The notes under the pieces: model-generated
Told to the model about the DNA's origin: nothing
Database searches by the model: none
The model's input: only the letters and a program-made list of their open reading frames with translations
Origin: Clostridiales bacterium
GTDB lineage: Bacteria; Bacillota; Limnochordia; Darwinibacteriales; B1SED10-159
Direction of reading: 5' to 3'
Assembly: GCA_003551965.1 (NCBI GenBank)
Contig: PUOC01000215.1
Location: 1-44,735, forward strand
Length of the DNA: 44,735 nucleotides
Made by a program: the position numbers and the translations under genes
Shown: positions 1-44,735 of the stretch, piece by piece
Layout: each line of letters opens with the position of its first letter
Numbering within the stretch: position 1 is the first letter of the stretch

Positions 1-1130
1 ACTCCCGCCTCCGGGTACAGGCTAGAAAAGGATATGCCCGGCAGCGAACGGTTCTCCAAGGGATATAAGTCAGCAGCGCGGCTCTGTACCATGGCCAAGA
101 ATTCGTTTCCTGCCTCGACCCATGTACCGCCCAGGAAAATGTGTTCGGGGTTGATCATAACCGAGTAGAGGACAATCACATGGGCCAAGGCATCGGTTAC
201 TTCCTGAACCACTGCCAAGGCCTGTGCATCGCCGCGGAGAAACTGCTCCAGGACATCGCCGCTGCCGGAACTGTCTCTAAAAGCTTTCTGCACATGCTTT
301 CGCAGGACATACATTTCGAGACAGCCGCTGCGTCCGCAGGTGCACCGTCTTCCGCCGGGGATCAGCGGCATGTGGCTGAGCTCTCCCGCCAAACCGTGGT
401 GGCCGGCAATGACCGCGCCGGCATAGACCACACTGGCACCAATCCCTTCGCCGACACTGATAAAGACGAAATGCTGCCGGTCCTGTCCCCGGCCCAGCCA
501 CCGTTCACCCAGAATAGCGCTGTTGGCATCGTTTTCGGCAAAAATGTTATAATCTGCGAAGGAGGGCAGCAGATCCTGAACAGCCACCTGTTTCCAGCCC
601 AGTGTATCGGAGAAAAGAATAATATCGTTCGCGGCTGATACGACTCCCGGCACTGACACCCCAATGCCTAGAATGCTTCCCTGGTCAGGAACATTGGCCG
701 CCAAATCCCGGACAATCCGCTCACAAGCGCAAGACACCGCCGATGTGCCCGAATCGGAGAGCTGCACATTGCGGGCGGCGCGGCTTTCGCCGTGCAGTGA
801 TACCAGCATTCCTCTCACGGCGGAGGAAGTAATTTCTAAACCCAAAATACCTAAACGTTCCGTAGCCAGCCGCAGCAGCGTTGGACTTCTGCCTAGCGCA
901 GCCTCCTCTTTCCCGGCTTCAACCACCAAGCCTTCTTGGATCAGTTCCTTGACAATGCGGGAAATCGTGGGAGTGCTCAAATGGGTCTCTTTCGCCAATG
1001 CCACCCGCGAAAGGGGAGCCCGGTCCAAAAGCACACGCAAGACCGTGACTCGATTGGTCTCCTGCATACGCTTCATGTCACTGACTGTGCGCAGCCTCTT
1101 CAAATCCACCACCGCTTTCCGCCGGTCCAT
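1..1130 (-). CDS. ROK-family transcriptional regulator (C-terminus cut by window edge)
   Basis: Transcriptional repressor of the ROK (NagC/XylR) family, which normally senses a sugar and controls carbohydrate genes. Reading from an ATG at 1130, the first ~80 residues form a winged helix (LSTPTISRIVKELIQEGLV is the recognition region). They are followed by the ROK sugar-kinase-like fold with GIGVSVPGVV, AENDANSAILGE and the zinc-binding signature CTCGRSGCLE near residue 280. The frame stays open to base 1, so about 377 residues are visible and the extreme C-terminus is missing. The start is not decided by a strong ribosome binding site; an internal ATG (SDMKRM) is possible. It is divergent from the hydrolase at 1455. 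The regulated genes are not visible. Family assignment is secure; the ligand is unknown. Confidence 0.9.
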   Translation of the reverse strand, partial: MDRRKAVVDLKRLRTVSDMKRMQETNRVTVLRVLLDRAPLSRVALAKETHLSTPTISRIVKELIQEGLVVEAGKEEAALGRSPTLLRLATERLGILGLEITSSAVRGMLVSLHGESRAARNVQLSDSGTSAVSCACERIVRDLAANVPDQGSILGIGVSVPGVVSAANDIILFSDTLGWKQVAVQDLLPSFADYNIFAENDANSAILGERWLGRGQDRQHFVFISVGEGIGASVVYAGAVIAGHHGLAGELSHMPLIPGGRRCTCGRSGCLEMYVLRKHVQKAFRDSSGSGDVLEQFLRGDAQALAVVQEVTDALAHVIVLYSVMINPEHIFLGGTWVEAGNEFLAMVQSRAADLYPLENRSLPGISFSSLYPEAG

Positions 1131-1454
1131 GGGACGATTCGAGGTTTCATCACTGCAGTATGCTGATGCAATGGCTCGGGGGGGAGGACTACCCGGGCGC
1201 AGGCGCGCTTTCTCTGCGCACGGCACCAGTCCGGTATCGCCCTTCGATTGGTCCGCTCTCTAACCTGCTATTGCACAAAGAGCGCAGAAATCCTTCCCCG
1301 CCTCCGCGGAAACTGGCCCTTTGCCTTGTCTTTCGGCAGGAAAGAACACTGCACATAGGGAATGGGGTAGCAAGGCCGTGGGCTGTCCCATGGATCTTGT
1401 GCCGGTACCAGTCAGGATTGTGGACGATAATAAACCGAAGAGGGGGGAATATCC
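1131..1454. other. Divergent intergenic region without a gene
   Basis: This 324-base stretch separates the ROK gene (-) from the hydrolase gene (+) and should carry both promoters. Small open frames exist on both strands, but none has a convincing ribosome binding site or recognisable product. A GATAAT-like element lies at 1426-1431 without a good -35 partner. The only clear signal is the Shine-Dalgarno AGGGGGG just before 1455. Confidence 0.4.
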
Positions 1455-2315
1455 GTGGTCCAGACCACATTTCAATGGCAGGCAGCCGATGGACAGACGA
1501 TGTTCGGTCGCCAGTGGAGCACCACCGACAGGCCCCGAGCCGTTGTTTGCATCATTCACGGCCTGGGCGAACACAGCGGCCGCTATGATTGGGCGGCGCA
1601 GCAGCTGACACACCGAGGATTTGAAGTTGCAGGCTTTGACCATCGGGGCCACGGCCAATCCGGCGGCCGGCGAGGCGATACCCCCAGCTACAAGGCCATG
1701 CTCCACGATATTGCCCTCTTCTGCAGTCGGCAGAGGCAGCGCCATCTCCGCCTTCCCCTGGTTCTCTATGGGCACAGTATGGGGGGAGCCCTCACACTGA
1801 GTTACCTGCTATCCCGGGAACGGCAAATTCGGCCGGCAGCAGCGGTGGTCACCGGTCCCGCTCTAGAACTGCCGGTGCCGCCCGTGAAGCGCACTCTAGT
1901 GCGGTTCTTGTCGGCTGTCCTTCCGCACCTCTGCATGGCCAATGGCATTGCAGCCGAGGCCCTCAGCCGTGAGCCCGAAGTGGTCCAAGCTTATCAGCAG
2001 GATCCGCTGGTACACGATCGCATTTCCCTGCTTTTGGCCCGTTACCTGTTGGAAAAAGGCCAGGCAACCCTAGGCAACGCTTCCCGTTTGGACATCCCGC
2101 TTCTGCTCATGCACGGAACTGCGGATTCCGTCTGCCGAATCGAAGGCAGCCGCAGATTTGCCGCAGCCGCACCCCAGGCACGGTTGGTGGAATGGCCGGA
2201 ATGCTGGCATGAACTGCACAACGAACCGGAGAAGGAAGACGTCCTGCACTATGCCGCAGATTGGCTGGATGCAGCACTCGAGCCATTTGACGGCCCGTCA
2301 GAAACGGACGTATAG
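1455..2315 (+). CDS. Alpha/beta hydrolase, monoacylglycerol-lipase-like
   Basis: Soluble serine hydrolase of the lysophospholipase/monoacylglycerol lipase type (Hydrolase_4), 286 residues, the usual family size. Visible motifs are the oxyanion region IIHGLGEHSGRY, DHRGHGQSGG, the nucleophile elbow GHSMGG, the acid in LLMHGTADSV and the catalytic His in WPECWHELHNE. There is no signal peptide or membrane segment, so it should be cytoplasmic. The start is GTG at 1455, chosen because AGGGGGG lies eight bases upstream. It is a single-gene unit that converges on the dehydrogenase, with a terminator hairpin at 2323-2372. The substrate is probably a carboxylic ester or monoglyceride; this is inferred from the family only. 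Confidence 0.9.
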   Translation: MVQTTFQWQAADGQTMFGRQWSTTDRPRAVVCIIHGLGEHSGRYDWAAQQLTHRGFEVAGFDHRGHGQSGGRRGDTPSYKAMLHDIALFCSRQRQRHLRLPLVLYGHSMGGALTLSYLLSRERQIRPAAAVVTGPALELPVPPVKRTLVRFLSAVLPHLCMANGIAAEALSREPEVVQAYQQDPLVHDRISLLLARYLLEKGQATLGNASRLDIPLLLMHGTADSVCRIEGSRRFAAAAPQARLVEWPECWHELHNEPEKEDVLHYAADWLDAALEPFDGPSETDV

Positions 2316-2322
2316 GGTACAA

Positions 2323-2372
2323 AAAGGGCGTACTGCATTCCACCAAAACCACGGAGGTGCAGTGCGCCCTTT
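2323..2372. terminator. Bidirectional terminator between convergent genes
   Basis: A 15-bp stem with one G-T pair (2323-2337 with 2358-2372; AAAGGGCG and ACTGCA arms) lies between the hydrolase stop and the dehydrogenase stop. Read on the minus strand it is followed by TTTTTG, so it fits the dehydrogenase transcript best; it may also stop the plus-strand message. Confidence 0.8.
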
Positions 2373-2481
2373 CTCAATAAATGATACCCTCACAGTCTGC
2401 AGGCACAGCTTGTGCTGCTCCCGCCGCTGCTGCAGTGCTGATGCCGTTGGTTGCCCCTGCCATGGCATAATGACAGTCTTG

Positions 2482-3492
2482 CTAGAATATGAGCAGGCTC
2501 TTTCCTTTTAGGTCGCCGGCCGCATAGGCCGCCAGCGTCTGGGGAACGGCCTCTAGATCCAACCGCCTGGACACCAGCGGTTTGACTGCTATGTCTCCGC
2601 TCTGCAGCAATGCCAAAGCCTCCGGAAATGTCTTTTTGAGCGCAAAGGAACCAATGATTGTGAGGTCGCGGCGGAAAATATCAAAGGGGTTCACTGTCAT
2701 GCGGCTGTTTTCCGGACAGACACCGAACACCAGCAATGAACCACCGGGACGAACCCATGCTGGAAGAGTTTCTACCACTTCAGGTATTCCAGTGCAGTCA
2801 ATCACCATGGAAAATCCATCGGGATAACGGCGGGCTAGTTCTTCCCGTCCTTCAGGACTGTTTTCCAGACAGTGATCGGCACCGAGAGAGCTGGCCAACT
2901 TCAGCGCTTCGGAATCAGTATCCAGGGCGGCCACAGCCGCTGCTCCATTGCGCTTCGCCAATTGTATGTGAAGCTGGCCGATGGCACCGGCGCCTACTAC
3001 CAAGACACTGGCCCCAATGGGAGGACGAGCCCGTTTCTGGCCGTACACAACACATGCCAGCGGTTCAATGAATGCAGCCTCATCAAATGGCAGATCGCCT
3101 ATGGGGAAGACACACTGCTGGGGCACGGCCACGAACTGGGCAAAGGCTCCGTCCCGGGTAACGCCGACGCCTTGAAAGTTACGGCAGAAGTTCTCCATGG
3201 ACTCTTGACAGTAACTGCAGTAGCCGCAGGCGACGTTCGGATCGGCCGTGACCCGCTCTCCGGCTTCGAACCGGCTTACGTTTTTTCCAGCGCTGGCAAT
3301 GACTCCGGCGAATTCGTGTCCGGGAACCAGCGGAAACTCGGAAAAATATTCCCCCTGATAGATATGGGTATCTGTCCCGCACAGGCCCGCTGCCTTTACC
3401 TCCAGCAGCACTTCATCGTCCCGTAAAATCGGTATGGGAACCTCCAGTACCTCTCCGTGTTCCTTCTCCGTCACAACATAGGCGTTCATCAT
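2482..3492 (-). CDS. Zinc-dependent alcohol/polyol dehydrogenase (MDR superfamily)
   Basis: NAD(P)-dependent medium-chain dehydrogenase resembling sorbitol, threonine and butanediol dehydrogenases. Catalytic zinc ligands are seen in AGLCGTDTH and GHEFAG. The structural zinc cysteines lie in CGYCSYC and ENFC. The Rossmann nucleotide-binding loop is VVGAGAIGQ. The chosen start is the MM pair at 3492, which aligns with the family N-terminus and has GGGGTGG just upstream. An ATG at 3534 with AAGGGA seven bases before it is a real alternative adding 14 residues. The gene follows rtcB closely (that start would overlap the rtcB stop), so the two are probably co-transcribed. The substrate cannot be read from sequence. 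Confidence 0.9.
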   Translation of the reverse strand: MMNAYVVTEKEHGEVLEVPIPILRDDEVLLEVKAAGLCGTDTHIYQGEYFSEFPLVPGHEFAGVIASAGKNVSRFEAGERVTADPNVACGYCSYCQESMENFCRNFQGVGVTRDGAFAQFVAVPQQCVFPIGDLPFDEAAFIEPLACVVYGQKRARPPIGASVLVVGAGAIGQLHIQLAKRNGAAAVAALDTDSEALKLASSLGADHCLENSPEGREELARRYPDGFSMVIDCTGIPEVVETLPAWVRPGGSLLVFGVCPENSRMTVNPFDIFRRDLTIIGSFALKKTFPEALALLQSGDIAVKPLVSRRLDLEAVPQTLAAYAAGDLKGKSLLIF

Positions 3493-3538
3493 CTCTGCCA
3501 CCCCATTTTCTTGTATTTCCTGCCTCGCCACCATGCTA

Positions 3539-4840
3539 TTATCCCTTGACAACCGCCTTGGTTTTCAGTTTCAAAACAGGCTGCGTAAGGTCCTTCTGCA
3601 GGGCCATCACTTCGTCAATGTCTTTGTATGCCAACCGGTACTCCTCCGCTGTATCCTTCTTCTTTGTCTTACCCAATACAACGCCGCGGGTTTTCAAGTC
3701 ACGAACGACCTCCTCCACGGAAAAACTGCGTACAGCCTCTTTGCGACCCATCACCCGTCCAGCTCCGTGACTGCTGGAACGAAAAGAGTCGGCATGGCCT
3801 AAGCCCTTGGTAATATAGGAGTAGGACCCCATGGCGCCGGGGACGATGCCCCACTGGCCCTCCCGGGCCTCAATGGCGCCTTTGCGGTGTACCCACACCC
3901 TGCGCCCGAAGTGTTCTTCGCGGGCCGCATAGTTGTGATGGGCCTGCACTTCCAGGGTCTCCCGCGGTTTCCGTCCGGCCCAGCGCTGCAGCGCAGCAAA
4001 GGCACGGCTGCGTACAGCATGCATGATGCGAGCGCGGTTTTCCAAGGCGAAATCCAGACAAAGCTGCAGCCATTCCTGGTACTGACGGCCCTGCGGCGAT
4101 TCGGGAGGCAGATAAGCCAGATCCACGTCAGCCGGAAGCGGATCGAGTTTCGGCGCCATCTCTTTGGCCCGCTGGTTAAAGAAGCGGGCAGTTTTGAACC
4201 CAAAATTTCGGGACCCCGAATGAACCATCAGACAGAGACAGCCTTCCTGATCCTCCTGCAGTTCGATGAAATGATTGCCACCGCCGAGTGTGCCCACCTG
4301 ATAATATCCTTCCTCCAGATCGGGCAGTCCTTTCTTTGACTGTAAGTTCGCCTTGGCCCGATCCAAGGGCTGGCAGGCCTGCTTCCTTTTGTGATGGGAA
4401 AATCCTGTGGGCACGTCCCGCATGATGTCCGCAACGATAGCATGTGCCAAACTCCCCTGGGGGGTTTCCACGTCGTCAAGCACCTCTGCAGGCATATCCG
4501 TACGCACAAAATGAACGCCGCACCCTATATCCACACCGACTGCATTGGGAATGATTGCATTTTCGCAGGCTAAAACACCGCCAATAGGCATCCCGAACCC
4601 TCCGTGGGTGTCAGGCATAAGGGCCACGTGGCGAAAGGCCAAGGGCAGCTTGGCCAGGTTTTCCGCCTGGCGGCGGCAGGTGTCATCCAGCTGGGATTCG
4701 TCTTCCAGCCAGGCCAGTATGGGTACTTGATGCACGTCTGGATCATACAACTTAAACACAGCCGATCCCTCCACGGGCGGTAGCCCGAACCCCGTTTTGT
4801 TCGTTCCAGACAGCGGCAGCAAAACGAAAAGTGCAGACAT
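3539..4840 (-). CDS. rtcB: RtcB-type RNA ligase
   Basis: GTP- and Mn-dependent RNA ligase that joins 2',3'-cyclic phosphate or 3'-phosphate ends to 5'-OH ends; known roles are RNA repair and tRNA splicing. Hallmarks are LMPDTHGGFGMPIGG, PNAVGVDIGCGVHFVRTD, LGGGNHFIELQ, MVHSGSRNFG and the terminal SSHGAGRVMGRKEA region that carries the histidine guanylated in this family. The frame is open up to 4978, but the first part of that longer version is encoded by the terminator hairpin at 4941-4969, so the true start must be later. ATG 4840 is the working choice, with 4906 and GTG 4774 as alternatives. No archease gene is adjacent. It probably forms an operon with the dehydrogenase downstream. Confidence 0.93.
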   Translation of the reverse strand: MSALFVLLPLSGTNKTGFGLPPVEGSAVFKLYDPDVHQVPILAWLEDESQLDDTCRRQAENLAKLPLAFRHVALMPDTHGGFGMPIGGVLACENAIIPNAVGVDIGCGVHFVRTDMPAEVLDDVETPQGSLAHAIVADIMRDVPTGFSHHKRKQACQPLDRAKANLQSKKGLPDLEEGYYQVGTLGGGNHFIELQEDQEGCLCLMVHSGSRNFGFKTARFFNQRAKEMAPKLDPLPADVDLAYLPPESPQGRQYQEWLQLCLDFALENRARIMHAVRSRAFAALQRWAGRKPRETLEVQAHHNYAAREEHFGRRVWVHRKGAIEAREGQWGIVPGAMGSYSYITKGLGHADSFRSSSHGAGRVMGRKEAVRSFSVEEVVRDLKTRGVVLGKTKKKDTAEEYRLAYKDIDEVMALQKDLTQPVLKLKTKAVVKG

Positions 4841-4940
4841 TATGCTGTTCTTCGCCGCAGCACCGCTGTCAATATCAGTATAGCACAAGTGCTGAGCGGT
4901 CTTCATCCCTAGAACCCATCGGTCAACGCGCGCACGCGAG

Positions 4941-4969
4941 AAGAGCTGTGAAAATTCTTCACAGCTCTT
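4941..4969. terminator. Strong hairpin downstream of hcp
   Basis: A perfect 12-bp stem (4941-4952 with 4958-4969, arm AAGAGCTGTGAA) with a 5-base loop. The T-run follows it on the plus strand. On the minus strand, where hcp transcription arrives, the 3' side is only CTTCTC, so it may act as a weaker terminator or processing site there. It sits upstream of the likely rtcB start. Confidence 0.65.
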
Positions 4970-5024
4970 TTTGATCAAAACTCTGTCATGGTGTCTGCCC
5001 TATGCTGCAGTCCCCGAAGCCCAA

Positions 5025-6662
5025 TCAGCCCAGGAAGTACTGCAAGTCTTCATCCACCGTACCGATGCCGGAAAGGCCGAATTTGTCCACCAGGACATGG
5101 GCTACGTTCTCTGACAGGAAGGCCGGCAAGGTCGGGCCGAGATGAATGTTCTTCACACCGAGGGATAACAGCGCCAGAAGCACAATCACAGCTTTCTGCT
5201 CGTACCAGGCGATGTTGTAGGAGATTGGCAGCTCGTTGACATCGTCCAATCCCAGCACTTCTTTTAACTTCAATGCCACCACCGCTAAGGAATAGGAGTC
5301 GTTGCACTGCCCGGCGTCTAGAACTCTCGGGATACCTCCGATGTCGCCCAGATCCAATTTGTTGTAACGGTATTTGGCACACCCGGCCGTAAGGATGATG
5401 GTATCCTCGGGCAGTTTTCTGGCAAACTCCGTATAGTACTGCCGATCGTTCATACGGCCATCGCAGCCTGCCATGACGAAGAAGCGGCGAACGGCGCCGT
5501 TTTGGACAGCTTCCACCACTTTGTCCGCCAAACTGAGTACTTGGCTGTGGGCAAAGCCCCCGACCAGCTCGCCTTCTTCAAGGGAAGCCGGTGCCGGGAG
5601 TCGTTTTGCATGGGCAATGATCTCCGTGAAGTCCTTACGGCCGTCGTTCTTCACCGGGACTTGTTTCATGCCGGGATATCCGGTCACTCCCGTGCCGTAC
5701 ATCCGGTGGATGTAGCTGTCCTTTGGCGGTGTGATGCAGTTTGTTGTCATCAGGATAGGGCCGTTGAAGCTTTCGAACTCACGATTCTGCAGCCACCAAG
5801 AATTTCCGTAGTTGCCGACAAAATGCCCGTATTTCTTAAATGCCGGATAGTAATGGGCCGGAAGCATCTCGCTGTGCGTATAGACATCGACACCGGTCCC
5901 TTCGGTCTGCTGCAGCAGCTGCTCCATATCTTTGAGATCATGGCCGCTGATCAAAATGGCCGGGTTGTTGCGGACGCCAAGGTTGACGGTGGTCATTTCC
6001 GGGTTCCCGTAGGATTCGGTGTGCGCTTTGTCCAGTATGGCCATGGCCTCCACCCCGTGCTGCCCAGTCTCCAAGACCAACCCGGTAAGTGTATCGGCAT
6101 CCAGGCTGTCGTCGAGCGTGGCTGCCAAGCCCTTGGACATGAAGTCCAAGACGGCTTCGTTGCTGTAGCCCAAGTGCTGTGCATGGGTGTGATACGCGGC
6201 GGTGCCTTTGAGGCCGTAGACAATCAATTCCCGCAGCGAGCGGATATCTTGGTCATCTGTCTGCAGGATTCCCACAGCGGTGGCCTTTGCCGCCATACCT
6301 TGTTTGTCCTGTTCAGCCCAAACGGCAGCATCATGCTCGGGCAGGTCTGCCCCTGCCTGCTTGAGATCACTGCGAAGTCTGTCGCGTAGGGCCAGGCCCT
6401 CCTGGATACGGGCTGTCATGTCGTCGGCATCGAAATTAGCATTGGTAATGGTAGCAAAGAGGCTGTCTTGAATGTACTTGTCGGCCGCAGCCGTATCCCA
6501 CTGGTGTTTCTGCGCTTCTAAGCGGTGCAGGGCCACGCCCTTTGCGGTGTAGATCAGCAGATCCTGCAGGTTGGCCACATCTTCTGGTTTTCCGCATACA
6601 CCCCGTACTGTACATGCGACTCCCTTGGCTGCTTCTTGACACTGATAGCAAAACATACTCAC
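5025..6662 (-). CDS. hcp: Hydroxylamine reductase (hybrid-cluster protein)
   Basis: Hcp carries a cubane cluster and the hybrid Fe-S-O cluster. It reduces hydroxylamine in vitro and acts as an NO reductase in nitrosative-stress defence. The N-terminal cluster motif is complete (C5, C8, C17, C23 in [10 protein letters not shown]...CTVRGVCGK). Hybrid-cluster ligands are visible in [55 protein letters not shown] and YEQKA. The length of 545 residues matches the family. The start is GTG at 6662 with GGAGG seven bases upstream. The ferredoxin-like gene ends 18 bases before it, so both share the promoter near 7442. The divergent Crp/Fnr regulator and the palindrome at 7470-7483 indicate HcpR-type control. 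Confidence 0.97.
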
Positions 6663-6680
6663 AAGGATCCCTCCATCAAA

Positions 6681-7409
6681 TTATTGTCTTGACTTCTCAC
6701 GGCCGTCTAGTTCCAACACCACTTCCTGCACTTCCAGCGAAGTTCCAGACAGTGCAACGGCCTCCCGGGCCAACTGGGTAATTCCTCCGCAGCAAGGCAC
6801 AACCATACGCAATACCGTGAGCGATCGAATGTTCTGTGCTGCCAATATCTGGGCCAGCTTGTCCACATACCCACTGGAATCGTCCAGTTTTGGGCAGGCA
6901 ATGGCTGTCACTTTGCCTTTCATATACTGTTCGTGGAATCCCCCGCAGGCAAAAGCTGTACAGTCGGCCGCCAGCAGAAGATCTGCTCCTGTAAGGTAGT
7001 CCGCTGCCACTGGAAGCAGGTGCAGCTGGACCGGCCACTGGCGCAGCTGCGAGGGGCGGAATGGACTTCCGTTGTGCTCCGCAACCTCCTTAGGTTCAGC
7101 GGCTGTCTGTGATAGGGCCAGAGACTGCATGCCGGGACAGCCCACTGCCGGCGGCCGCTTTTCGTCTTCGAGAGCCTGCATGCGCTGCTGCACGGCTTCT
7201 TCATCGAATGGCTCCGCCTCCCGTTCCACGATCTGGATTGCCCCTGTGGGACAGGCGGGCAGACAGTCTCCGAGACCGTCACAATAACTATCGCTGATCA
7301 GTTGGGCCCGGCCGTTGACCATGGCTATGGCGCCCTCATGACAGGCTTGGACGCAGAGCTCGCAACCGTTGCAGAGCTCTTCATTGATGGACACGATTTT
7401 CCTTTTCAC
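6681..7409 (-). CDS. 4Fe-4S ferredoxin-domain protein, probable Hcp redox partner
   Basis: A 242-residue iron-sulfur protein. The N-terminal ~60 residues hold one complete cluster motif (CNGCELCVQACHEG) and a second, shortened one (CDGLGDCLPACP) in which one cysteine position is occupied by another residue. The remaining ~170 residues are a conserved but uncharacterised domain with CTAFACGGFHE, ACPKLDD and VPCCGG. Proteins of this build are commonly encoded next to hcp and are thought to pass electrons to it. The start is GTG at 7409 with GGGAGG upstream. It is the first gene of the hcp operon, with a leader of about 26 bases. Membership of the Hcp system rests on context and family association, not on demonstrated activity. 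Confidence 0.85.
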   Translation of the reverse strand: MKRKIVSINEELCNGCELCVQACHEGAIAMVNGRAQLISDSYCDGLGDCLPACPTGAIQIVEREAEPFDEEAVQQRMQALEDEKRPPAVGCPGMQSLALSQTAAEPKEVAEHNGSPFRPSQLRQWPVQLHLLPVAADYLTGADLLLAADCTAFACGGFHEQYMKGKVTAIACPKLDDSSGYVDKLAQILAAQNIRSLTVLRMVVPCCGGITQLAREAVALSGTSLEVQEVVLELDGREKSRQ

Positions 7410-7441
7410 GGCAGTACCTCCCGTTTGACAGGTTCACCTGC

Positions 7442-7447
7442 ATTATA
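7442..7447 (-). promoter_or_regulatory. -10 element of the ferredoxin-hcp promoter
   Basis: A perfect TATAAT on the minus strand, predicting a transcript start near 7435, just before the GTG at 7409. There is no good -35 hexamer. The expected position is next to the palindrome at 7470-7483, as in promoters that need an activator. Confidence 0.7.
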
Positions 7448-7469
7448 GTACAGTGAGAAGAAGGATACG

Positions 7470-7483
7470 GTAACATATGTTAC
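7470..7483. promoter_or_regulatory. Operator palindrome for the divergent Crp/Fnr regulator
   Basis: GTAACATATGTTAC is a perfect 14-bp palindrome. Its centre (7476.5) lies at -41.5 from the start predicted by the TATAAT at 7442-7447, the classic class II position for Crp/Fnr activators. It also lies 45 bases upstream of the divergent regulator gene, so autoregulation is possible. A GTAAC-N4-GTTAC motif resembles sites I recall being proposed for clostridial HcpR; binding itself is inferred. Confidence 0.75.
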
Positions 7484-7527
7484 GTTTTGCTCAATTCTTA
7501 CTTGATAACTCATGTTTGGAGGTTGCT

Positions 7528-8214
7528 ATGAATCGCTACCTTGCCGCCCTGAAGCAATGCACATTTTTCCAAGGGCGATCCTGCGAAGACATCCTTGCCC
7601 TGCTGTCAGCCATTGGCGGCCAGCCCCGCCAATACGGGTCCGACGAGGTTATTGTCGGACAGGGCGACACCGCAGGCCATCTGGGCATTGTCCTCGAAGG
7701 AATGGTCGAGGTACAGAGGGTATTCCCCAACGGCGAAACTGTCACCATGGCCCATCTCAGCAAAGGGCAGACCTTCGGTGAGGCCGTGCTCTTTTCCGAG
7801 CAGCGTCAATATCCGGCTTCGGTCATCCCTGCATCCAACCACTGCACCGTCCTGCTGCTGCCCCGCAGCGATCTGCTGCAGCTGCTGCAGCGAGATGAAA
7901 CCATTTTATTGCGGTTCATTGAAACCATTTCCAACCGCGTTGTCATGCTCACAAACCGCATTGAGGTGCTTTCACTGCCGTCCATTCGTCAGAAGCTGCT
8001 GCACTTTCTCGGCCAGGAGTGCCAGCGGCAAGGACGTCTGTCCATCGAACTGCCCATGACCAAGAAACAGCTCAGTGCACAGCTGGGCGTGCCCCGCCCC
8101 TCGCTGTCCCGCGAACTGCAGCGCATGCAGGCTGACGGTTTGATTCAGTTTGACCGCCGCCGCATTCAGATACGCAGACCGGAAATACTCGATGGCGAGG
8201 GTTTCTACCAATAA
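7528..8214 (+). CDS. Crp/Fnr-family regulator, HcpR-like
   Basis: A 228-residue transcription factor with an N-terminal cyclic-nucleotide-binding-type beta barrel (~1-120), a dimerisation helix and a C-terminal Crp-type helix-turn-helix (KKQLSAQLGVPRPSLSRELQRM, recognition helix at SLSRELQRM). No cysteine cluster of the FNR kind is seen, so the signal is not an FNR-type Fe-S cluster; HcpR proteins are thought to sense NO, possibly through haem. The start is ATG 7528, with GGAGG at 7518-7522; the frame extends upstream, but that part would cover the promoter. It is transcribed away from the hcp operon, with the palindromic operator between them. The regulon is probably hcp, its partner and itself. 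Confidence 0.88.
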   Translation: MNRYLAALKQCTFFQGRSCEDILALLSAIGGQPRQYGSDEVIVGQGDTAGHLGIVLEGMVEVQRVFPNGETVTMAHLSKGQTFGEAVLFSEQRQYPASVIPASNHCTVLLLPRSDLLQLLQRDETILLRFIETISNRVVMLTNRIEVLSLPSIRQKLLHFLGQECQRQGRLSIELPMTKKQLSAQLGVPRPSLSRELQRMQADGLIQFDRRRIQIRRPEILDGEGFYQ

Positions 8215-8263
8215 TTGGCAAAGGCCATGTTGAAAAGCCTGGACCATACCACGGAGGTGCCCC

Positions 8264-8995
8264 ATGGAACTGTACAACTCCTTGGCCCCCTGGATGCCGC
8301 TGCTGACGCCGGCCGAAAACTATCGCTTGGAGGCCAGCATCTACCGGCGCCTGTTTCTAAGCCACAACCCCCGGACGCGCACTGTTTTGGAACTAGGCTG
8401 CGGGGCCGGCAACAACGCGTCCCACCTCAAACAACGCTTTACCATGACCCTGACCGACCGTTCGCCCCAGATGCTCCGGCTGAGCCGCAGTCAGAACCCC
8501 GAATGCACCCATGTCCAGGGCGATATGCGCACACTGCGCCTGAAACAACGTTTTGATGCCGTCTTTATCCATGACGCCATTGCCTACATGCAAACCGTAG
8601 ACGAACTAAAGGAAGCGCTGGCCACCGCCTATGTTCACTGTGAACCAGGAGGCCAGGTTCTCATCCAGCCGGACTACTTCACAGAAACCTTCAAAGCAGG
8701 AACAAGCCACGGCGGCATCGACCGGGACGGCCGCGGCATGCGGTACTTGATGTGGGTGGAAGAACCGCAGCCCGACTCCCACTTCTACAACACGCATTTT
8801 GCCTTTCTGCTGCGTCATGAAGACGGCTCTGTTACGGCCGAGCAGGAAACACATACCATGGGTCTTTTCTCCGAAGCGCAGTGGCTGGAGAGTTTGGCCG
8901 CTGTTGGACTGACCGGCGAAATATTGCAGGAGCCCTATGCAGACCAAGGAATACCCTACCTGCAGCTTATTTCCGCCCGACGGCCCGCTCCATAA
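8264..8995 (+). CDS. Class I SAM-dependent methyltransferase
   Basis: A 243-residue Rossmann-fold methyltransferase. Motif I is VLELGCGAGNNASHL, followed by an acidic residue in LTDRSPQML, motif II/III VQGDMRTLRL, and FDAVFIHDAIAYM. The C-terminal half carries an antiparallel insert typical of small-molecule methyltransferases related to UbiE/TrmB-like families. ATG 8264 is preceded by CGGAGGTG seven bases upstream. It lies 49 bases after the Crp/Fnr gene on the same strand and could be read through from it. The acceptor substrate is unknown. Confidence 0.88.
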   Translation: MELYNSLAPWMPLLTPAENYRLEASIYRRLFLSHNPRTRTVLELGCGAGNNASHLKQRFTMTLTDRSPQMLRLSRSQNPECTHVQGDMRTLRLKQRFDAVFIHDAIAYMQTVDELKEALATAYVHCEPGGQVLIQPDYFTETFKAGTSHGGIDRDGRGMRYLMWVEEPQPDSHFYNTHFAFLLRHEDGSVTAEQETHTMGLFSEAQWLESLAAVGLTGEILQEPYADQGIPYLQLISARRPAP

Positions 8996-9079
8996 CACGG
9001 AATGCCGAAAGCACCCAGAGACAGTTCAAGATAGTACCAAGAACGCACAAATATCTACAAGAAACCTGTTCCGTGATTC

Positions 9080-9088
9080 TGGTACAAT
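9080..9088 (+). promoter_or_regulatory. Extended -10 promoter upstream of the CSSC protein
   Basis: TGGTACAAT forms an extended -10 element (TG-N-TACAAT), predicting a start near 9095. No good -35 is visible, which is usual for extended -10 promoters. The predicted start makes a translation start at TTG 9097 unlikely. Confidence 0.5.
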
Positions 9089-9114
9089 GAGAGCAATTGC
9101 TATGGGAAATTGAG

Positions 9115-9489
9115 GTGATCTGTCTGCAAACCGCGACGATCGAGATCGTATACGCAGAAAGAACCTGTTCATCGTGTTACATCAAGCTTCCGTATATCCG
9201 CGCCGTGGCAGAGGAAATCACTGCACGGCATCCCTCTGTCCTGTGGAAAGAAACACCGCTGGCCAGTCTCGAGGAAATCGAGGCCTTCAGGCACCGCAGC
9301 GGGACGCAGGCATTTCCGGCTGTGATGGTGGCAGGGCAGACGGTCTCTGCGGGTGTCATTCCCCGCCTCGAAGATGTGGAGGCCTGCCTAGCGGAGTTGA
9401 GCGCTCAAAATGGCAGTGACCTGCGGACGCAGCCGTGGAATGACGGCAGCTGCACCGAATGTCAAGGCCCAGCAGGCAGATCATGCTGA
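9115..9489 (+). CDS. Small thioredoxin-fold protein with a CSSC motif
   Basis: A protein of about 125 residues that begins with a beta strand (TIEIVYAERTCSSC) and a CxxC redox pair, followed by a helix. A later strand-turn, GTQAFPAVMVAGQTV, resembles the cis-proline region of thioredoxin-like folds. The C-terminal tail has three more cysteines (CTECQGPAGRSC). The start is uncertain: GTG 9115 is used, but CTG 9124 lies six bases after a good GAGGTG, and TTG 9097 is nearly on top of the predicted transcript start. The gene ends 26 bases before the UroD-thioredoxin fusion gene and is probably in one operon with it, suggesting that the two exchange thiols. The function is not established. Confidence 0.75.
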   Translation: MICLQTATIEIVYAERTCSSCYIKLPYIRAVAEEITARHPSVLWKETPLASLEEIEAFRHRSGTQAFPAVMVAGQTVSAGVIPRLEDVEACLAELSAQNGSDLRTQPWNDGSCTECQGPAGRSC

Positions 9490-9515
9490 GGGCATCATGG
9501 GAGGTATGAGCAAAC

Positions 9516-10883
9516 ATGACAAAACGCGAAACACTGTTCGCCGCTTTGCGCAATGAAGAAGTAGAACAAGTACCATGGGTTCCGTTTGTGGGCTGCCACG
9601 GAGCCAAGTTGCAGGGGGTTTCAGCTGAAACGTATTTCAAATCCACGGAACTGCTGTTTAAGGGTGCAGAACTTGCCTACGAAAAATACGATCCTTCGGG
9701 CTTGCCAGCTTTCTTCGATCTGCAGGTAGAAGCCGAAGCCTTAGGCTGCGATGTTCAATACGCAGATACCAATCCGCCTTCGGTGAAAACGCACCCCTTA
9801 AGCGACAACCGCAGCATCGAACAGCTCTCCCTGCCGACCAAAGACGACGGCCGCTTTCCGATAGTGCTTGATGCAATCCGCCGAATATCCGTATCCTTAG
9901 GCGACAAGATCGGAATCTACGGCCTCATCACCGGTCCATTCACCCTGGCCCTGCATCTGCGCGGCACCAATATCTTCTATGACATGCTCGACGACCCCGG
10001 GTATGTACAGGAACTGATGACCTTCTGCACCGACGTGGCTGTGGAGGTCAGCAGAATGTATATGGAAGCCGGCGCCGACATCATTGCCGTGGTGGATCCC
10101 ATGACGTCGCAGATTTCGGCGTCGGATTTCGAACAGTTCGTATCGCCCCATGCAGAAAAGATCTTCGCATACATTCGTTCTCAGGATAGGTATTCATCAT
10201 TCTTTGTCTGCGGCAATGCCAAGAACAACATCGAGGCCATGTGCAAGACAAAGCCTGACAACGTTTCCATTGACGAAAACATTCCCTTGGATTATGTCAG
10301 AGACATCTGCCGAACGCACGGCATATCCTTCGGAGGCAACATCAAACTTACGCTGTCCATTCTCTTCGGCAGCGTAGCGGACAATATGCGGGACGCCATG
10401 AACTGCCTGGATATCGGTGGCAAGAAAGGGTTTATCCTAGCGCCAGGGTGTGATCTTCCCTTTGACTCTCCCGAAGAAAACCTGCAGGCCATTGCGTCAG
10501 TGGCCCGAGGTGAGCTTCCGAACCTAGAAGATGACACCAATGCACTGGAAAATATCGATGTAGAACTGCCCGACTATGATCGGGAAGCCCAGGTTATTGT
10601 CGATGTGATCACCATTGACTCCGCCTCCTGCGCTCCATGCCAGTATATGGTGGAAGCGGTGGCCCGCAATGTGGAACAGTTTGATGATCAAGCCGTGTAC
10701 CGCGAACACAAAATCAAAGACAAAGAAGCCGTCGTCGTCATGTCGAAGCTGGGCGTCACCAACATCCCTACAACGGTAATCGACGGGACAGTCAAGTTTG
10801 TCAGCCGCATCCCCGATGAACACAGCCTCTACCGGGAAATTGAAGCGGCGGTGGCCGCTAAGCAAAGCCGGCTGTCGCGCTGA
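9516..10883 (+). CDS. UroD/MtaA-like protein fused to a C-terminal thioredoxin-like domain
   Basis: Residues ~1-335 form a uroporphyrinogen decarboxylase-fold domain of the kind used by corrinoid-dependent methyltransferases (LITGPFTLALHLRG, AGADIIAVVDP, FFVCGNAKNNIE, LAPGCDLPFDSPEEN). Zinc-type ligand positions C232 and C312 are kept, but the usual HxC histidine is Phe230. After a linker rich in acidic residues, residues ~360-450 form a thioredoxin-like domain with CAPC at 372-375 and a cis-proline region TNIPTTVID. The start ATG 9516 has GGGAGG upstream. A strong terminator follows at 10891. Plausible roles are methyl or thiol transfer with its own redox partner; true UroD activity is unlikely because the haem pathway genes are absent here. 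Confidence 0.88.
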   Translation: MTKRETLFAALRNEEVEQVPWVPFVGCHGAKLQGVSAETYFKSTELLFKGAELAYEKYDPSGLPAFFDLQVEAEALGCDVQYADTNPPSVKTHPLSDNRSIEQLSLPTKDDGRFPIVLDAIRRISVSLGDKIGIYGLITGPFTLALHLRGTNIFYDMLDDPGYVQELMTFCTDVAVEVSRMYMEAGADIIAVVDPMTSQISASDFEQFVSPHAEKIFAYIRSQDRYSSFFVCGNAKNNIEAMCKTKPDNVSIDENIPLDYVRDICRTHGISFGGNIKLTLSILFGSVADNMRDAMNCLDIGGKKGFILAPGCDLPFDSPEENLQAIASVARGELPNLEDDTNALENIDVELPDYDREAQVIVDVITIDSASCAPCQYMVEAVARNVEQFDDQAVYREHKIKDKEAVVVMSKLGVTNIPTTVIDGTVKFVSRIPDEHSLYREIEAAVAAKQSRLSR

Positions 10884-10890
10884 ACAAGGA

Positions 10891-10921
10891 AGAAGCCAGG
10901 CGGCCTGCCTGGCTTCTTTTA
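10891..10921 (+). terminator. Rho-independent terminator after the UroD-thioredoxin gene
   Basis: A perfect 11-bp stem (10891-10901 with 10907-10917; arm AGAAGCCAGGC), a 5-base loop and a T-run TTTT directly after. It lies eight bases after the stop codon. Confidence 0.92.
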
Positions 10922-10953
10922 CATTACCGAATTGGAATCCGATCTGAGGCTGT

Positions 10954-11763
10954 CTAGTTTTCGGGATCGTAGATCTTCCAGTTGTCCGGGCGAGCACGGT
11001 TGGTGGCCCAGGTGGTTGTGTCGATCTCAGGATCGTCGGGATCCACAGCGGGCTTGCCGATAACAATGGCCATGACAAACACGGTATTTCCTTCTACCGG
11101 ATACATGTACTCTGGATCATACTCCTCAGCTCCGTACTCACCTACCATGTATCCCCACGCCCTCTTGTCGTCTTCGCTGACGTAGCGGCTGAGGGACTGG
11201 TGTTCGCCATCGGCTAAATCGAACGGTGCATATTCGCCGTTGATGGACCCGAAATAATGGGTGTAGTAGCCCAGCGAAGCACCCGCCATGTGAAGCAGAG
11301 CACTGGCGGCACCGGTGTCAAAGTACGCATAGTTCGGTGCGTGCTGGTAGGTACCTTCGTAGCCGGTGGCATGGCCCTCTTCTTCCGTAAGTATTTGATC
11401 GGCCAACACAATGACAGTCACTGTACCTTCCGTGGCCACGTCTTCTACCGGTGCCCACTGATCACCGATGATACCGCGCTGTTCGTCCACATCCCGGACA
11501 GCGATGAAGTACCAAGGGGTCCAATGGACGGCACTCTGCATCTTCATAGCCATGCTGAACATGTGCTCTAGTTCCTCATCGCTCGGTGCGTCGTTGGGAT
11601 CCTCGGACCAAGCGCCATTTTCTACCGTCTGCCACATCTGGCTGTCGTTGTACCAATCAATGAGCCCTTCCGGATCGAATGCCTGCACCGGAAGCGCCAA
11701 GCCTACACAGAGCATTCCCGCCAGCAGAGCAAAAACAATCGATTGACCAAAGCCATTTCTCAT
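10954..11763 (-). CDS. Exported nitroreductase-like protein
   Basis: A protein of 269 residues with a clear signal peptide (N-terminal Arg, then FALLAGMLCVGLALPVQA with an Ala-x-Ala cleavage site). The mature part resembles the nitroreductase fold: a helix EELEHMFSMAMKMQSAVHWTPWYFIAVRD like the flavin-binding PSxxNxQPWxF region, DTGAASALLHMAGASLGYY like the later conserved helix, and FVMAIVIGKPAVDPD like the final iGyP strand. An Arg-rich C-terminus (NRARPDNW) follows. The start ATG 11763 has AAGGCGG upstream and leaves an N-terminus typical of signal peptides; an ATG at 11781 is less likely. Nitroreductases are usually cytoplasmic flavoproteins, so export is unusual. The assignment is by motif pattern only. 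Confidence 0.7.
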   Translation of the reverse strand: MRNGFGQSIVFALLAGMLCVGLALPVQAFDPEGLIDWYNDSQMWQTVENGAWSEDPNDAPSDEELEHMFSMAMKMQSAVHWTPWYFIAVRDVDEQRGIIGDQWAPVEDVATEGTVTVIVLADQILTEEEGHATGYEGTYQHAPNYAYFDTGAASALLHMAGASLGYYTHYFGSINGEYAPFDLADGEHQSLSRYVSEDDKRAWGYMVGEYGAEEYDPEYMYPVEGNTVFVMAIVIGKPAVDPDDPEIDTTTWATNRARPDNWKIYDPEN

Positions 11764-11781
11764 CAAATCGCCGCCTTTCAT

Positions 11782-12044
11782 GGGTGAAATTTTCGTGCTG
11801 CTCCAGAGTAACAGATTGTAAAAATGGTATCAATTTCCAAGCAGCTCTCTGAGGCCTGCGCTATGCGGCTCACCGCCGCAGCTCGCCCCATTCCACACCC
11901 AGCCGGCGACTTCCGAGCACCGCTGTCGCCCCCATTCCATCGGAACTCCGCGGGCCTGCTGCTGTGCGCCTTGACCGACACCTCCGGCCTCTTGACCCAT
12001 GGCATGAACCGGGAAACGCCTTGACTTTCCTTTGGTAACACCAT
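11782..12044. other. Divergent intergenic region
   Basis: About 260 bases separate the exported nitroreductase-like gene (-) and the GH5 gene (+). A TACAAT element for the minus-strand gene is present at 11815-11820 without a strong -35. No supported gene was found. The right end contains the inverted repeat described at 12045. Confidence 0.4.
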
Positions 12045-12067
12045 GGTTTATACTGTTCCTATAAACC
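12045..12067. promoter_or_regulatory. Inverted repeat, probable operator of the GH5 gene
   Basis: GGTTTATA at 12045-12052 and TATAAACC at 12060-12067 form perfect 8-bp arms separated by 7 bases. It lies just upstream of the Shine-Dalgarno CGGAGGTG (12071-12078). The left arm contains a TATACT that could be a -10 element, so a repressor here would block transcription. No binding protein is known. Confidence 0.55.
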
Positions 12068-12087
12068 GTGCGGAGGTGCAATCCATC

Positions 12088-13557
12088 TTGGATCGGATCA
12101 CGACAGAGAACATGCGCTTTGTGGATGCGCTGGGACGAGAACGTATCTTCCATGGCTTGAACCTGGTTTTCAAAGGCGAAAGCTGCAGCGGGCAAACTAA
12201 CTACATTCCTCCATGGAACGAGACGCTGTTTCAATGGCTGTTTGACCATGGCTTCAATGTAGTTCGTCTGGGCATGGTCTGGGATGCCCTGGAGCCTGAA
12301 CCGGGGCAAATCGATCAAACCTATCTGAATTGGATAGAACGCATGCTCGATTTAGCTGAACAGCATGGCATATATGTCTATCTGGATATGCACCAGGACC
12401 TATTCAGCTGCCGGTTTTCCGATGGCGCCCCTGACTGGGCTACCATGACCGACGGGCTTGACCATGTAACCGGCGAGCTTTGGAGCGACGCCTACCTGTT
12501 CAGCCCGGCGGTGCAGCGCGCCTTCGACAGTTTTTGGGCCAATCGCAGGGCTGCCGATGGCATCGGTCTGTTGGACCATTTTGCAAACCTTTGGGTCAGC
12601 ATAGCCCATCGCTTCCAAGACCACAATGCGCTATTGGGGTTCGACTTTCTCAATGAACCGCATCCCGGCGAAGAGGGCAGGGCTATCGTCCGTTCCCTGA
12701 TCGATGCTTACATCGAAAAAAGCTCGACCGATTCTGCATCGGAAGACCTGCTGGCCTCGTTGACCAGTGCTGACCTAAGGGCTGCGTTTCTGCGCGACCT
12801 GGAAGACCCTGAATTTTTCTCTGCTGTTGCAGCGGCCGCACAACCCATGCTCAAAAGGTTTGACCAGCAGACCCTCGGCCCTTTCTACCAAAGGCTGGCC
12901 GATGCCGTCACTCCGGTGTGTCCTGACAAGATCATTATGATGGAAAACAGCTACTTCTCCAACCTGGGCATAGAATGCAGCATACCCAGAATCCAGGGCC
13001 AAGACCCGCGAGGGCCTGTGGAGCAGGCCTATGCTCCCCATGGATATGATTTGGTTGTGGACACGCCCCATGTAGTGAATGCAAGCAATGCCCGTGCCGG
13101 TGTAATATTCGGCGCCCACCGGCGGGTGCAGGAGCGGCTCGCGGTGCCCGTTATGGTCGGTGAATGGGGCGCCCATGGAATGCATGCCGACGGACTGGAC
13201 CATATCCGCTTTCTTCTCGACACCTTTGATGCCTTTCAATGGAGCCACACCTATTGGTGCTACCAACCGGGCATGGAAAGCGCCCCCGTTATGGATGTGC
13301 TCTGCCGGCCCTATCCGCAAGCGGTGTGCGGATCGATTAAGGAGTACGGCTTCGACGACAGGCAAAATCGCTTGCGCGTAGTTTGGGATGACAGCGGCTC
13401 GCCCGGGTTGGAAAGCATCATCTATCTCCACCGGCGGCCCCAACGGATCAACCTCAAGGATGCTGAACTGAGGCCGGCATCTAGGCATTCGGACGGCTTT
13501 TTCCTGCACATACCCAGCAGAAGTGAAACCAATAGGGCTCTAAGTGTTCAATTCTAG
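12088..13557 (+). CDS. GH5-family glycosidase, endoglycoceramidase-like
   Basis: Retaining glycoside hydrolase with the clan-A (beta/alpha)8 barrel. Motifs of the endoglycosylceramidase group of GH5 are VVRLGMVWDALEPEPG, YLDMHQDLFSCRF, the acid/base Glu190 in GFDFLNEPHPG, and the nucleophile Glu359 in VMVGEWGAHGM. A small beta-sandwich-like tail follows. These enzymes cut the bond between oligosaccharide and ceramide or steroid in glycolipids. The start is taken as TTG 12088, nine bases after CGGAGGTG. An in-frame ATG at 12043 would put the operator and ribosome binding site inside the gene. There is no signal peptide, so the substrate must be imported or be a detached glycoside. It is a single-gene unit. 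Confidence 0.87.
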   Translation: MDRITTENMRFVDALGRERIFHGLNLVFKGESCSGQTNYIPPWNETLFQWLFDHGFNVVRLGMVWDALEPEPGQIDQTYLNWIERMLDLAEQHGIYVYLDMHQDLFSCRFSDGAPDWATMTDGLDHVTGELWSDAYLFSPAVQRAFDSFWANRRAADGIGLLDHFANLWVSIAHRFQDHNALLGFDFLNEPHPGEEGRAIVRSLIDAYIEKSSTDSASEDLLASLTSADLRAAFLRDLEDPEFFSAVAAAAQPMLKRFDQQTLGPFYQRLADAVTPVCPDKIIMMENSYFSNLGIECSIPRIQGQDPRGPVEQAYAPHGYDLVVDTPHVVNASNARAGVIFGAHRRVQERLAVPVMVGEWGAHGMHADGLDHIRFLLDTFDAFQWSHTYWCYQPGMESAPVMDVLCRPYPQAVCGSIKEYGFDDRQNRLRVVWDDSGSPGLESIIYLHRRPQRINLKDAELRPASRHSDGFFLHIPSRSETNRALSVQF

Positions 13558-13693
13558 ACACAAGCGGGGACTTCCCGGCACAGTGCCGGCGCAGAGAAAA
13601 ATCCGCACGGTCCGGCCCAAGGTACCGGCGGGCGGATTGCGACAGCAGGGGGCGCGTCCCGAAAGCGGTCACTGCAGCAGCCGTACCGTTGTT
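13558..13693. other. Convergent intergenic region with GC-rich hairpins
   Basis: Between two converging genes lie several GC-rich inverted repeats: CCGGCAC/GTGCCGG around 13575 and AATCCGC/GCGGATT spanning roughly 13599-13639. Neither has a proper T-run. They may act as a shared terminator. No gene is seen. Confidence 0.4.
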
Positions 13694-14737
13694 TTACTCT
13701 TTCCGTTGATCGAGAAAGCGCAGTACGTACTCCCACGTCTGTTCCCGTTCATAGATGCTGCTGTGATCGCCCTCCTCCACCCAGTCCAGAGTCACTGGGC
13801 CTCCCCAATGCTGCAGGAGCGCCATACTGCGCTGGGGAAGAATGACTTTATCCTGGGCGCCGATGACCGCCATCACTGGCACAGTAATGGATTGGGCCTG
13901 CGAGCGAACATCGAACGATTCCCGCAGCAGCCAGGTCGTGGGCAGAATCGGCACAAAATCGTCCGCCACCCCTCCAGCGATGCGATCATACGGTGAATAC
14001 AAAATGACACCCACCGCCGGCCGTTCTGCCGCTGTGTGCACAGCCGCACCGGTACCGAGGCTTCCACCCCAGGTCACGATGCGGTTGGAATCCACATCGT
14101 CCCTGCCTGCCAAGTGATCGTAGATTGTCAGGGCGTCTCGGAACAGACGCTCCTGCGAAGGCTCGCCGCCGCTCATGCCATAACCGCGATAATCCACCAC
14201 GGCCGCAGACCAGTCCTGAAACTTCCGGGCTCGCTCCACGGTTTCCGCTGCCGTCTCGCTCTGTCCGTAAAACATCAAAACCAAAGGGCGGGGTTTGTCC
14301 GCCTTGCCTTGGACCAGCCAACCGTGGAGTTCCGTACCATCGTCCGCCGCAATCTGCAGTTCCTCAAGCCGAGGGTCCCGGCGGAGCCTGGCCAAGGTCT
14401 CGTCTTCCACTGGACCGGGCCTGTAAATCAGATGATCCTGGGCAGACCATAAAAGCAGCCCAAAGAGCACGGCAGCTACAGTCAACCCCGCCAAAGCTTG
14501 AGTCCCCCGAATTAGCAATCTGCTGTTCCTGCGCCGGCCCCAGAAATACAAAAAACCCGCTGCCAACAAGGCAAAGGCGGGCCAGAACTCCACTCCGGCA
14601 TAGGCACTGGGAGAAGACCAAGGCAAATCGTCAAACCTGCGCAGAATAGCAATCACCAGATACAAAGCACAGGCCGCGGCGGCGAATGCCGACAGCAGCC
14701 ATTTCCCATGCTTTTGCCGTCCTCCGGGCTTTTCCAC
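13694..14737 (-). CDS. Membrane-anchored alpha/beta hydrolase
   Basis: The N-terminal ~110 residues contain about three hydrophobic segments (LLSAFAAAACALYLVIAIL, FWPAFALLAAGFLYFW, ALAGLTVAAVLFGLLLW). A BAAT/FrsA-like hydrolase domain follows, with LMFYGQSETA, VDYRGYGMSGG, nucleophile WGGSLGTGA, acid IGAQDKVI and catalytic His in EEGDHSSI. The start is GTG 14737 with GGAGG seven bases upstream; a GTG at 14758 lies before that site. The gene begins within 25 bases of the DUF4031 stop and is probably co-transcribed with it. It is the second of four alpha/beta hydrolases in the first 23 kb. The substrate is unknown. Confidence 0.85.
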   Translation of the reverse strand: MEKPGGRQKHGKWLLSAFAAAACALYLVIAILRRFDDLPWSSPSAYAGVEFWPAFALLAAGFLYFWGRRRNSRLLIRGTQALAGLTVAAVLFGLLLWSAQDHLIYRPGPVEDETLARLRRDPRLEELQIAADDGTELHGWLVQGKADKPRPLVLMFYGQSETAAETVERARKFQDWSAAVVDYRGYGMSGGEPSQERLFRDALTIYDHLAGRDDVDSNRIVTWGGSLGTGAAVHTAAERPAVGVILYSPYDRIAGGVADDFVPILPTTWLLRESFDVRSQAQSITVPVMAVIGAQDKVILPQRSMALLQHWGGPVTLDWVEEGDHSSIYEREQTWEYVLRFLDQRKE

Positions 14738-14757
14738 CGCAGATCCTCCTTCGAGCA

Positions 14758-15027
14758 CTACATCGACGAGGCCGCCAGACGCTGCTCTTTGCGCCTTTGC
14801 ATCAGTCGTACCATGTCTCGGGATGTAATTTCCCGAGCGCCCATGGCCACTGCGTGCTCGCGGCTGCTTGGTTGTAAATCATAGTGCCATTTATACCCTT
14901 TATCCTGAAACCAGCGGCGTTCAAGGCCAAGCTGACCGGCAAAGCGGTGCAGTTCCCTTTCGGTATCCGCGGTCAAATGGCACCATAGACGGCCTTTATA
15001 ATGCCGCAGTTGATCAACATACACCAT
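14758..15027 (-). CDS. DUF4031 family protein
   Basis: A small protein of 89 residues matching the DUF4031 pattern: an N-terminal YVDQLRHYKGRLWCHLTAD, then ELHRFAGQLGLERRWFQ, KWHYDLQPSSREHAVAMGA and a basic helix at the C-terminus. The family is widespread and its function is not established. The ATG at 15027 is preceded by a weak GGTGGTG. The next gene downstream begins just past its stop (ATG-TAG at 14758-14763), which suggests coupling with the membrane hydrolase. Confidence 0.85.
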   Translation of the reverse strand: MVYVDQLRHYKGRLWCHLTADTERELHRFAGQLGLERRWFQDKGYKWHYDLQPSSREHAVAMGAREITSRDMVRLMQRRKEQRLAASSM

Positions 15028-15070
15028 GCCGTCACCACCAACCGATAAAATCTGCGTTTAACGAGCGGAA

Positions 15071-15086
15071 ACCCGGAAGACCGGGT
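15071..15086 (-). terminator. Small hairpin downstream of the CBS gene
   Basis: ACCCGG (15071-15076) and CCGGGT (15081-15086) form a 6-bp stem with a tetraloop, followed on the minus strand by TTTCC. A second inverted repeat, CCATCTT/AAGATGG, lies at 15099-15123. Together they fill the gap after the CBS gene and may give partial termination. Confidence 0.5.
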
Positions 15087-15195
15087 CTCGCTCACAAGCC
15101 ATCTTCTTTGGGCGGAAAGATGGTATATTGTTGATTTCGACACCTCTTGGCGTTCTCCTTCCTGTTTTTTAAATCCGGAGCCGAGCCAGTGTGCG

Positions 15196-15912
15196 CTAAC
15201 CTTCCATGAGCTGGTAAATCTGCGGCAGGTCAAAAACCGTAATGATGCCCAATGGTTTCTGATCGCTGCTACCGTCTTCTGTGATCAGAACGGCCTGCAG
15301 GCGGTGTCCTTCATGGCCGGCCTCCTCAAAAAGGTCTATGACCCGGAAAATGGGGCAGGTTCGGGCAACAAAGGCATAGGAACGGCCATTGCCCACATAC
15401 TCCAAGACGGCAGCCACCGTTTGTTCGTCCACAGGCTCGCGGCTTTTCTGGAGATGGTCACCGAGCCAATGGGTAACACCTTCCGCCGTCAGCAGACCGC
15501 GGAAGGCATCCCCATCATACACGGGCATTTTCGAAAATCGGTGTTTGTACATGATGCTGGCCGCTTTGCCGACGGTATCATCGCCGCGGCAAGTTACCAC
15601 ATCGCCCATGAAGCTGTCTTCGACCTTGGGCGGCGCACACAGCAACTGTAAGATGTGTTCGAGCCGTTCAACGATCTCACGGTGGGGTTCGGCAATGGGC
15701 TCGTTGTTGAGCCGCTCATGGACTATGACATTGCGGAGATCCGCATAGTGTTTGAGCTCGTCGGCGGTGTCGTGCACGACTGCGTTTTTGGGAGCAGCCC
15801 CATTGACCAATTGGTAAAATGGCCTATGGCTCTTTGGTTCAACAATACTGCGCAATTGCTGCTCAATGCCGATAAAGGCATCCAAAAATCGCCGCGACAG
15901 TTCACGGTTCAT
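15196..15912 (-). CDS. CBS-domain protein with an N-terminal HEPN-like helical domain
   Basis: A protein of 238 residues. Residues ~1-92 are helical and contain ADLRNVIVHE, with R60 and H65 in an R-x4-H arrangement typical of HEPN domains. Two CBS domains follow (~100-155, with GKAASIMYKHRFSKMPVYD; ~165-236, with CPIFRVIDLFEEAG and PLGIITVFDLPQI). CBS pairs usually bind adenine nucleotides, so this may be a nucleotide-gated switch. The ATG at 15912 has AGGAGG seven bases upstream. It lies 42 bases after the peptidase gene and is probably in its operon. Whether the HEPN motif is catalytic is unknown. Confidence 0.8.
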   Translation of the reverse strand: MNRELSRRFLDAFIGIEQQLRSIVEPKSHRPFYQLVNGAAPKNAVVHDTADELKHYADLRNVIVHERLNNEPIAEPHREIVERLEHILQLLCAPPKVEDSFMGDVVTCRGDDTVGKAASIMYKHRFSKMPVYDGDAFRGLLTAEGVTHWLGDHLQKSREPVDEQTVAAVLEYVGNGRSYAFVARTCPIFRVIDLFEEAGHEGHRLQAVLITEDGSSDQKPLGIITVFDLPQIYQLMEG

Positions 15913-15954
15913 GGGTCAACCTCCTAGCGTGGGCCGGCATACCTATTGTCCGCG

Positions 15955-17136
15955 TCAGACCCAATCGATCCGCAGCAGTTCTTCGATCCAATGGGCCACA
16001 TCTTGCAGTACACCAATGTCCAAGAGATGCATACCATCCTTCTCGGTGTGAATGACCGTGTCAATGAGATTAAAAACACCTTTTGAAGTCAGTGCCGCCG
16101 TGGGAACGCCCTGCATGGCAAAGAGCATATGGTCTCCCTGCGGCCACGGATCGAGAGCCTGCACGGAGCTTCGCCCCACCGCGTTCACGGGATCGGGCCA
16201 TCGTTCGGGCCAGCAAAAAACAGCTGCGCCCTGGGGGCTTCCCCGCAGACCCACTCCGTCAACATTCAAAGCCCACTGGTATGGGCTCGGGTCCTGCAGA
16301 CGGGAATCGTAATATACTGTTTCGCCTGGATTGGAGTAATAGTCTTCACCGTTAAAGAAGACAAACTCCAGATGCCCGCCGGCCTTCTTCACCGCCGGCT
16401 GCCCAGCCAAGGCCAAAAGGACGGCCGTACCGGATGCGTTGTCCAGGGCCCCTGGTGTGGTCGGCTTGGTGTCAAAATGGGCGCTCAGCACCCTTGTCCC
16501 GCCTTCGGACCCGACGGTGCCGATGATATTCTCTCCGTGGGAACACCGCCTCCGAGTACCGATGAAAAGGCGCGCCATGGTGCCGGCCAGATGCCGCAGA
16601 ACGTCCAACTTGTTTCCGGGAACTACGGCGCAGGGAATGTCAAAATCACCATCTTCAATGATGGGCACGGCCCGGTCAGGGTCGAAACTGACCGTGATAA
16701 TTCCCGACGGGCGACATGCCTCCAGGCCTGCTAGGATGTCCTGGTGCCGCTGGGGATTGTAAAAACGGAAATTCTTGGGGCTCAGGGCTTCTTTCGTAAG
16801 ATCACCGTGCAGAACTAGAACTAAACCCGGTCCGTCCACCGACTGCAGTTCCGCCATACTTCCAACCAATCGGATTTCACCTTTGCTGTCACAGGGAGCC
16901 GAATAATCAGAGGCGACCAGTGCCAGTTTCTGTTCCTCGGCAACCAAAACCGCCGGGCCGGTATGCCAATCCAGGCAGCGGAATTTCTGTTTCTTCACCC
17001 CGTATCCTGACTGGGACAGCGTTTGCTCCAGATAGGAGGCAGCCTGCTGGTTGTACCATGAGCCCGTGGGGCGTGCACCAATGTCGTTCACCAAAACATC
17101 AAGATGCCGTTGAATCTCAGCTCTGCGCACAGCCAT
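15955..17136 (-). CDS. M28-family zinc aminopeptidase
   Basis: A 393-residue metallopeptidase of family M28 (aminopeptidase Y/S-like). Metal ligands are visible in order: His and Asp in SAHFDTKPTT, Asp in GALDNASG, the catalytic/ligand Glu pair region in FFNGEDY, Asp in NVDGVG and His in VIHTEKD. An inserted region between ~70 and 200 resembles a protease-associated domain. There is no signal peptide, so it should work in the cytoplasm on peptides or acylated amino compounds. The start ATG 17136 has AAGGAGG upstream. A sigma-A-like promoter lies at 17226-17254. It is the first gene of the minus-strand set 17136-13694. Confidence 0.9.
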   Translation of the reverse strand: MAVRRAEIQRHLDVLVNDIGARPTGSWYNQQAASYLEQTLSQSGYGVKKQKFRCLDWHTGPAVLVAEEQKLALVASDYSAPCDSKGEIRLVGSMAELQSVDGPGLVLVLHGDLTKEALSPKNFRFYNPQRHQDILAGLEACRPSGIITVSFDPDRAVPIIEDGDFDIPCAVVPGNKLDVLRHLAGTMARLFIGTRRRCSHGENIIGTVGSEGGTRVLSAHFDTKPTTPGALDNASGTAVLLALAGQPAVKKAGGHLEFVFFNGEDYYSNPGETVYYDSRLQDPSPYQWALNVDGVGLRGSPQGAAVFCWPERWPDPVNAVGRSSVQALDPWPQGDHMLFAMQGVPTAALTSKGVFNLIDTVIHTEKDGMHLLDIGVLQDVAHWIEELLRIDWV

Positions 17137-17225
17137 GGCTGGATCCTCCTTTGCTTAGCGGGCCTGCTGGCCGGACAGTGGATTTGGTCGCTGTCATAGG
17201 CAGGGATTGCGAACGGCCTAACAGA

Positions 17226-17254
17226 ATATTATCATAGTTGACGCTTAGTGTCAT
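17226..17254 (-). promoter_or_regulatory. Sigma-A-type promoter of the M28 peptidase operon
   Basis: On the minus strand, ATGACA (17249-17254) and TAATAT (17226-17231) are separated by exactly 17 bases, predicting a start near 17219. It reads toward the peptidase gene at 17136. Confidence 0.6.
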
Positions 17255-17278
17255 GGTTGTTCGGAAGGGGGAGCCAGC

Positions 17279-17968
17279 ATGCAGTGGAAAGAGAACCGGT
17301 CCCTGCTCAACTGTTCGGTTGAGCTGCAGCGGGCCAGGAGCCATGCCGCCGAAGGCAGGGAGCAGCCGGAACATCAAGCGGCCATACAGGGCCGAATCGT
17401 CCGGACAGACCGGCAGCATATATGGGTGGAGATCACGACGGCTGCTTCAGAGGAGGATCTACGCGGAACGGATGTCCATGTTGCGCTCTATGATAGCGAC
17501 GGCGGTACAGGTTCCTTTGCGGCGCGGGTCCTCGAGCAAAGTGACCAAGGCAGCAGGCAAATGCTTGCCCTGCAGTACCCGGCTGTCATCGAAAGCTCTG
17601 ACCAACGCCAGCATCCGCGGGCCGATGCCCGGATCAGTGCTTCTCTCTATCATATTTCAACAAAAGGTGTGCTCCGTCCTTTTAAAGAGCGCCGCCGCAA
17701 TCTGGCCGCCGTAATACGGGACCTGAACGAAACCGGCACCCAAATTCTGACCACGGCCGAGCTTCCCAGTGAAGCACGGGTGGTAGTGGACTTCTCCTTC
17801 CGAGGCGTCCGCTTCCAAGAACCGGCCGACGTCATGTGGAGCCGTTTTGCTTCAGGCCACTTCCTCTACGGGCTTCGGTTTTCCCAGCCCAACTTCGTCC
17901 TCCAGGACATGCTTCGGGCCCAATCTGTATCCACTGGAGAGGACAACCCCCCGGATCGCCGCGCATAA
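17279..17968 (+). CDS. PilZ-domain protein, YcgR-like
   Basis: A 229-residue protein with an N-terminal beta-rich domain (~1-105, YcgR-N-like) and a C-terminal PilZ domain that binds cyclic di-GMP. The RxxxR part of the binding motif is seen in QRQHPRADA. The second part, normally (D/N)xSxxG, is DLNETG, so Ser is replaced by Asn. PilZ ends with YGLRFSQPN, a typical final strand. ATG 17279 is preceded by AAGGGGGAG. It lies 27 bases before the large membrane hydrolase, indicating co-transcription and a possible c-di-GMP link to a surface function. No flagellar gene is nearby. Confidence 0.85.
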   Translation: MQWKENRSLLNCSVELQRARSHAAEGREQPEHQAAIQGRIVRTDRQHIWVEITTAASEEDLRGTDVHVALYDSDGGTGSFAARVLEQSDQGSRQMLALQYPAVIESSDQRQHPRADARISASLYHISTKGVLRPFKERRRNLAAVIRDLNETGTQILTTAELPSEARVVVDFSFRGVRFQEPADVMWSRFASGHFLYGLRFSQPNFVLQDMLRAQSVSTGEDNPPDRRA

Positions 17969-17995
17969 GCAACCTCGCTAAGGGAGGAATGGGCT

Positions 17996-20182
17996 GTGTT
18001 CAAAACACTCAAGGCCGTACTCCGGGATGCCAACCGCCGTACGGCTCAGTTTTTCTATGGCTCCTGGCCGTGGGGAATGGCAGTGGCCTTTGTCTGCCTG
18101 GCAGCTCTCTTGACAATCCTCGGCCACCAGGTCATGTTTGGCTTGGGGCCGTTGTTGGACCCGATCTTGACCATCTTTTTCGGCTTTCTGCTGGTGTTTC
18201 TGTCAGCGGCCCTTTTTGATCTGATTTTGACACTGCTCACCGCTCCGCCGCGACGGCTTGTGGTGGTTTTTGCCGGCGCTGCGGCATTGATCGTCGGCAC
18301 GCTATCCGCAATCCATGCCGCTCTTTGGCAGGCCGTAGTGTTTGCAGCTGGGTTCTTAATGCTGCAGCTGGTCTTCGGCGGTGCCGCAAAACACCTATGG
18401 CTGAGCCGACACAAACTGCTTCCGCTGCTCCTATTCCTGGCCGTCCTTGCTGTCAACGCAGGGTTTGTTTTCTGGCTGGCCTATCCCGGCCCTGAAGGCG
18501 AACCCTTTCCCCAGTGGCAGATGAGGGCAGAACCCATGGAGGACGTCGCCGATCCCGGCCAGAAGGGACCCTATTCCACGGCTGGTTTCACCTATGGCAG
18601 CGGTGTCACAGATCGTTATCGGGAATTTGCCAGCGGGGCATCGTACATCACCGATCCGGTGGATGCCAGCCGCTTTTTGCCGAAACTGTCAGGATGGCGT
18701 CAGCGGCTGCGTGCGCTGTATTGGGGCTTCGATCAGACCAGCTTCCCGGTTAACGGCCGTGTCTGGTACCCGGAGGGCCAAGGCCCTTTCCCTTTAGTTC
18801 TGATGGTACACGGCAATCATGCCATGGAACGGGACTCCAGTGCCGGCTACGATTATCTCGGAGAGTTTCTTGCCAGCCGCGGCTATATCTTTGTGTCCGT
18901 AGACCAGAACTTCCTCAACGGTTCCTGGTCGGGGTCCATTGGTCGAGAGAACGATGCACGAGCCTGGATGCTGTTAAAGCATCTGCAGCAGTGGCAGGCT
19001 TGGACTAATAGTGAAGAACACCGGCTGGCCGATAAGGTAGACATGGATAACCTGGCCCTCATAGGGCATTCCCGGGGCGGCGAGGCCGCAGCCACGGCAG
19101 CGGCCTTCAACAGACTTCCCTATTATCCCGATAACGCTGCAGAAAGCTTTGATTTTGGTTTTTCCATTGACACTGTTGTCGCCATTGCTCCCAGTGATGG
19201 GCAGTACAAACCGGCCAACATGTTAGTTCCATTGGAGAACTTCAATTATCTTGTGCTGCAGGGCAGTCTCGACAGCGATGTCCATCTGTTCATGGGGCAG
19301 AGCCCTTACCAGCGGCTGCAGTTCAATGACAATACAGATTATGCCAAGGCAGCCGTTTTTATCCACGGCGCCAACCACGGCCAATTCAACACCCAATGGG
19401 GACGAAGGGATCATCGTCTGCCGCGGGGGTTTGTCCTCAACACCCGCAGAATTATGGAACCGGAGCTGCAGCGCGCTCTGGCCCAGACCTACATCGGCGC
19501 CTTTCTCGATGCCTGCATCCATGGAGAGGAGCAGTATCTGCAGTTGTTTCGCTACCCGGGAACCATCGAGGAGTCCGGCTTGGGTGTTCAGGTCATTACC
19601 CAGTACCAAGACGCAAGCTGGGATGTCATTGCCGACTTCAGCGAAGGCATCGACTTGTCAACCACAACAAGAGCCGGCGGCGAAATCACGGCCGAAGGAT
19701 GGACACAGTGGCGGCAGAAAAACCCCCGGGAAACCAGCATATCGGCTGTGGATGCCCAGCTGGCGGAGTTCCGTTGGAACACCCCCGAAGCACGCTTTCG
19801 CATGGAATTTGCGGAACCAATCATCGTCGAAGAACCGGAATCTGCGGTCTTGGCCATCACAGCAGCCGACGCCAGGGCCCCCCAGGAAAATTTACAACCC
19901 CTGAACTTTACGATTGTACTCGAAAATGACAATGGTGAAACAATGGAAATGCTCCTGGAGGAGGCAGGGCAGATGCCCCTGACCAAAAATCGGCAGCTGG
20001 CTAAAGCGTCTTTCATCGAATCCGCCTTCGCCGGCCCCTACGAAGTTGTTCCCCAGACATTTTTGTTTGATCTGAACCCAGCCTGGGAACATGAGTGGAG
20101 GGCCGTGGAGCTGCGCTTCGATCAGTCGCCGCAGGGAAAGGTCTGGATCGAACGCATTGGCCTTCTGCGAAAGTCCTGGTGA
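17996..20182 (+). CDS. Large polytopic membrane alpha/beta hydrolase
   Basis: A 728-residue protein. The first ~165 residues hold about five or six hydrophobic segments (for example MAVAFVCLAALLTILG and LLPLLLFLAVLAVNAGFVF). An extracytoplasmic-type hydrolase domain of the chlorophyllase/PAF-acetylhydrolase kind follows, with LVLMVHGNHAMERDS, nucleophile GHSRGGEA (Ser359), VLQGSLDSDVH and HGANHGQFN. The last ~190 residues are beta-rich and may bind a ligand. The start is GTG 17996 with AGGGAGG upstream. It follows the PilZ gene in one operon and ends at a 15-bp hairpin. The substrate is unknown; a polymer or lipid ester at the cell surface is plausible. Confidence 0.85.
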   Translation: MFKTLKAVLRDANRRTAQFFYGSWPWGMAVAFVCLAALLTILGHQVMFGLGPLLDPILTIFFGFLLVFLSAALFDLILTLLTAPPRRLVVVFAGAAALIVGTLSAIHAALWQAVVFAAGFLMLQLVFGGAAKHLWLSRHKLLPLLLFLAVLAVNAGFVFWLAYPGPEGEPFPQWQMRAEPMEDVADPGQKGPYSTAGFTYGSGVTDRYREFASGASYITDPVDASRFLPKLSGWRQRLRALYWGFDQTSFPVNGRVWYPEGQGPFPLVLMVHGNHAMERDSSAGYDYLGEFLASRGYIFVSVDQNFLNGSWSGSIGRENDARAWMLLKHLQQWQAWTNSEEHRLADKVDMDNLALIGHSRGGEAAATAAAFNRLPYYPDNAAESFDFGFSIDTVVAIAPSDGQYKPANMLVPLENFNYLVLQGSLDSDVHLFMGQSPYQRLQFNDNTDYAKAAVFIHGANHGQFNTQWGRRDHRLPRGFVLNTRRIMEPELQRALAQTYIGAFLDACIHGEEQYLQLFRYPGTIEESGLGVQVITQYQDASWDVIADFSEGIDLSTTTRAGGEITAEGWTQWRQKNPRETSISAVDAQLAEFRWNTPEARFRMEFAEPIIVEEPESAVLAITAADARAPQENLQPLNFTIVLENDNGETMEMLLEEAGQMPLTKNRQLAKASFIESAFAGPYEVVPQTFLFDLNPAWEHEWRAVELRFDQSPQGKVWIERIGLLRKSW

Positions 20183-20184
20183 AA

Positions 20185-20224
20185 CATCGAGTAGGAGGCG
20201 GGATTACCGGCCTCCTACTCGATG
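20185..20224. terminator. Strong hairpin after the membrane hydrolase
   Basis: A perfect 15-bp stem (20185-20199 with 20210-20224; arm CATCGAGTAGGAGGC) with a 10-base loop starts three bases after the stop codon. The following bases GGGGTTATTCTTTTC give only a weak T-run, so it may also act as an RNA-stabilising or bidirectional element. Confidence 0.75.
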
Positions 20225-20309
20225 GGGTTATTCTTTTCAACAGCGGGGAGCGGCAGACCCGAACGCAGCCGCCGCGCAGTGACGGCCGGCCCGGCGAACC
20301 GTCCGCCGA

Positions 20310-20909
20310 TCAGCTGTCACCTTGACGGGGGAGAGCTATGAACTCACGAATGCGGAAGTCAAGATAGCTGTGGGCATAGGCTGGTCTTGCCACGATGGCG
20401 GTATCGGCACCGCCCTTCCAGCCTCCCAGCGAAACAACTTCCTGCTGCATGTCCAAGTGGCCGGCATCGGCGGCCATAAGAATGCTCTCCACAGCCACCT
20501 TAGTTCCGGTGGAAATCGTCTTGTAGGTTTGGGCAATGATCTCGACCATGGGCATACCGCCCATTTCTCGCTGAACGGCACTGGCCACAGAGCCGCCGAG
20601 GCTGTGAACGCCCTGGTAAAACACAACACCCCGTTCTTTGGCTGCTGCAAGGATCTCGGGGTTCGGCGCCAAGATTTTGCCAGCGGGGCGCTGCACATAG
20701 ATGGTTTCGTCCACCGCATGCATAAGTACGCCGACAATGGTCTTCATATGGGGCAGCTGTTCGGCGCAGTCCAATGCCGTTTGTCCTGTGGTCGTGGCCA
20801 CGACCAGCTGGTCAACACCCAGTTCAAGACTGCGTTCTTTGACGGCAGCCAGCGTCTCTTCTGTGTTGTGTACACCTGCCCTTTCAAAAAGCCGAGTGGT
20901 AATCTGGAT
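20310..20909 (-). CDS. Stand-alone pyruvate-kinase C-terminal-domain protein
   Basis: It matches small proteins that consist only of the pyruvate kinase alpha/beta C-terminal domain, whose role is unknown. The conserved start of that family (FERAG, HNTEETL) is present, followed by LGVDQLVVATTTGQTAL, a central VGVLMHAVDET and GGADTAIVARPA near the end. The conserved N-terminal strand lies upstream of the first GTG (20801). In that extension the frame contains no ATG, GTG or TTG back to a stop near 20944. A GGGGAGGGG ribosome binding site precedes ATC 20909 and ATT 20903, so a rare start codon or a sequence error is implied. A terminator of the VOC gene lies just upstream. The start is uncertain; the coding call is firm. 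Confidence 0.8.
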   Translation of the reverse strand: MQITTRLFERAGVHNTEETLAAVKERSLELGVDQLVVATTTGQTALDCAEQLPHMKTIVGVLMHAVDETIYVQRPAGKILAPNPEILAAAKERGVVFYQGVHSLGGSVASAVQREMGGMPMVEIIAQTYKTISTGTKVAVESILMAADAGHLDMQQEVVSLGGWKGGADTAIVARPAYAHSYLDFRIREFIALPRQGDS

Positions 20910-20967
20910 AGGATCCCCTCCCCTAGGATTTCTTTCAGCGTATCAAAGCGGGAAAGAAAACGCAAAT

Positions 20968-20994
20968 GGGCTGCCCATAGTGCAAGGGCAGCCC
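20968..20994 (-). terminator. Terminator after the VOC gene
   Basis: A perfect 9-bp stem (GGGCTGCCC and GGGCAGCCC arms) with a 9-base loop. On the minus strand it is followed by ATTTGCGTTTTCTTT, a moderate T-rich tail. It lies directly after the stop of the VOC gene. Confidence 0.75.
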
Positions 20995-21003
20995 TTGGTG
21001 CTT

Positions 21004-21417
21004 CTATGCCAGATGTTCAAACAGCTCCAGGCGTTCGCCGTCGGGGCCCTTAAAGAAGATAGTTTTGGCGCCTCCGCAGATGTCGGCCGTTGATGGTTCC
21101 TCGGATTCAACGGCAACTCCTTGAGCCGTCAAGGCCTTTGCTATCTCGTCAATACCGCTCACCGCCATGGCAATATGATCGACACGTCCATGCTGCCGGT
21201 CCTTAATGGTGCTTACATCGGCCGGCTGGATTAACTCAATGACGCAACTGCCTGCTTTTAGAAAAGCCAACCGTGTAGAACCATTCGGCTGCTCCAATAC
21301 TTCTTCATTGGTCAACTGAAAGCCCAGTGTATTGATGTAGAAATCCTTTGCACGATCGATATCCTGTGAAAACACGCCGATATGGGCCAATCCCTGGATG
21401 ATTCCCTCTGCCAACAT
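21004..21417 (-). CDS. VOC (glyoxalase/dioxygenase) family protein
   Basis: A protein of 137 residues with the two beta-alpha-beta-beta-beta modules of the vicinal-oxygen-chelate fold. LAHIGVFSQDIDRAKDFYINTLGF begins the first module, and VDHIAMAVSGIDE begins the second. The metal-ligand pattern His...Glu...His...Glu is visible (AHIGV, CVIELIQ, DHIAM, RLELFEHL). It resembles lactoylglutathione lyase or methylmalonyl-CoA epimerase-like members. ATG 21417 is preceded by AAGGGAG, favoured over an ATG at 21435. The substrate is not assignable. Confidence 0.85.
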   Translation of the reverse strand: MLAEGIIQGLAHIGVFSQDIDRAKDFYINTLGFQLTNEEVLEQPNGSTRLAFLKAGSCVIELIQPADVSTIKDRQHGRVDHIAMAVSGIDEIAKALTAQGVAVESEEPSTADICGGAKTIFFKGPDGERLELFEHLA

Positions 21418-21493
21418 AACCGCTCCCTTGTCCAAAGATTTGTCACAGAGACATACTTCGCTGCTGCAAACGGAAGTCCTCCACCTAAAGGGG

Positions 21494-22066
21494 CTACTCT
21501 ACCGCCGGGAGCATATCGCCATAGCCTTCGTCCTCCATCTCTTCTAGCGGGACAAAGCGCAGCGCAGCACTGTTGATGCAGTAGCGCATGCCGCCGCATT
21601 CCTCGGGCCCATCGGCAAACACATGGCCGAGATGGGAATCCCCCACACGGCTGCGAACTTCCGTCCGGACCATGCCGTGGCTTGTATCCCGTGTATACAC
21701 AATGACCTCAGGATCAATGGGTTTGGTAAAGGCCGGCCAGCCGGAGCCGGAAGCATACTTGTCCCGGGAAGAAAACAGCGGTTCACCGGTGACGATGTCC
21801 ACATAGATGCCTGGCTCAAAGTGATCATCGTAGATGTTGGCAAAAGGACGCTCCGTGCCGTCTTCTTGGGTTACATGATACTGCATGCGGGTCAACTGTT
21901 CTTTCAGAGTTTCGGGATCCGGTTTTTCATAGGCTGTCTCGTCTACAGTGACCAATCCAACCTCGGTACAAGGGGGTTCTTCGGCAGCGGCTGTGGCGGA
22001 TATTCCCGAAAAAAGAAGTAAAAACAGGAGCCCGAACAGCCAAAACGTATGAACTACGCGTTTCAT
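21494..22066 (-). CDS. msrB: Exported peptide-methionine (R)-S-oxide reductase
   Basis: MsrB repairs methionine-R-sulfoxide in proteins. Signature elements are [22 protein letters not shown] and the catalytic cysteine region [11 protein letters not shown]. An N-terminal signal peptide (KR, then a long Leu/Phe-rich core ending near SATAAAEE) sends it across the membrane. The zinc-binding CxxC pair of many MsrB proteins is missing; the corresponding region reads [13 protein letters not shown] 22066 has AAGGAAGG upstream; GTG 22072 is the alternative. A TATAAT lies at 22098-22103. No msrA is nearby. An exported MsrB without zinc is uncommon but known from other bacteria. Confidence 0.93.
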
Positions 22067-22097
22067 GAACACACCTTCCTTTCATGGATCTACCTAT

Positions 22098-22103
22098 ATT
22101 ATA
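22098..22103 (-). promoter_or_regulatory. -10 element of msrB
   Basis: A perfect TATAAT on the minus strand predicts a start near 22091, about 25 bases before the msrB ATG. The -35 region is poor. Confidence 0.55.
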
Positions 22104-22144
22104 CACCAAGGAATCCGCGAATGAGAAGCATTATCTGTATTCAG

Positions 22145-22173
22145 TGGACAAAATGTGCTGGGTGCAGTAAAAT
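22145..22173 (+). promoter_or_regulatory. Sigma-A-type promoter of the membrane hydrolase
   Basis: TGGACA (22145-22150) and TAAAAT (22168-22173), each one base off consensus, are spaced by exactly 17 bases. The predicted start is near 22180, about 30 bases before the ATG at 22212. Confidence 0.7.
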
Positions 22174-22211
22174 AAGAAGCAGTTTCTGGGGCGCCATGGA
22201 AGGGGAACGTT

Positions 22212-23120
22212 ATGCTTAAGCGAGTGTTCAAAATACTGGTCGCTGCAGTACTGGCGGCAGCTGCTTTGGCCATGGTTCTGGTTACTGTTCATACCTATAC
22301 CATCATCGACGGCATGGTGTCCGTGCGGGTGGAACCGGAGCGGAACTGGCCCGATGAGGTAGAAGAAGCCGTCGAAGCGCTGGAACTGGGCACCGAAAAC
22401 GACATTGAGCTGCACGCGTGGCATCTTGCCGCCGATGATCCCGAGGGTGTCGTCATCCTTCTCCACGGTATGCATGGAGTGGATGCGTCGTCTATGATCC
22501 CCTTCGGCCTGCCGCTTTGGGAAGCAGGTTATGAAGTGTTCGCCCTGGACATGCGTGCCCATGGGGAAAGCGGCGGCAGCGAAATCGGCCTCGGCTATAC
22601 AGAGGTGGAAGACGTAACCGCACTGCTGGACTGGATTTCGGCCCAGGAAGAATATGTTGGTCTCCATACTACCCTGGTCGGATATTCCATGGGCGGCGCG
22701 GCAGCCATTAACACGGCGGCCATCCGGCCGGACGTTCGGAACGTGATCAGCATCAGCTCCTATGCGTCCTACGAGGAGACCTTTGCCGATGTCCTCCGTG
22801 CCGAACAAATCCCAGAACCCATTGTATGGATGTATCGGGCCGCTGTGCGCTTCGAGCTTCGCAGACGCTACGGAGTTTCCCCAACCGACTACAGCCCCGT
22901 GAACCGTGTAGTGCACCTAGATGGTGCCCATCTGCTTCTAATCCACGGTGCCGAGGACGAGCAAATTGGCGTCCGCCAAGGGAAGATGCTGCACAAGGCC
23001 GCTGAAGACAGCACCCTGTGGGTTCTTCCCGGGGAGGGTCACGGTGTCATACAGACCGTGTTTGCAGACAGCGACCACCGACAAGGTATCTTCGAGTTTC
23101 TGCAGGAACTCTCACAATGA
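22212..23120 (+). CDS. Membrane-anchored alpha/beta hydrolase
   Basis: A 302-residue protein that begins with one hydrophobic anchor (KILVAAVLAAAALAMVLVTV) and continues as a serine hydrolase of the FrsA/BAAT-like group. Motifs are VILLHGMHGVDASS, LDMRAHGESGG, nucleophile GYSMGGAAA, acid IHGAEDEQIG and catalytic His in PGEGHGV. It is close in design to Bacillus YqkD-type hydrolases. ATG 22212 is preceded by AAGGGGA. The PHP gene follows within 50 bases and is likely co-transcribed. The catalytic domain is predicted to be outside the membrane or at its surface; orientation was not determined. Confidence 0.87.
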   Translation: MLKRVFKILVAAVLAAAALAMVLVTVHTYTIIDGMVSVRVEPERNWPDEVEEAVEALELGTENDIELHAWHLAADDPEGVVILLHGMHGVDASSMIPFGLPLWEAGYEVFALDMRAHGESGGSEIGLGYTEVEDVTALLDWISAQEEYVGLHTTLVGYSMGGAAAINTAAIRPDVRNVISISSYASYEETFADVLRAEQIPEPIVWMYRAAVRFELRRRYGVSPTDYSPVNRVVHLDGAHLLLIHGAEDEQIGVRQGKMLHKAAEDSTLWVLPGEGHGVIQTVFADSDHRQGIFEFLQELSQ

Positions 23121-23166
23121 TCCCGAGTTCACCGCGGAAAATCTCTAAATCATAGGAGTGAAATCA

Positions 23167-23793
23167 TTGCTCATTGATATGCATGTGCACACCAGCCGGT
23201 ACAGCCCTTGCGGAAGGGCAGCCCCCGAAACCATGGCAGCCGCCGCGATGGATGCGGGCCTTGACGCCATGGTTCTCACGGAACATGACAAAATCTGGCC
23301 TTATGATCACTGGTACCGTCTGCAGCGGCAGTTTCCGTCACTAAAAGTTTTCCGGGGGATTGAAGTTACCAGCCTTCATGGGGAGCACTATTTGGTTATC
23401 GGCATGCTTGAACCAGGCCTATTCTGGGAGTTTATCGACGAGCCTACACTTTTCGAGACCGTCGAAGAAAACCAGGCGGCGATCATCCATGCACATCCCT
23501 TCCGCTACAGGGACAAACTCGTGCCGGAAGTACTCCACCGCCGTCCGCATGCCGTCGAATACATGTCGAATAATGTCCGCCCTGATATGCAGCCTTTAAT
23601 CAAACAACTGGCCAGGCATCACGGCTGCGGGCTTACAGCTGCTTCCGATGCCCATGATGCAGAAGTGGTGGGCCTGTACGCCGTCCAACTGCCCGATTGG
23701 CCGGAAACCGAACAGCAGCTGGCTCATACGCTGCGCACACAAAGTCACAAACTGAAACTGGTGGAACCTCGTTCCAAAGCGGCCGGGCAGTAA
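23167..23793 (+). CDS. PHP-domain phosphoesterase
   Basis: A protein of about 208 residues with the polymerase-and-histidinol-phosphatase metal motifs: DMHVHTSRYSPCG, VLTEHDKIW, RGIEVTS, IIHAHPFRY and ASDAHDAE. Small stand-alone PHP proteins hydrolyse phosphate esters such as nucleoside monophosphates or RNA ends. The start is taken as TTG 23167, eight bases after AGGAG; the GTG at 23158 overlaps that ribosome binding site. It is downstream of the membrane hydrolase and ends at a bidirectional terminator. Confidence 0.88.
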   Translation: MLIDMHVHTSRYSPCGRAAPETMAAAAMDAGLDAMVLTEHDKIWPYDHWYRLQRQFPSLKVFRGIEVTSLHGEHYLVIGMLEPGLFWEFIDEPTLFETVEENQAAIIHAHPFRYRDKLVPEVLHRRPHAVEYMSNNVRPDMQPLIKQLARHHGCGLTAASDAHDAEVVGLYAVQLPDWPETEQQLAHTLRTQSHKLKLVEPRSKAAGQ

Positions 23794-23811
23794 GGCAGAG
23801 CCCGGCTGAAG

Positions 23812-23850
23812 AAAGACCCTCCGCGCTCCCATGGTCCGCGGAGGGTCTTT
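23812..23850. terminator. Bidirectional terminator between convergent operons
   Basis: A perfect 14-bp stem (23812-23825 with 23837-23850; arm AAAGACCCTCCGCG) with an 11-base loop, T-flanked on both strands. A second inverted repeat, GCCGGGC/GCCCGGC, overlaps the PHP stop. It separates the PHP gene from the GH172 operon. Confidence 0.9.
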
Positions 23851-23884
23851 GTATGAACGAGGCCCAGCTTTCCCGGCCAGCGGC

Positions 23885-24994
23885 TTACCTATCGCCTTCT
23901 GCGTCTTCAAAGAGCGCCGCTGCCCGCTCCCGGTCCAACGGCCGTATGTCCGGAAGCGGCAGCCGCTCCTCAACCGGCGCAAGCGCCGGGAACGGTGCAT
24001 GCGGTTCCGTTTGATACCAATACGCAGTACTTGAGTAATCATCGCTGCGGTGATTGTTGTGCCCGTGTTCTATGGTCACCTTTATGGACTGCTCAAACAT
24101 GATGGGATCGAGAATGTGGTAGCGGTAAAAGCAGATTTTTCCCGCCCAGTTGTCCTTGCCGCCCAGTATGATTCCGTGGTACGGTGTACAGATTTCCTGC
24201 TGCGGACACCAGGCGGTATTGAAGTAATCTTCCATGCCTGTGCCATGAAGGCTGGGAGGCCATGATTCGCCGTCAATGAAGATCATGTCGTCACCCTCGC
24301 CGTACCAGTTCCATTGATCTGTCATTCGCTGGTTGTGGATATTCAGATTACAGCCGACATAGTGGCCCCGGCCCTTGGCTTCCAGTAAAACGTAGTTTCC
24401 CAATCCCGTAGTGTTCCTGCCCCCGAACTCGAAATATTCATTGCTGAGACCTGAATCATCGATCCCGTCTGTCAGCCGTTCCTGGCGCCACTGTGCGTGG
24501 AAGCGCAGTTCATCGTTCTTCACTGGGCGCTCGTCATAGTCCACGTAATAATAAAGGCGCACCGGCCCCTCGGCCTGGTTTTCCACCGTCACCCGGGCCC
24601 CATGCGAAAAGGGCATGGGGAAATAGCAGTTCCAGGCCCGCCCGTCCTGGGGGCTCATGGTTAAAGCTGCAGAAGAGAAGTTCTTGGTGACACCGTGTCC
24701 TAAACCAAAAAAGTCACCAATCGGCGCCTCCACACTAGGTGTGTCCTCCCCGTCCCAATACATCCGCAGCACCACTTTGCGGGGCAGGTATGGCTCTTCG
24801 GGCTGCTCCATGGACGCTAGGGTAACCCAAATGTGGGTAATCGCTCCCGAAACTTCAACGGCCGCGGCTTCAAAGCACTCTTGCGGATCCAAAACAACAA
24901 AATCCGCGTTGCCGCCCGTACGGTCAAAACTGGATTGACGCCTCCGCCGTCCGTTTTTCGCTGTGCTTAGGTTTTGCAGAGCACCATCGTTCAC
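23885..24994 (-). CDS. GH172 (DUF2961) glycoside hydrolase
   Basis: A 369-residue DUF2961 protein. The family is now classed as GH172 and includes difructose-anhydride enzymes and exo-D-arabinofuranosidases. Conserved elements are SSFDRTGGN near the N-terminus, WYGEGDDMIFIDGE and HGTGMEDYFNTAW; Glu233 and Glu255 are the likely catalytic pair. The double jelly-roll length matches. There is no signal peptide, so it acts on imported oligosaccharides. The start is GTG 24994 with GGGGGAA upstream. It is the last gene of an operon with FucI, a DapA-family aldolase and a phosphatase, which points to furanose sugar use. D-arabinofuranose is an attractive substrate because FucI also isomerises D-arabinose, but this is inference. 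Confidence 0.9.
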   Translation of the reverse strand: MNDGALQNLSTAKNGRRRRQSSFDRTGGNADFVVLDPQECFEAAAVEVSGAITHIWVTLASMEQPEEPYLPRKVVLRMYWDGEDTPSVEAPIGDFFGLGHGVTKNFSSAALTMSPQDGRAWNCYFPMPFSHGARVTVENQAEGPVRLYYYVDYDERPVKNDELRFHAQWRQERLTDGIDDSGLSNEYFEFGGRNTTGLGNYVLLEAKGRGHYVGCNLNIHNQRMTDQWNWYGEGDDMIFIDGESWPPSLHGTGMEDYFNTAWCPQQEICTPYHGIILGGKDNWAGKICFYRYHILDPIMFEQSIKVTIEHGHNNHRSDDYSSTAYWYQTEPHAPFPALAPVEERLPLPDIRPLDRERAAALFEDAEGDR

Positions 24995-25045
24995 AGTCGC
25001 TTCCCCCTATCCGAAAAATGCATGCCAGTCCTCAGTTTTTGGACT

Positions 25046-25675
25046 CTATGCCCATGGCGGCAGGCCTGCCGCCGATCTGCGCGTGTGGGTGCAGTCATTG
25101 ACCGTGCAGACATGCACGAACTCGCTGGTGATATCCAATACATTGATGCAGCCGTTGTCCTGGCGAAAGCGAAAGGGCCACGATGCCTTGACACCCAGCG
25201 CCGCCCGGAGGATAAAGTTGTTGAAGGTCCCGTGGGAAAACACGGCCACAGTCTCTCCGGGATACTGCCCAAAAAGGCGTTCCAATACGTGCCGCGCCCG
25301 CTGGGCAGCTTGATCTGTCTCTTCTTTGCCTGCATACACCCAGCCCCGTTCCGAGAAATCTGGGCCAAAACGGGCCTCCGGAAACTGCAGTTCCAGTTCA
25401 GACCGCTTCGGACCCACGTAGCGCCCTCGGTCACGAACTTCCACCAAGGCAAGCCAGACCTCCACGGAGAAGTGCAGCTTCTGCGCCAATGGCTGGGCTG
25501 TCGACAGGCACCGCACCAAGGGGCTAGAAACAATATGTTCGATGGAAAACTGGGCCAGATAGTGTCCAGTCTCGGCCGCTTGTTCCTTCCCCAGTGTGGT
25601 CAAAGGGGGATCGGGCATATCGTCCTCGACAATGTTGCCCATGGATTGGCCGTGACGAACCAGAATGAGCCGCAA
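25046..25675 (-). CDS. Histidine phosphatase family protein (phosphoglycerate-mutase-like)
   Basis: A 209-residue member of the histidine phosphatase superfamily. The phosphohistidine motif is LVRHGQSMGN, followed by SSPLVRCLSTAQPL and the second catalytic histidine in AVFSHGTFNN. The N-terminal TTG at 25675 is the only start that keeps the first strand (RLILVRHG); GAAGGA lies upstream. It is placed between fucI and the GH172 gene in one operon, so it may dephosphorylate a sugar phosphate from that pathway. A cobalamin-type phosphatase is also possible. Confidence 0.87.
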   Translation of the reverse strand: MRLILVRHGQSMGNIVEDDMPDPPLTTLGKEQAAETGHYLAQFSIEHIVSSPLVRCLSTAQPLAQKLHFSVEVWLALVEVRDRGRYVGPKRSELELQFPEARFGPDFSERGWVYAGKEETDQAAQRARHVLERLFGQYPGETVAVFSHGTFNNFILRAALGVKASWPFRFRQDNGCINVLDITSEFVHVCTVNDCTHTRRSAAGLPPWA

Positions 25676-25755
25676 CTACATCACGTCCTTCCCGGAAATG
25701 GCTTGGATGGAGGAGCAGGAAGGGACAGAAACGGAAGTTTCCATCCCCACGCGTC

Positions 25756-27558
25756 TTAACTTCCGTACACGGGGCCTAAGGTCTGGCATGCGCGGTAGTC
25801 TGCTCCTTCGGCATCCGCAGTGCCGAATGCAGCCCAAACACTGGGGCGGAAAATCCTATCGTCCGGCACATTGTGCATGGCCACGGGGATCCGCAGCATC
25901 GAGGCCAGCGTAATCAGATCCGCTCCAATATGGCCATAGCTAAAGGAGCCGTGGTTTGCTCCCCAGTTGGCCATGACGGAGTACACATCGGCAAAGGATC
26001 CTTCACCGGTCAGATTGGGCACAAACCAAGTCGTCGGCCACGTCGGGTTTGTCCGTTCGTCCAGGGCCTGGTGGATATCATCGGGCAGATCCACGGTATA
26101 GCCTTCTGCGATATGCAGGACGGGCCCCAAGCCTTTGATCAAATTGACCCGGGACATGGTGACGGGCATTCCGCCCTTGGTGGCGAAATCCGTGGAAAAC
26201 CCGCCGCCCCGGAAGTACCCTATGTCACCGGGACGCCATGACGTGGCACTGAGGCACTTTTCTACTTCCTCTTCTGTTATCTCCCAGTACGGTTTCATCA
26301 CCGGCTGGCCATCCCGGGACTGCTGGCCTGTCCCGTCCAAAGCCGCGGGGCCGGAGTTTACCAGATGGATGAGGCCGTTCCCCGCTCTGCCGGTCAGGCG
26401 CCGGCCAACCGCCTTTTCCACCGCTTCCGGACTCCAATAGGTACGGACATCGGCGAATACCTGGGCCGTATTAGTAAGCAGGTGGCCGAACAGCATGACC
26501 ACAGCGTTGAGGCTGTCGTTTTCTGTCGCTACAATATACGCCTCTCGAATACCGTTCCAATCAAACGACGAATTAAGAATTGCTTCCATGAAATCGCCGT
26601 TGGGAAAGTGATCCGTCCACTGCCGCTGCCCCTGAAACCCCGACGCAATAGCATTGTGCCCTAACGCTTCTTCGCCGAACCCCAATTCGTCGAGCTTCGG
26701 ATTTCCAATCATCAGATCCCTGGCAATAAGAGCCATCTTAACCACGAACTCCCAATCACGATCCTTTTGTTCACGGGTGCGCTGCTGGTCGGCGGGATTG
26801 TCATCGGATCCCTCTCGGCAGTGCTGCTTGACCCACTGCAGAGCCTCTTTGTACTCGTCCGGATCATAGATCCCCTCGTCAACACGGCGTATGAACTCGG
26901 ACATGTCCACGTACTCGGTGCGCATATCCAGATAATCCTGGAAGAAGTCCGCATCGACCATTGAACCGGCAATACCCATGGAGACAGAGCCCATGGCTAG
27001 ATAGGATTTGCCCCGCATGGTGGCCGCTGCAATACCTGCCCGCACAAATCGCAGTATTTTTTCGCGTACATCATCGGGGATATCGGTATCGCCTGCTTCC
27101 TGAACATCGCGGCCGTAGATGCCAAAGGCCGGCAGCCCCTTCTGGTTGTGGGCTGCCAGAACAGCAGCTAAGTAAACGGCACCGGGCCGTTCCGTACCGT
27201 TGAAGCCCCACACCGCTTTGGGAATCAAGGGATCCATGTCCATCGTCTCTGACCCGTAGCACCAGCAGGGTGTAACTGTCAATGACACCCCTACACCTTC
27301 ACGCTTGAATTTCTCGGCCGTCTGGGCAGCTTCTGCTGCGCCGCCAATGCAGGTGTCGGCGATGACACACTCCACGGCGGCTCCGTTGGAATGTTTGAGG
27401 TTGTCTTCAATCAACCGGGCTGCCGATCGGGCCATGTTCATCGTCTGTTCTTCCAACTCCTCGCGGACACCCCGCCGTCGGCCGTCAATGGTTGGGCGGA
27501 TGCCGACTTTCGGCAGGGAATCCTGGTAGCGGTACATGGGTTCCTGTGGGTTGGCCAT
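25756..27558 (-). CDS. fucI: L-fucose/D-arabinose isomerase
   Basis: Mn-dependent ketol isomerase of the FucI family, 600 residues, the normal length. It converts L-fucose to L-fuculose and, in known members, D-arabinose to D-ribulose. Visible family features are [19 protein letters not shown] at the N-terminus, [34 protein letters not shown], metal ligands Glu in [11 protein letters not shown] and Asp in VFADVRTYW, and His in [16 protein letters not shown] 27558 (MANPQEP) is preceded by AAGGGG; longer in-frame starts lack a site and a conserved sequence. It follows the aldolase gene. No fuculokinase or FucA gene is visible, so the downstream route may be non-classical. Confidence 0.95.
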
Positions 27559-27727
27559 TTGTCTCGATTTCCCCTTTCGCTTGTCTTTGTGCATTACCAA
27601 AGGTTCAATATGCCAAGCAGCAATTCGAAAAAAGCGGCCGGAAACGGCCATGGGCCATTGTACATCCACTGGTTGGGCAGGAGATGCTTAGAGCTGGCTT
27701 CCCACCGCAGCGCCGGACGAAGAAGCC

Positions 27728-28618
27728 TTAGTTGAGAAACCCGCGGCTGCGGAGGGCTTCTTTCGTTTCGCGGCGGCGGAGATCGGTGATGCGTCCAATG
27801 GGGGGACGAGCGATACCGGCGGGAATCCCCCGCATGGTCAGGCATTCCTTGTAAATGCTAAGCGGCGCCCCGAACTGCAGCAGGGAACAAAGGTCAACAA
27901 TCCGTTCTTGTATGGCAACTGCCTCTTCCGGCCGTCCTTCTTGATGGCACCGGTACAGTTCCAAATACGGTTCCGGAAAAACGCCGGCAAACGAAGAAAC
28001 AGCTCCCACAGCGCCGCCCGAAAGGCCGCGGTGAACCAGGGGATCCATGCCGACCATGACGTCAAACTCTTCGCTCTGCAGCTGCAGCAGACCGTCAAGG
28101 TACGCTTGGTCTCCGCTGCTGTCTTTGATTCCGGCAATACGCTCCGACTGGGACAATTTCCTTACGACCTCCAGGCTGATGCTGTTGCCGGCATGCGACG
28201 GTATGTTATAGAAATAAATCGGTATTCGCTCCGTATTTTCCAAGATCGATGTGTAGTAGCCTAGGAGCTCTTCATCGGAGTACGGGTAATAAAAGGGTGT
28301 AACGATGGAAACCGCGGCGGCACCCTCTTCTTCTGCAAACCGAGTCAAGAGTATCGTGTCCTCCGCTGTAATCGCCCCAGTATGGGCCAAGACTGGGATT
28401 TTTCCATCCACATGCCGGCAGACCACAGCTAGAAGATGCTGCCGTTCGCTGCGGGTAAGCAGTACCCCTTCTCCGGCCGTCCCCGCTGGAAACACTCCGT
28501 GAACGCCCTGTTCCACCAAAAAATCCAGCAGATCCCGCACCACCCCGTCATCGACGGCCCCAGTAGAGGCATCCATTGGACTGACCATAGCGGGATAGAT
28601 ACCCTTTATCAACCCCAT
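27728..28618 (-). CDS. DapA/NanA-family aldolase (dihydrodipicolinate synthase superfamily)
   Basis: Class I aldolase of 296 residues. The pyruvate-binding loop is GTAGEG, the conserved Tyr lies in YFYNIPSHAG and the Schiff-base lysine in AGIKDSSGD. It resembles 2-keto-3-deoxy-sugar aldolases and N-acetylneuraminate lyase more than true DapA, because it is encoded in a sugar operon and lysine genes are absent here. ATG 28618 is preceded by AGGAGGG. It lies between the APH-like kinase and fucI. A 2-keto-3-deoxy-acid substrate from L-fucose or D-arabinose is possible, but no dehydrogenase or dehydratase is in the operon. Confidence 0.88.
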   Translation of the reverse strand: MGLIKGIYPAMVSPMDASTGAVDDGVVRDLLDFLVEQGVHGVFPAGTAGEGVLLTRSERQHLLAVVCRHVDGKIPVLAHTGAITAEDTILLTRFAEEEGAAAVSIVTPFYYPYSDEELLGYYTSILENTERIPIYFYNIPSHAGNSISLEVVRKLSQSERIAGIKDSSGDQAYLDGLLQLQSEEFDVMVGMDPLVHRGLSGGAVGAVSSFAGVFPEPYLELYRCHQEGRPEEAVAIQERIVDLCSLLQFGAPLSIYKECLTMRGIPAGIARPPIGRITDLRRRETKEALRSRGFLN

Positions 28619-28662
28619 ATACTCCCTCCTGTCTGTTTTTGCATCAGCCATAGCTATGGGCG

Positions 28663-29556
28663 TCAAAACAACTTCCTCTGACCATACCATTCCTTCAAGG
28701 GCACATGTCCCTGTACATCCAAAAGCCTGTACAAAAAGCGGTAACAGCGGCGCACCGGCTGCAGATCCGGCAACGGAAGAACAGACGCATAGCCTTCCGC
28801 GAACAATGCAGCACTGGCCGGATCCATGACATATTCCAACCCGATCAGGTCTAGTTCCCGCGGTGCCAGAACATAGGCCTCGGTGTCCACCACGGCCGTT
28901 ATACGCGTGCCATCGGTCAAAAATTGCGTCGGATCCATATCCACCAGAACCAAACTTGTCTGGACCACGTCAGGCAGAGCGCCGGCGAGGCACTGGATCT
29001 CCCCCAGTTCCTTCCGCATCGGCGGGCACTGCCCGTAAAACTTCCCCACCAACGCAGCCATGGTCTGCACCATGTCTGTGTGGAAACATGGAGCTGGCTC
29101 CTTTTTTGTCCCGGCGGGATTGCCGTAGTGGCTGAAGGTCTGGCTGTGAACAGAAGCAAGCCAACGGCCAAATTCCCGCAGCAGCTCCGACGGCTGGCCA
29201 GAAAAAGATTGCAGAGCTTCCCCGGGCATCCGCTGCACAACCACGTATTCCCGTCCGTCTAAGACCGTGCGCCGCAGAATGCGGGGACAGGCGATGGGCC
29301 CGCAGCCGGCTAAAAGCCATGCCGCGGCTTCCATATGAACAGACTGGCGCGGGTCCAAACCAAACAGGCGCCAACAGCCCCACCAGAACTCGTTGTCTGG
29401 AGCCGTATGCCAGCGGGAGGCGCGCACAACGGCTTCCTCACGTTCCGTCTCCACCAACCACACATCGCTGGCATGCCCGGAGTAACCGGGTTCCATATAT
29501 GTCACTTTCTGCAACGGTGCCGAGAACAAAGCTTGCAGAACTTCGCGTTCCTCCAT
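28663..29556 (-). CDS. APH-like kinase-fold protein
   Basis: A protein of about 298 residues with the protein-kinase-like fold of the aminoglycoside phosphotransferase/choline kinase group. Hinge-type VVVQRMPGE is seen. The catalytic loop, usually HGDxxxxN, is VLVDMDPTQFL. The metal-binding acid, usually in DFD or DWE, is VVDTEAY. The catalytic Asp is kept, but His-Gly and Asn are replaced, so activity may be altered. ATG 29556, or GTG 29559, follows AGGAGG. It is the first gene of the sugar operon with the aldolase, FucI, phosphatase and GH172 enzyme, suggesting a small-molecule or sugar kinase role. Confidence 0.8.
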   Translation of the reverse strand: MEEREVLQALFSAPLQKVTYMEPGYSGHASDVWLVETEREEAVVRASRWHTAPDNEFWWGCWRLFGLDPRQSVHMEAAAWLLAGCGPIACPRILRRTVLDGREYVVVQRMPGEALQSFSGQPSELLREFGRWLASVHSQTFSHYGNPAGTKKEPAPCFHTDMVQTMAALVGKFYGQCPPMRKELGEIQCLAGALPDVVQTSLVLVDMDPTQFLTDGTRITAVVDTEAYVLAPRELDLIGLEYVMDPASAALFAEGYASVLPLPDLQPVRRCYRFLYRLLDVQGHVPLKEWYGQRKLF

Positions 29557-29836
29557 CACGCTACAACCTCCTGGCTGCGCCGCCTGTCCTTGGGGTAAAG
29601 TGTCATAGAAAGAGCCTGCGGCCGGTGCAGCAATCCTCTGCAGCTGCCAATTCATCACCGCTGCCAAGGGAGAGCGCAGGAACTGCAATAATTCTAGTTA
29701 GATATTTCGATACCCGGGTTGTGTTCACCTTTTCCCAAGATTTTTGTAAGAGGTTTCTATGTCTGGCCATAGAATGATTGCAACAGCGGTCTGTTTCAAA
29801 CCGCAGAAAAACGCAGTGTTTGGAGGGACACAATCC
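29557..29836. other. Divergent intergenic region between the sugar operon and the UroD-like gene
   Basis: About 280 bases with promoters for both directions expected. It contains a small inverted repeat, TCTATG/CATAGA (29755-29772), near a possible TTGTAA -35 element. Neither is convincing alone. An in-frame ATG at 29759 precedes the UroD-like gene, but the good ribosome binding site lies at 29822. No separate gene is seen. Confidence 0.4.
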
Positions 29837-30883
29837 ATGAAGCAGAGCATAGATTGGCAGGCGTTAAAGCAACGGTTCACCCTTTGGTGGGAGCATAGGC
29901 CTATGGATCGCCCCTTGATCCGTTTGATGATACCGCCAGCGGACCCGCCGCGCCTTCCTGCGGATCTGGAAGAACGATGGCTGGATCCCGACGGCGTACT
30001 GCAGCGCAATCGGGAATCCAACCAGAAAACAATCTTCTTAGCCGAATCCTACCCTGACTACTGGGCCAATCTAGGCCCGGGCAGTTTCGGTACCTTTCTA
30101 GGCGCAAAACCGCAGCTGCTCCCCGATACCATTTGGTATCAGCCGTGTTTTTCTTCGCTGGAAGAGGTAGAACCCAAGCTGGACAAGGAATCCCGCTGGT
30201 GGCAGTGGAGCCTGTCCATGACGCGGCGGGCCTGCGAAGGAGCTGACGGTACGTACTTGGTGTCCGTTCCCGACTTGGTGGAAAACCTCGATACCCTGGC
30301 CGCCCTTGTCGGCACAGAGCAGGTTCTGTATGGATTGATGGACAAACCCGGGGAGATCACCCGTATCCAGGAAGCACTGCTTCCCCTGTGGGAAGAGGCC
30401 TTCCAAGCCCACTATGACATTGTCAAGGACCGGGAAGGCTGGAATTCCTTTGCCGCATTCGGCATTTTCGGCCCCGGCCGCACGGCGAAACTACAGTGCG
30501 ACCTCTCGGCCATGATCTCGGAGTCCATGTTCGATCAGTTCGTCGTTCCCTACCTGGAACAACAGTGCCGGTGGCTGGACTACTCCATATACCATTTGGA
30601 CGGACCGGGGGCTGTACATCATCTCCCTTCGCTCCTGGGTATAGACGCCCTGCAATGCATTCAGTGGACTCCAGGAGCCGGCAATCCCGAAGGCGGTGAC
30701 CCGGTTTGGGACGACATCTACCGCCGATCATTGGATGCAGGCAAAAACATTGAAGCCATGATGCCCATTGCGCAGGTGCGCGATTTCGTCAAGCGCTTCG
30801 GCAGCCGCGGCGTATTCATCAATACCACCGCCAGCAGCCAAGAGGAAGGCGAAGCGCTGTTGCTGGATCTAGAACGGCTCTAG
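29837..30883 (+). CDS. UroD/MtaA-superfamily protein
   Basis: A 348-residue protein with the uroporphyrinogen decarboxylase-like barrel as found in corrinoid-linked methyltransferase families and in uncharacterised sugar-operon proteins. Characteristic elements are RPMDRPLIRLM, the central SVPDLVENLDTLAALVGTEQ, YSIYHLDGPGAVHHL and IQWTPGAGNPEG. The HxC zinc motif of MtaA is not seen in the usual place; YHLDGPG occupies it. ATG 29837 has GGAGGG upstream. It is transcribed alone, divergent from the sugar operon, and ends before a terminator at 30961. The role is unknown. Confidence 0.82.
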   Translation: MKQSIDWQALKQRFTLWWEHRPMDRPLIRLMIPPADPPRLPADLEERWLDPDGVLQRNRESNQKTIFLAESYPDYWANLGPGSFGTFLGAKPQLLPDTIWYQPCFSSLEEVEPKLDKESRWWQWSLSMTRRACEGADGTYLVSVPDLVENLDTLAALVGTEQVLYGLMDKPGEITRIQEALLPLWEEAFQAHYDIVKDREGWNSFAAFGIFGPGRTAKLQCDLSAMISESMFDQFVVPYLEQQCRWLDYSIYHLDGPGAVHHLPSLLGIDALQCIQWTPGAGNPEGGDPVWDDIYRRSLDAGKNIEAMMPIAQVRDFVKRFGSRGVFINTTASSQEEGEALLLDLERL

Positions 30884-30960
30884 AAGATGCCGGTTTTTTC
30901 CGATTCCCACTAACACTTTCCAGCAGCATAATCCGCAGCAACCGGCGGATCAACACCACC

Positions 30961-30985
30961 GAACCTGGCCTCGCCAGGTTCTTTT
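30961..30985 (+). terminator. Rho-independent terminator after the UroD-like gene
   Basis: A perfect 9-bp stem (GAACCTGGC and GCCAGGTTC) with a 3-base loop and TTTT immediately after. It lies about 80 bases after the stop codon. Confidence 0.88.
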
Positions 30986-31020
30986 CTGTTCTATCCCCAC
31001 CCGCCCTCCAAGCAGAGAGT

Positions 31021-31152
31021 CTTGGAAGGTACTGTCAGAGGTAGCCTCTTACGCGATGGCCCGCAGAGGGCGCCCCCGCAGCAGAAATTGCGCCGGCCAT
31101 GGCAGTGCCAGTGTAGGCTCCAAGCCACGAAACCGAAGTCTTCTGAAAGACT
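31021..31152 (+). ncRNA. Candidate structured RNA of unknown class
   Basis: A nested set of pairings fills a gene-free gap. P1 is CTTGGA (31021-31026) with TCCAAG (31119-31124). P2 is GGTACTG (31028-31034) with CAGTGCC (31103-31109). Inside P2 are a hairpin AGAGG-TAG-CCTCT (31037-31049) and a helix ATGGCC (31056-31061) with GGCCAT (31095-31100), extended by GGCGC (31069-31073) with GCGCC (31090-31094). A separate hairpin AGTCTT/AAGACT follows at 31137-31152. It matches no RNA class I recognise. It lies between a terminator (30961) and a -10 element (31222), so it would be its own transcript. The strand is not certain. Confidence 0.4.
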
Positions 31153-31221
31153 GTCAAAGTGCGTCACATGGCCTTCTTGTGGACAATATTGGCCACTGGT
31201 GCATCACGGCCTTGATTGGAG

Positions 31222-31227
31222 TATAAT
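31222..31227 (+). promoter_or_regulatory. -10 element upstream of the repeat protein
   Basis: A perfect TATAAT with a predicted start near 31234, 70 bases before the ATG at 31306. No good -35 is visible at the right spacing. Confidence 0.55.
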
Positions 31228-31305
31228 AGAGTTAACATGCAAAGATTCATAACCGTCGGTCATTTCACTGCACCATCATACCATTTTGATAGGAGGCTCT
31301 CCATC

Positions 31306-32388
31306 ATGACCCCTCGGCAATTTTTTGGCGTGTTTTGCACCATTGTCGTTCTGGTCCTGCTCTCCGTGTCAGCCGGGGCCGGCCACACCGGAGCACCGGA
31401 CCCTGGTGTGCTCGCCTGGACTGAGCAGCATCACTATCTACCCGACGAAGACATCGTCATCGCCTATGCGGGGCTTCCCGGCAATGCACGGGATTGGATT
31501 TCGCTGGCAGCGGCGGATTCCAGCGATCAGAGCTACAGGCATTGGACCTATACCGGCGGCAGCAAACAGGGTACACATACGTTTTCCGGCCTCGCCCCCG
31601 GACGCTACGAAGTGCGAGTATACTTCGACTGGTCTTCCGGCGGCTACACCGTTCACAGCCGTTTTCCTTTCGTGGTCAGTGAGCAGCGTCCCGCAGAGGT
31701 TATAACCATAGAAGATCGCCAACCGTCTGACCCGCCGGCACCGGGGATATTGGCTTGGCCGGAACATGATCATTATGCCGCCGGCGAAGAAATCCGCGTT
31801 CACTTTCTTGGGCTTCCGGGCAACCGCGCCGATTGGATCAGCATCTCGGAAGCCGGTTCCAGCGACACGAGCTATCTGCGCTGGACCTACACCCAGGGCG
31901 CCAAGGAAGGACTCCAAGCCTTTCGCGGCGTCGATCCCGGGGAATACGAAGTCCGGGTCTATTTCAACTGGCCCTCGGGCCGTTACACCGTGCACAGCCG
32001 CTTTCCCTTTATTGTAACCGAAACGGGATACCCCGCAGATCCGGCGCCGGAACTGCCGGACACGGCCGCCGATGAAGAGCGAGACCCGGTGTTGCAGCCC
32101 TCTGCACACATACTGGCCTGGACCGAATACGACACATATTCCCAGGGCCAGGATATTGCAGTGCACTTCGCCGGTCTTCCGGGCAACCGTTCCGATTGGA
32201 TCAGCCTATCCGCCTTGGACTCCGCGGACCGCAGCTATATCCGCTGGACCTATACCAACCATGCCCGGACCGGATCGCATACGTTTTCCGGCCTTGAGCC
32301 GGGATACTACGAGGTACGAGTGTATTTTGACTGGCCCCGGGGCGGTTATACCGTGCAGAGCCGGTTTCCGTTTTCGGTAACAGAATAA
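31306..32388 (+). CDS. Exported protein with three tandem beta-sandwich repeats
   Basis: A 360-residue protein. A signal peptide (FFGVFCTIVVLVLLSVSAGAG) is followed by three copies of a ~95-residue repeat starting near residues 35, 148 and 269. Each repeat runs LAWTE-Y-GEDI, GLPGNxxDWIS, DxSYxxWTYT, F-GLxPGxYEVRVYFDW and YTVxSRFPFxV. The copies are separated by Pro-rich linkers of ~20 residues. The pattern resembles Ig-like modules found in secreted phosphoesterases and cell-surface proteins, with no enzyme attached here. ATG 31306 has AGGAGG upstream. It may bind a polymer or ligand outside the cell; the function is unknown. Confidence 0.85.
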   Translation: MTPRQFFGVFCTIVVLVLLSVSAGAGHTGAPDPGVLAWTEQHHYLPDEDIVIAYAGLPGNARDWISLAAADSSDQSYRHWTYTGGSKQGTHTFSGLAPGRYEVRVYFDWSSGGYTVHSRFPFVVSEQRPAEVITIEDRQPSDPPAPGILAWPEHDHYAAGEEIRVHFLGLPGNRADWISISEAGSSDTSYLRWTYTQGAKEGLQAFRGVDPGEYEVRVYFNWPSGRYTVHSRFPFIVTETGYPADPAPELPDTAADEERDPVLQPSAHILAWTEYDTYSQGQDIAVHFAGLPGNRSDWISLSALDSADRSYIRWTYTNHARTGSHTFSGLEPGYYEVRVYFDWPRGGYTVQSRFPFSVTE

Positions 32389-32432
32389 GGGAACACTTGT
32401 CCTAGGCTGCACGGTTAGGGGCTGGTGGAGGC

Positions 32433-32466
32433 AGGGCCTGGCTGACCCCATGGGTCGCCGGGCCCT
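32433..32466. terminator. Imperfect GC-rich hairpin between convergent genes
   Basis: AGGGCC and GGCCCT form the outer arms (32433-32438 and 32461-32466) of a nearly continuous stem around the loop CAT at 32449-32451. The T-run is weak. It lies between the repeat protein and the PHP gene. Confidence 0.5.
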
Positions 32467-32493
32467 ATTCATCACCCCTATCCCAATGAGAGC

Positions 32494-33372
32494 CTACGAT
32501 AGGGACTGCGCAAACTGCAGACAGTCATCGCCAAGCTTGAGCGTCTCACAATAGCCCGGCGGGAAATAACCGTTTTGCCCCTTGTCCCCCGTGTCTTCCG
32601 GCAGCTCATGCATATCGCTTCCGGGAATCAAATCCACGCCTCGGTCGCAGAAATAACCATAAGCATGCTGCAGCGCCGTTTCGATCTCCCCCTGCCCATG
32701 GGCCCATTTCCTGGCATGGCGCAGGGTGCCGGCGTTTATTTCCAGGGGCAGGTTGAAATAGAGGGCAGCGTCCGCGAGAGCCGTCAAGTCAAAGCCGAAG
32801 AAGCGGTTCAGCTGCGTTCGTGCCTCTGGGCTTCTTTCGAGAGCACCGCCATCGAACTCACCTGGACAACCGCTGCGCAGTCTGTTAACCACCGCATATC
32901 GAAATGGGTGGGCAATCACGCCTTTTTTGCCATAACGCCGCAGGTGGGACGCGATTTCGCCCATGCGCACCACCATAGCTTCGGTGTTGGCTGCAGGCGT
33001 ATGCTCCAAAAACGGCAGTTCGAACAGGAGAAAGTCCGACAGTTCCATGACCTCCTTAGGCACGGTTCCATCGTCAATGGCCGGGAAGAGCTGGGAGATC
33101 TCCGGACAGAAATAGATCCGGGTATTGGGAAATTCTGGCTTTAAAGCAGACAGCTCTGCGTGGAACTGGCGCAGCCCTGCAATCCCCGGCGGATAGGGAA
33201 CAGCGCGGCCCTTCATTTTGTGGCGGTTTTCCCAATACAGATCCCAATGGTCGGTGACGCCTAACACCCGCCGCCCGGTACGTTCGGCATGGCTCACGTA
33301 GTCCCGCAGCGTGAAGCCGGGGGTGCGCTCCAGCCCGGCATGGTAATGACAATCCAGATGATTCAAATGCAA
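32494..33372 (-). CDS. PHP-domain phosphoesterase, histidinol-phosphatase-like
   Basis: A protein of ~292 residues with the PHP metal-binding motifs LDCHYHAG, GVTDHWDLYW, FCPEIS, VIAHPFRYA and IPGSDMHE. The pattern is like histidinol phosphatase or related sugar-phosphate phosphatases, but no histidine genes are near. The start is uncertain: TTG 33372 follows GGAAAGG, while a GTG at 33423 would add 17 residues with no site. It is the last gene of the operon with LctP, DUF4838, PIG-L and the NagB-like protein, so it probably acts on a small metabolite from that pathway. Confidence 0.85.
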   Translation of the reverse strand: MHLNHLDCHYHAGLERTPGFTLRDYVSHAERTGRRVLGVTDHWDLYWENRHKMKGRAVPYPPGIAGLRQFHAELSALKPEFPNTRIYFCPEISQLFPAIDDGTVPKEVMELSDFLLFELPFLEHTPAANTEAMVVRMGEIASHLRRYGKKGVIAHPFRYAVVNRLRSGCPGEFDGGALERSPEARTQLNRFFGFDLTALADAALYFNLPLEINAGTLRHARKWAHGQGEIETALQHAYGYFCDRGVDLIPGSDMHELPEDTGDKGQNGYFPPGYCETLKLGDDCLQFAQSLS

Positions 33373-33450
33373 TGGTTCTTCATCCTTTCCAGCAGGCAAT
33401 ATTCCCGGTGCTGCGGTTCCCACAGGTGCATGGGCACACAGCCAAGAGCA

Positions 33451-35130
33451 TTAAAACAGGCCGGGCACCACCACATAGGTAAACAGCAAACCGATAAGTC
33501 CTGCAGCAACACCGTAGATCGCCATGGGCAGCAGGGTCTTTTTGATGATATCACCTTCGCGCCCGGTGATGCCCGTGACCCCGGCAATGGCTGCCACGTT
33601 GAGGACCGATACCAAATTGCCGATGCCGCCTCCGGTGCTCTGCAGCGCCACCACGATTGTCCTCGAGACGCCCACAGCTTCAGCTGCTCTGTACTGCAGT
33701 GCACTGAAGAGAATATTGGAAGAGGTATTACTGCCGGTCATAAAGCCCCCCAAAATGCCAATCCACGGCGACACGAACGGCAGCAGACTTCCTGCTCCTG
33801 AGGCCACGACACGGGAGAGCGTCTCTATCATCCCGAAGTAGCCGCTGGCATTCACAGCCGATTGGATCATAATCTGGGCCATGGATACCGAGACGATCAA
33901 AGTAAGGGCCGCCGGGTAGACCTGGCGCGCGGCTCTGCGCCATGAAGATATGACATCCGCTTTCGGCATTTTGTGCAGAAAGCCTGTTAAAACAGCCACG
34001 GGAATAAAGGGCATCAGCCCCGGCAGGTACAGGGGCCGCAGCTCAAAGGCCAGGCCCGAACCAAACAGATCCGAAACACCGAGTGTAACTTCTTGCAGCT
34101 CAGCCGCCAGGTCCAAACCCGGCAGTCTGGTCACGAACAGGAAGCTTACAACCAGCAGATAGGGAAGCCAGCCCATGTACACCGGCATTCCCCGTCGCAT
34201 TTCGGGCGAAGCCAGGCGTTCCCTGCCGAGCCCGCCCCGCCAAAGATCGCTCCAGGAATCCACTGCAGGGAAATCCCAGCGTTTCCGGGGCATCAGAGTT
34301 CCGCGCCGGGCCAGGATTAGGCCCAAGCCCAGGGTCACAAACCCGGCTGTAATGGCCGGCAATTCCGCGCCGATGAACCAAGCCACCAGTGCGTTGACTC
34401 CACCGGCCGTGCACCCGAGCACCAATGCCAGCGGCGCCACTTCCACGGCCCCGTGCACCGCAGCCCGGAGACGGCTTTCACCGGGCTTCCCGAACCAGAA
34501 TATGAGCAGACACACGGCCAGCAGACCCCAAAACACATAGGCCAGGCCGGTGAAGACGCCAATAAATCCTATAACAGACTGCATAAACGCATCTTCCATG
34601 CCGGCGGGAAGCACTTCGCCAATCACTGAGCCGACACCGTAGCGGGTCGGGATGCCTGCCACGCCAAAGGGCGGGTTCGGGGCATTGAACCAAAGCGCAA
34701 ACACAGCCGCAGCCAAGGGCGGAAATCCCAGTCCAATCAAAAGCGGCGCCACCAGGGCCGCAGGAGTGCCGAAGCCCGCGACTCCTTCAATAATGGTCAC
34801 CACGCCGAACCCCAGCAGCAGGAGCTGCACTCGCCGATCAGCATGAATCGTCGTAAAATGCCAGCGTATCGTGGAAAGGGCTCCGCTGTGTTCCAGATAG
34901 CTCATGAGCAGAATGGCACCGAAAATGGTAATGATGATTTCGCTGGCCTGCAATGCTCCGTAGAGGGCTGCCACGCCCCACCAGGATGGCGTCATGCGCC
35001 ACACGGCCAGACCCAACAAAGCCGCGATGATCCAACCGACTCCCATGGCCTTCACCGCAGGCCAACGCCGGATCACCAATAGAACAAAAACAGCAATTAT
35101 CGGCAGTGCACTTAAAAAGGCTAACAGCAT
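33451..35130 (-). CDS. LctP-family permease (L-lactate/glycolate type)
   Basis: A polytopic membrane protein of 559 residues with about 12-14 hydrophobic segments, the size and layout of L-lactate permeases. Family elements are FGAILLMSYLEHSGALSTI near residue 80, VTIIEGVAGFGTPAALVAPLLIGLGFPPLAAAV (the LctP signature region), FNAPNPPFGVAGIPTRYG and ILGGFMTGSNTSSNILFSALQY. It imports a small hydroxy- or carboxylic acid with protons. ATG 35130 has AAGGAG upstream. It is downstream of the DUF4838 gene in an amino-sugar-like operon, so a sugar acid may be the true substrate. Confidence 0.93.
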   Translation of the reverse strand: MLLAFLSALPIIAVFVLLVIRRWPAVKAMGVGWIIAALLGLAVWRMTPSWWGVAALYGALQASEIIITIFGAILLMSYLEHSGALSTIRWHFTTIHADRRVQLLLLGFGVVTIIEGVAGFGTPAALVAPLLIGLGFPPLAAAVFALWFNAPNPPFGVAGIPTRYGVGSVIGEVLPAGMEDAFMQSVIGFIGVFTGLAYVFWGLLAVCLLIFWFGKPGESRLRAAVHGAVEVAPLALVLGCTAGGVNALVAWFIGAELPAITAGFVTLGLGLILARRGTLMPRKRWDFPAVDSWSDLWRGGLGRERLASPEMRRGMPVYMGWLPYLLVVSFLFVTRLPGLDLAAELQEVTLGVSDLFGSGLAFELRPLYLPGLMPFIPVAVLTGFLHKMPKADVISSWRRAARQVYPAALTLIVSVSMAQIMIQSAVNASGYFGMIETLSRVVASGAGSLLPFVSPWIGILGGFMTGSNTSSNILFSALQYRAAEAVGVSRTIVVALQSTGGGIGNLVSVLNVAAIAGVTGITGREGDIIKKTLLPMAIYGVAAGLIGLLFTYVVVPGLF

Positions 35131-35325
35131 GGCCCGATGGCTCCTTGTAGCGATGTACCGTCATAGGACCACAGCCTAGAGACGGACCTGTCTGTGGGTT
35201 TTCGCTGAAAATACCGGTGAATCCTTGCTGCGTAAAGAGGTGGCAGCCTCACCCGGCACGATGCCGGCAAGGGCTGGCCGCCTTGGTTTTTTGCGCATGC
35301 TATCAAGCAATGGTCCAGCGTAGAA
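35131..35325. other. Intergenic spacer with a hairpin
   Basis: About 195 bases between the DUF4838 stop and the permease start. The repeat CCGGCA/TGCCGG at ~35257-35271 lies inside a larger imperfect stem and may give partial termination. No gene is seen. Confidence 0.4.
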
Positions 35326-37251
35326 TCACATCCGGGTGGCCAGCCACGTCTTCCACATCGCTGCATCACAGACGGTGTGGATTTCGTCTTCATGCTCCAT
35401 TAAGAAATCACCAGCCGCCTTATACGCATCTGCAGCCTGCGAAGGATCGCCTGCGGCCAAATGCTGGAAGCCAACTAGAAGTTTCTCCATATACCGCAGG
35501 CCCAGGGTCAGTATTTCCAGCGACACCTTGATTGCGTCTTCTCCCATATCCGGATCGTGAAAAAACCTGTCCACCTCAGACATGGTTTCCTTGAGCAGGG
35601 CTTCGGCGTCCGCCAAATCGCCTGCATATGCGGGGTCACCTTGCGCGGCACGGCCATCGTTTTCAAAGAGGATGTCAGCATCCAACAGCGCGCTTAGCTT
35701 CTCCAGCCGCCATTGAATTTCGCCGCCGCAGGCCCCGAAGGCCGCTGCAAAGTATCTCTTTTTGATATCCTCAAAGGATCGAGTCTTGTCCCACAGAGTT
35801 TGACCGCTGACTTCCATGGCCACTCCCGTTGGAAACCAGTACCGTTGCACTTGGCAGTTGACCATTCCCTGCAGGCCGATCTTTTCCGTATCCACAATAT
35901 CCCGGTGCAGCACTTCGCTGATATACAGTCCTGTGGGCTCCACCATGGAATGCTTCCAGAGCAGATGATAGTCGTAGGTGAATCCATCGCCGGGAAACAT
36001 TGCCTGCCATTGTTTCAGGTATTGAATATTGACGGCTGTGGATTTGGGGAACTGGTTCTGATTCAGACGAAATTCCACCATCTGCTCGTCGCACTCGGCA
36101 TGATCCAACAGCGCGTTGCGGTATGTCCGGGAAATCGGAGCAAACATGAGCACGAATCTGTCGGGGTTGGTGATGCGCGCCTCCTGTGGGGCCCAGAGCA
36201 GATCAACATAGACCAAAAAGACAACCCGCATATCGATGCCGCGATCGGTCATCTTCTCATCAATGGCATTGAGCACATCCACGTACCAATCCGAGGGAAG
36301 CCTTTGACGGCAATGGGTACACTCACAGCGGTTATTGCTGCCGTCGGACATCCACACATGCAGAAAGTCAATCTCCCGATGGTCGGCCGCGTAGTCCACC
36401 ACATAGTTCACCAGCGTCTCAAAGGCCGTTTCATTGGACAGGCACAGCTCCGTATTTAGGGGAATGCCGCCCCACCAATCGCGCCGGCCGTCTACTTCCG
36501 CCAACAGTTCCCGCTTCCCGGGCGGCAGTACTTCGTCGGTCTGAAACCATCCATCCCCCGCAACTCCGAGGCATTCATTGGTCCAACCATGTCCAACCAT
36601 CTGCAGAGCAAGGCCCCGCTTTTTGATCTCTGCAATGAGCTGCTGCGTATACCTTCGTGCATCGGACTTGGCCAGCAGCGGCTGCTCGTTATGACGATCA
36701 TACCAGCGGCTCCAAAACTGATAGGCATCTTGGAATTGAATGAAATAGGTGTTGAACCGCTTCTTTGCCATATAGTCAATCATGGCGATGCCATGTTCTA
36801 TGGCCAGGCCTCCCTCGATGCAGACCCCTCTGTACCGATAACTCGCTGCTTCCACGATCTCGAAACCGGACAGGTCGATCCGTTCCCGTTGGGGCACAAT
36901 TTCTCCGTCTTCCCCGGGCCGAACCCATGAGACGCCTAGACGTTCCAGAAAGGCATAGACAGCGTAGAGAATGCTGCGTTCATTGGATCCAGCCAAAATA
37001 AGCCCTTCTGATCCTGTCGACCACAAATAGACGACGTCATCCATATCACTGGTCGTCTGTCTAAGCGGCAATTGTTCTGGGAACGCCTTGTCAATACCAA
37101 CCCAGACACCCGGCACGGAGTCCTTGTACGCACTGTACCGCTCCAAAGAGTATTCGATGCTGCTGATTCTGCCCAGGTAATACCGCAGCTGCTCGGCGGC
37201 ATAGTCTAAGACCGGACCCCCAGGCAATACATGGATGCATTCTCTCTCCAT
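35326..37251 (-). CDS. DUF4838-domain protein, glycoside-hydrolase-like
   Basis: A 641-residue protein with the build of DUF4838 proteins. An N-terminal GH20/GH67-like alpha-beta domain (~1-110; AAEQLRYYLGRIS, GLILAGSNERSILYAVYAFLERLGVSWVRPGEDGE) is followed by a (beta/alpha)8-type barrel. In the barrel are the CxCxxC element of the family in NRCECTHCRQRLPSD and WMSDGSNN. A helical tail follows. The family is thought to include glycosidases, but activities are not established. ATG 37251 has AAGGAGG upstream. There is no signal peptide. Its neighbours are a PIG-L deacetylase and a NagB-like protein, so an amino-sugar glycoside is a fair guess. Confidence 0.87.
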   Translation of the reverse strand: MERECIHVLPGGPVLDYAAEQLRYYLGRISSIEYSLERYSAYKDSVPGVWVGIDKAFPEQLPLRQTTSDMDDVVYLWSTGSEGLILAGSNERSILYAVYAFLERLGVSWVRPGEDGEIVPQRERIDLSGFEIVEAASYRYRGVCIEGGLAIEHGIAMIDYMAKKRFNTYFIQFQDAYQFWSRWYDRHNEQPLLAKSDARRYTQQLIAEIKKRGLALQMVGHGWTNECLGVAGDGWFQTDEVLPPGKRELLAEVDGRRDWWGGIPLNTELCLSNETAFETLVNYVVDYAADHREIDFLHVWMSDGSNNRCECTHCRQRLPSDWYVDVLNAIDEKMTDRGIDMRVVFLVYVDLLWAPQEARITNPDRFVLMFAPISRTYRNALLDHAECDEQMVEFRLNQNQFPKSTAVNIQYLKQWQAMFPGDGFTYDYHLLWKHSMVEPTGLYISEVLHRDIVDTEKIGLQGMVNCQVQRYWFPTGVAMEVSGQTLWDKTRSFEDIKKRYFAAAFGACGGEIQWRLEKLSALLDADILFENDGRAAQGDPAYAGDLADAEALLKETMSEVDRFFHDPDMGEDAIKVSLEILTLGLRYMEKLLVGFQHLAAGDPSQAADAYKAAGDFLMEHEDEIHTVCDAAMWKTWLATRM

Positions 37252-37291
37252 AGAACGTTCCTCCTTGATAACCCGCAAAACCCAGGCGGCA

Positions 37292-37993
37292 TTACGGCAA
37301 TTGGCGCTGCGCAGGCACGGCCGGCCAGCGCTTTTCCAACACAAAGGCCTCCGCGTATCGGCAGCCAGCCTGCAGGCCGCGGAACTCGCTGGTCACGCGC
37401 ATCCAATCGAGCACATCGATGCCATCGTGTTCCTGCAGCCAGCGCACTTGGCTTTCGTGCTCAGCCAGCGCCTTGGCCTTCACATCAAACACGCCGGTTA
37501 TATCCACGTACTGTTCAGGCGTAAACGCAAAGCCGCCCAATGTGTCCATGCAGTAGATGCTGGGAACGGCAGCCAAGGTCTCAAACGGGCCGCCAATCTG
37601 CGGCACTGTGGCAAGAAAGGTGGCCGAAAACACCAAATTGTAGACCGCGCGGTGATCAGGATGGTAATCGCTGGCGCTGTGGGTGATAACCACCTGGGGT
37701 TGATGCTTACGGACCACATCCACAAAAACCCTTCTCGTATCCTCATCTTCAAATACCCATTCATCGGGCAGGTTGATCCACTCGAAATCGGCTCCCACGG
37801 TGCTTGCCGCCCGTTTGGCCTCAGTCATGCGCAGCTGCGCCAACTCCGAAGGCGGCATGGTCATGTGTCCCATGTTCCCATTGGTCGCATAGCACATGAT
37901 GACTTTATGCCCCGTCGCTGCGTAGCGTGCCAGCGTGCCTGCACACATGAGTTCTAGATCGTCAGGATGCGCGCCTATGGCCAATATGTTCAC
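37292..37993 (-). CDS. PIG-L/LmbE-family deacetylase
   Basis: Zinc-dependent deacetylase of 233 residues. Metal and catalytic motifs are AIGAHPDDLELMCAGTLARY at the N-terminus and ASDYHPDHRAVYN in the middle. Family members remove acetyl groups from N-acetylglucosamine derivatives (GlcNAc-PI, BshB, chitobiose-type enzymes). GTG 37993 follows GAGGGGG. The gene starts 21 bases from the NagB-like stop. Sitting next to a NagB-like protein, it suggests a pathway that first deacetylates an N-acetylated amino sugar and then works on the amino sugar. Confidence 0.92.
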   Translation of the reverse strand: MNILAIGAHPDDLELMCAGTLARYAATGHKVIMCYATNGNMGHMTMPPSELAQLRMTEAKRAASTVGADFEWINLPDEWVFEDEDTRRVFVDVVRKHQPQVVITHSASDYHPDHRAVYNLVFSATFLATVPQIGGPFETLAAVPSIYCMDTLGGFAFTPEQYVDITGVFDVKAKALAEHESQVRWLQEHDGIDVLDWMRVTSEFRGLQAGCRYAEAFVLEKRWPAVPAQRQLP

Positions 37994-38014
37994 GCTGCTG
38001 CCCCCTCGCAAATC

Positions 38015-38935
38015 TTAGCCCATATCCACCACAACGTCGTCGGCCACACCGCCCATCAGCGTGTAGGTGGTAGGGCCGCAGGTCTGCAGTATCGATCCCG
38101 GCACATAAGTGGATACCGGCCCGTGGGCCACTAAGCGGGCAATGAAGCGCTGCCAGCTCACGCCTCCGCCCAGGTATCCATCCAGCCAGAACATTCTCTC
38201 TTTAGCACCGACGATCTGTGCCGGCCCGATGGTATAAGCCTTTGGCGGCACGTAGGACCAATCGCCGCTGAAAGAATGCAGTGCATTCTGCATTATGGTC
38301 ATCGGATGCAGTTCTACCAGGCGCGGGCCGGCTTTGGTGTATGCCGCTAGATCGTCGCCGAATTCATCGCCTAACTGGGGCTCCCAGAAGGCAATGTGTC
38401 CTCCCCAGCCGATGCCCCCGTAACATACATCGGCCCCGCCTAGGTCTTCGATCATGGTGCCGTAGCTTGTGATGTTCTCCCGCGTCGGAAAATAGATCTG
38501 CCCGGCGGGAGGGCGCAAGTGTTCATCGATCCGGCCAAAGAAGTTCTCCATCATGGACTTCTTGAACGAGCCCGCCCATGTTTCCGGAGCTGTGTTGCCA
38601 TCCTGGTCTGCATACTCATCCATGTTGAAGCAGTGCAGGTTTCTGCAGGAGATCTGGAAACGGTTAATCAATTCCACTGCGTAGTCGTATTGCGGCATGG
38701 GACCAACGGGAAAGATGCCCACCAGACGCTCATTGGCTTCATCGGAATGCTTCAATCGGCGGACGATATCCAAGGCAAATTGGAAATAGAATTCGTCCTT
38801 GCTGTCGATGATCCGGATGTTGAAATCGGGATTGGCGTGTTCGGTGATCTTAGACCGAGGGATGTTTCTAGCGGCCTCACAAGCCTTTCGATCTCGAAAA
38901 CTGATAAAGTCGGACAGTGCAAACTGGAAGCTCAT
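38015..38935 (-). CDS. NagB-like protein with an altered active site
   Basis: A 306-residue member of the glucosamine-6-phosphate deaminase/6-phosphogluconolactonase superfamily. FNMDEYAD keeps the aspartate that acts as proton carrier in NagB. The active-site loop, normally GxDGHIAFNEP in NagB, reads GIGWGGHIAFWEP, so the catalytic Asp is Gly while the following His and Glu remain. The N-terminal ~45 residues are an extension. ATG 38935 is preceded by GGGAGGG. It is the first gene of the operon with the deacetylase, DUF4838, permease and PHP genes. It probably acts on a modified amino sugar or sugar phosphate rather than GlcN-6-P. Confidence 0.88.
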   Translation of the reverse strand: MSFQFALSDFISFRDRKACEAARNIPRSKITEHANPDFNIRIIDSKDEFYFQFALDIVRRLKHSDEANERLVGIFPVGPMPQYDYAVELINRFQISCRNLHCFNMDEYADQDGNTAPETWAGSFKKSMMENFFGRIDEHLRPPAGQIYFPTRENITSYGTMIEDLGGADVCYGGIGWGGHIAFWEPQLGDEFGDDLAAYTKAGPRLVELHPMTIMQNALHSFSGDWSYVPPKAYTIGPAQIVGAKERMFWLDGYLGGGVSWQRFIARLVAHGPVSTYVPGSILQTCGPTTYTLMGGVADDVVVDMG

Positions 38936-39602
38936 GTTTGTCCCTCCCACAAGGAATGGAGTCGGCCATATGGTTCACGTCTAGTTTTCTTCCCCATGGA
39001 GAGCAGATCCTTCAACGAAAGTTTAACCCCTCCATTCACTTCTTAACAGGAAAGCGGCTCTTGGCATCAACGACAGCCAGGACTATCTCTGCAGAACTCC
39101 AGTCACGTTTCCTGCTGTCCTGCCGGGAACATTTTGCTAGGGCGCCTCCAGACCAAAGGACAGAAGGTGAGCCGTCCCTGAAGCGCACCTCACTCCTATC
39201 CCGGTGCCGCCTTACGGCGGGAGTCGGAAGACCAGTGGTCTCTGCGGATTGTAGGACAGAGCGGCTGCAACCCCTGCACGCAGAGAATCATGACCGCCAT
39301 GATTACCCTCTGCAGTCCCAACACAAAGAAGAGGGGAGGCGCTCGCCTCCCCCCAATATCTCTTGCTGCCGTTGTTTCCAGCCTGCGCTACAGCAGCGCG
39401 TTCGATCTCCAGCCCACGGCAAGGCAGAACCGCTGCCACAAAACCGCCATAGAACAACTGGTTGGCCATCTGTCCAGCTGCATAGAATCCCGTATAGTTC
39501 TGCTGCCGCAAAACCTTACGACTCCAGAAACCCGCCAACGATAGTTGTGTGATCACCTTGCGCGATCGGCCGCAACACCGGTTTCCATCGAAACGTTTTC
39601 AG
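38936..39602. other. Gene-free stretch upstream of the NagB-like operon
   Basis: About 650 bases. The left part should hold the promoter of the NagB-like operon, but no convincing -35/-10 pair was found. The right part is the 3' region of the beta-helix lipoprotein gene and contains the hairpin at 39333-39352. A 114-codon minus-strand frame at 39212-39556 has no ribosome binding site and no recognisable product. Confidence 0.45.
39333..39352 (-). terminator. Terminator downstream of the beta-helix lipoprotein gene
   Basis: A GC-rich 8-bp stem (GGGGAGGC and GCCTCCCC) with a tetraloop, followed on the minus strand by TCTTCTTTGTG. It lies 250 bases after the lipoprotein stop. Confidence 0.6.
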
Positions 39603-41393
39603 CTATCGGTAATAGATGTCCTCCTCTTCCTCGGCTGCATTGCCATCAAACAGGCACACCGAGCTTATGTCATTGTTAACCGTGGCCGAACTACTGACCC
39701 AGAGACCGCCGCCCTGATTTTCAGCTTCATTGCTCAAAAAGGCAACATAGCGGATGTCGACTTCAGTATCCTGATACAGATAAACCGCGCCACCGCGCTC
39801 TGCTGTATTTCTCTCAAATGCATACTGCATCTCCTCGCCGACAGCGCCGGTGACCACAAGGTCTGCGTTGTCTCCGAAAACAGCGCCACCGTAGCCGCCT
39901 AGGTCTCCCCCTCCAAGGGCCCGGTTGTCAAGAAACTGGCACTCTTTGAATGTGGCACTCTGTCTTGCATCCGACGTCTGCCAAGCCCTGGAAACAGCCA
40001 CGGCTCCTCCATCGGACGCTTCGTTTTCCTGAAACAAACAGCGCTCGAACTGCACATGGGCTTCGTCAGTAATCCGTACAGCGCCGCCCTCGAAGCTTGC
40101 TTTGTTCTTAAGAAACTCGACATCGCGAAAGACTGTGTCCACGCCGCCTCGGCTCGCACTGACGGCACCGCCCCGAGCCCCTTCGTTACCGGAGAAGGTT
40201 GCGTCGGTGACTTCCACCTCCAAGGAAGTTCTTCCATATAAGGTTAGTCCCCCGCCATTGTTGTTTATCCAATCGATATCCTTCAACACGGAGTTCACTG
40301 CAGCGGTTTCCGTTTCGATCTCTATCCCGCCCTGCGCATTGTCTAAAAAAGTACTATCGGTGACCTTGACGAAACTTACATCCAGTACGTACAGTCCCGC
40401 ACCGTACTTGGCTTCGTTGCCCTCGAACCAGCCATCTTCGACACGCAGTTCCATGCTGTTCCGTCCGTAAACGGCGCCGCCGCGTTCTTCGAAAATCTGC
40501 CCCTCGTCCACGATGTTGCTATCGAACACCACGTCAATCAACGCTACCTTCTCCATGCCCGTGAAAAACAGGGCACCGCCGCGGTCAAAACTGCGGTTGT
40601 CACGGAAGGTTGATTCGCTGATGGTCAACATGCCGCCATTGGCCCGGACTGCACCCCCGTCCTGGGCAACGCCGGCTTGGTTGTCAGAGAAAATGCAGTC
40701 CGTAATCACAACGTCACTGTCAAACACGGCCACCGCCGAGCGGCTGCCGGATTGGAAGTGCAATCCGGTTAGGCGCACCGCTTCCGTTGCATTCTCAATA
40801 TCCAGTATGGGGCCATTTTCTGGAGCTTCTAACACTGATATGCCCGTTGTGTCCTGGAATGATGCACACCAACCGCCAGAGACGGAAAAGGAACGGTCGG
40901 TCATATAAACAGTTTCATCCACACGAAAATGTTCCTGTTCATCTGTAGTCCCTAAACGGACCTCACCGGCATCAGCCACCAGTTCCTGAGCCCGGACCAG
41001 AGATTGCACTGGTGCTTCTATGCTGCCGTCCCCGGCATCATCTCCATCCCAGAGGACGTTGACGATTTGGCGAAGTTCTTCTGTACCTTCGTCCAGAATC
41101 GGCCGCAACTCCACATCAACGGTGCCAGGCGCGCTCACAGGTAATGTCCTTGTTTCATAACCTTCCTTTCGCACCTCGATAGTCAATATTCCGCTAGACA
41201 CGGTGAACTCGACTTGGCCGTCATTTGTCGTCAATTCGTCTTCCTGCCCCAACACCTCCACCGTGGCCCCCGCCAGTGGTTCTTCTGTCTTTTCATTAAG
41301 TACCGTAACAGTCAGTGTACCCATCGGTTCCCCGCCACCATTGGAACAGGCCGAAATCAGCAAGGCCAAGAAGCACAGTACCACAACATCCAT
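39603..41393 (-). CDS. Surface lipoprotein with a Pmp-like beta-helix
   Basis: A 596-residue protein. The short N-terminal hydrophobic stretch ends in a lipobox (LLISAC), so it should be lipid-anchored. Residues ~25-95 form a carboxypeptidase-regulatory/PEGA-like beta-sandwich (LTVTVLNEKTEEPLAGATVEV...). Residues ~180-590 are a right-handed parallel beta-helix with many short repeats of the type DxxFxxNxAxxGGAV, as in chlamydial Pmp and other adhesin-like proteins. The protein is acidic. ATG 41393 lies 14 bases after GAGGAG, so the start is not ideal. It is transcribed alone. A role in adhesion or surface binding is likely from fold; no partner is known. Confidence 0.85.
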   Translation of the reverse strand: MDVVVLCFLALLISACSNGGGEPMGTLTVTVLNEKTEEPLAGATVEVLGQEDELTTNDGQVEFTVSSGILTIEVRKEGYETRTLPVSAPGTVDVELRPILDEGTEELRQIVNVLWDGDDAGDGSIEAPVQSLVRAQELVADAGEVRLGTTDEQEHFRVDETVYMTDRSFSVSGGWCASFQDTTGISVLEAPENGPILDIENATEAVRLTGLHFQSGSRSAVAVFDSDVVITDCIFSDNQAGVAQDGGAVRANGGMLTISESTFRDNRSFDRGGALFFTGMEKVALIDVVFDSNIVDEGQIFEERGGAVYGRNSMELRVEDGWFEGNEAKYGAGLYVLDVSFVKVTDSTFLDNAQGGIEIETETAAVNSVLKDIDWINNNGGGLTLYGRTSLEVEVTDATFSGNEGARGGAVSASRGGVDTVFRDVEFLKNKASFEGGAVRITDEAHVQFERCLFQENEASDGGAVAVSRAWQTSDARQSATFKECQFLDNRALGGGDLGGYGGAVFGDNADLVVTGAVGEEMQYAFERNTAERGGAVYLYQDTEVDIRYVAFLSNEAENQGGGLWVSSSATVNNDISSVCLFDGNAAEEEEDIYYR

Positions 41394-42394
41394 TGCGCAT
41401 ATGCATTCTCCTCTCTTATCTCAAAACATCTGAAACCACGCCGCCGCATGTCAAGAACGCTCAGACCAGCAGGGCTGTCCGTTAACCTGCGTCAAACACT
41501 GAGCGGGCGGACAGACGAACATGCATCGGAATCCAAGGGCCTTCAAAGTATGTACCGAAAACGGCTTGACTGAAGAACCTAGAGTGGGTCGAATGGGTCA
41601 CAGCCACCTTGGGTCAGCGTCAAACCCTTCGTCTCCAGCACCGTCTGCCGTCGTTGAACCAAGGCCGGCCCGCCATGCTTCCAAAACCGATTCGCCCTTT
41701 TCCGCTTTGCCCAGTCGACTCCAGGGGCAGACAGCCCTTACATTCCCATTCTTGCGGCTCTTCTCGATTTCCTTGGGGTTTTTTACTTATTGTGGATATT
41801 TTCTTTCATCTCTGTCTATACCCCCGCCATATTTAGCCTGCTTCTGTACTAGCCAACACGCATGAGCTACTGCTTTGTCGATGATGCTGTTTTGCCGCAC
41901 CGATGCAGATGATGGATTGCCGGAAAGCGCCTATGCACTGGCGATTGACTACAACTGCTGCTACTTACTGCCCAGAGACATACCTTCATGCTCTATGGAT
42001 GTCTTCTCTTCCCAGTTACCCTGCTCTCTTTGTTTTGGAAGCGGCCGGCAAAGAAGGTTCCTGAAACTTCTTGAACGCACAGCAGCAAAAAATGGTGTCG
42101 CGAGGTGCTGTTCCTTGAAATATCTTTGTGACACCAGGCATCCCTCCGATCGAAATATTAAGACTGGGGACAGGCAGTGCACCATTGCCCTCGCTGCCAA
42201 CCGCTGAAAACGTGAAAAACCGAACGCCGTGTAGTTTCAGAACAAATCTTTCCGCCGAAACAATTTGACCCCGGCCCCTGCCTCGGGCATACTAGAGCCA
42301 GAGCGGCGATAGACATCGGAGCGTCAAATGCCCGGCCGGCTGCACAGACCAAGCCCACGGCCGAATCGCCGCAAAAGCAGGCAGGAGTGATACC
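41394..42394. other. About 1 kb without a convincing gene
   Basis: Several small frames on both strands are Cys/Arg/Pro-rich and look non-coding. Inverted repeats include CTGTCCG (41475-41481) with CGGACAG (41508-41514), and GGTGTCGC (42094-42101) with GTGACACC (42128-42135). GGGGACAGGC lies near 42167-42176. These could be remnants of a small repetitive element. The promoter at 42265-42293 is the only clear signal. Confidence 0.45.
42265..42293 (+). promoter_or_regulatory. Sigma-A-type promoter of the APH-family kinase
   Basis: TTGACC (42265-42270) and CATACT (42288-42293) are spaced by exactly 17 bases. The predicted start is near 42300, about 95 bases before the GTG at 42395. Confidence 0.65.
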
Positions 42395-43258
42395 GTGAAC
42401 ATCACTGCAGAATTGGCCTCCCAGTTGGTCCGGGAGCAATTTGCTCAATGGGGGCATCTGCCCGTGGAGCCCGTTCTTCCCGGCGGACATGACAACCGTA
42501 CCTTTCGCCTCGGCAGCCATTTGGCGGTCCGTATGCCCAGCCACACACGCTACGAACCGCAGGTGGAAAAGGAATACCGCTGGCTGCCGTACCTGGCCGG
42601 CCATCTTTCCATACCCGTCACCGAACCCCAAGCCATGGGTTCTCCCGGAGCCGGGTATCCGCTGAAATGGTCAGTCAATCGTTGGCTTCCCGGAAGACCG
42701 GCTTTGTATTATACCGGAGACAAAAGTGCCTTGGCCACTGATTTGGCGTCGTTCTTGCAGTCCCTGTGGTCCATCCCCGTGAACGCCGGGCCGCTGGCCG
42801 GTCAGCACAATTTCTACCGCGGCGGGCCGTTGTCCGTATATGACGGCGAAACGCGACAAGCCATCCAGGTCTTGGAGGATCCCATCGATGATGGGGCTTG
42901 CCGGCGCATTTGGGAACAAGCCTTGGATTCAACATGGGATCAAAGGCCTGTGTGGGTCCACGGCGACGTTGCTCCCGGCAACCTGTTGCTGGATCAAGGC
43001 AAACTCTGCGGCGTCATTGATTTCGGTTGCATGGGCGTCGGAGATCCCGCGTGTGACCTTGTCATGGCGTGGACGTACTTTCAAGGGTCCAGCCGCCAGC
43101 GGTTCATGGATGCCTTGCCCGTAGATGCTTCCACGTGGAACCGAGCACGAGGCTGGGCTTTGTGGAAGGCACTCATTACCTATGAGCAACCGGAATCACA
43201 GCGGATCGTCGGTGATTTGACCAAGGAACATCGTCGGCTAAGCGATTCCGCGCAATAA
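42395..43258 (+). CDS. Aminoglycoside-phosphotransferase-family kinase
   Basis: A 287-residue APH-superfamily protein with intact catalytic elements: LPGGHDNRTFRLG, an ATP-site region with AVRMP and VEKEYRWLP, the catalytic loop WVHGDVAPGNLLLD and the metal-binding Asp in GVIDFGCMGVGDPACDL. Such proteins phosphorylate small molecules, including antibiotics, homoserine or sugars. GTG 42395 is preceded by AGGAGTG. A promoter lies at 42265. The toroid protein gene follows 63 bases later. It is probably not a clinical-type resistance gene; the substrate is unknown. Confidence 0.88.
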   Translation: MNITAELASQLVREQFAQWGHLPVEPVLPGGHDNRTFRLGSHLAVRMPSHTRYEPQVEKEYRWLPYLAGHLSIPVTEPQAMGSPGAGYPLKWSVNRWLPGRPALYYTGDKSALATDLASFLQSLWSIPVNAGPLAGQHNFYRGGPLSVYDGETRQAIQVLEDPIDDGACRRIWEQALDSTWDQRPVWVHGDVAPGNLLLDQGKLCGVIDFGCMGVGDPACDLVMAWTYFQGSSRQRFMDALPVDASTWNRARGWALWKALITYEQPESQRIVGDLTKEHRRLSDSAQ

Positions 43259-43321
43259 CAGGGGCTTCGCCAAAGCGAAATGAGGTACATAAGTCCTACC
43301 GCTTCGAAGGGAGGTTCCAAC

Positions 43322-44212
43322 ATGGCCTTGCATTGGGAACGAACATTGGCGTTTGTTGAGAAAAACTGCCGACCGCTGGAGTATCATTGGCTTCGTTGGA
43401 TTTTGGACCTTGATGGCGCTGCCCCTGTGGCAGAAGCACTGCAAACGTACCAGAACTCCGACGGCGGATTCGGGGGCGGTCTGGAACCGGACTTCTGGCT
43501 GCCCGACTCTAGTCCTATGGCTACGTCACGGGCTCTGCAGATCACTGCTGCCTTGCCTGCCGACGCCGTTCGCCCCTTGGAAGAACGAGCGTTGGCCTAT
43601 TTGGAAAGCACCTTCCACCGTCCTTCCATGGGCTGGGAACCGGTACCAGAGCAAGTCAACGATTTTCCTCACGCCCCTTGGTGGAGTTATCCAGCTGCAC
43701 CAGGCCAGCATTGGGGAAATCCCAGTGCCGAACTCATCGCCCAATGCGCGCGGCTGCAGCCTGAGAGCTCCTTTTGGACCGGCACCGCTGTTTCGTATGT
43801 GCGGCAGCAGCTTCTTTCCTTGACACCGGAAAACACTGAAGAGCACGAACTGTACTGTTATGCCCGCTGCGTTCAAACCGTTCCCGAACTGCGGAGCCCG
43901 AACGCGGTGGAGCACCTGGCCAAGCTGGCCACGGAGCACACCGCCTGGGAACCTGCAGAATGGCGGCAATACCGGCCCCAGCCCTTGCACTACGTCACAG
44001 ACCCTGATCATGTTTTGGCCCCCTATTTTCACGGTGTATTAGAGCGGAACATTGCCTTCTGGGTGGAATCGGCAGACGATAACGGAGTCTGGCAGCCCAC
44101 TTGGTCGTGGGGACAATTTGAAAACGAATGGCAGCAGGCTCGTCTGCATTGGATTGGTATCTTAGCCGCCGAAAGGGCACGAGTTCTGCGAGCCTTCCAA
44201 TGTCTGTCCTAG
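43322..44212 (+). CDS. Prenyltransferase/squalene-oxidase-like alpha/alpha-toroid protein
   Basis: A 296-residue protein with features of the alpha/alpha-barrel (terpenoid cyclase/prenyltransferase-repeat) fold: a QNSDGGFGGGLEPDFW repeat near residue 45, many Trp residues and a repeated helical pattern with LEERALAYLES and TAVSYVRQQLL. The acidic DxDD motif of cyclases is not seen, so it is probably not a squalene cyclase. ATG 43322 has GGGAGG upstream. It follows the APH-family kinase and ends at a strong terminator. The function is unknown; such toroids can be binding or glycan-related proteins. Confidence 0.75.
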   Translation: MALHWERTLAFVEKNCRPLEYHWLRWILDLDGAAPVAEALQTYQNSDGGFGGGLEPDFWLPDSSPMATSRALQITAALPADAVRPLEERALAYLESTFHRPSMGWEPVPEQVNDFPHAPWWSYPAAPGQHWGNPSAELIAQCARLQPESSFWTGTAVSYVRQQLLSLTPENTEEHELYCYARCVQTVPELRSPNAVEHLAKLATEHTAWEPAEWRQYRPQPLHYVTDPDHVLAPYFHGVLERNIAFWVESADDNGVWQPTWSWGQFENEWQQARLHWIGILAAERARVLRAFQCLS

Positions 44213-44254
44213 AAGCTGGTTTCGCTTCATCCTGCCCAAGCCCATAGAAAGTTA

Positions 44255-44284
44255 AAACCCGGTGCGCGTGGGCGCACCGGGTTT
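44255..44284. terminator. Bidirectional terminator at the convergent junction
   Basis: A perfect 13-bp stem (44255-44267 with 44272-44284; arm AAACCCGGTGCGC) with a 4-base loop. On the minus strand it is followed by TTAACTTTC after the T-rich arm; on the plus strand the T-run is short. Confidence 0.85.
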
Positions 44285-44293
44285 CGTGTCTTC

Positions 44294-44735
44294 CTAAAGG
44301 CTGCGTTCTTGATGCTCCGCGGCCGATTGGTAAATGGCTTCCATGATTTCGGCAGTGATGATGACCGTATCGATGTGCGAAGCAAGCTTCTCCCCGGTCT
44401 CAATGCAATCCACAAAAGCGTCGATTTCATTCTCAAACTGATTGTCCATCTCAAACTCCGGTTTGTACTCCACCAAGCCGCCGTGCTCCGCTGTGTAAAC
44501 CGTAAAATCTGCGCCGTAGGCCAGACGAATACCGCCTTGATCGCCCATGAAATCGATGAACATCTCGTTTTCACCAATATTTTGGGCCCAAGCGCCGTTG
44601 AAGGTAATCACCGGACCATCCGTGCGAATCATCCCGGTGACGGAATCTTCAACATTGTACACCCCGTCATACTTCGGCGGCCCGGCCCACATGCTCTTGT
44701 AGGTATAGTTCTCTATATCTTTGCCTAATTTGGAG
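44294..44735 (-). CDS. Gfo/Idh/MocA-family oxidoreductase, C-terminal part (cut by window edge)
   Basis: About 146 residues of the C-terminal alpha/beta domain are visible, and the N-terminal Rossmann domain lies beyond the window. Recognisable features are VEDSVTGMIRTDGPVI, NGAWAQNIGENEMFIDFMGDQGGIRL and a final helix (NEIDAFVDCIETGEKLASHIDTVIITAEIMEAIYQSA) typical of this family, including myo-inositol dehydrogenases. The frame is open to base 44735. The stop is next to the bidirectional terminator. The substrate is probably a sugar or polyol; which one cannot be said from this part. Confidence 0.88.
   Translation of the reverse strand, partial: SKLGKDIENYTYKSMWAGPPKYDGVYNVEDSVTGMIRTDGPVITFNGAWAQNIGENEMFIDFMGDQGGIRLAYGADFTVYTAEHGGLVEYKPEFEMDNQFENEIDAFVDCIETGEKLASHIDTVIITAEIMEAIYQSAAEHQERSL

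What the first reader, a model, noticed from the sequence alone, without database searches (positions are those of the whole stretch)
9115..10883. UroD/MtaA-like domain fused to a CAPC thioredoxin domain, next to a small CSSC protein
The barrel domain has lost the HxC histidine (Phe230) but keeps C232 and C312, and it carries its own thioredoxin-like domain (CAPC 372-375). A second small redox protein with CSSC and extra cysteines is encoded just before it. This suggests a methyl- or thiol-transfer enzyme with a dedicated redox relay, a combination I do not know as a described system.
Basis: partly seen in the sequence, partly recalled or inferred. Interest (0 to 1): 0.6.

Follow-up and report, generated by a model that had tools for sequence, protein, structure and literature searches.

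The report
Methyltransferase–thioredoxin fusion, acceptor unknown
The window holds a barrel enzyme related to methanogens' B12-dependent methyltransferases, fused to a thioredoxin and paired with a second small thioredoxin; hundreds of anaerobes carry this uncharacterised enzyme, often beside genes that appear to strip methyl groups from methanol or methylated sugars, and where the methyl group goes next is unknown.

Summary
P0002 (9516-10883) is a URO-D/MtaA-type barrel fused to a thioredoxin fold with CAPC 372-375; the upstream ORF (9115-9489) is a separate thioredoxin fold with CSSC (models pLDDT 92 and 84). Phe in place of the zinc-ligand His is a family trait: FVCG and the thioredoxin CxxC are present in 90 of 90 loci examined. 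On the same strand in the 90 loci: a COG0523 (CobW) GTPase in 71, a corrinoid protein in 42, an adjacent small CxxC thioredoxin in 20 or a fused second thioredoxin in 23; less often a second URO-D protein beside rhamnose or galactose genes, MtaB, RACo or a homocysteine methyltransferase. The window gene itself has only the small thioredoxin beside it; corrinoid and RACo genes lie elsewhere in its genome. Eight Bacteroidota genomes with the module show no separate folate-accepting methyltransferase. Best reading: an acceptor-side methyltransferase of corrinoid-dependent demethylation, with thioredoxins supplying or resetting a thiol. Direction, acceptor, metal and relay are inferred. I found no published description. 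New variant of a known kind.

The parts
9115..9489 (+). Small stand-alone thioredoxin-fold protein, 124 aa from GTG 9115 (TTG 9097 possible); CSSC at 9166-9177
   Evidence: conserved upstream of the fusion in G001 and G002, related small gene downstream in 17 other loci
9500..9504 (+). GGAGG, likely ribosome binding site of the fusion gene, 11 bases before ATG 9516
   Evidence: sequence
9516..10883 (+). URO-D/MtaA-type barrel fused to a thioredoxin domain, 455 aa
9519..10508 (+). URO-D domain (residues 2-331)
   Evidence: Pfam E=8.9e-63; top PDB match MtaA 4ay8/4ay7
10203..10214 (+). F230-V-C232-G: zinc-ligand His of MtaA replaced by Phe
   Evidence: FVCG in 90 of 90
10449..10451 (+). C312, position of the third zinc ligand of MtaA
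   Evidence: 77 of 77
10590..10880 (+). C-terminal thioredoxin-fold domain (about residues 359-455)
   Evidence: Pfam Thioredoxin_3, DSSP order E-H-E-H-E-E-H on the model
10629..10640 (+). CAPC redox motif, residues 372-375

Best explanation
The fusion is a corrinoid-dependent methyltransferase of the MtaA type working on the acceptor side. A partner enzyme (MtaB for methanol, or a second URO-D protein, probably for a methylated sugar) puts a methyl group on a corrinoid protein, and the fusion takes it off and passes it to a thiol. A metal held by C232, C312 and a ligand other than the usual His, loaded in most lineages by a COG0523 GTPase, activates that thiol. The CxPC thioredoxin domain supplies the thiol or resets oxidised cysteines, and the small CxxC protein (or a second fused thioredoxin domain in other phyla) exchanges electrons with it. 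Shown: domains, folds, motifs, conserved pairing, conserved neighbourhood. Inferred: the corrinoid partner of the window protein itself, the acceptor-side direction, the metal, the thiol acceptor and the relay.
For: MtaA is the closest structure by sequence and by fold and MtaA/CmuA models are the best NCBIfam hits in 58 of 58 members. On the same strand in 90 loci: COG0523 71, corrinoid protein 42, small thioredoxin 20, fused second thioredoxin 23, second URO-D 23, MetH-activation-like 22, RACo 8, MtaB 4. Candidate substrate enzymes change between loci (MtaB; URO-D proteins beside RhaT/RhaM, RhaA/rhamnosidase or galactokinase) while corrinoid protein, fusion and COG0523 stay, the pattern of an acceptor-side enzyme. 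Eight Bacteroidota genomes with the module have only two Pterin_bind proteins each, one of MetH length and one that by length and score looks like FolP, so no separate methyl-corrinoid:folate methyltransferase is evident. All 10 relatives' genomes with the fusion hold a B12-binding_2 protein, against 28 of 51 relatives without it (the genomes are related, so the p of 0.005 is only indicative). COG0523 subfamily 13 is reported to cluster with mtaA/mtaB/mtaC (PMC2770081). The small-thioredoxin pairing follows one clade of the tree, support 100/99.
Against: The window gene has no corrinoid, COG0523 or substrate-enzyme gene beside it. Twelve loci hold a homocysteine methyltransferase, which could be the true acceptor there and leave the fusion another role. 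Loss of the His breaks the site known to bind thiols in MtaA. Many loci have fusion and COG0523 only, with no corrinoid gene in reach. Most fused second thioredoxin domains have lost CxxC, so a second dithiol is not always needed.
Confidence: 0.5

Rival explanations
1. Donor-side enzyme: the fusion demethylates a methyl-sulfur or methyl-selenium compound (or a mixed disulfide held on its thioredoxin domain) and methylates the corrinoid protein, as proposed for the Mlp proteins; homocysteine methyltransferase or MetH then takes the methyl group.
For: Eleven loci pair the two-thioredoxin form with a homocysteine methyltransferase. Fifteen loci have a corrinoid protein and the fusion but no other candidate donor or acceptor enzyme of the kinds searched. 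Mlp2 of C. ljungdahlii methylates selenide in the reverse assay (PMC10418091).
Against: It does not explain why MtaB or sugar-linked URO-D proteins share the operon in 27 loci, nor the loci without a homocysteine methyltransferase.
Confidence: 0.25
2. Accessory role: the fusion is not itself a methyltransferase in the cycle but a redox or metal-handling protein that keeps the corrinoid system reduced or assembled.
For: The thiol-binding His is lost in all members; COG0523 and activation-type proteins (RACo, MetH-activation-like) are frequent neighbours; two thioredoxin modules are common.
Against: Invariant residues sit at the C-terminal ends of the barrel strands where MtaA has its active site, which argues for catalysis; RACo is already a corrinoid activator in several of these loci.
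Confidence: 0.12
3. Folate-independent methionine synthase: the fusion methylates homocysteine from the corrinoid protein.
For: No MetE in any of 10 genomes and no homocysteine S-methyltransferase domain in G041, G045, G049 and G055; homoserine/threonine-type genes follow the fusion in G001 and G002 (read from sequence).
Against: Those four genomes also show no strong Cys/Met PLP enzyme, so they may not make homocysteine at all; eight Bacteroidota genomes with the module already have a MetH-length protein.
Confidence: 0.1
4. True uroporphyrinogen decarboxylase of haem synthesis.
For: Pfam names the domain URO-D.
Against: The hemE model scores 74 bits against a cut-off of 303, while MtaA-type models score 132-176; the neighbourhood is corrinoid methyl transfer.
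Confidence: 0.01

Closest known systems
MtaA / MtbA, methylcobamide:coenzyme M methyltransferases of methanogens
   Same: Same barrel fold and best sequence and structure match; in relatives next to corrinoid protein, COG0523 and sometimes MtaB
   Different: His of the His-Cys-Cys zinc site replaced by Phe in all 90 loci; C-terminal thioredoxin domain; scores below curated cut-offs; found here in bacteria, where CoM is not the expected acceptor (own knowledge)
Mlp1-3 proteins of type 1 mlp gene clusters (Kountz and Balskus, PMC10418091)
   Same: Bacterial MtaA-like proteins beside corrinoid protein and Ram/RACE activator, with no folate methyltransferase nearby
   Different: Mlps keep His-Cys-Cys with few exceptions; no thioredoxin fusion or partner is mentioned in the main text
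MTH895/ArsE-family and other Thioredoxin_3 proteins
   Same: Closest curated thioredoxin models for the fused domain and, weakly, the small protein
   Different: Below the NCBIfam cut-offs; here tied to a methyltransferase
COG0523 subfamily 13 (Haas et al. 2009, PMC2770081)
   Same: COG0523 GTPase genes clustering with corrinoid methyltransferases, as in 71 of 90 loci here
   Different: Subfamily membership was not tested; many of the proteins here carry NGS(V/I)FCxC

Membership tests
MtaA/MtbA-type methylcobamide:CoM methyltransferase | URO-D/MtaA barrel fold | tested here: met
   Foldseek top match 4ay8, TMt 0.90; Pfam URO-D
MtaA/MtbA-type methylcobamide:CoM methyltransferase | His-Cys-Cys zinc site | tested here: not met
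   Phe at the His position in 90 of 90 loci; both Cys kept
MtaA/MtbA-type methylcobamide:CoM methyltransferase | Score above curated NCBIfam cut-offs (MtaA_Meth 400, mtaA_cmuA 235.4, MtbA 600) | tested here: not met
   150.5, 171.4 and 131.6 bits
MtaA/MtbA-type methylcobamide:CoM methyltransferase | Methyl transfer from a corrinoid protein to coenzyme M | not testable with these tools
   Needs an assay; corrinoid proteins are encoded in the genome
[quoted passage not shown]
   Not so in the window; definition from PMC10418091
Type 1 mlp gene cluster (Mlp) | His-Cys-Cys site | tested here: not met
Thioredoxin fold (fused domain) | Beta-alpha-beta-alpha-beta-beta-alpha order with CxxC at the start of helix 1 | tested here: met
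   Model; Thioredoxin_3 above its cut-off
Thioredoxin fold (small protein) | Beta-alpha-beta-alpha-beta-beta-alpha order with CxxC at the start of helix 1 | tested here: met
   Model; PDB matches; no Pfam hit of its own, 14 of the 16 A2 proteins hit
Uroporphyrinogen decarboxylase HemE | Score above the hemE equivalog cut-off (302.95 bits) | tested here: not met
   73.9 bits

The most novel reading that the evidence does not exclude
A widespread bacterial route in which methyl groups from methanol and O-methyl sugars leave the corrinoid protein not to folate or coenzyme M but to a thiol handled by a fused thioredoxin (for example a persulfide on C372, released as methanethiol by disulfide formation and reset by the second thioredoxin), at a metal site that has lost the canonical histidine: a thioredoxin-coupled methyltransferase, a kind of terminal methyl acceptor system that I do not find described.
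Probability: 0.25. Interest if true: 0.85.

Novelty: new variant of a known kind. Interest (0 to 1): 0.6.

Why it matters
It marks a large, uncharacterised clade of MtaA-like enzymes in anaerobes of at least six phyla, including named cultivated Bacteroidota. It makes an open question testable: how bacteria with no evident separate folate-dependent methyl acceptor enzyme dispose of methyl groups taken from methanol and methylated sugars. If the acceptor is a thiol, the module could be a source of methanethiol or methionine in anoxic sediments and digesters.

Tried and rejected
Viral collections: no relatives. Haem-synthesis URO-D: rejected on scores and context. Extra cysteines of the small protein as part of a relay: rejected, not conserved. 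Sole methionine synthase in genomes without MetE and the homocysteine methyltransferase domain: weakened, as four of them also lack a strong Cys/Met PLP enzyme. C171 as a conserved ligand: rejected, not invariant. That the stand-alone small thioredoxin and the fused second thioredoxin are the same domain: not established, hhalign probability only 17.5, although both match Thioredoxin_3. Distances between C232, C312, H28, C78 and the CxPC motif: not possible, model coordinates are not released. Complex prediction of the two window proteins: no tool for it. Literature searches listed no description of the fusion, judged from titles and abstracts and two papers read; subscription journals are mostly not held.

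Full report
What is there. The window encodes, on the + strand, a small protein (9115-9489, GTG start; TTG at 9097 possible) and, 26 bp further on, a 455-residue protein (9516-10883). The large protein is a URO-D domain (E=8.9e-63, residues 2-331) followed by Thioredoxin_3 (E=1.7e-6, residues 366-438). The nearest solved structure by sequence is MtaA of Methanosarcina mazei; the alignment puts F230-V-C232-G on its His-Ile-Cys-Gly and C312 on the Cys of its Ala-Pro-Gly-Cys. His-Cys-Cys is the zinc site of S-methyltransferases of this superfamily (PMC10418091). The AlphaFold model (pLDDT 92.3, pTM 0.87) is a barrel plus a C-terminal thioredoxin fold, and MtaA is the top PDB match (TMt 0.90). The small protein models as E-H-E-H-E-E-H with CSSC at the start of helix 1 (pLDDT 84.4); the best PDB matches are thioredoxins, with ArsD among them.

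More than chance. FVCG and the thioredoxin CxxC are present in all 90 loci examined, with CAPC in 79, CPPC in 6 and CAAC in 5. In 77 aligned members C312 and many residues at the C-terminal ends of the barrel strands are invariant (H28 in 75 of 77; D68, Q70, E72, E74, C78, H93, H147, D194, D253, E254 in all; strand positions). That set was chosen by the CxPC motif, so its CxPC invariance is circular; one search is not. Of eight motifs printed for other URO-D proteins of the same genome, six are His-x-Cys.

The pair. The small protein is conserved upstream in both relatives of the same family, with fewer changes at codon positions 1 and 2 than at position 3. A related small CxxC protein (hhalign probability 97.2) lies immediately downstream of the fusion in 17 further loci. 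In a tree of 77 fusions the 17 rows with the small gene all fall in one clade of 24 with support 100/99, the window included; five of the seven without it form a subclade (L068, L069, L073, L075, L081) that also has no COG0523 gene in reach. In 23 other loci the fusion itself carries a second thioredoxin domain, most of which have lost CxxC. So 43 of 90 loci have a second thioredoxin in cis or in trans.

The neighbourhood. In the 90 loci the same-strand partners are COG0523/CobW (71), a corrinoid protein (42), a second URO-D protein (23), a MetH-activation-like protein (22), a homocysteine methyltransferase (12), RACo (8) and MtaB (4). Second URO-D proteins lie near a rhamnose transporter and mutarotase (L097; same clusters in L108 and L113), rhamnose isomerase and a rhamnosidase (L088; same clusters in L098) or galactokinase (L099; same cluster in L104, L110, L115), which suggests O-methyl sugars as substrates; this is inference. 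Haas et al. (PMC2770081) reported COG0523 subfamily 13 clustering with mtaA, mtaB and mtaC. The window gene has none of these beside it. Its genome has a corrinoid protein, RACo and a PocR/AraC regulator together on contig C48, COG0523 matches on C295, C15 and weakly C117 and 25 URO-D matches. In G002, of the same family, a corrinoid protein lies with three URO-D proteins. All 10 relatives' genomes with the fusion have a B12-binding_2 protein, against 28 of 51 relatives without it (Fisher p=0.005; genomes are related, so this is only indicative).

How it probably works. Substrate enzymes change from locus to locus while corrinoid protein, fusion and COG0523 stay, the pattern of an acceptor-side enzyme. 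In eight Bacteroidota genomes with the module the only Pterin_bind proteins are one of MetH length and one that by length and score looks like FolP, so no separate methyl-corrinoid:folate methyltransferase is evident. I therefore propose that the fusion takes the methyl group from the corrinoid protein and gives it to a thiol, at a metal site made by C232, C312 and a replacement for the lost His, with the thioredoxin domain supplying the thiol or resetting oxidised cysteines and the second thioredoxin exchanging electrons with it. Shown: domains, folds, motifs, pairing, neighbourhood. Inferred: corrinoid partner of the window protein itself, direction, acceptor, metal and relay. I put about 0.85 on corrinoid-dependent methyl transfer, 0.5 on the acceptor-side reading with a thiol, and less on any one thioredoxin mechanism.

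Limits. The 80 loci are those nearest the query, not a random sample, and many are fragments of metagenome assemblies, so absence of a neighbour is weak evidence. Genes were called by a simple longest-ORF rule and partners assigned by BLAST to a few Pfam-checked references. Twelve loci contain a homocysteine methyltransferase, which may be the true acceptor there. Homoserine/threonine-type genes after the fusion in G001 and G002 were read from sequence, not tested with Pfam.

Known or new. In the best reading the enzyme works like MtaA, but it fails two membership tests: the His of the zinc site and the curated score cut-offs. It also differs from the Mlp proteins of Kountz and Balskus, which keep His-Cys-Cys and for which no thioredoxin partner is mentioned in the main text. 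My searches listed no paper describing the fusion. I rate it a new variant of a known kind.

Noticed in passing
L097, L108, L113, L088, L098, L099, L104, L110, L115: Second URO-D proteins near rhamnose transporter/mutarotase, rhamnose isomerase/rhamnosidase or galactokinase genes and a corrinoid protein: candidate corrinoid-dependent O-methyl-sugar demethylases.
   Followed up: partly
COBW genes of many loci, for example L099:9900-10823: The COG0523 proteins often carry NGS(V/I)FCxC where I would expect the usual GCxCC metal motif (own knowledge).
   Followed up: no
L101, L093, L111 and other 539-aa forms: The fused second thioredoxin domain has mostly lost CxxC but keeps a KEW(I/L)K motif; L088, L098 and L125 keep CxxC.
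   Followed up: partly
L068, L069, L075, L081: A clostridial subclade has the fusion without COG0523 or small thioredoxin gene, inside what reads like a glycerol-3-phosphate operon (read from sequence only).
   Followed up: no
G000 (whole genome of the window): 25 URO-D domain matches in one 3.9-Mb genome, most of the motifs printed being His-x-Cys.
   Followed up: partly
L158, L159, L163: In genomes of another family the only corrinoid protein lies directly after a gene that reads like RACo and one that reads like folD (read from sequence).
   Followed up: no
window 5025-8214: A prismane/hybrid-cluster protein and a 4Fe-4S protein lie divergent to a Crp/Fnr-type regulator, followed by a SAM-dependent methyltransferase (8264-8995) just upstream of the pair.
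   Followed up: no
L170 (OY725850.1, 137-1480): A 43% relative covering 98% of the fusion lies on a 25.8-kb circular record filed as a plasmid of Subdoligranulum variabile.
   Followed up: no
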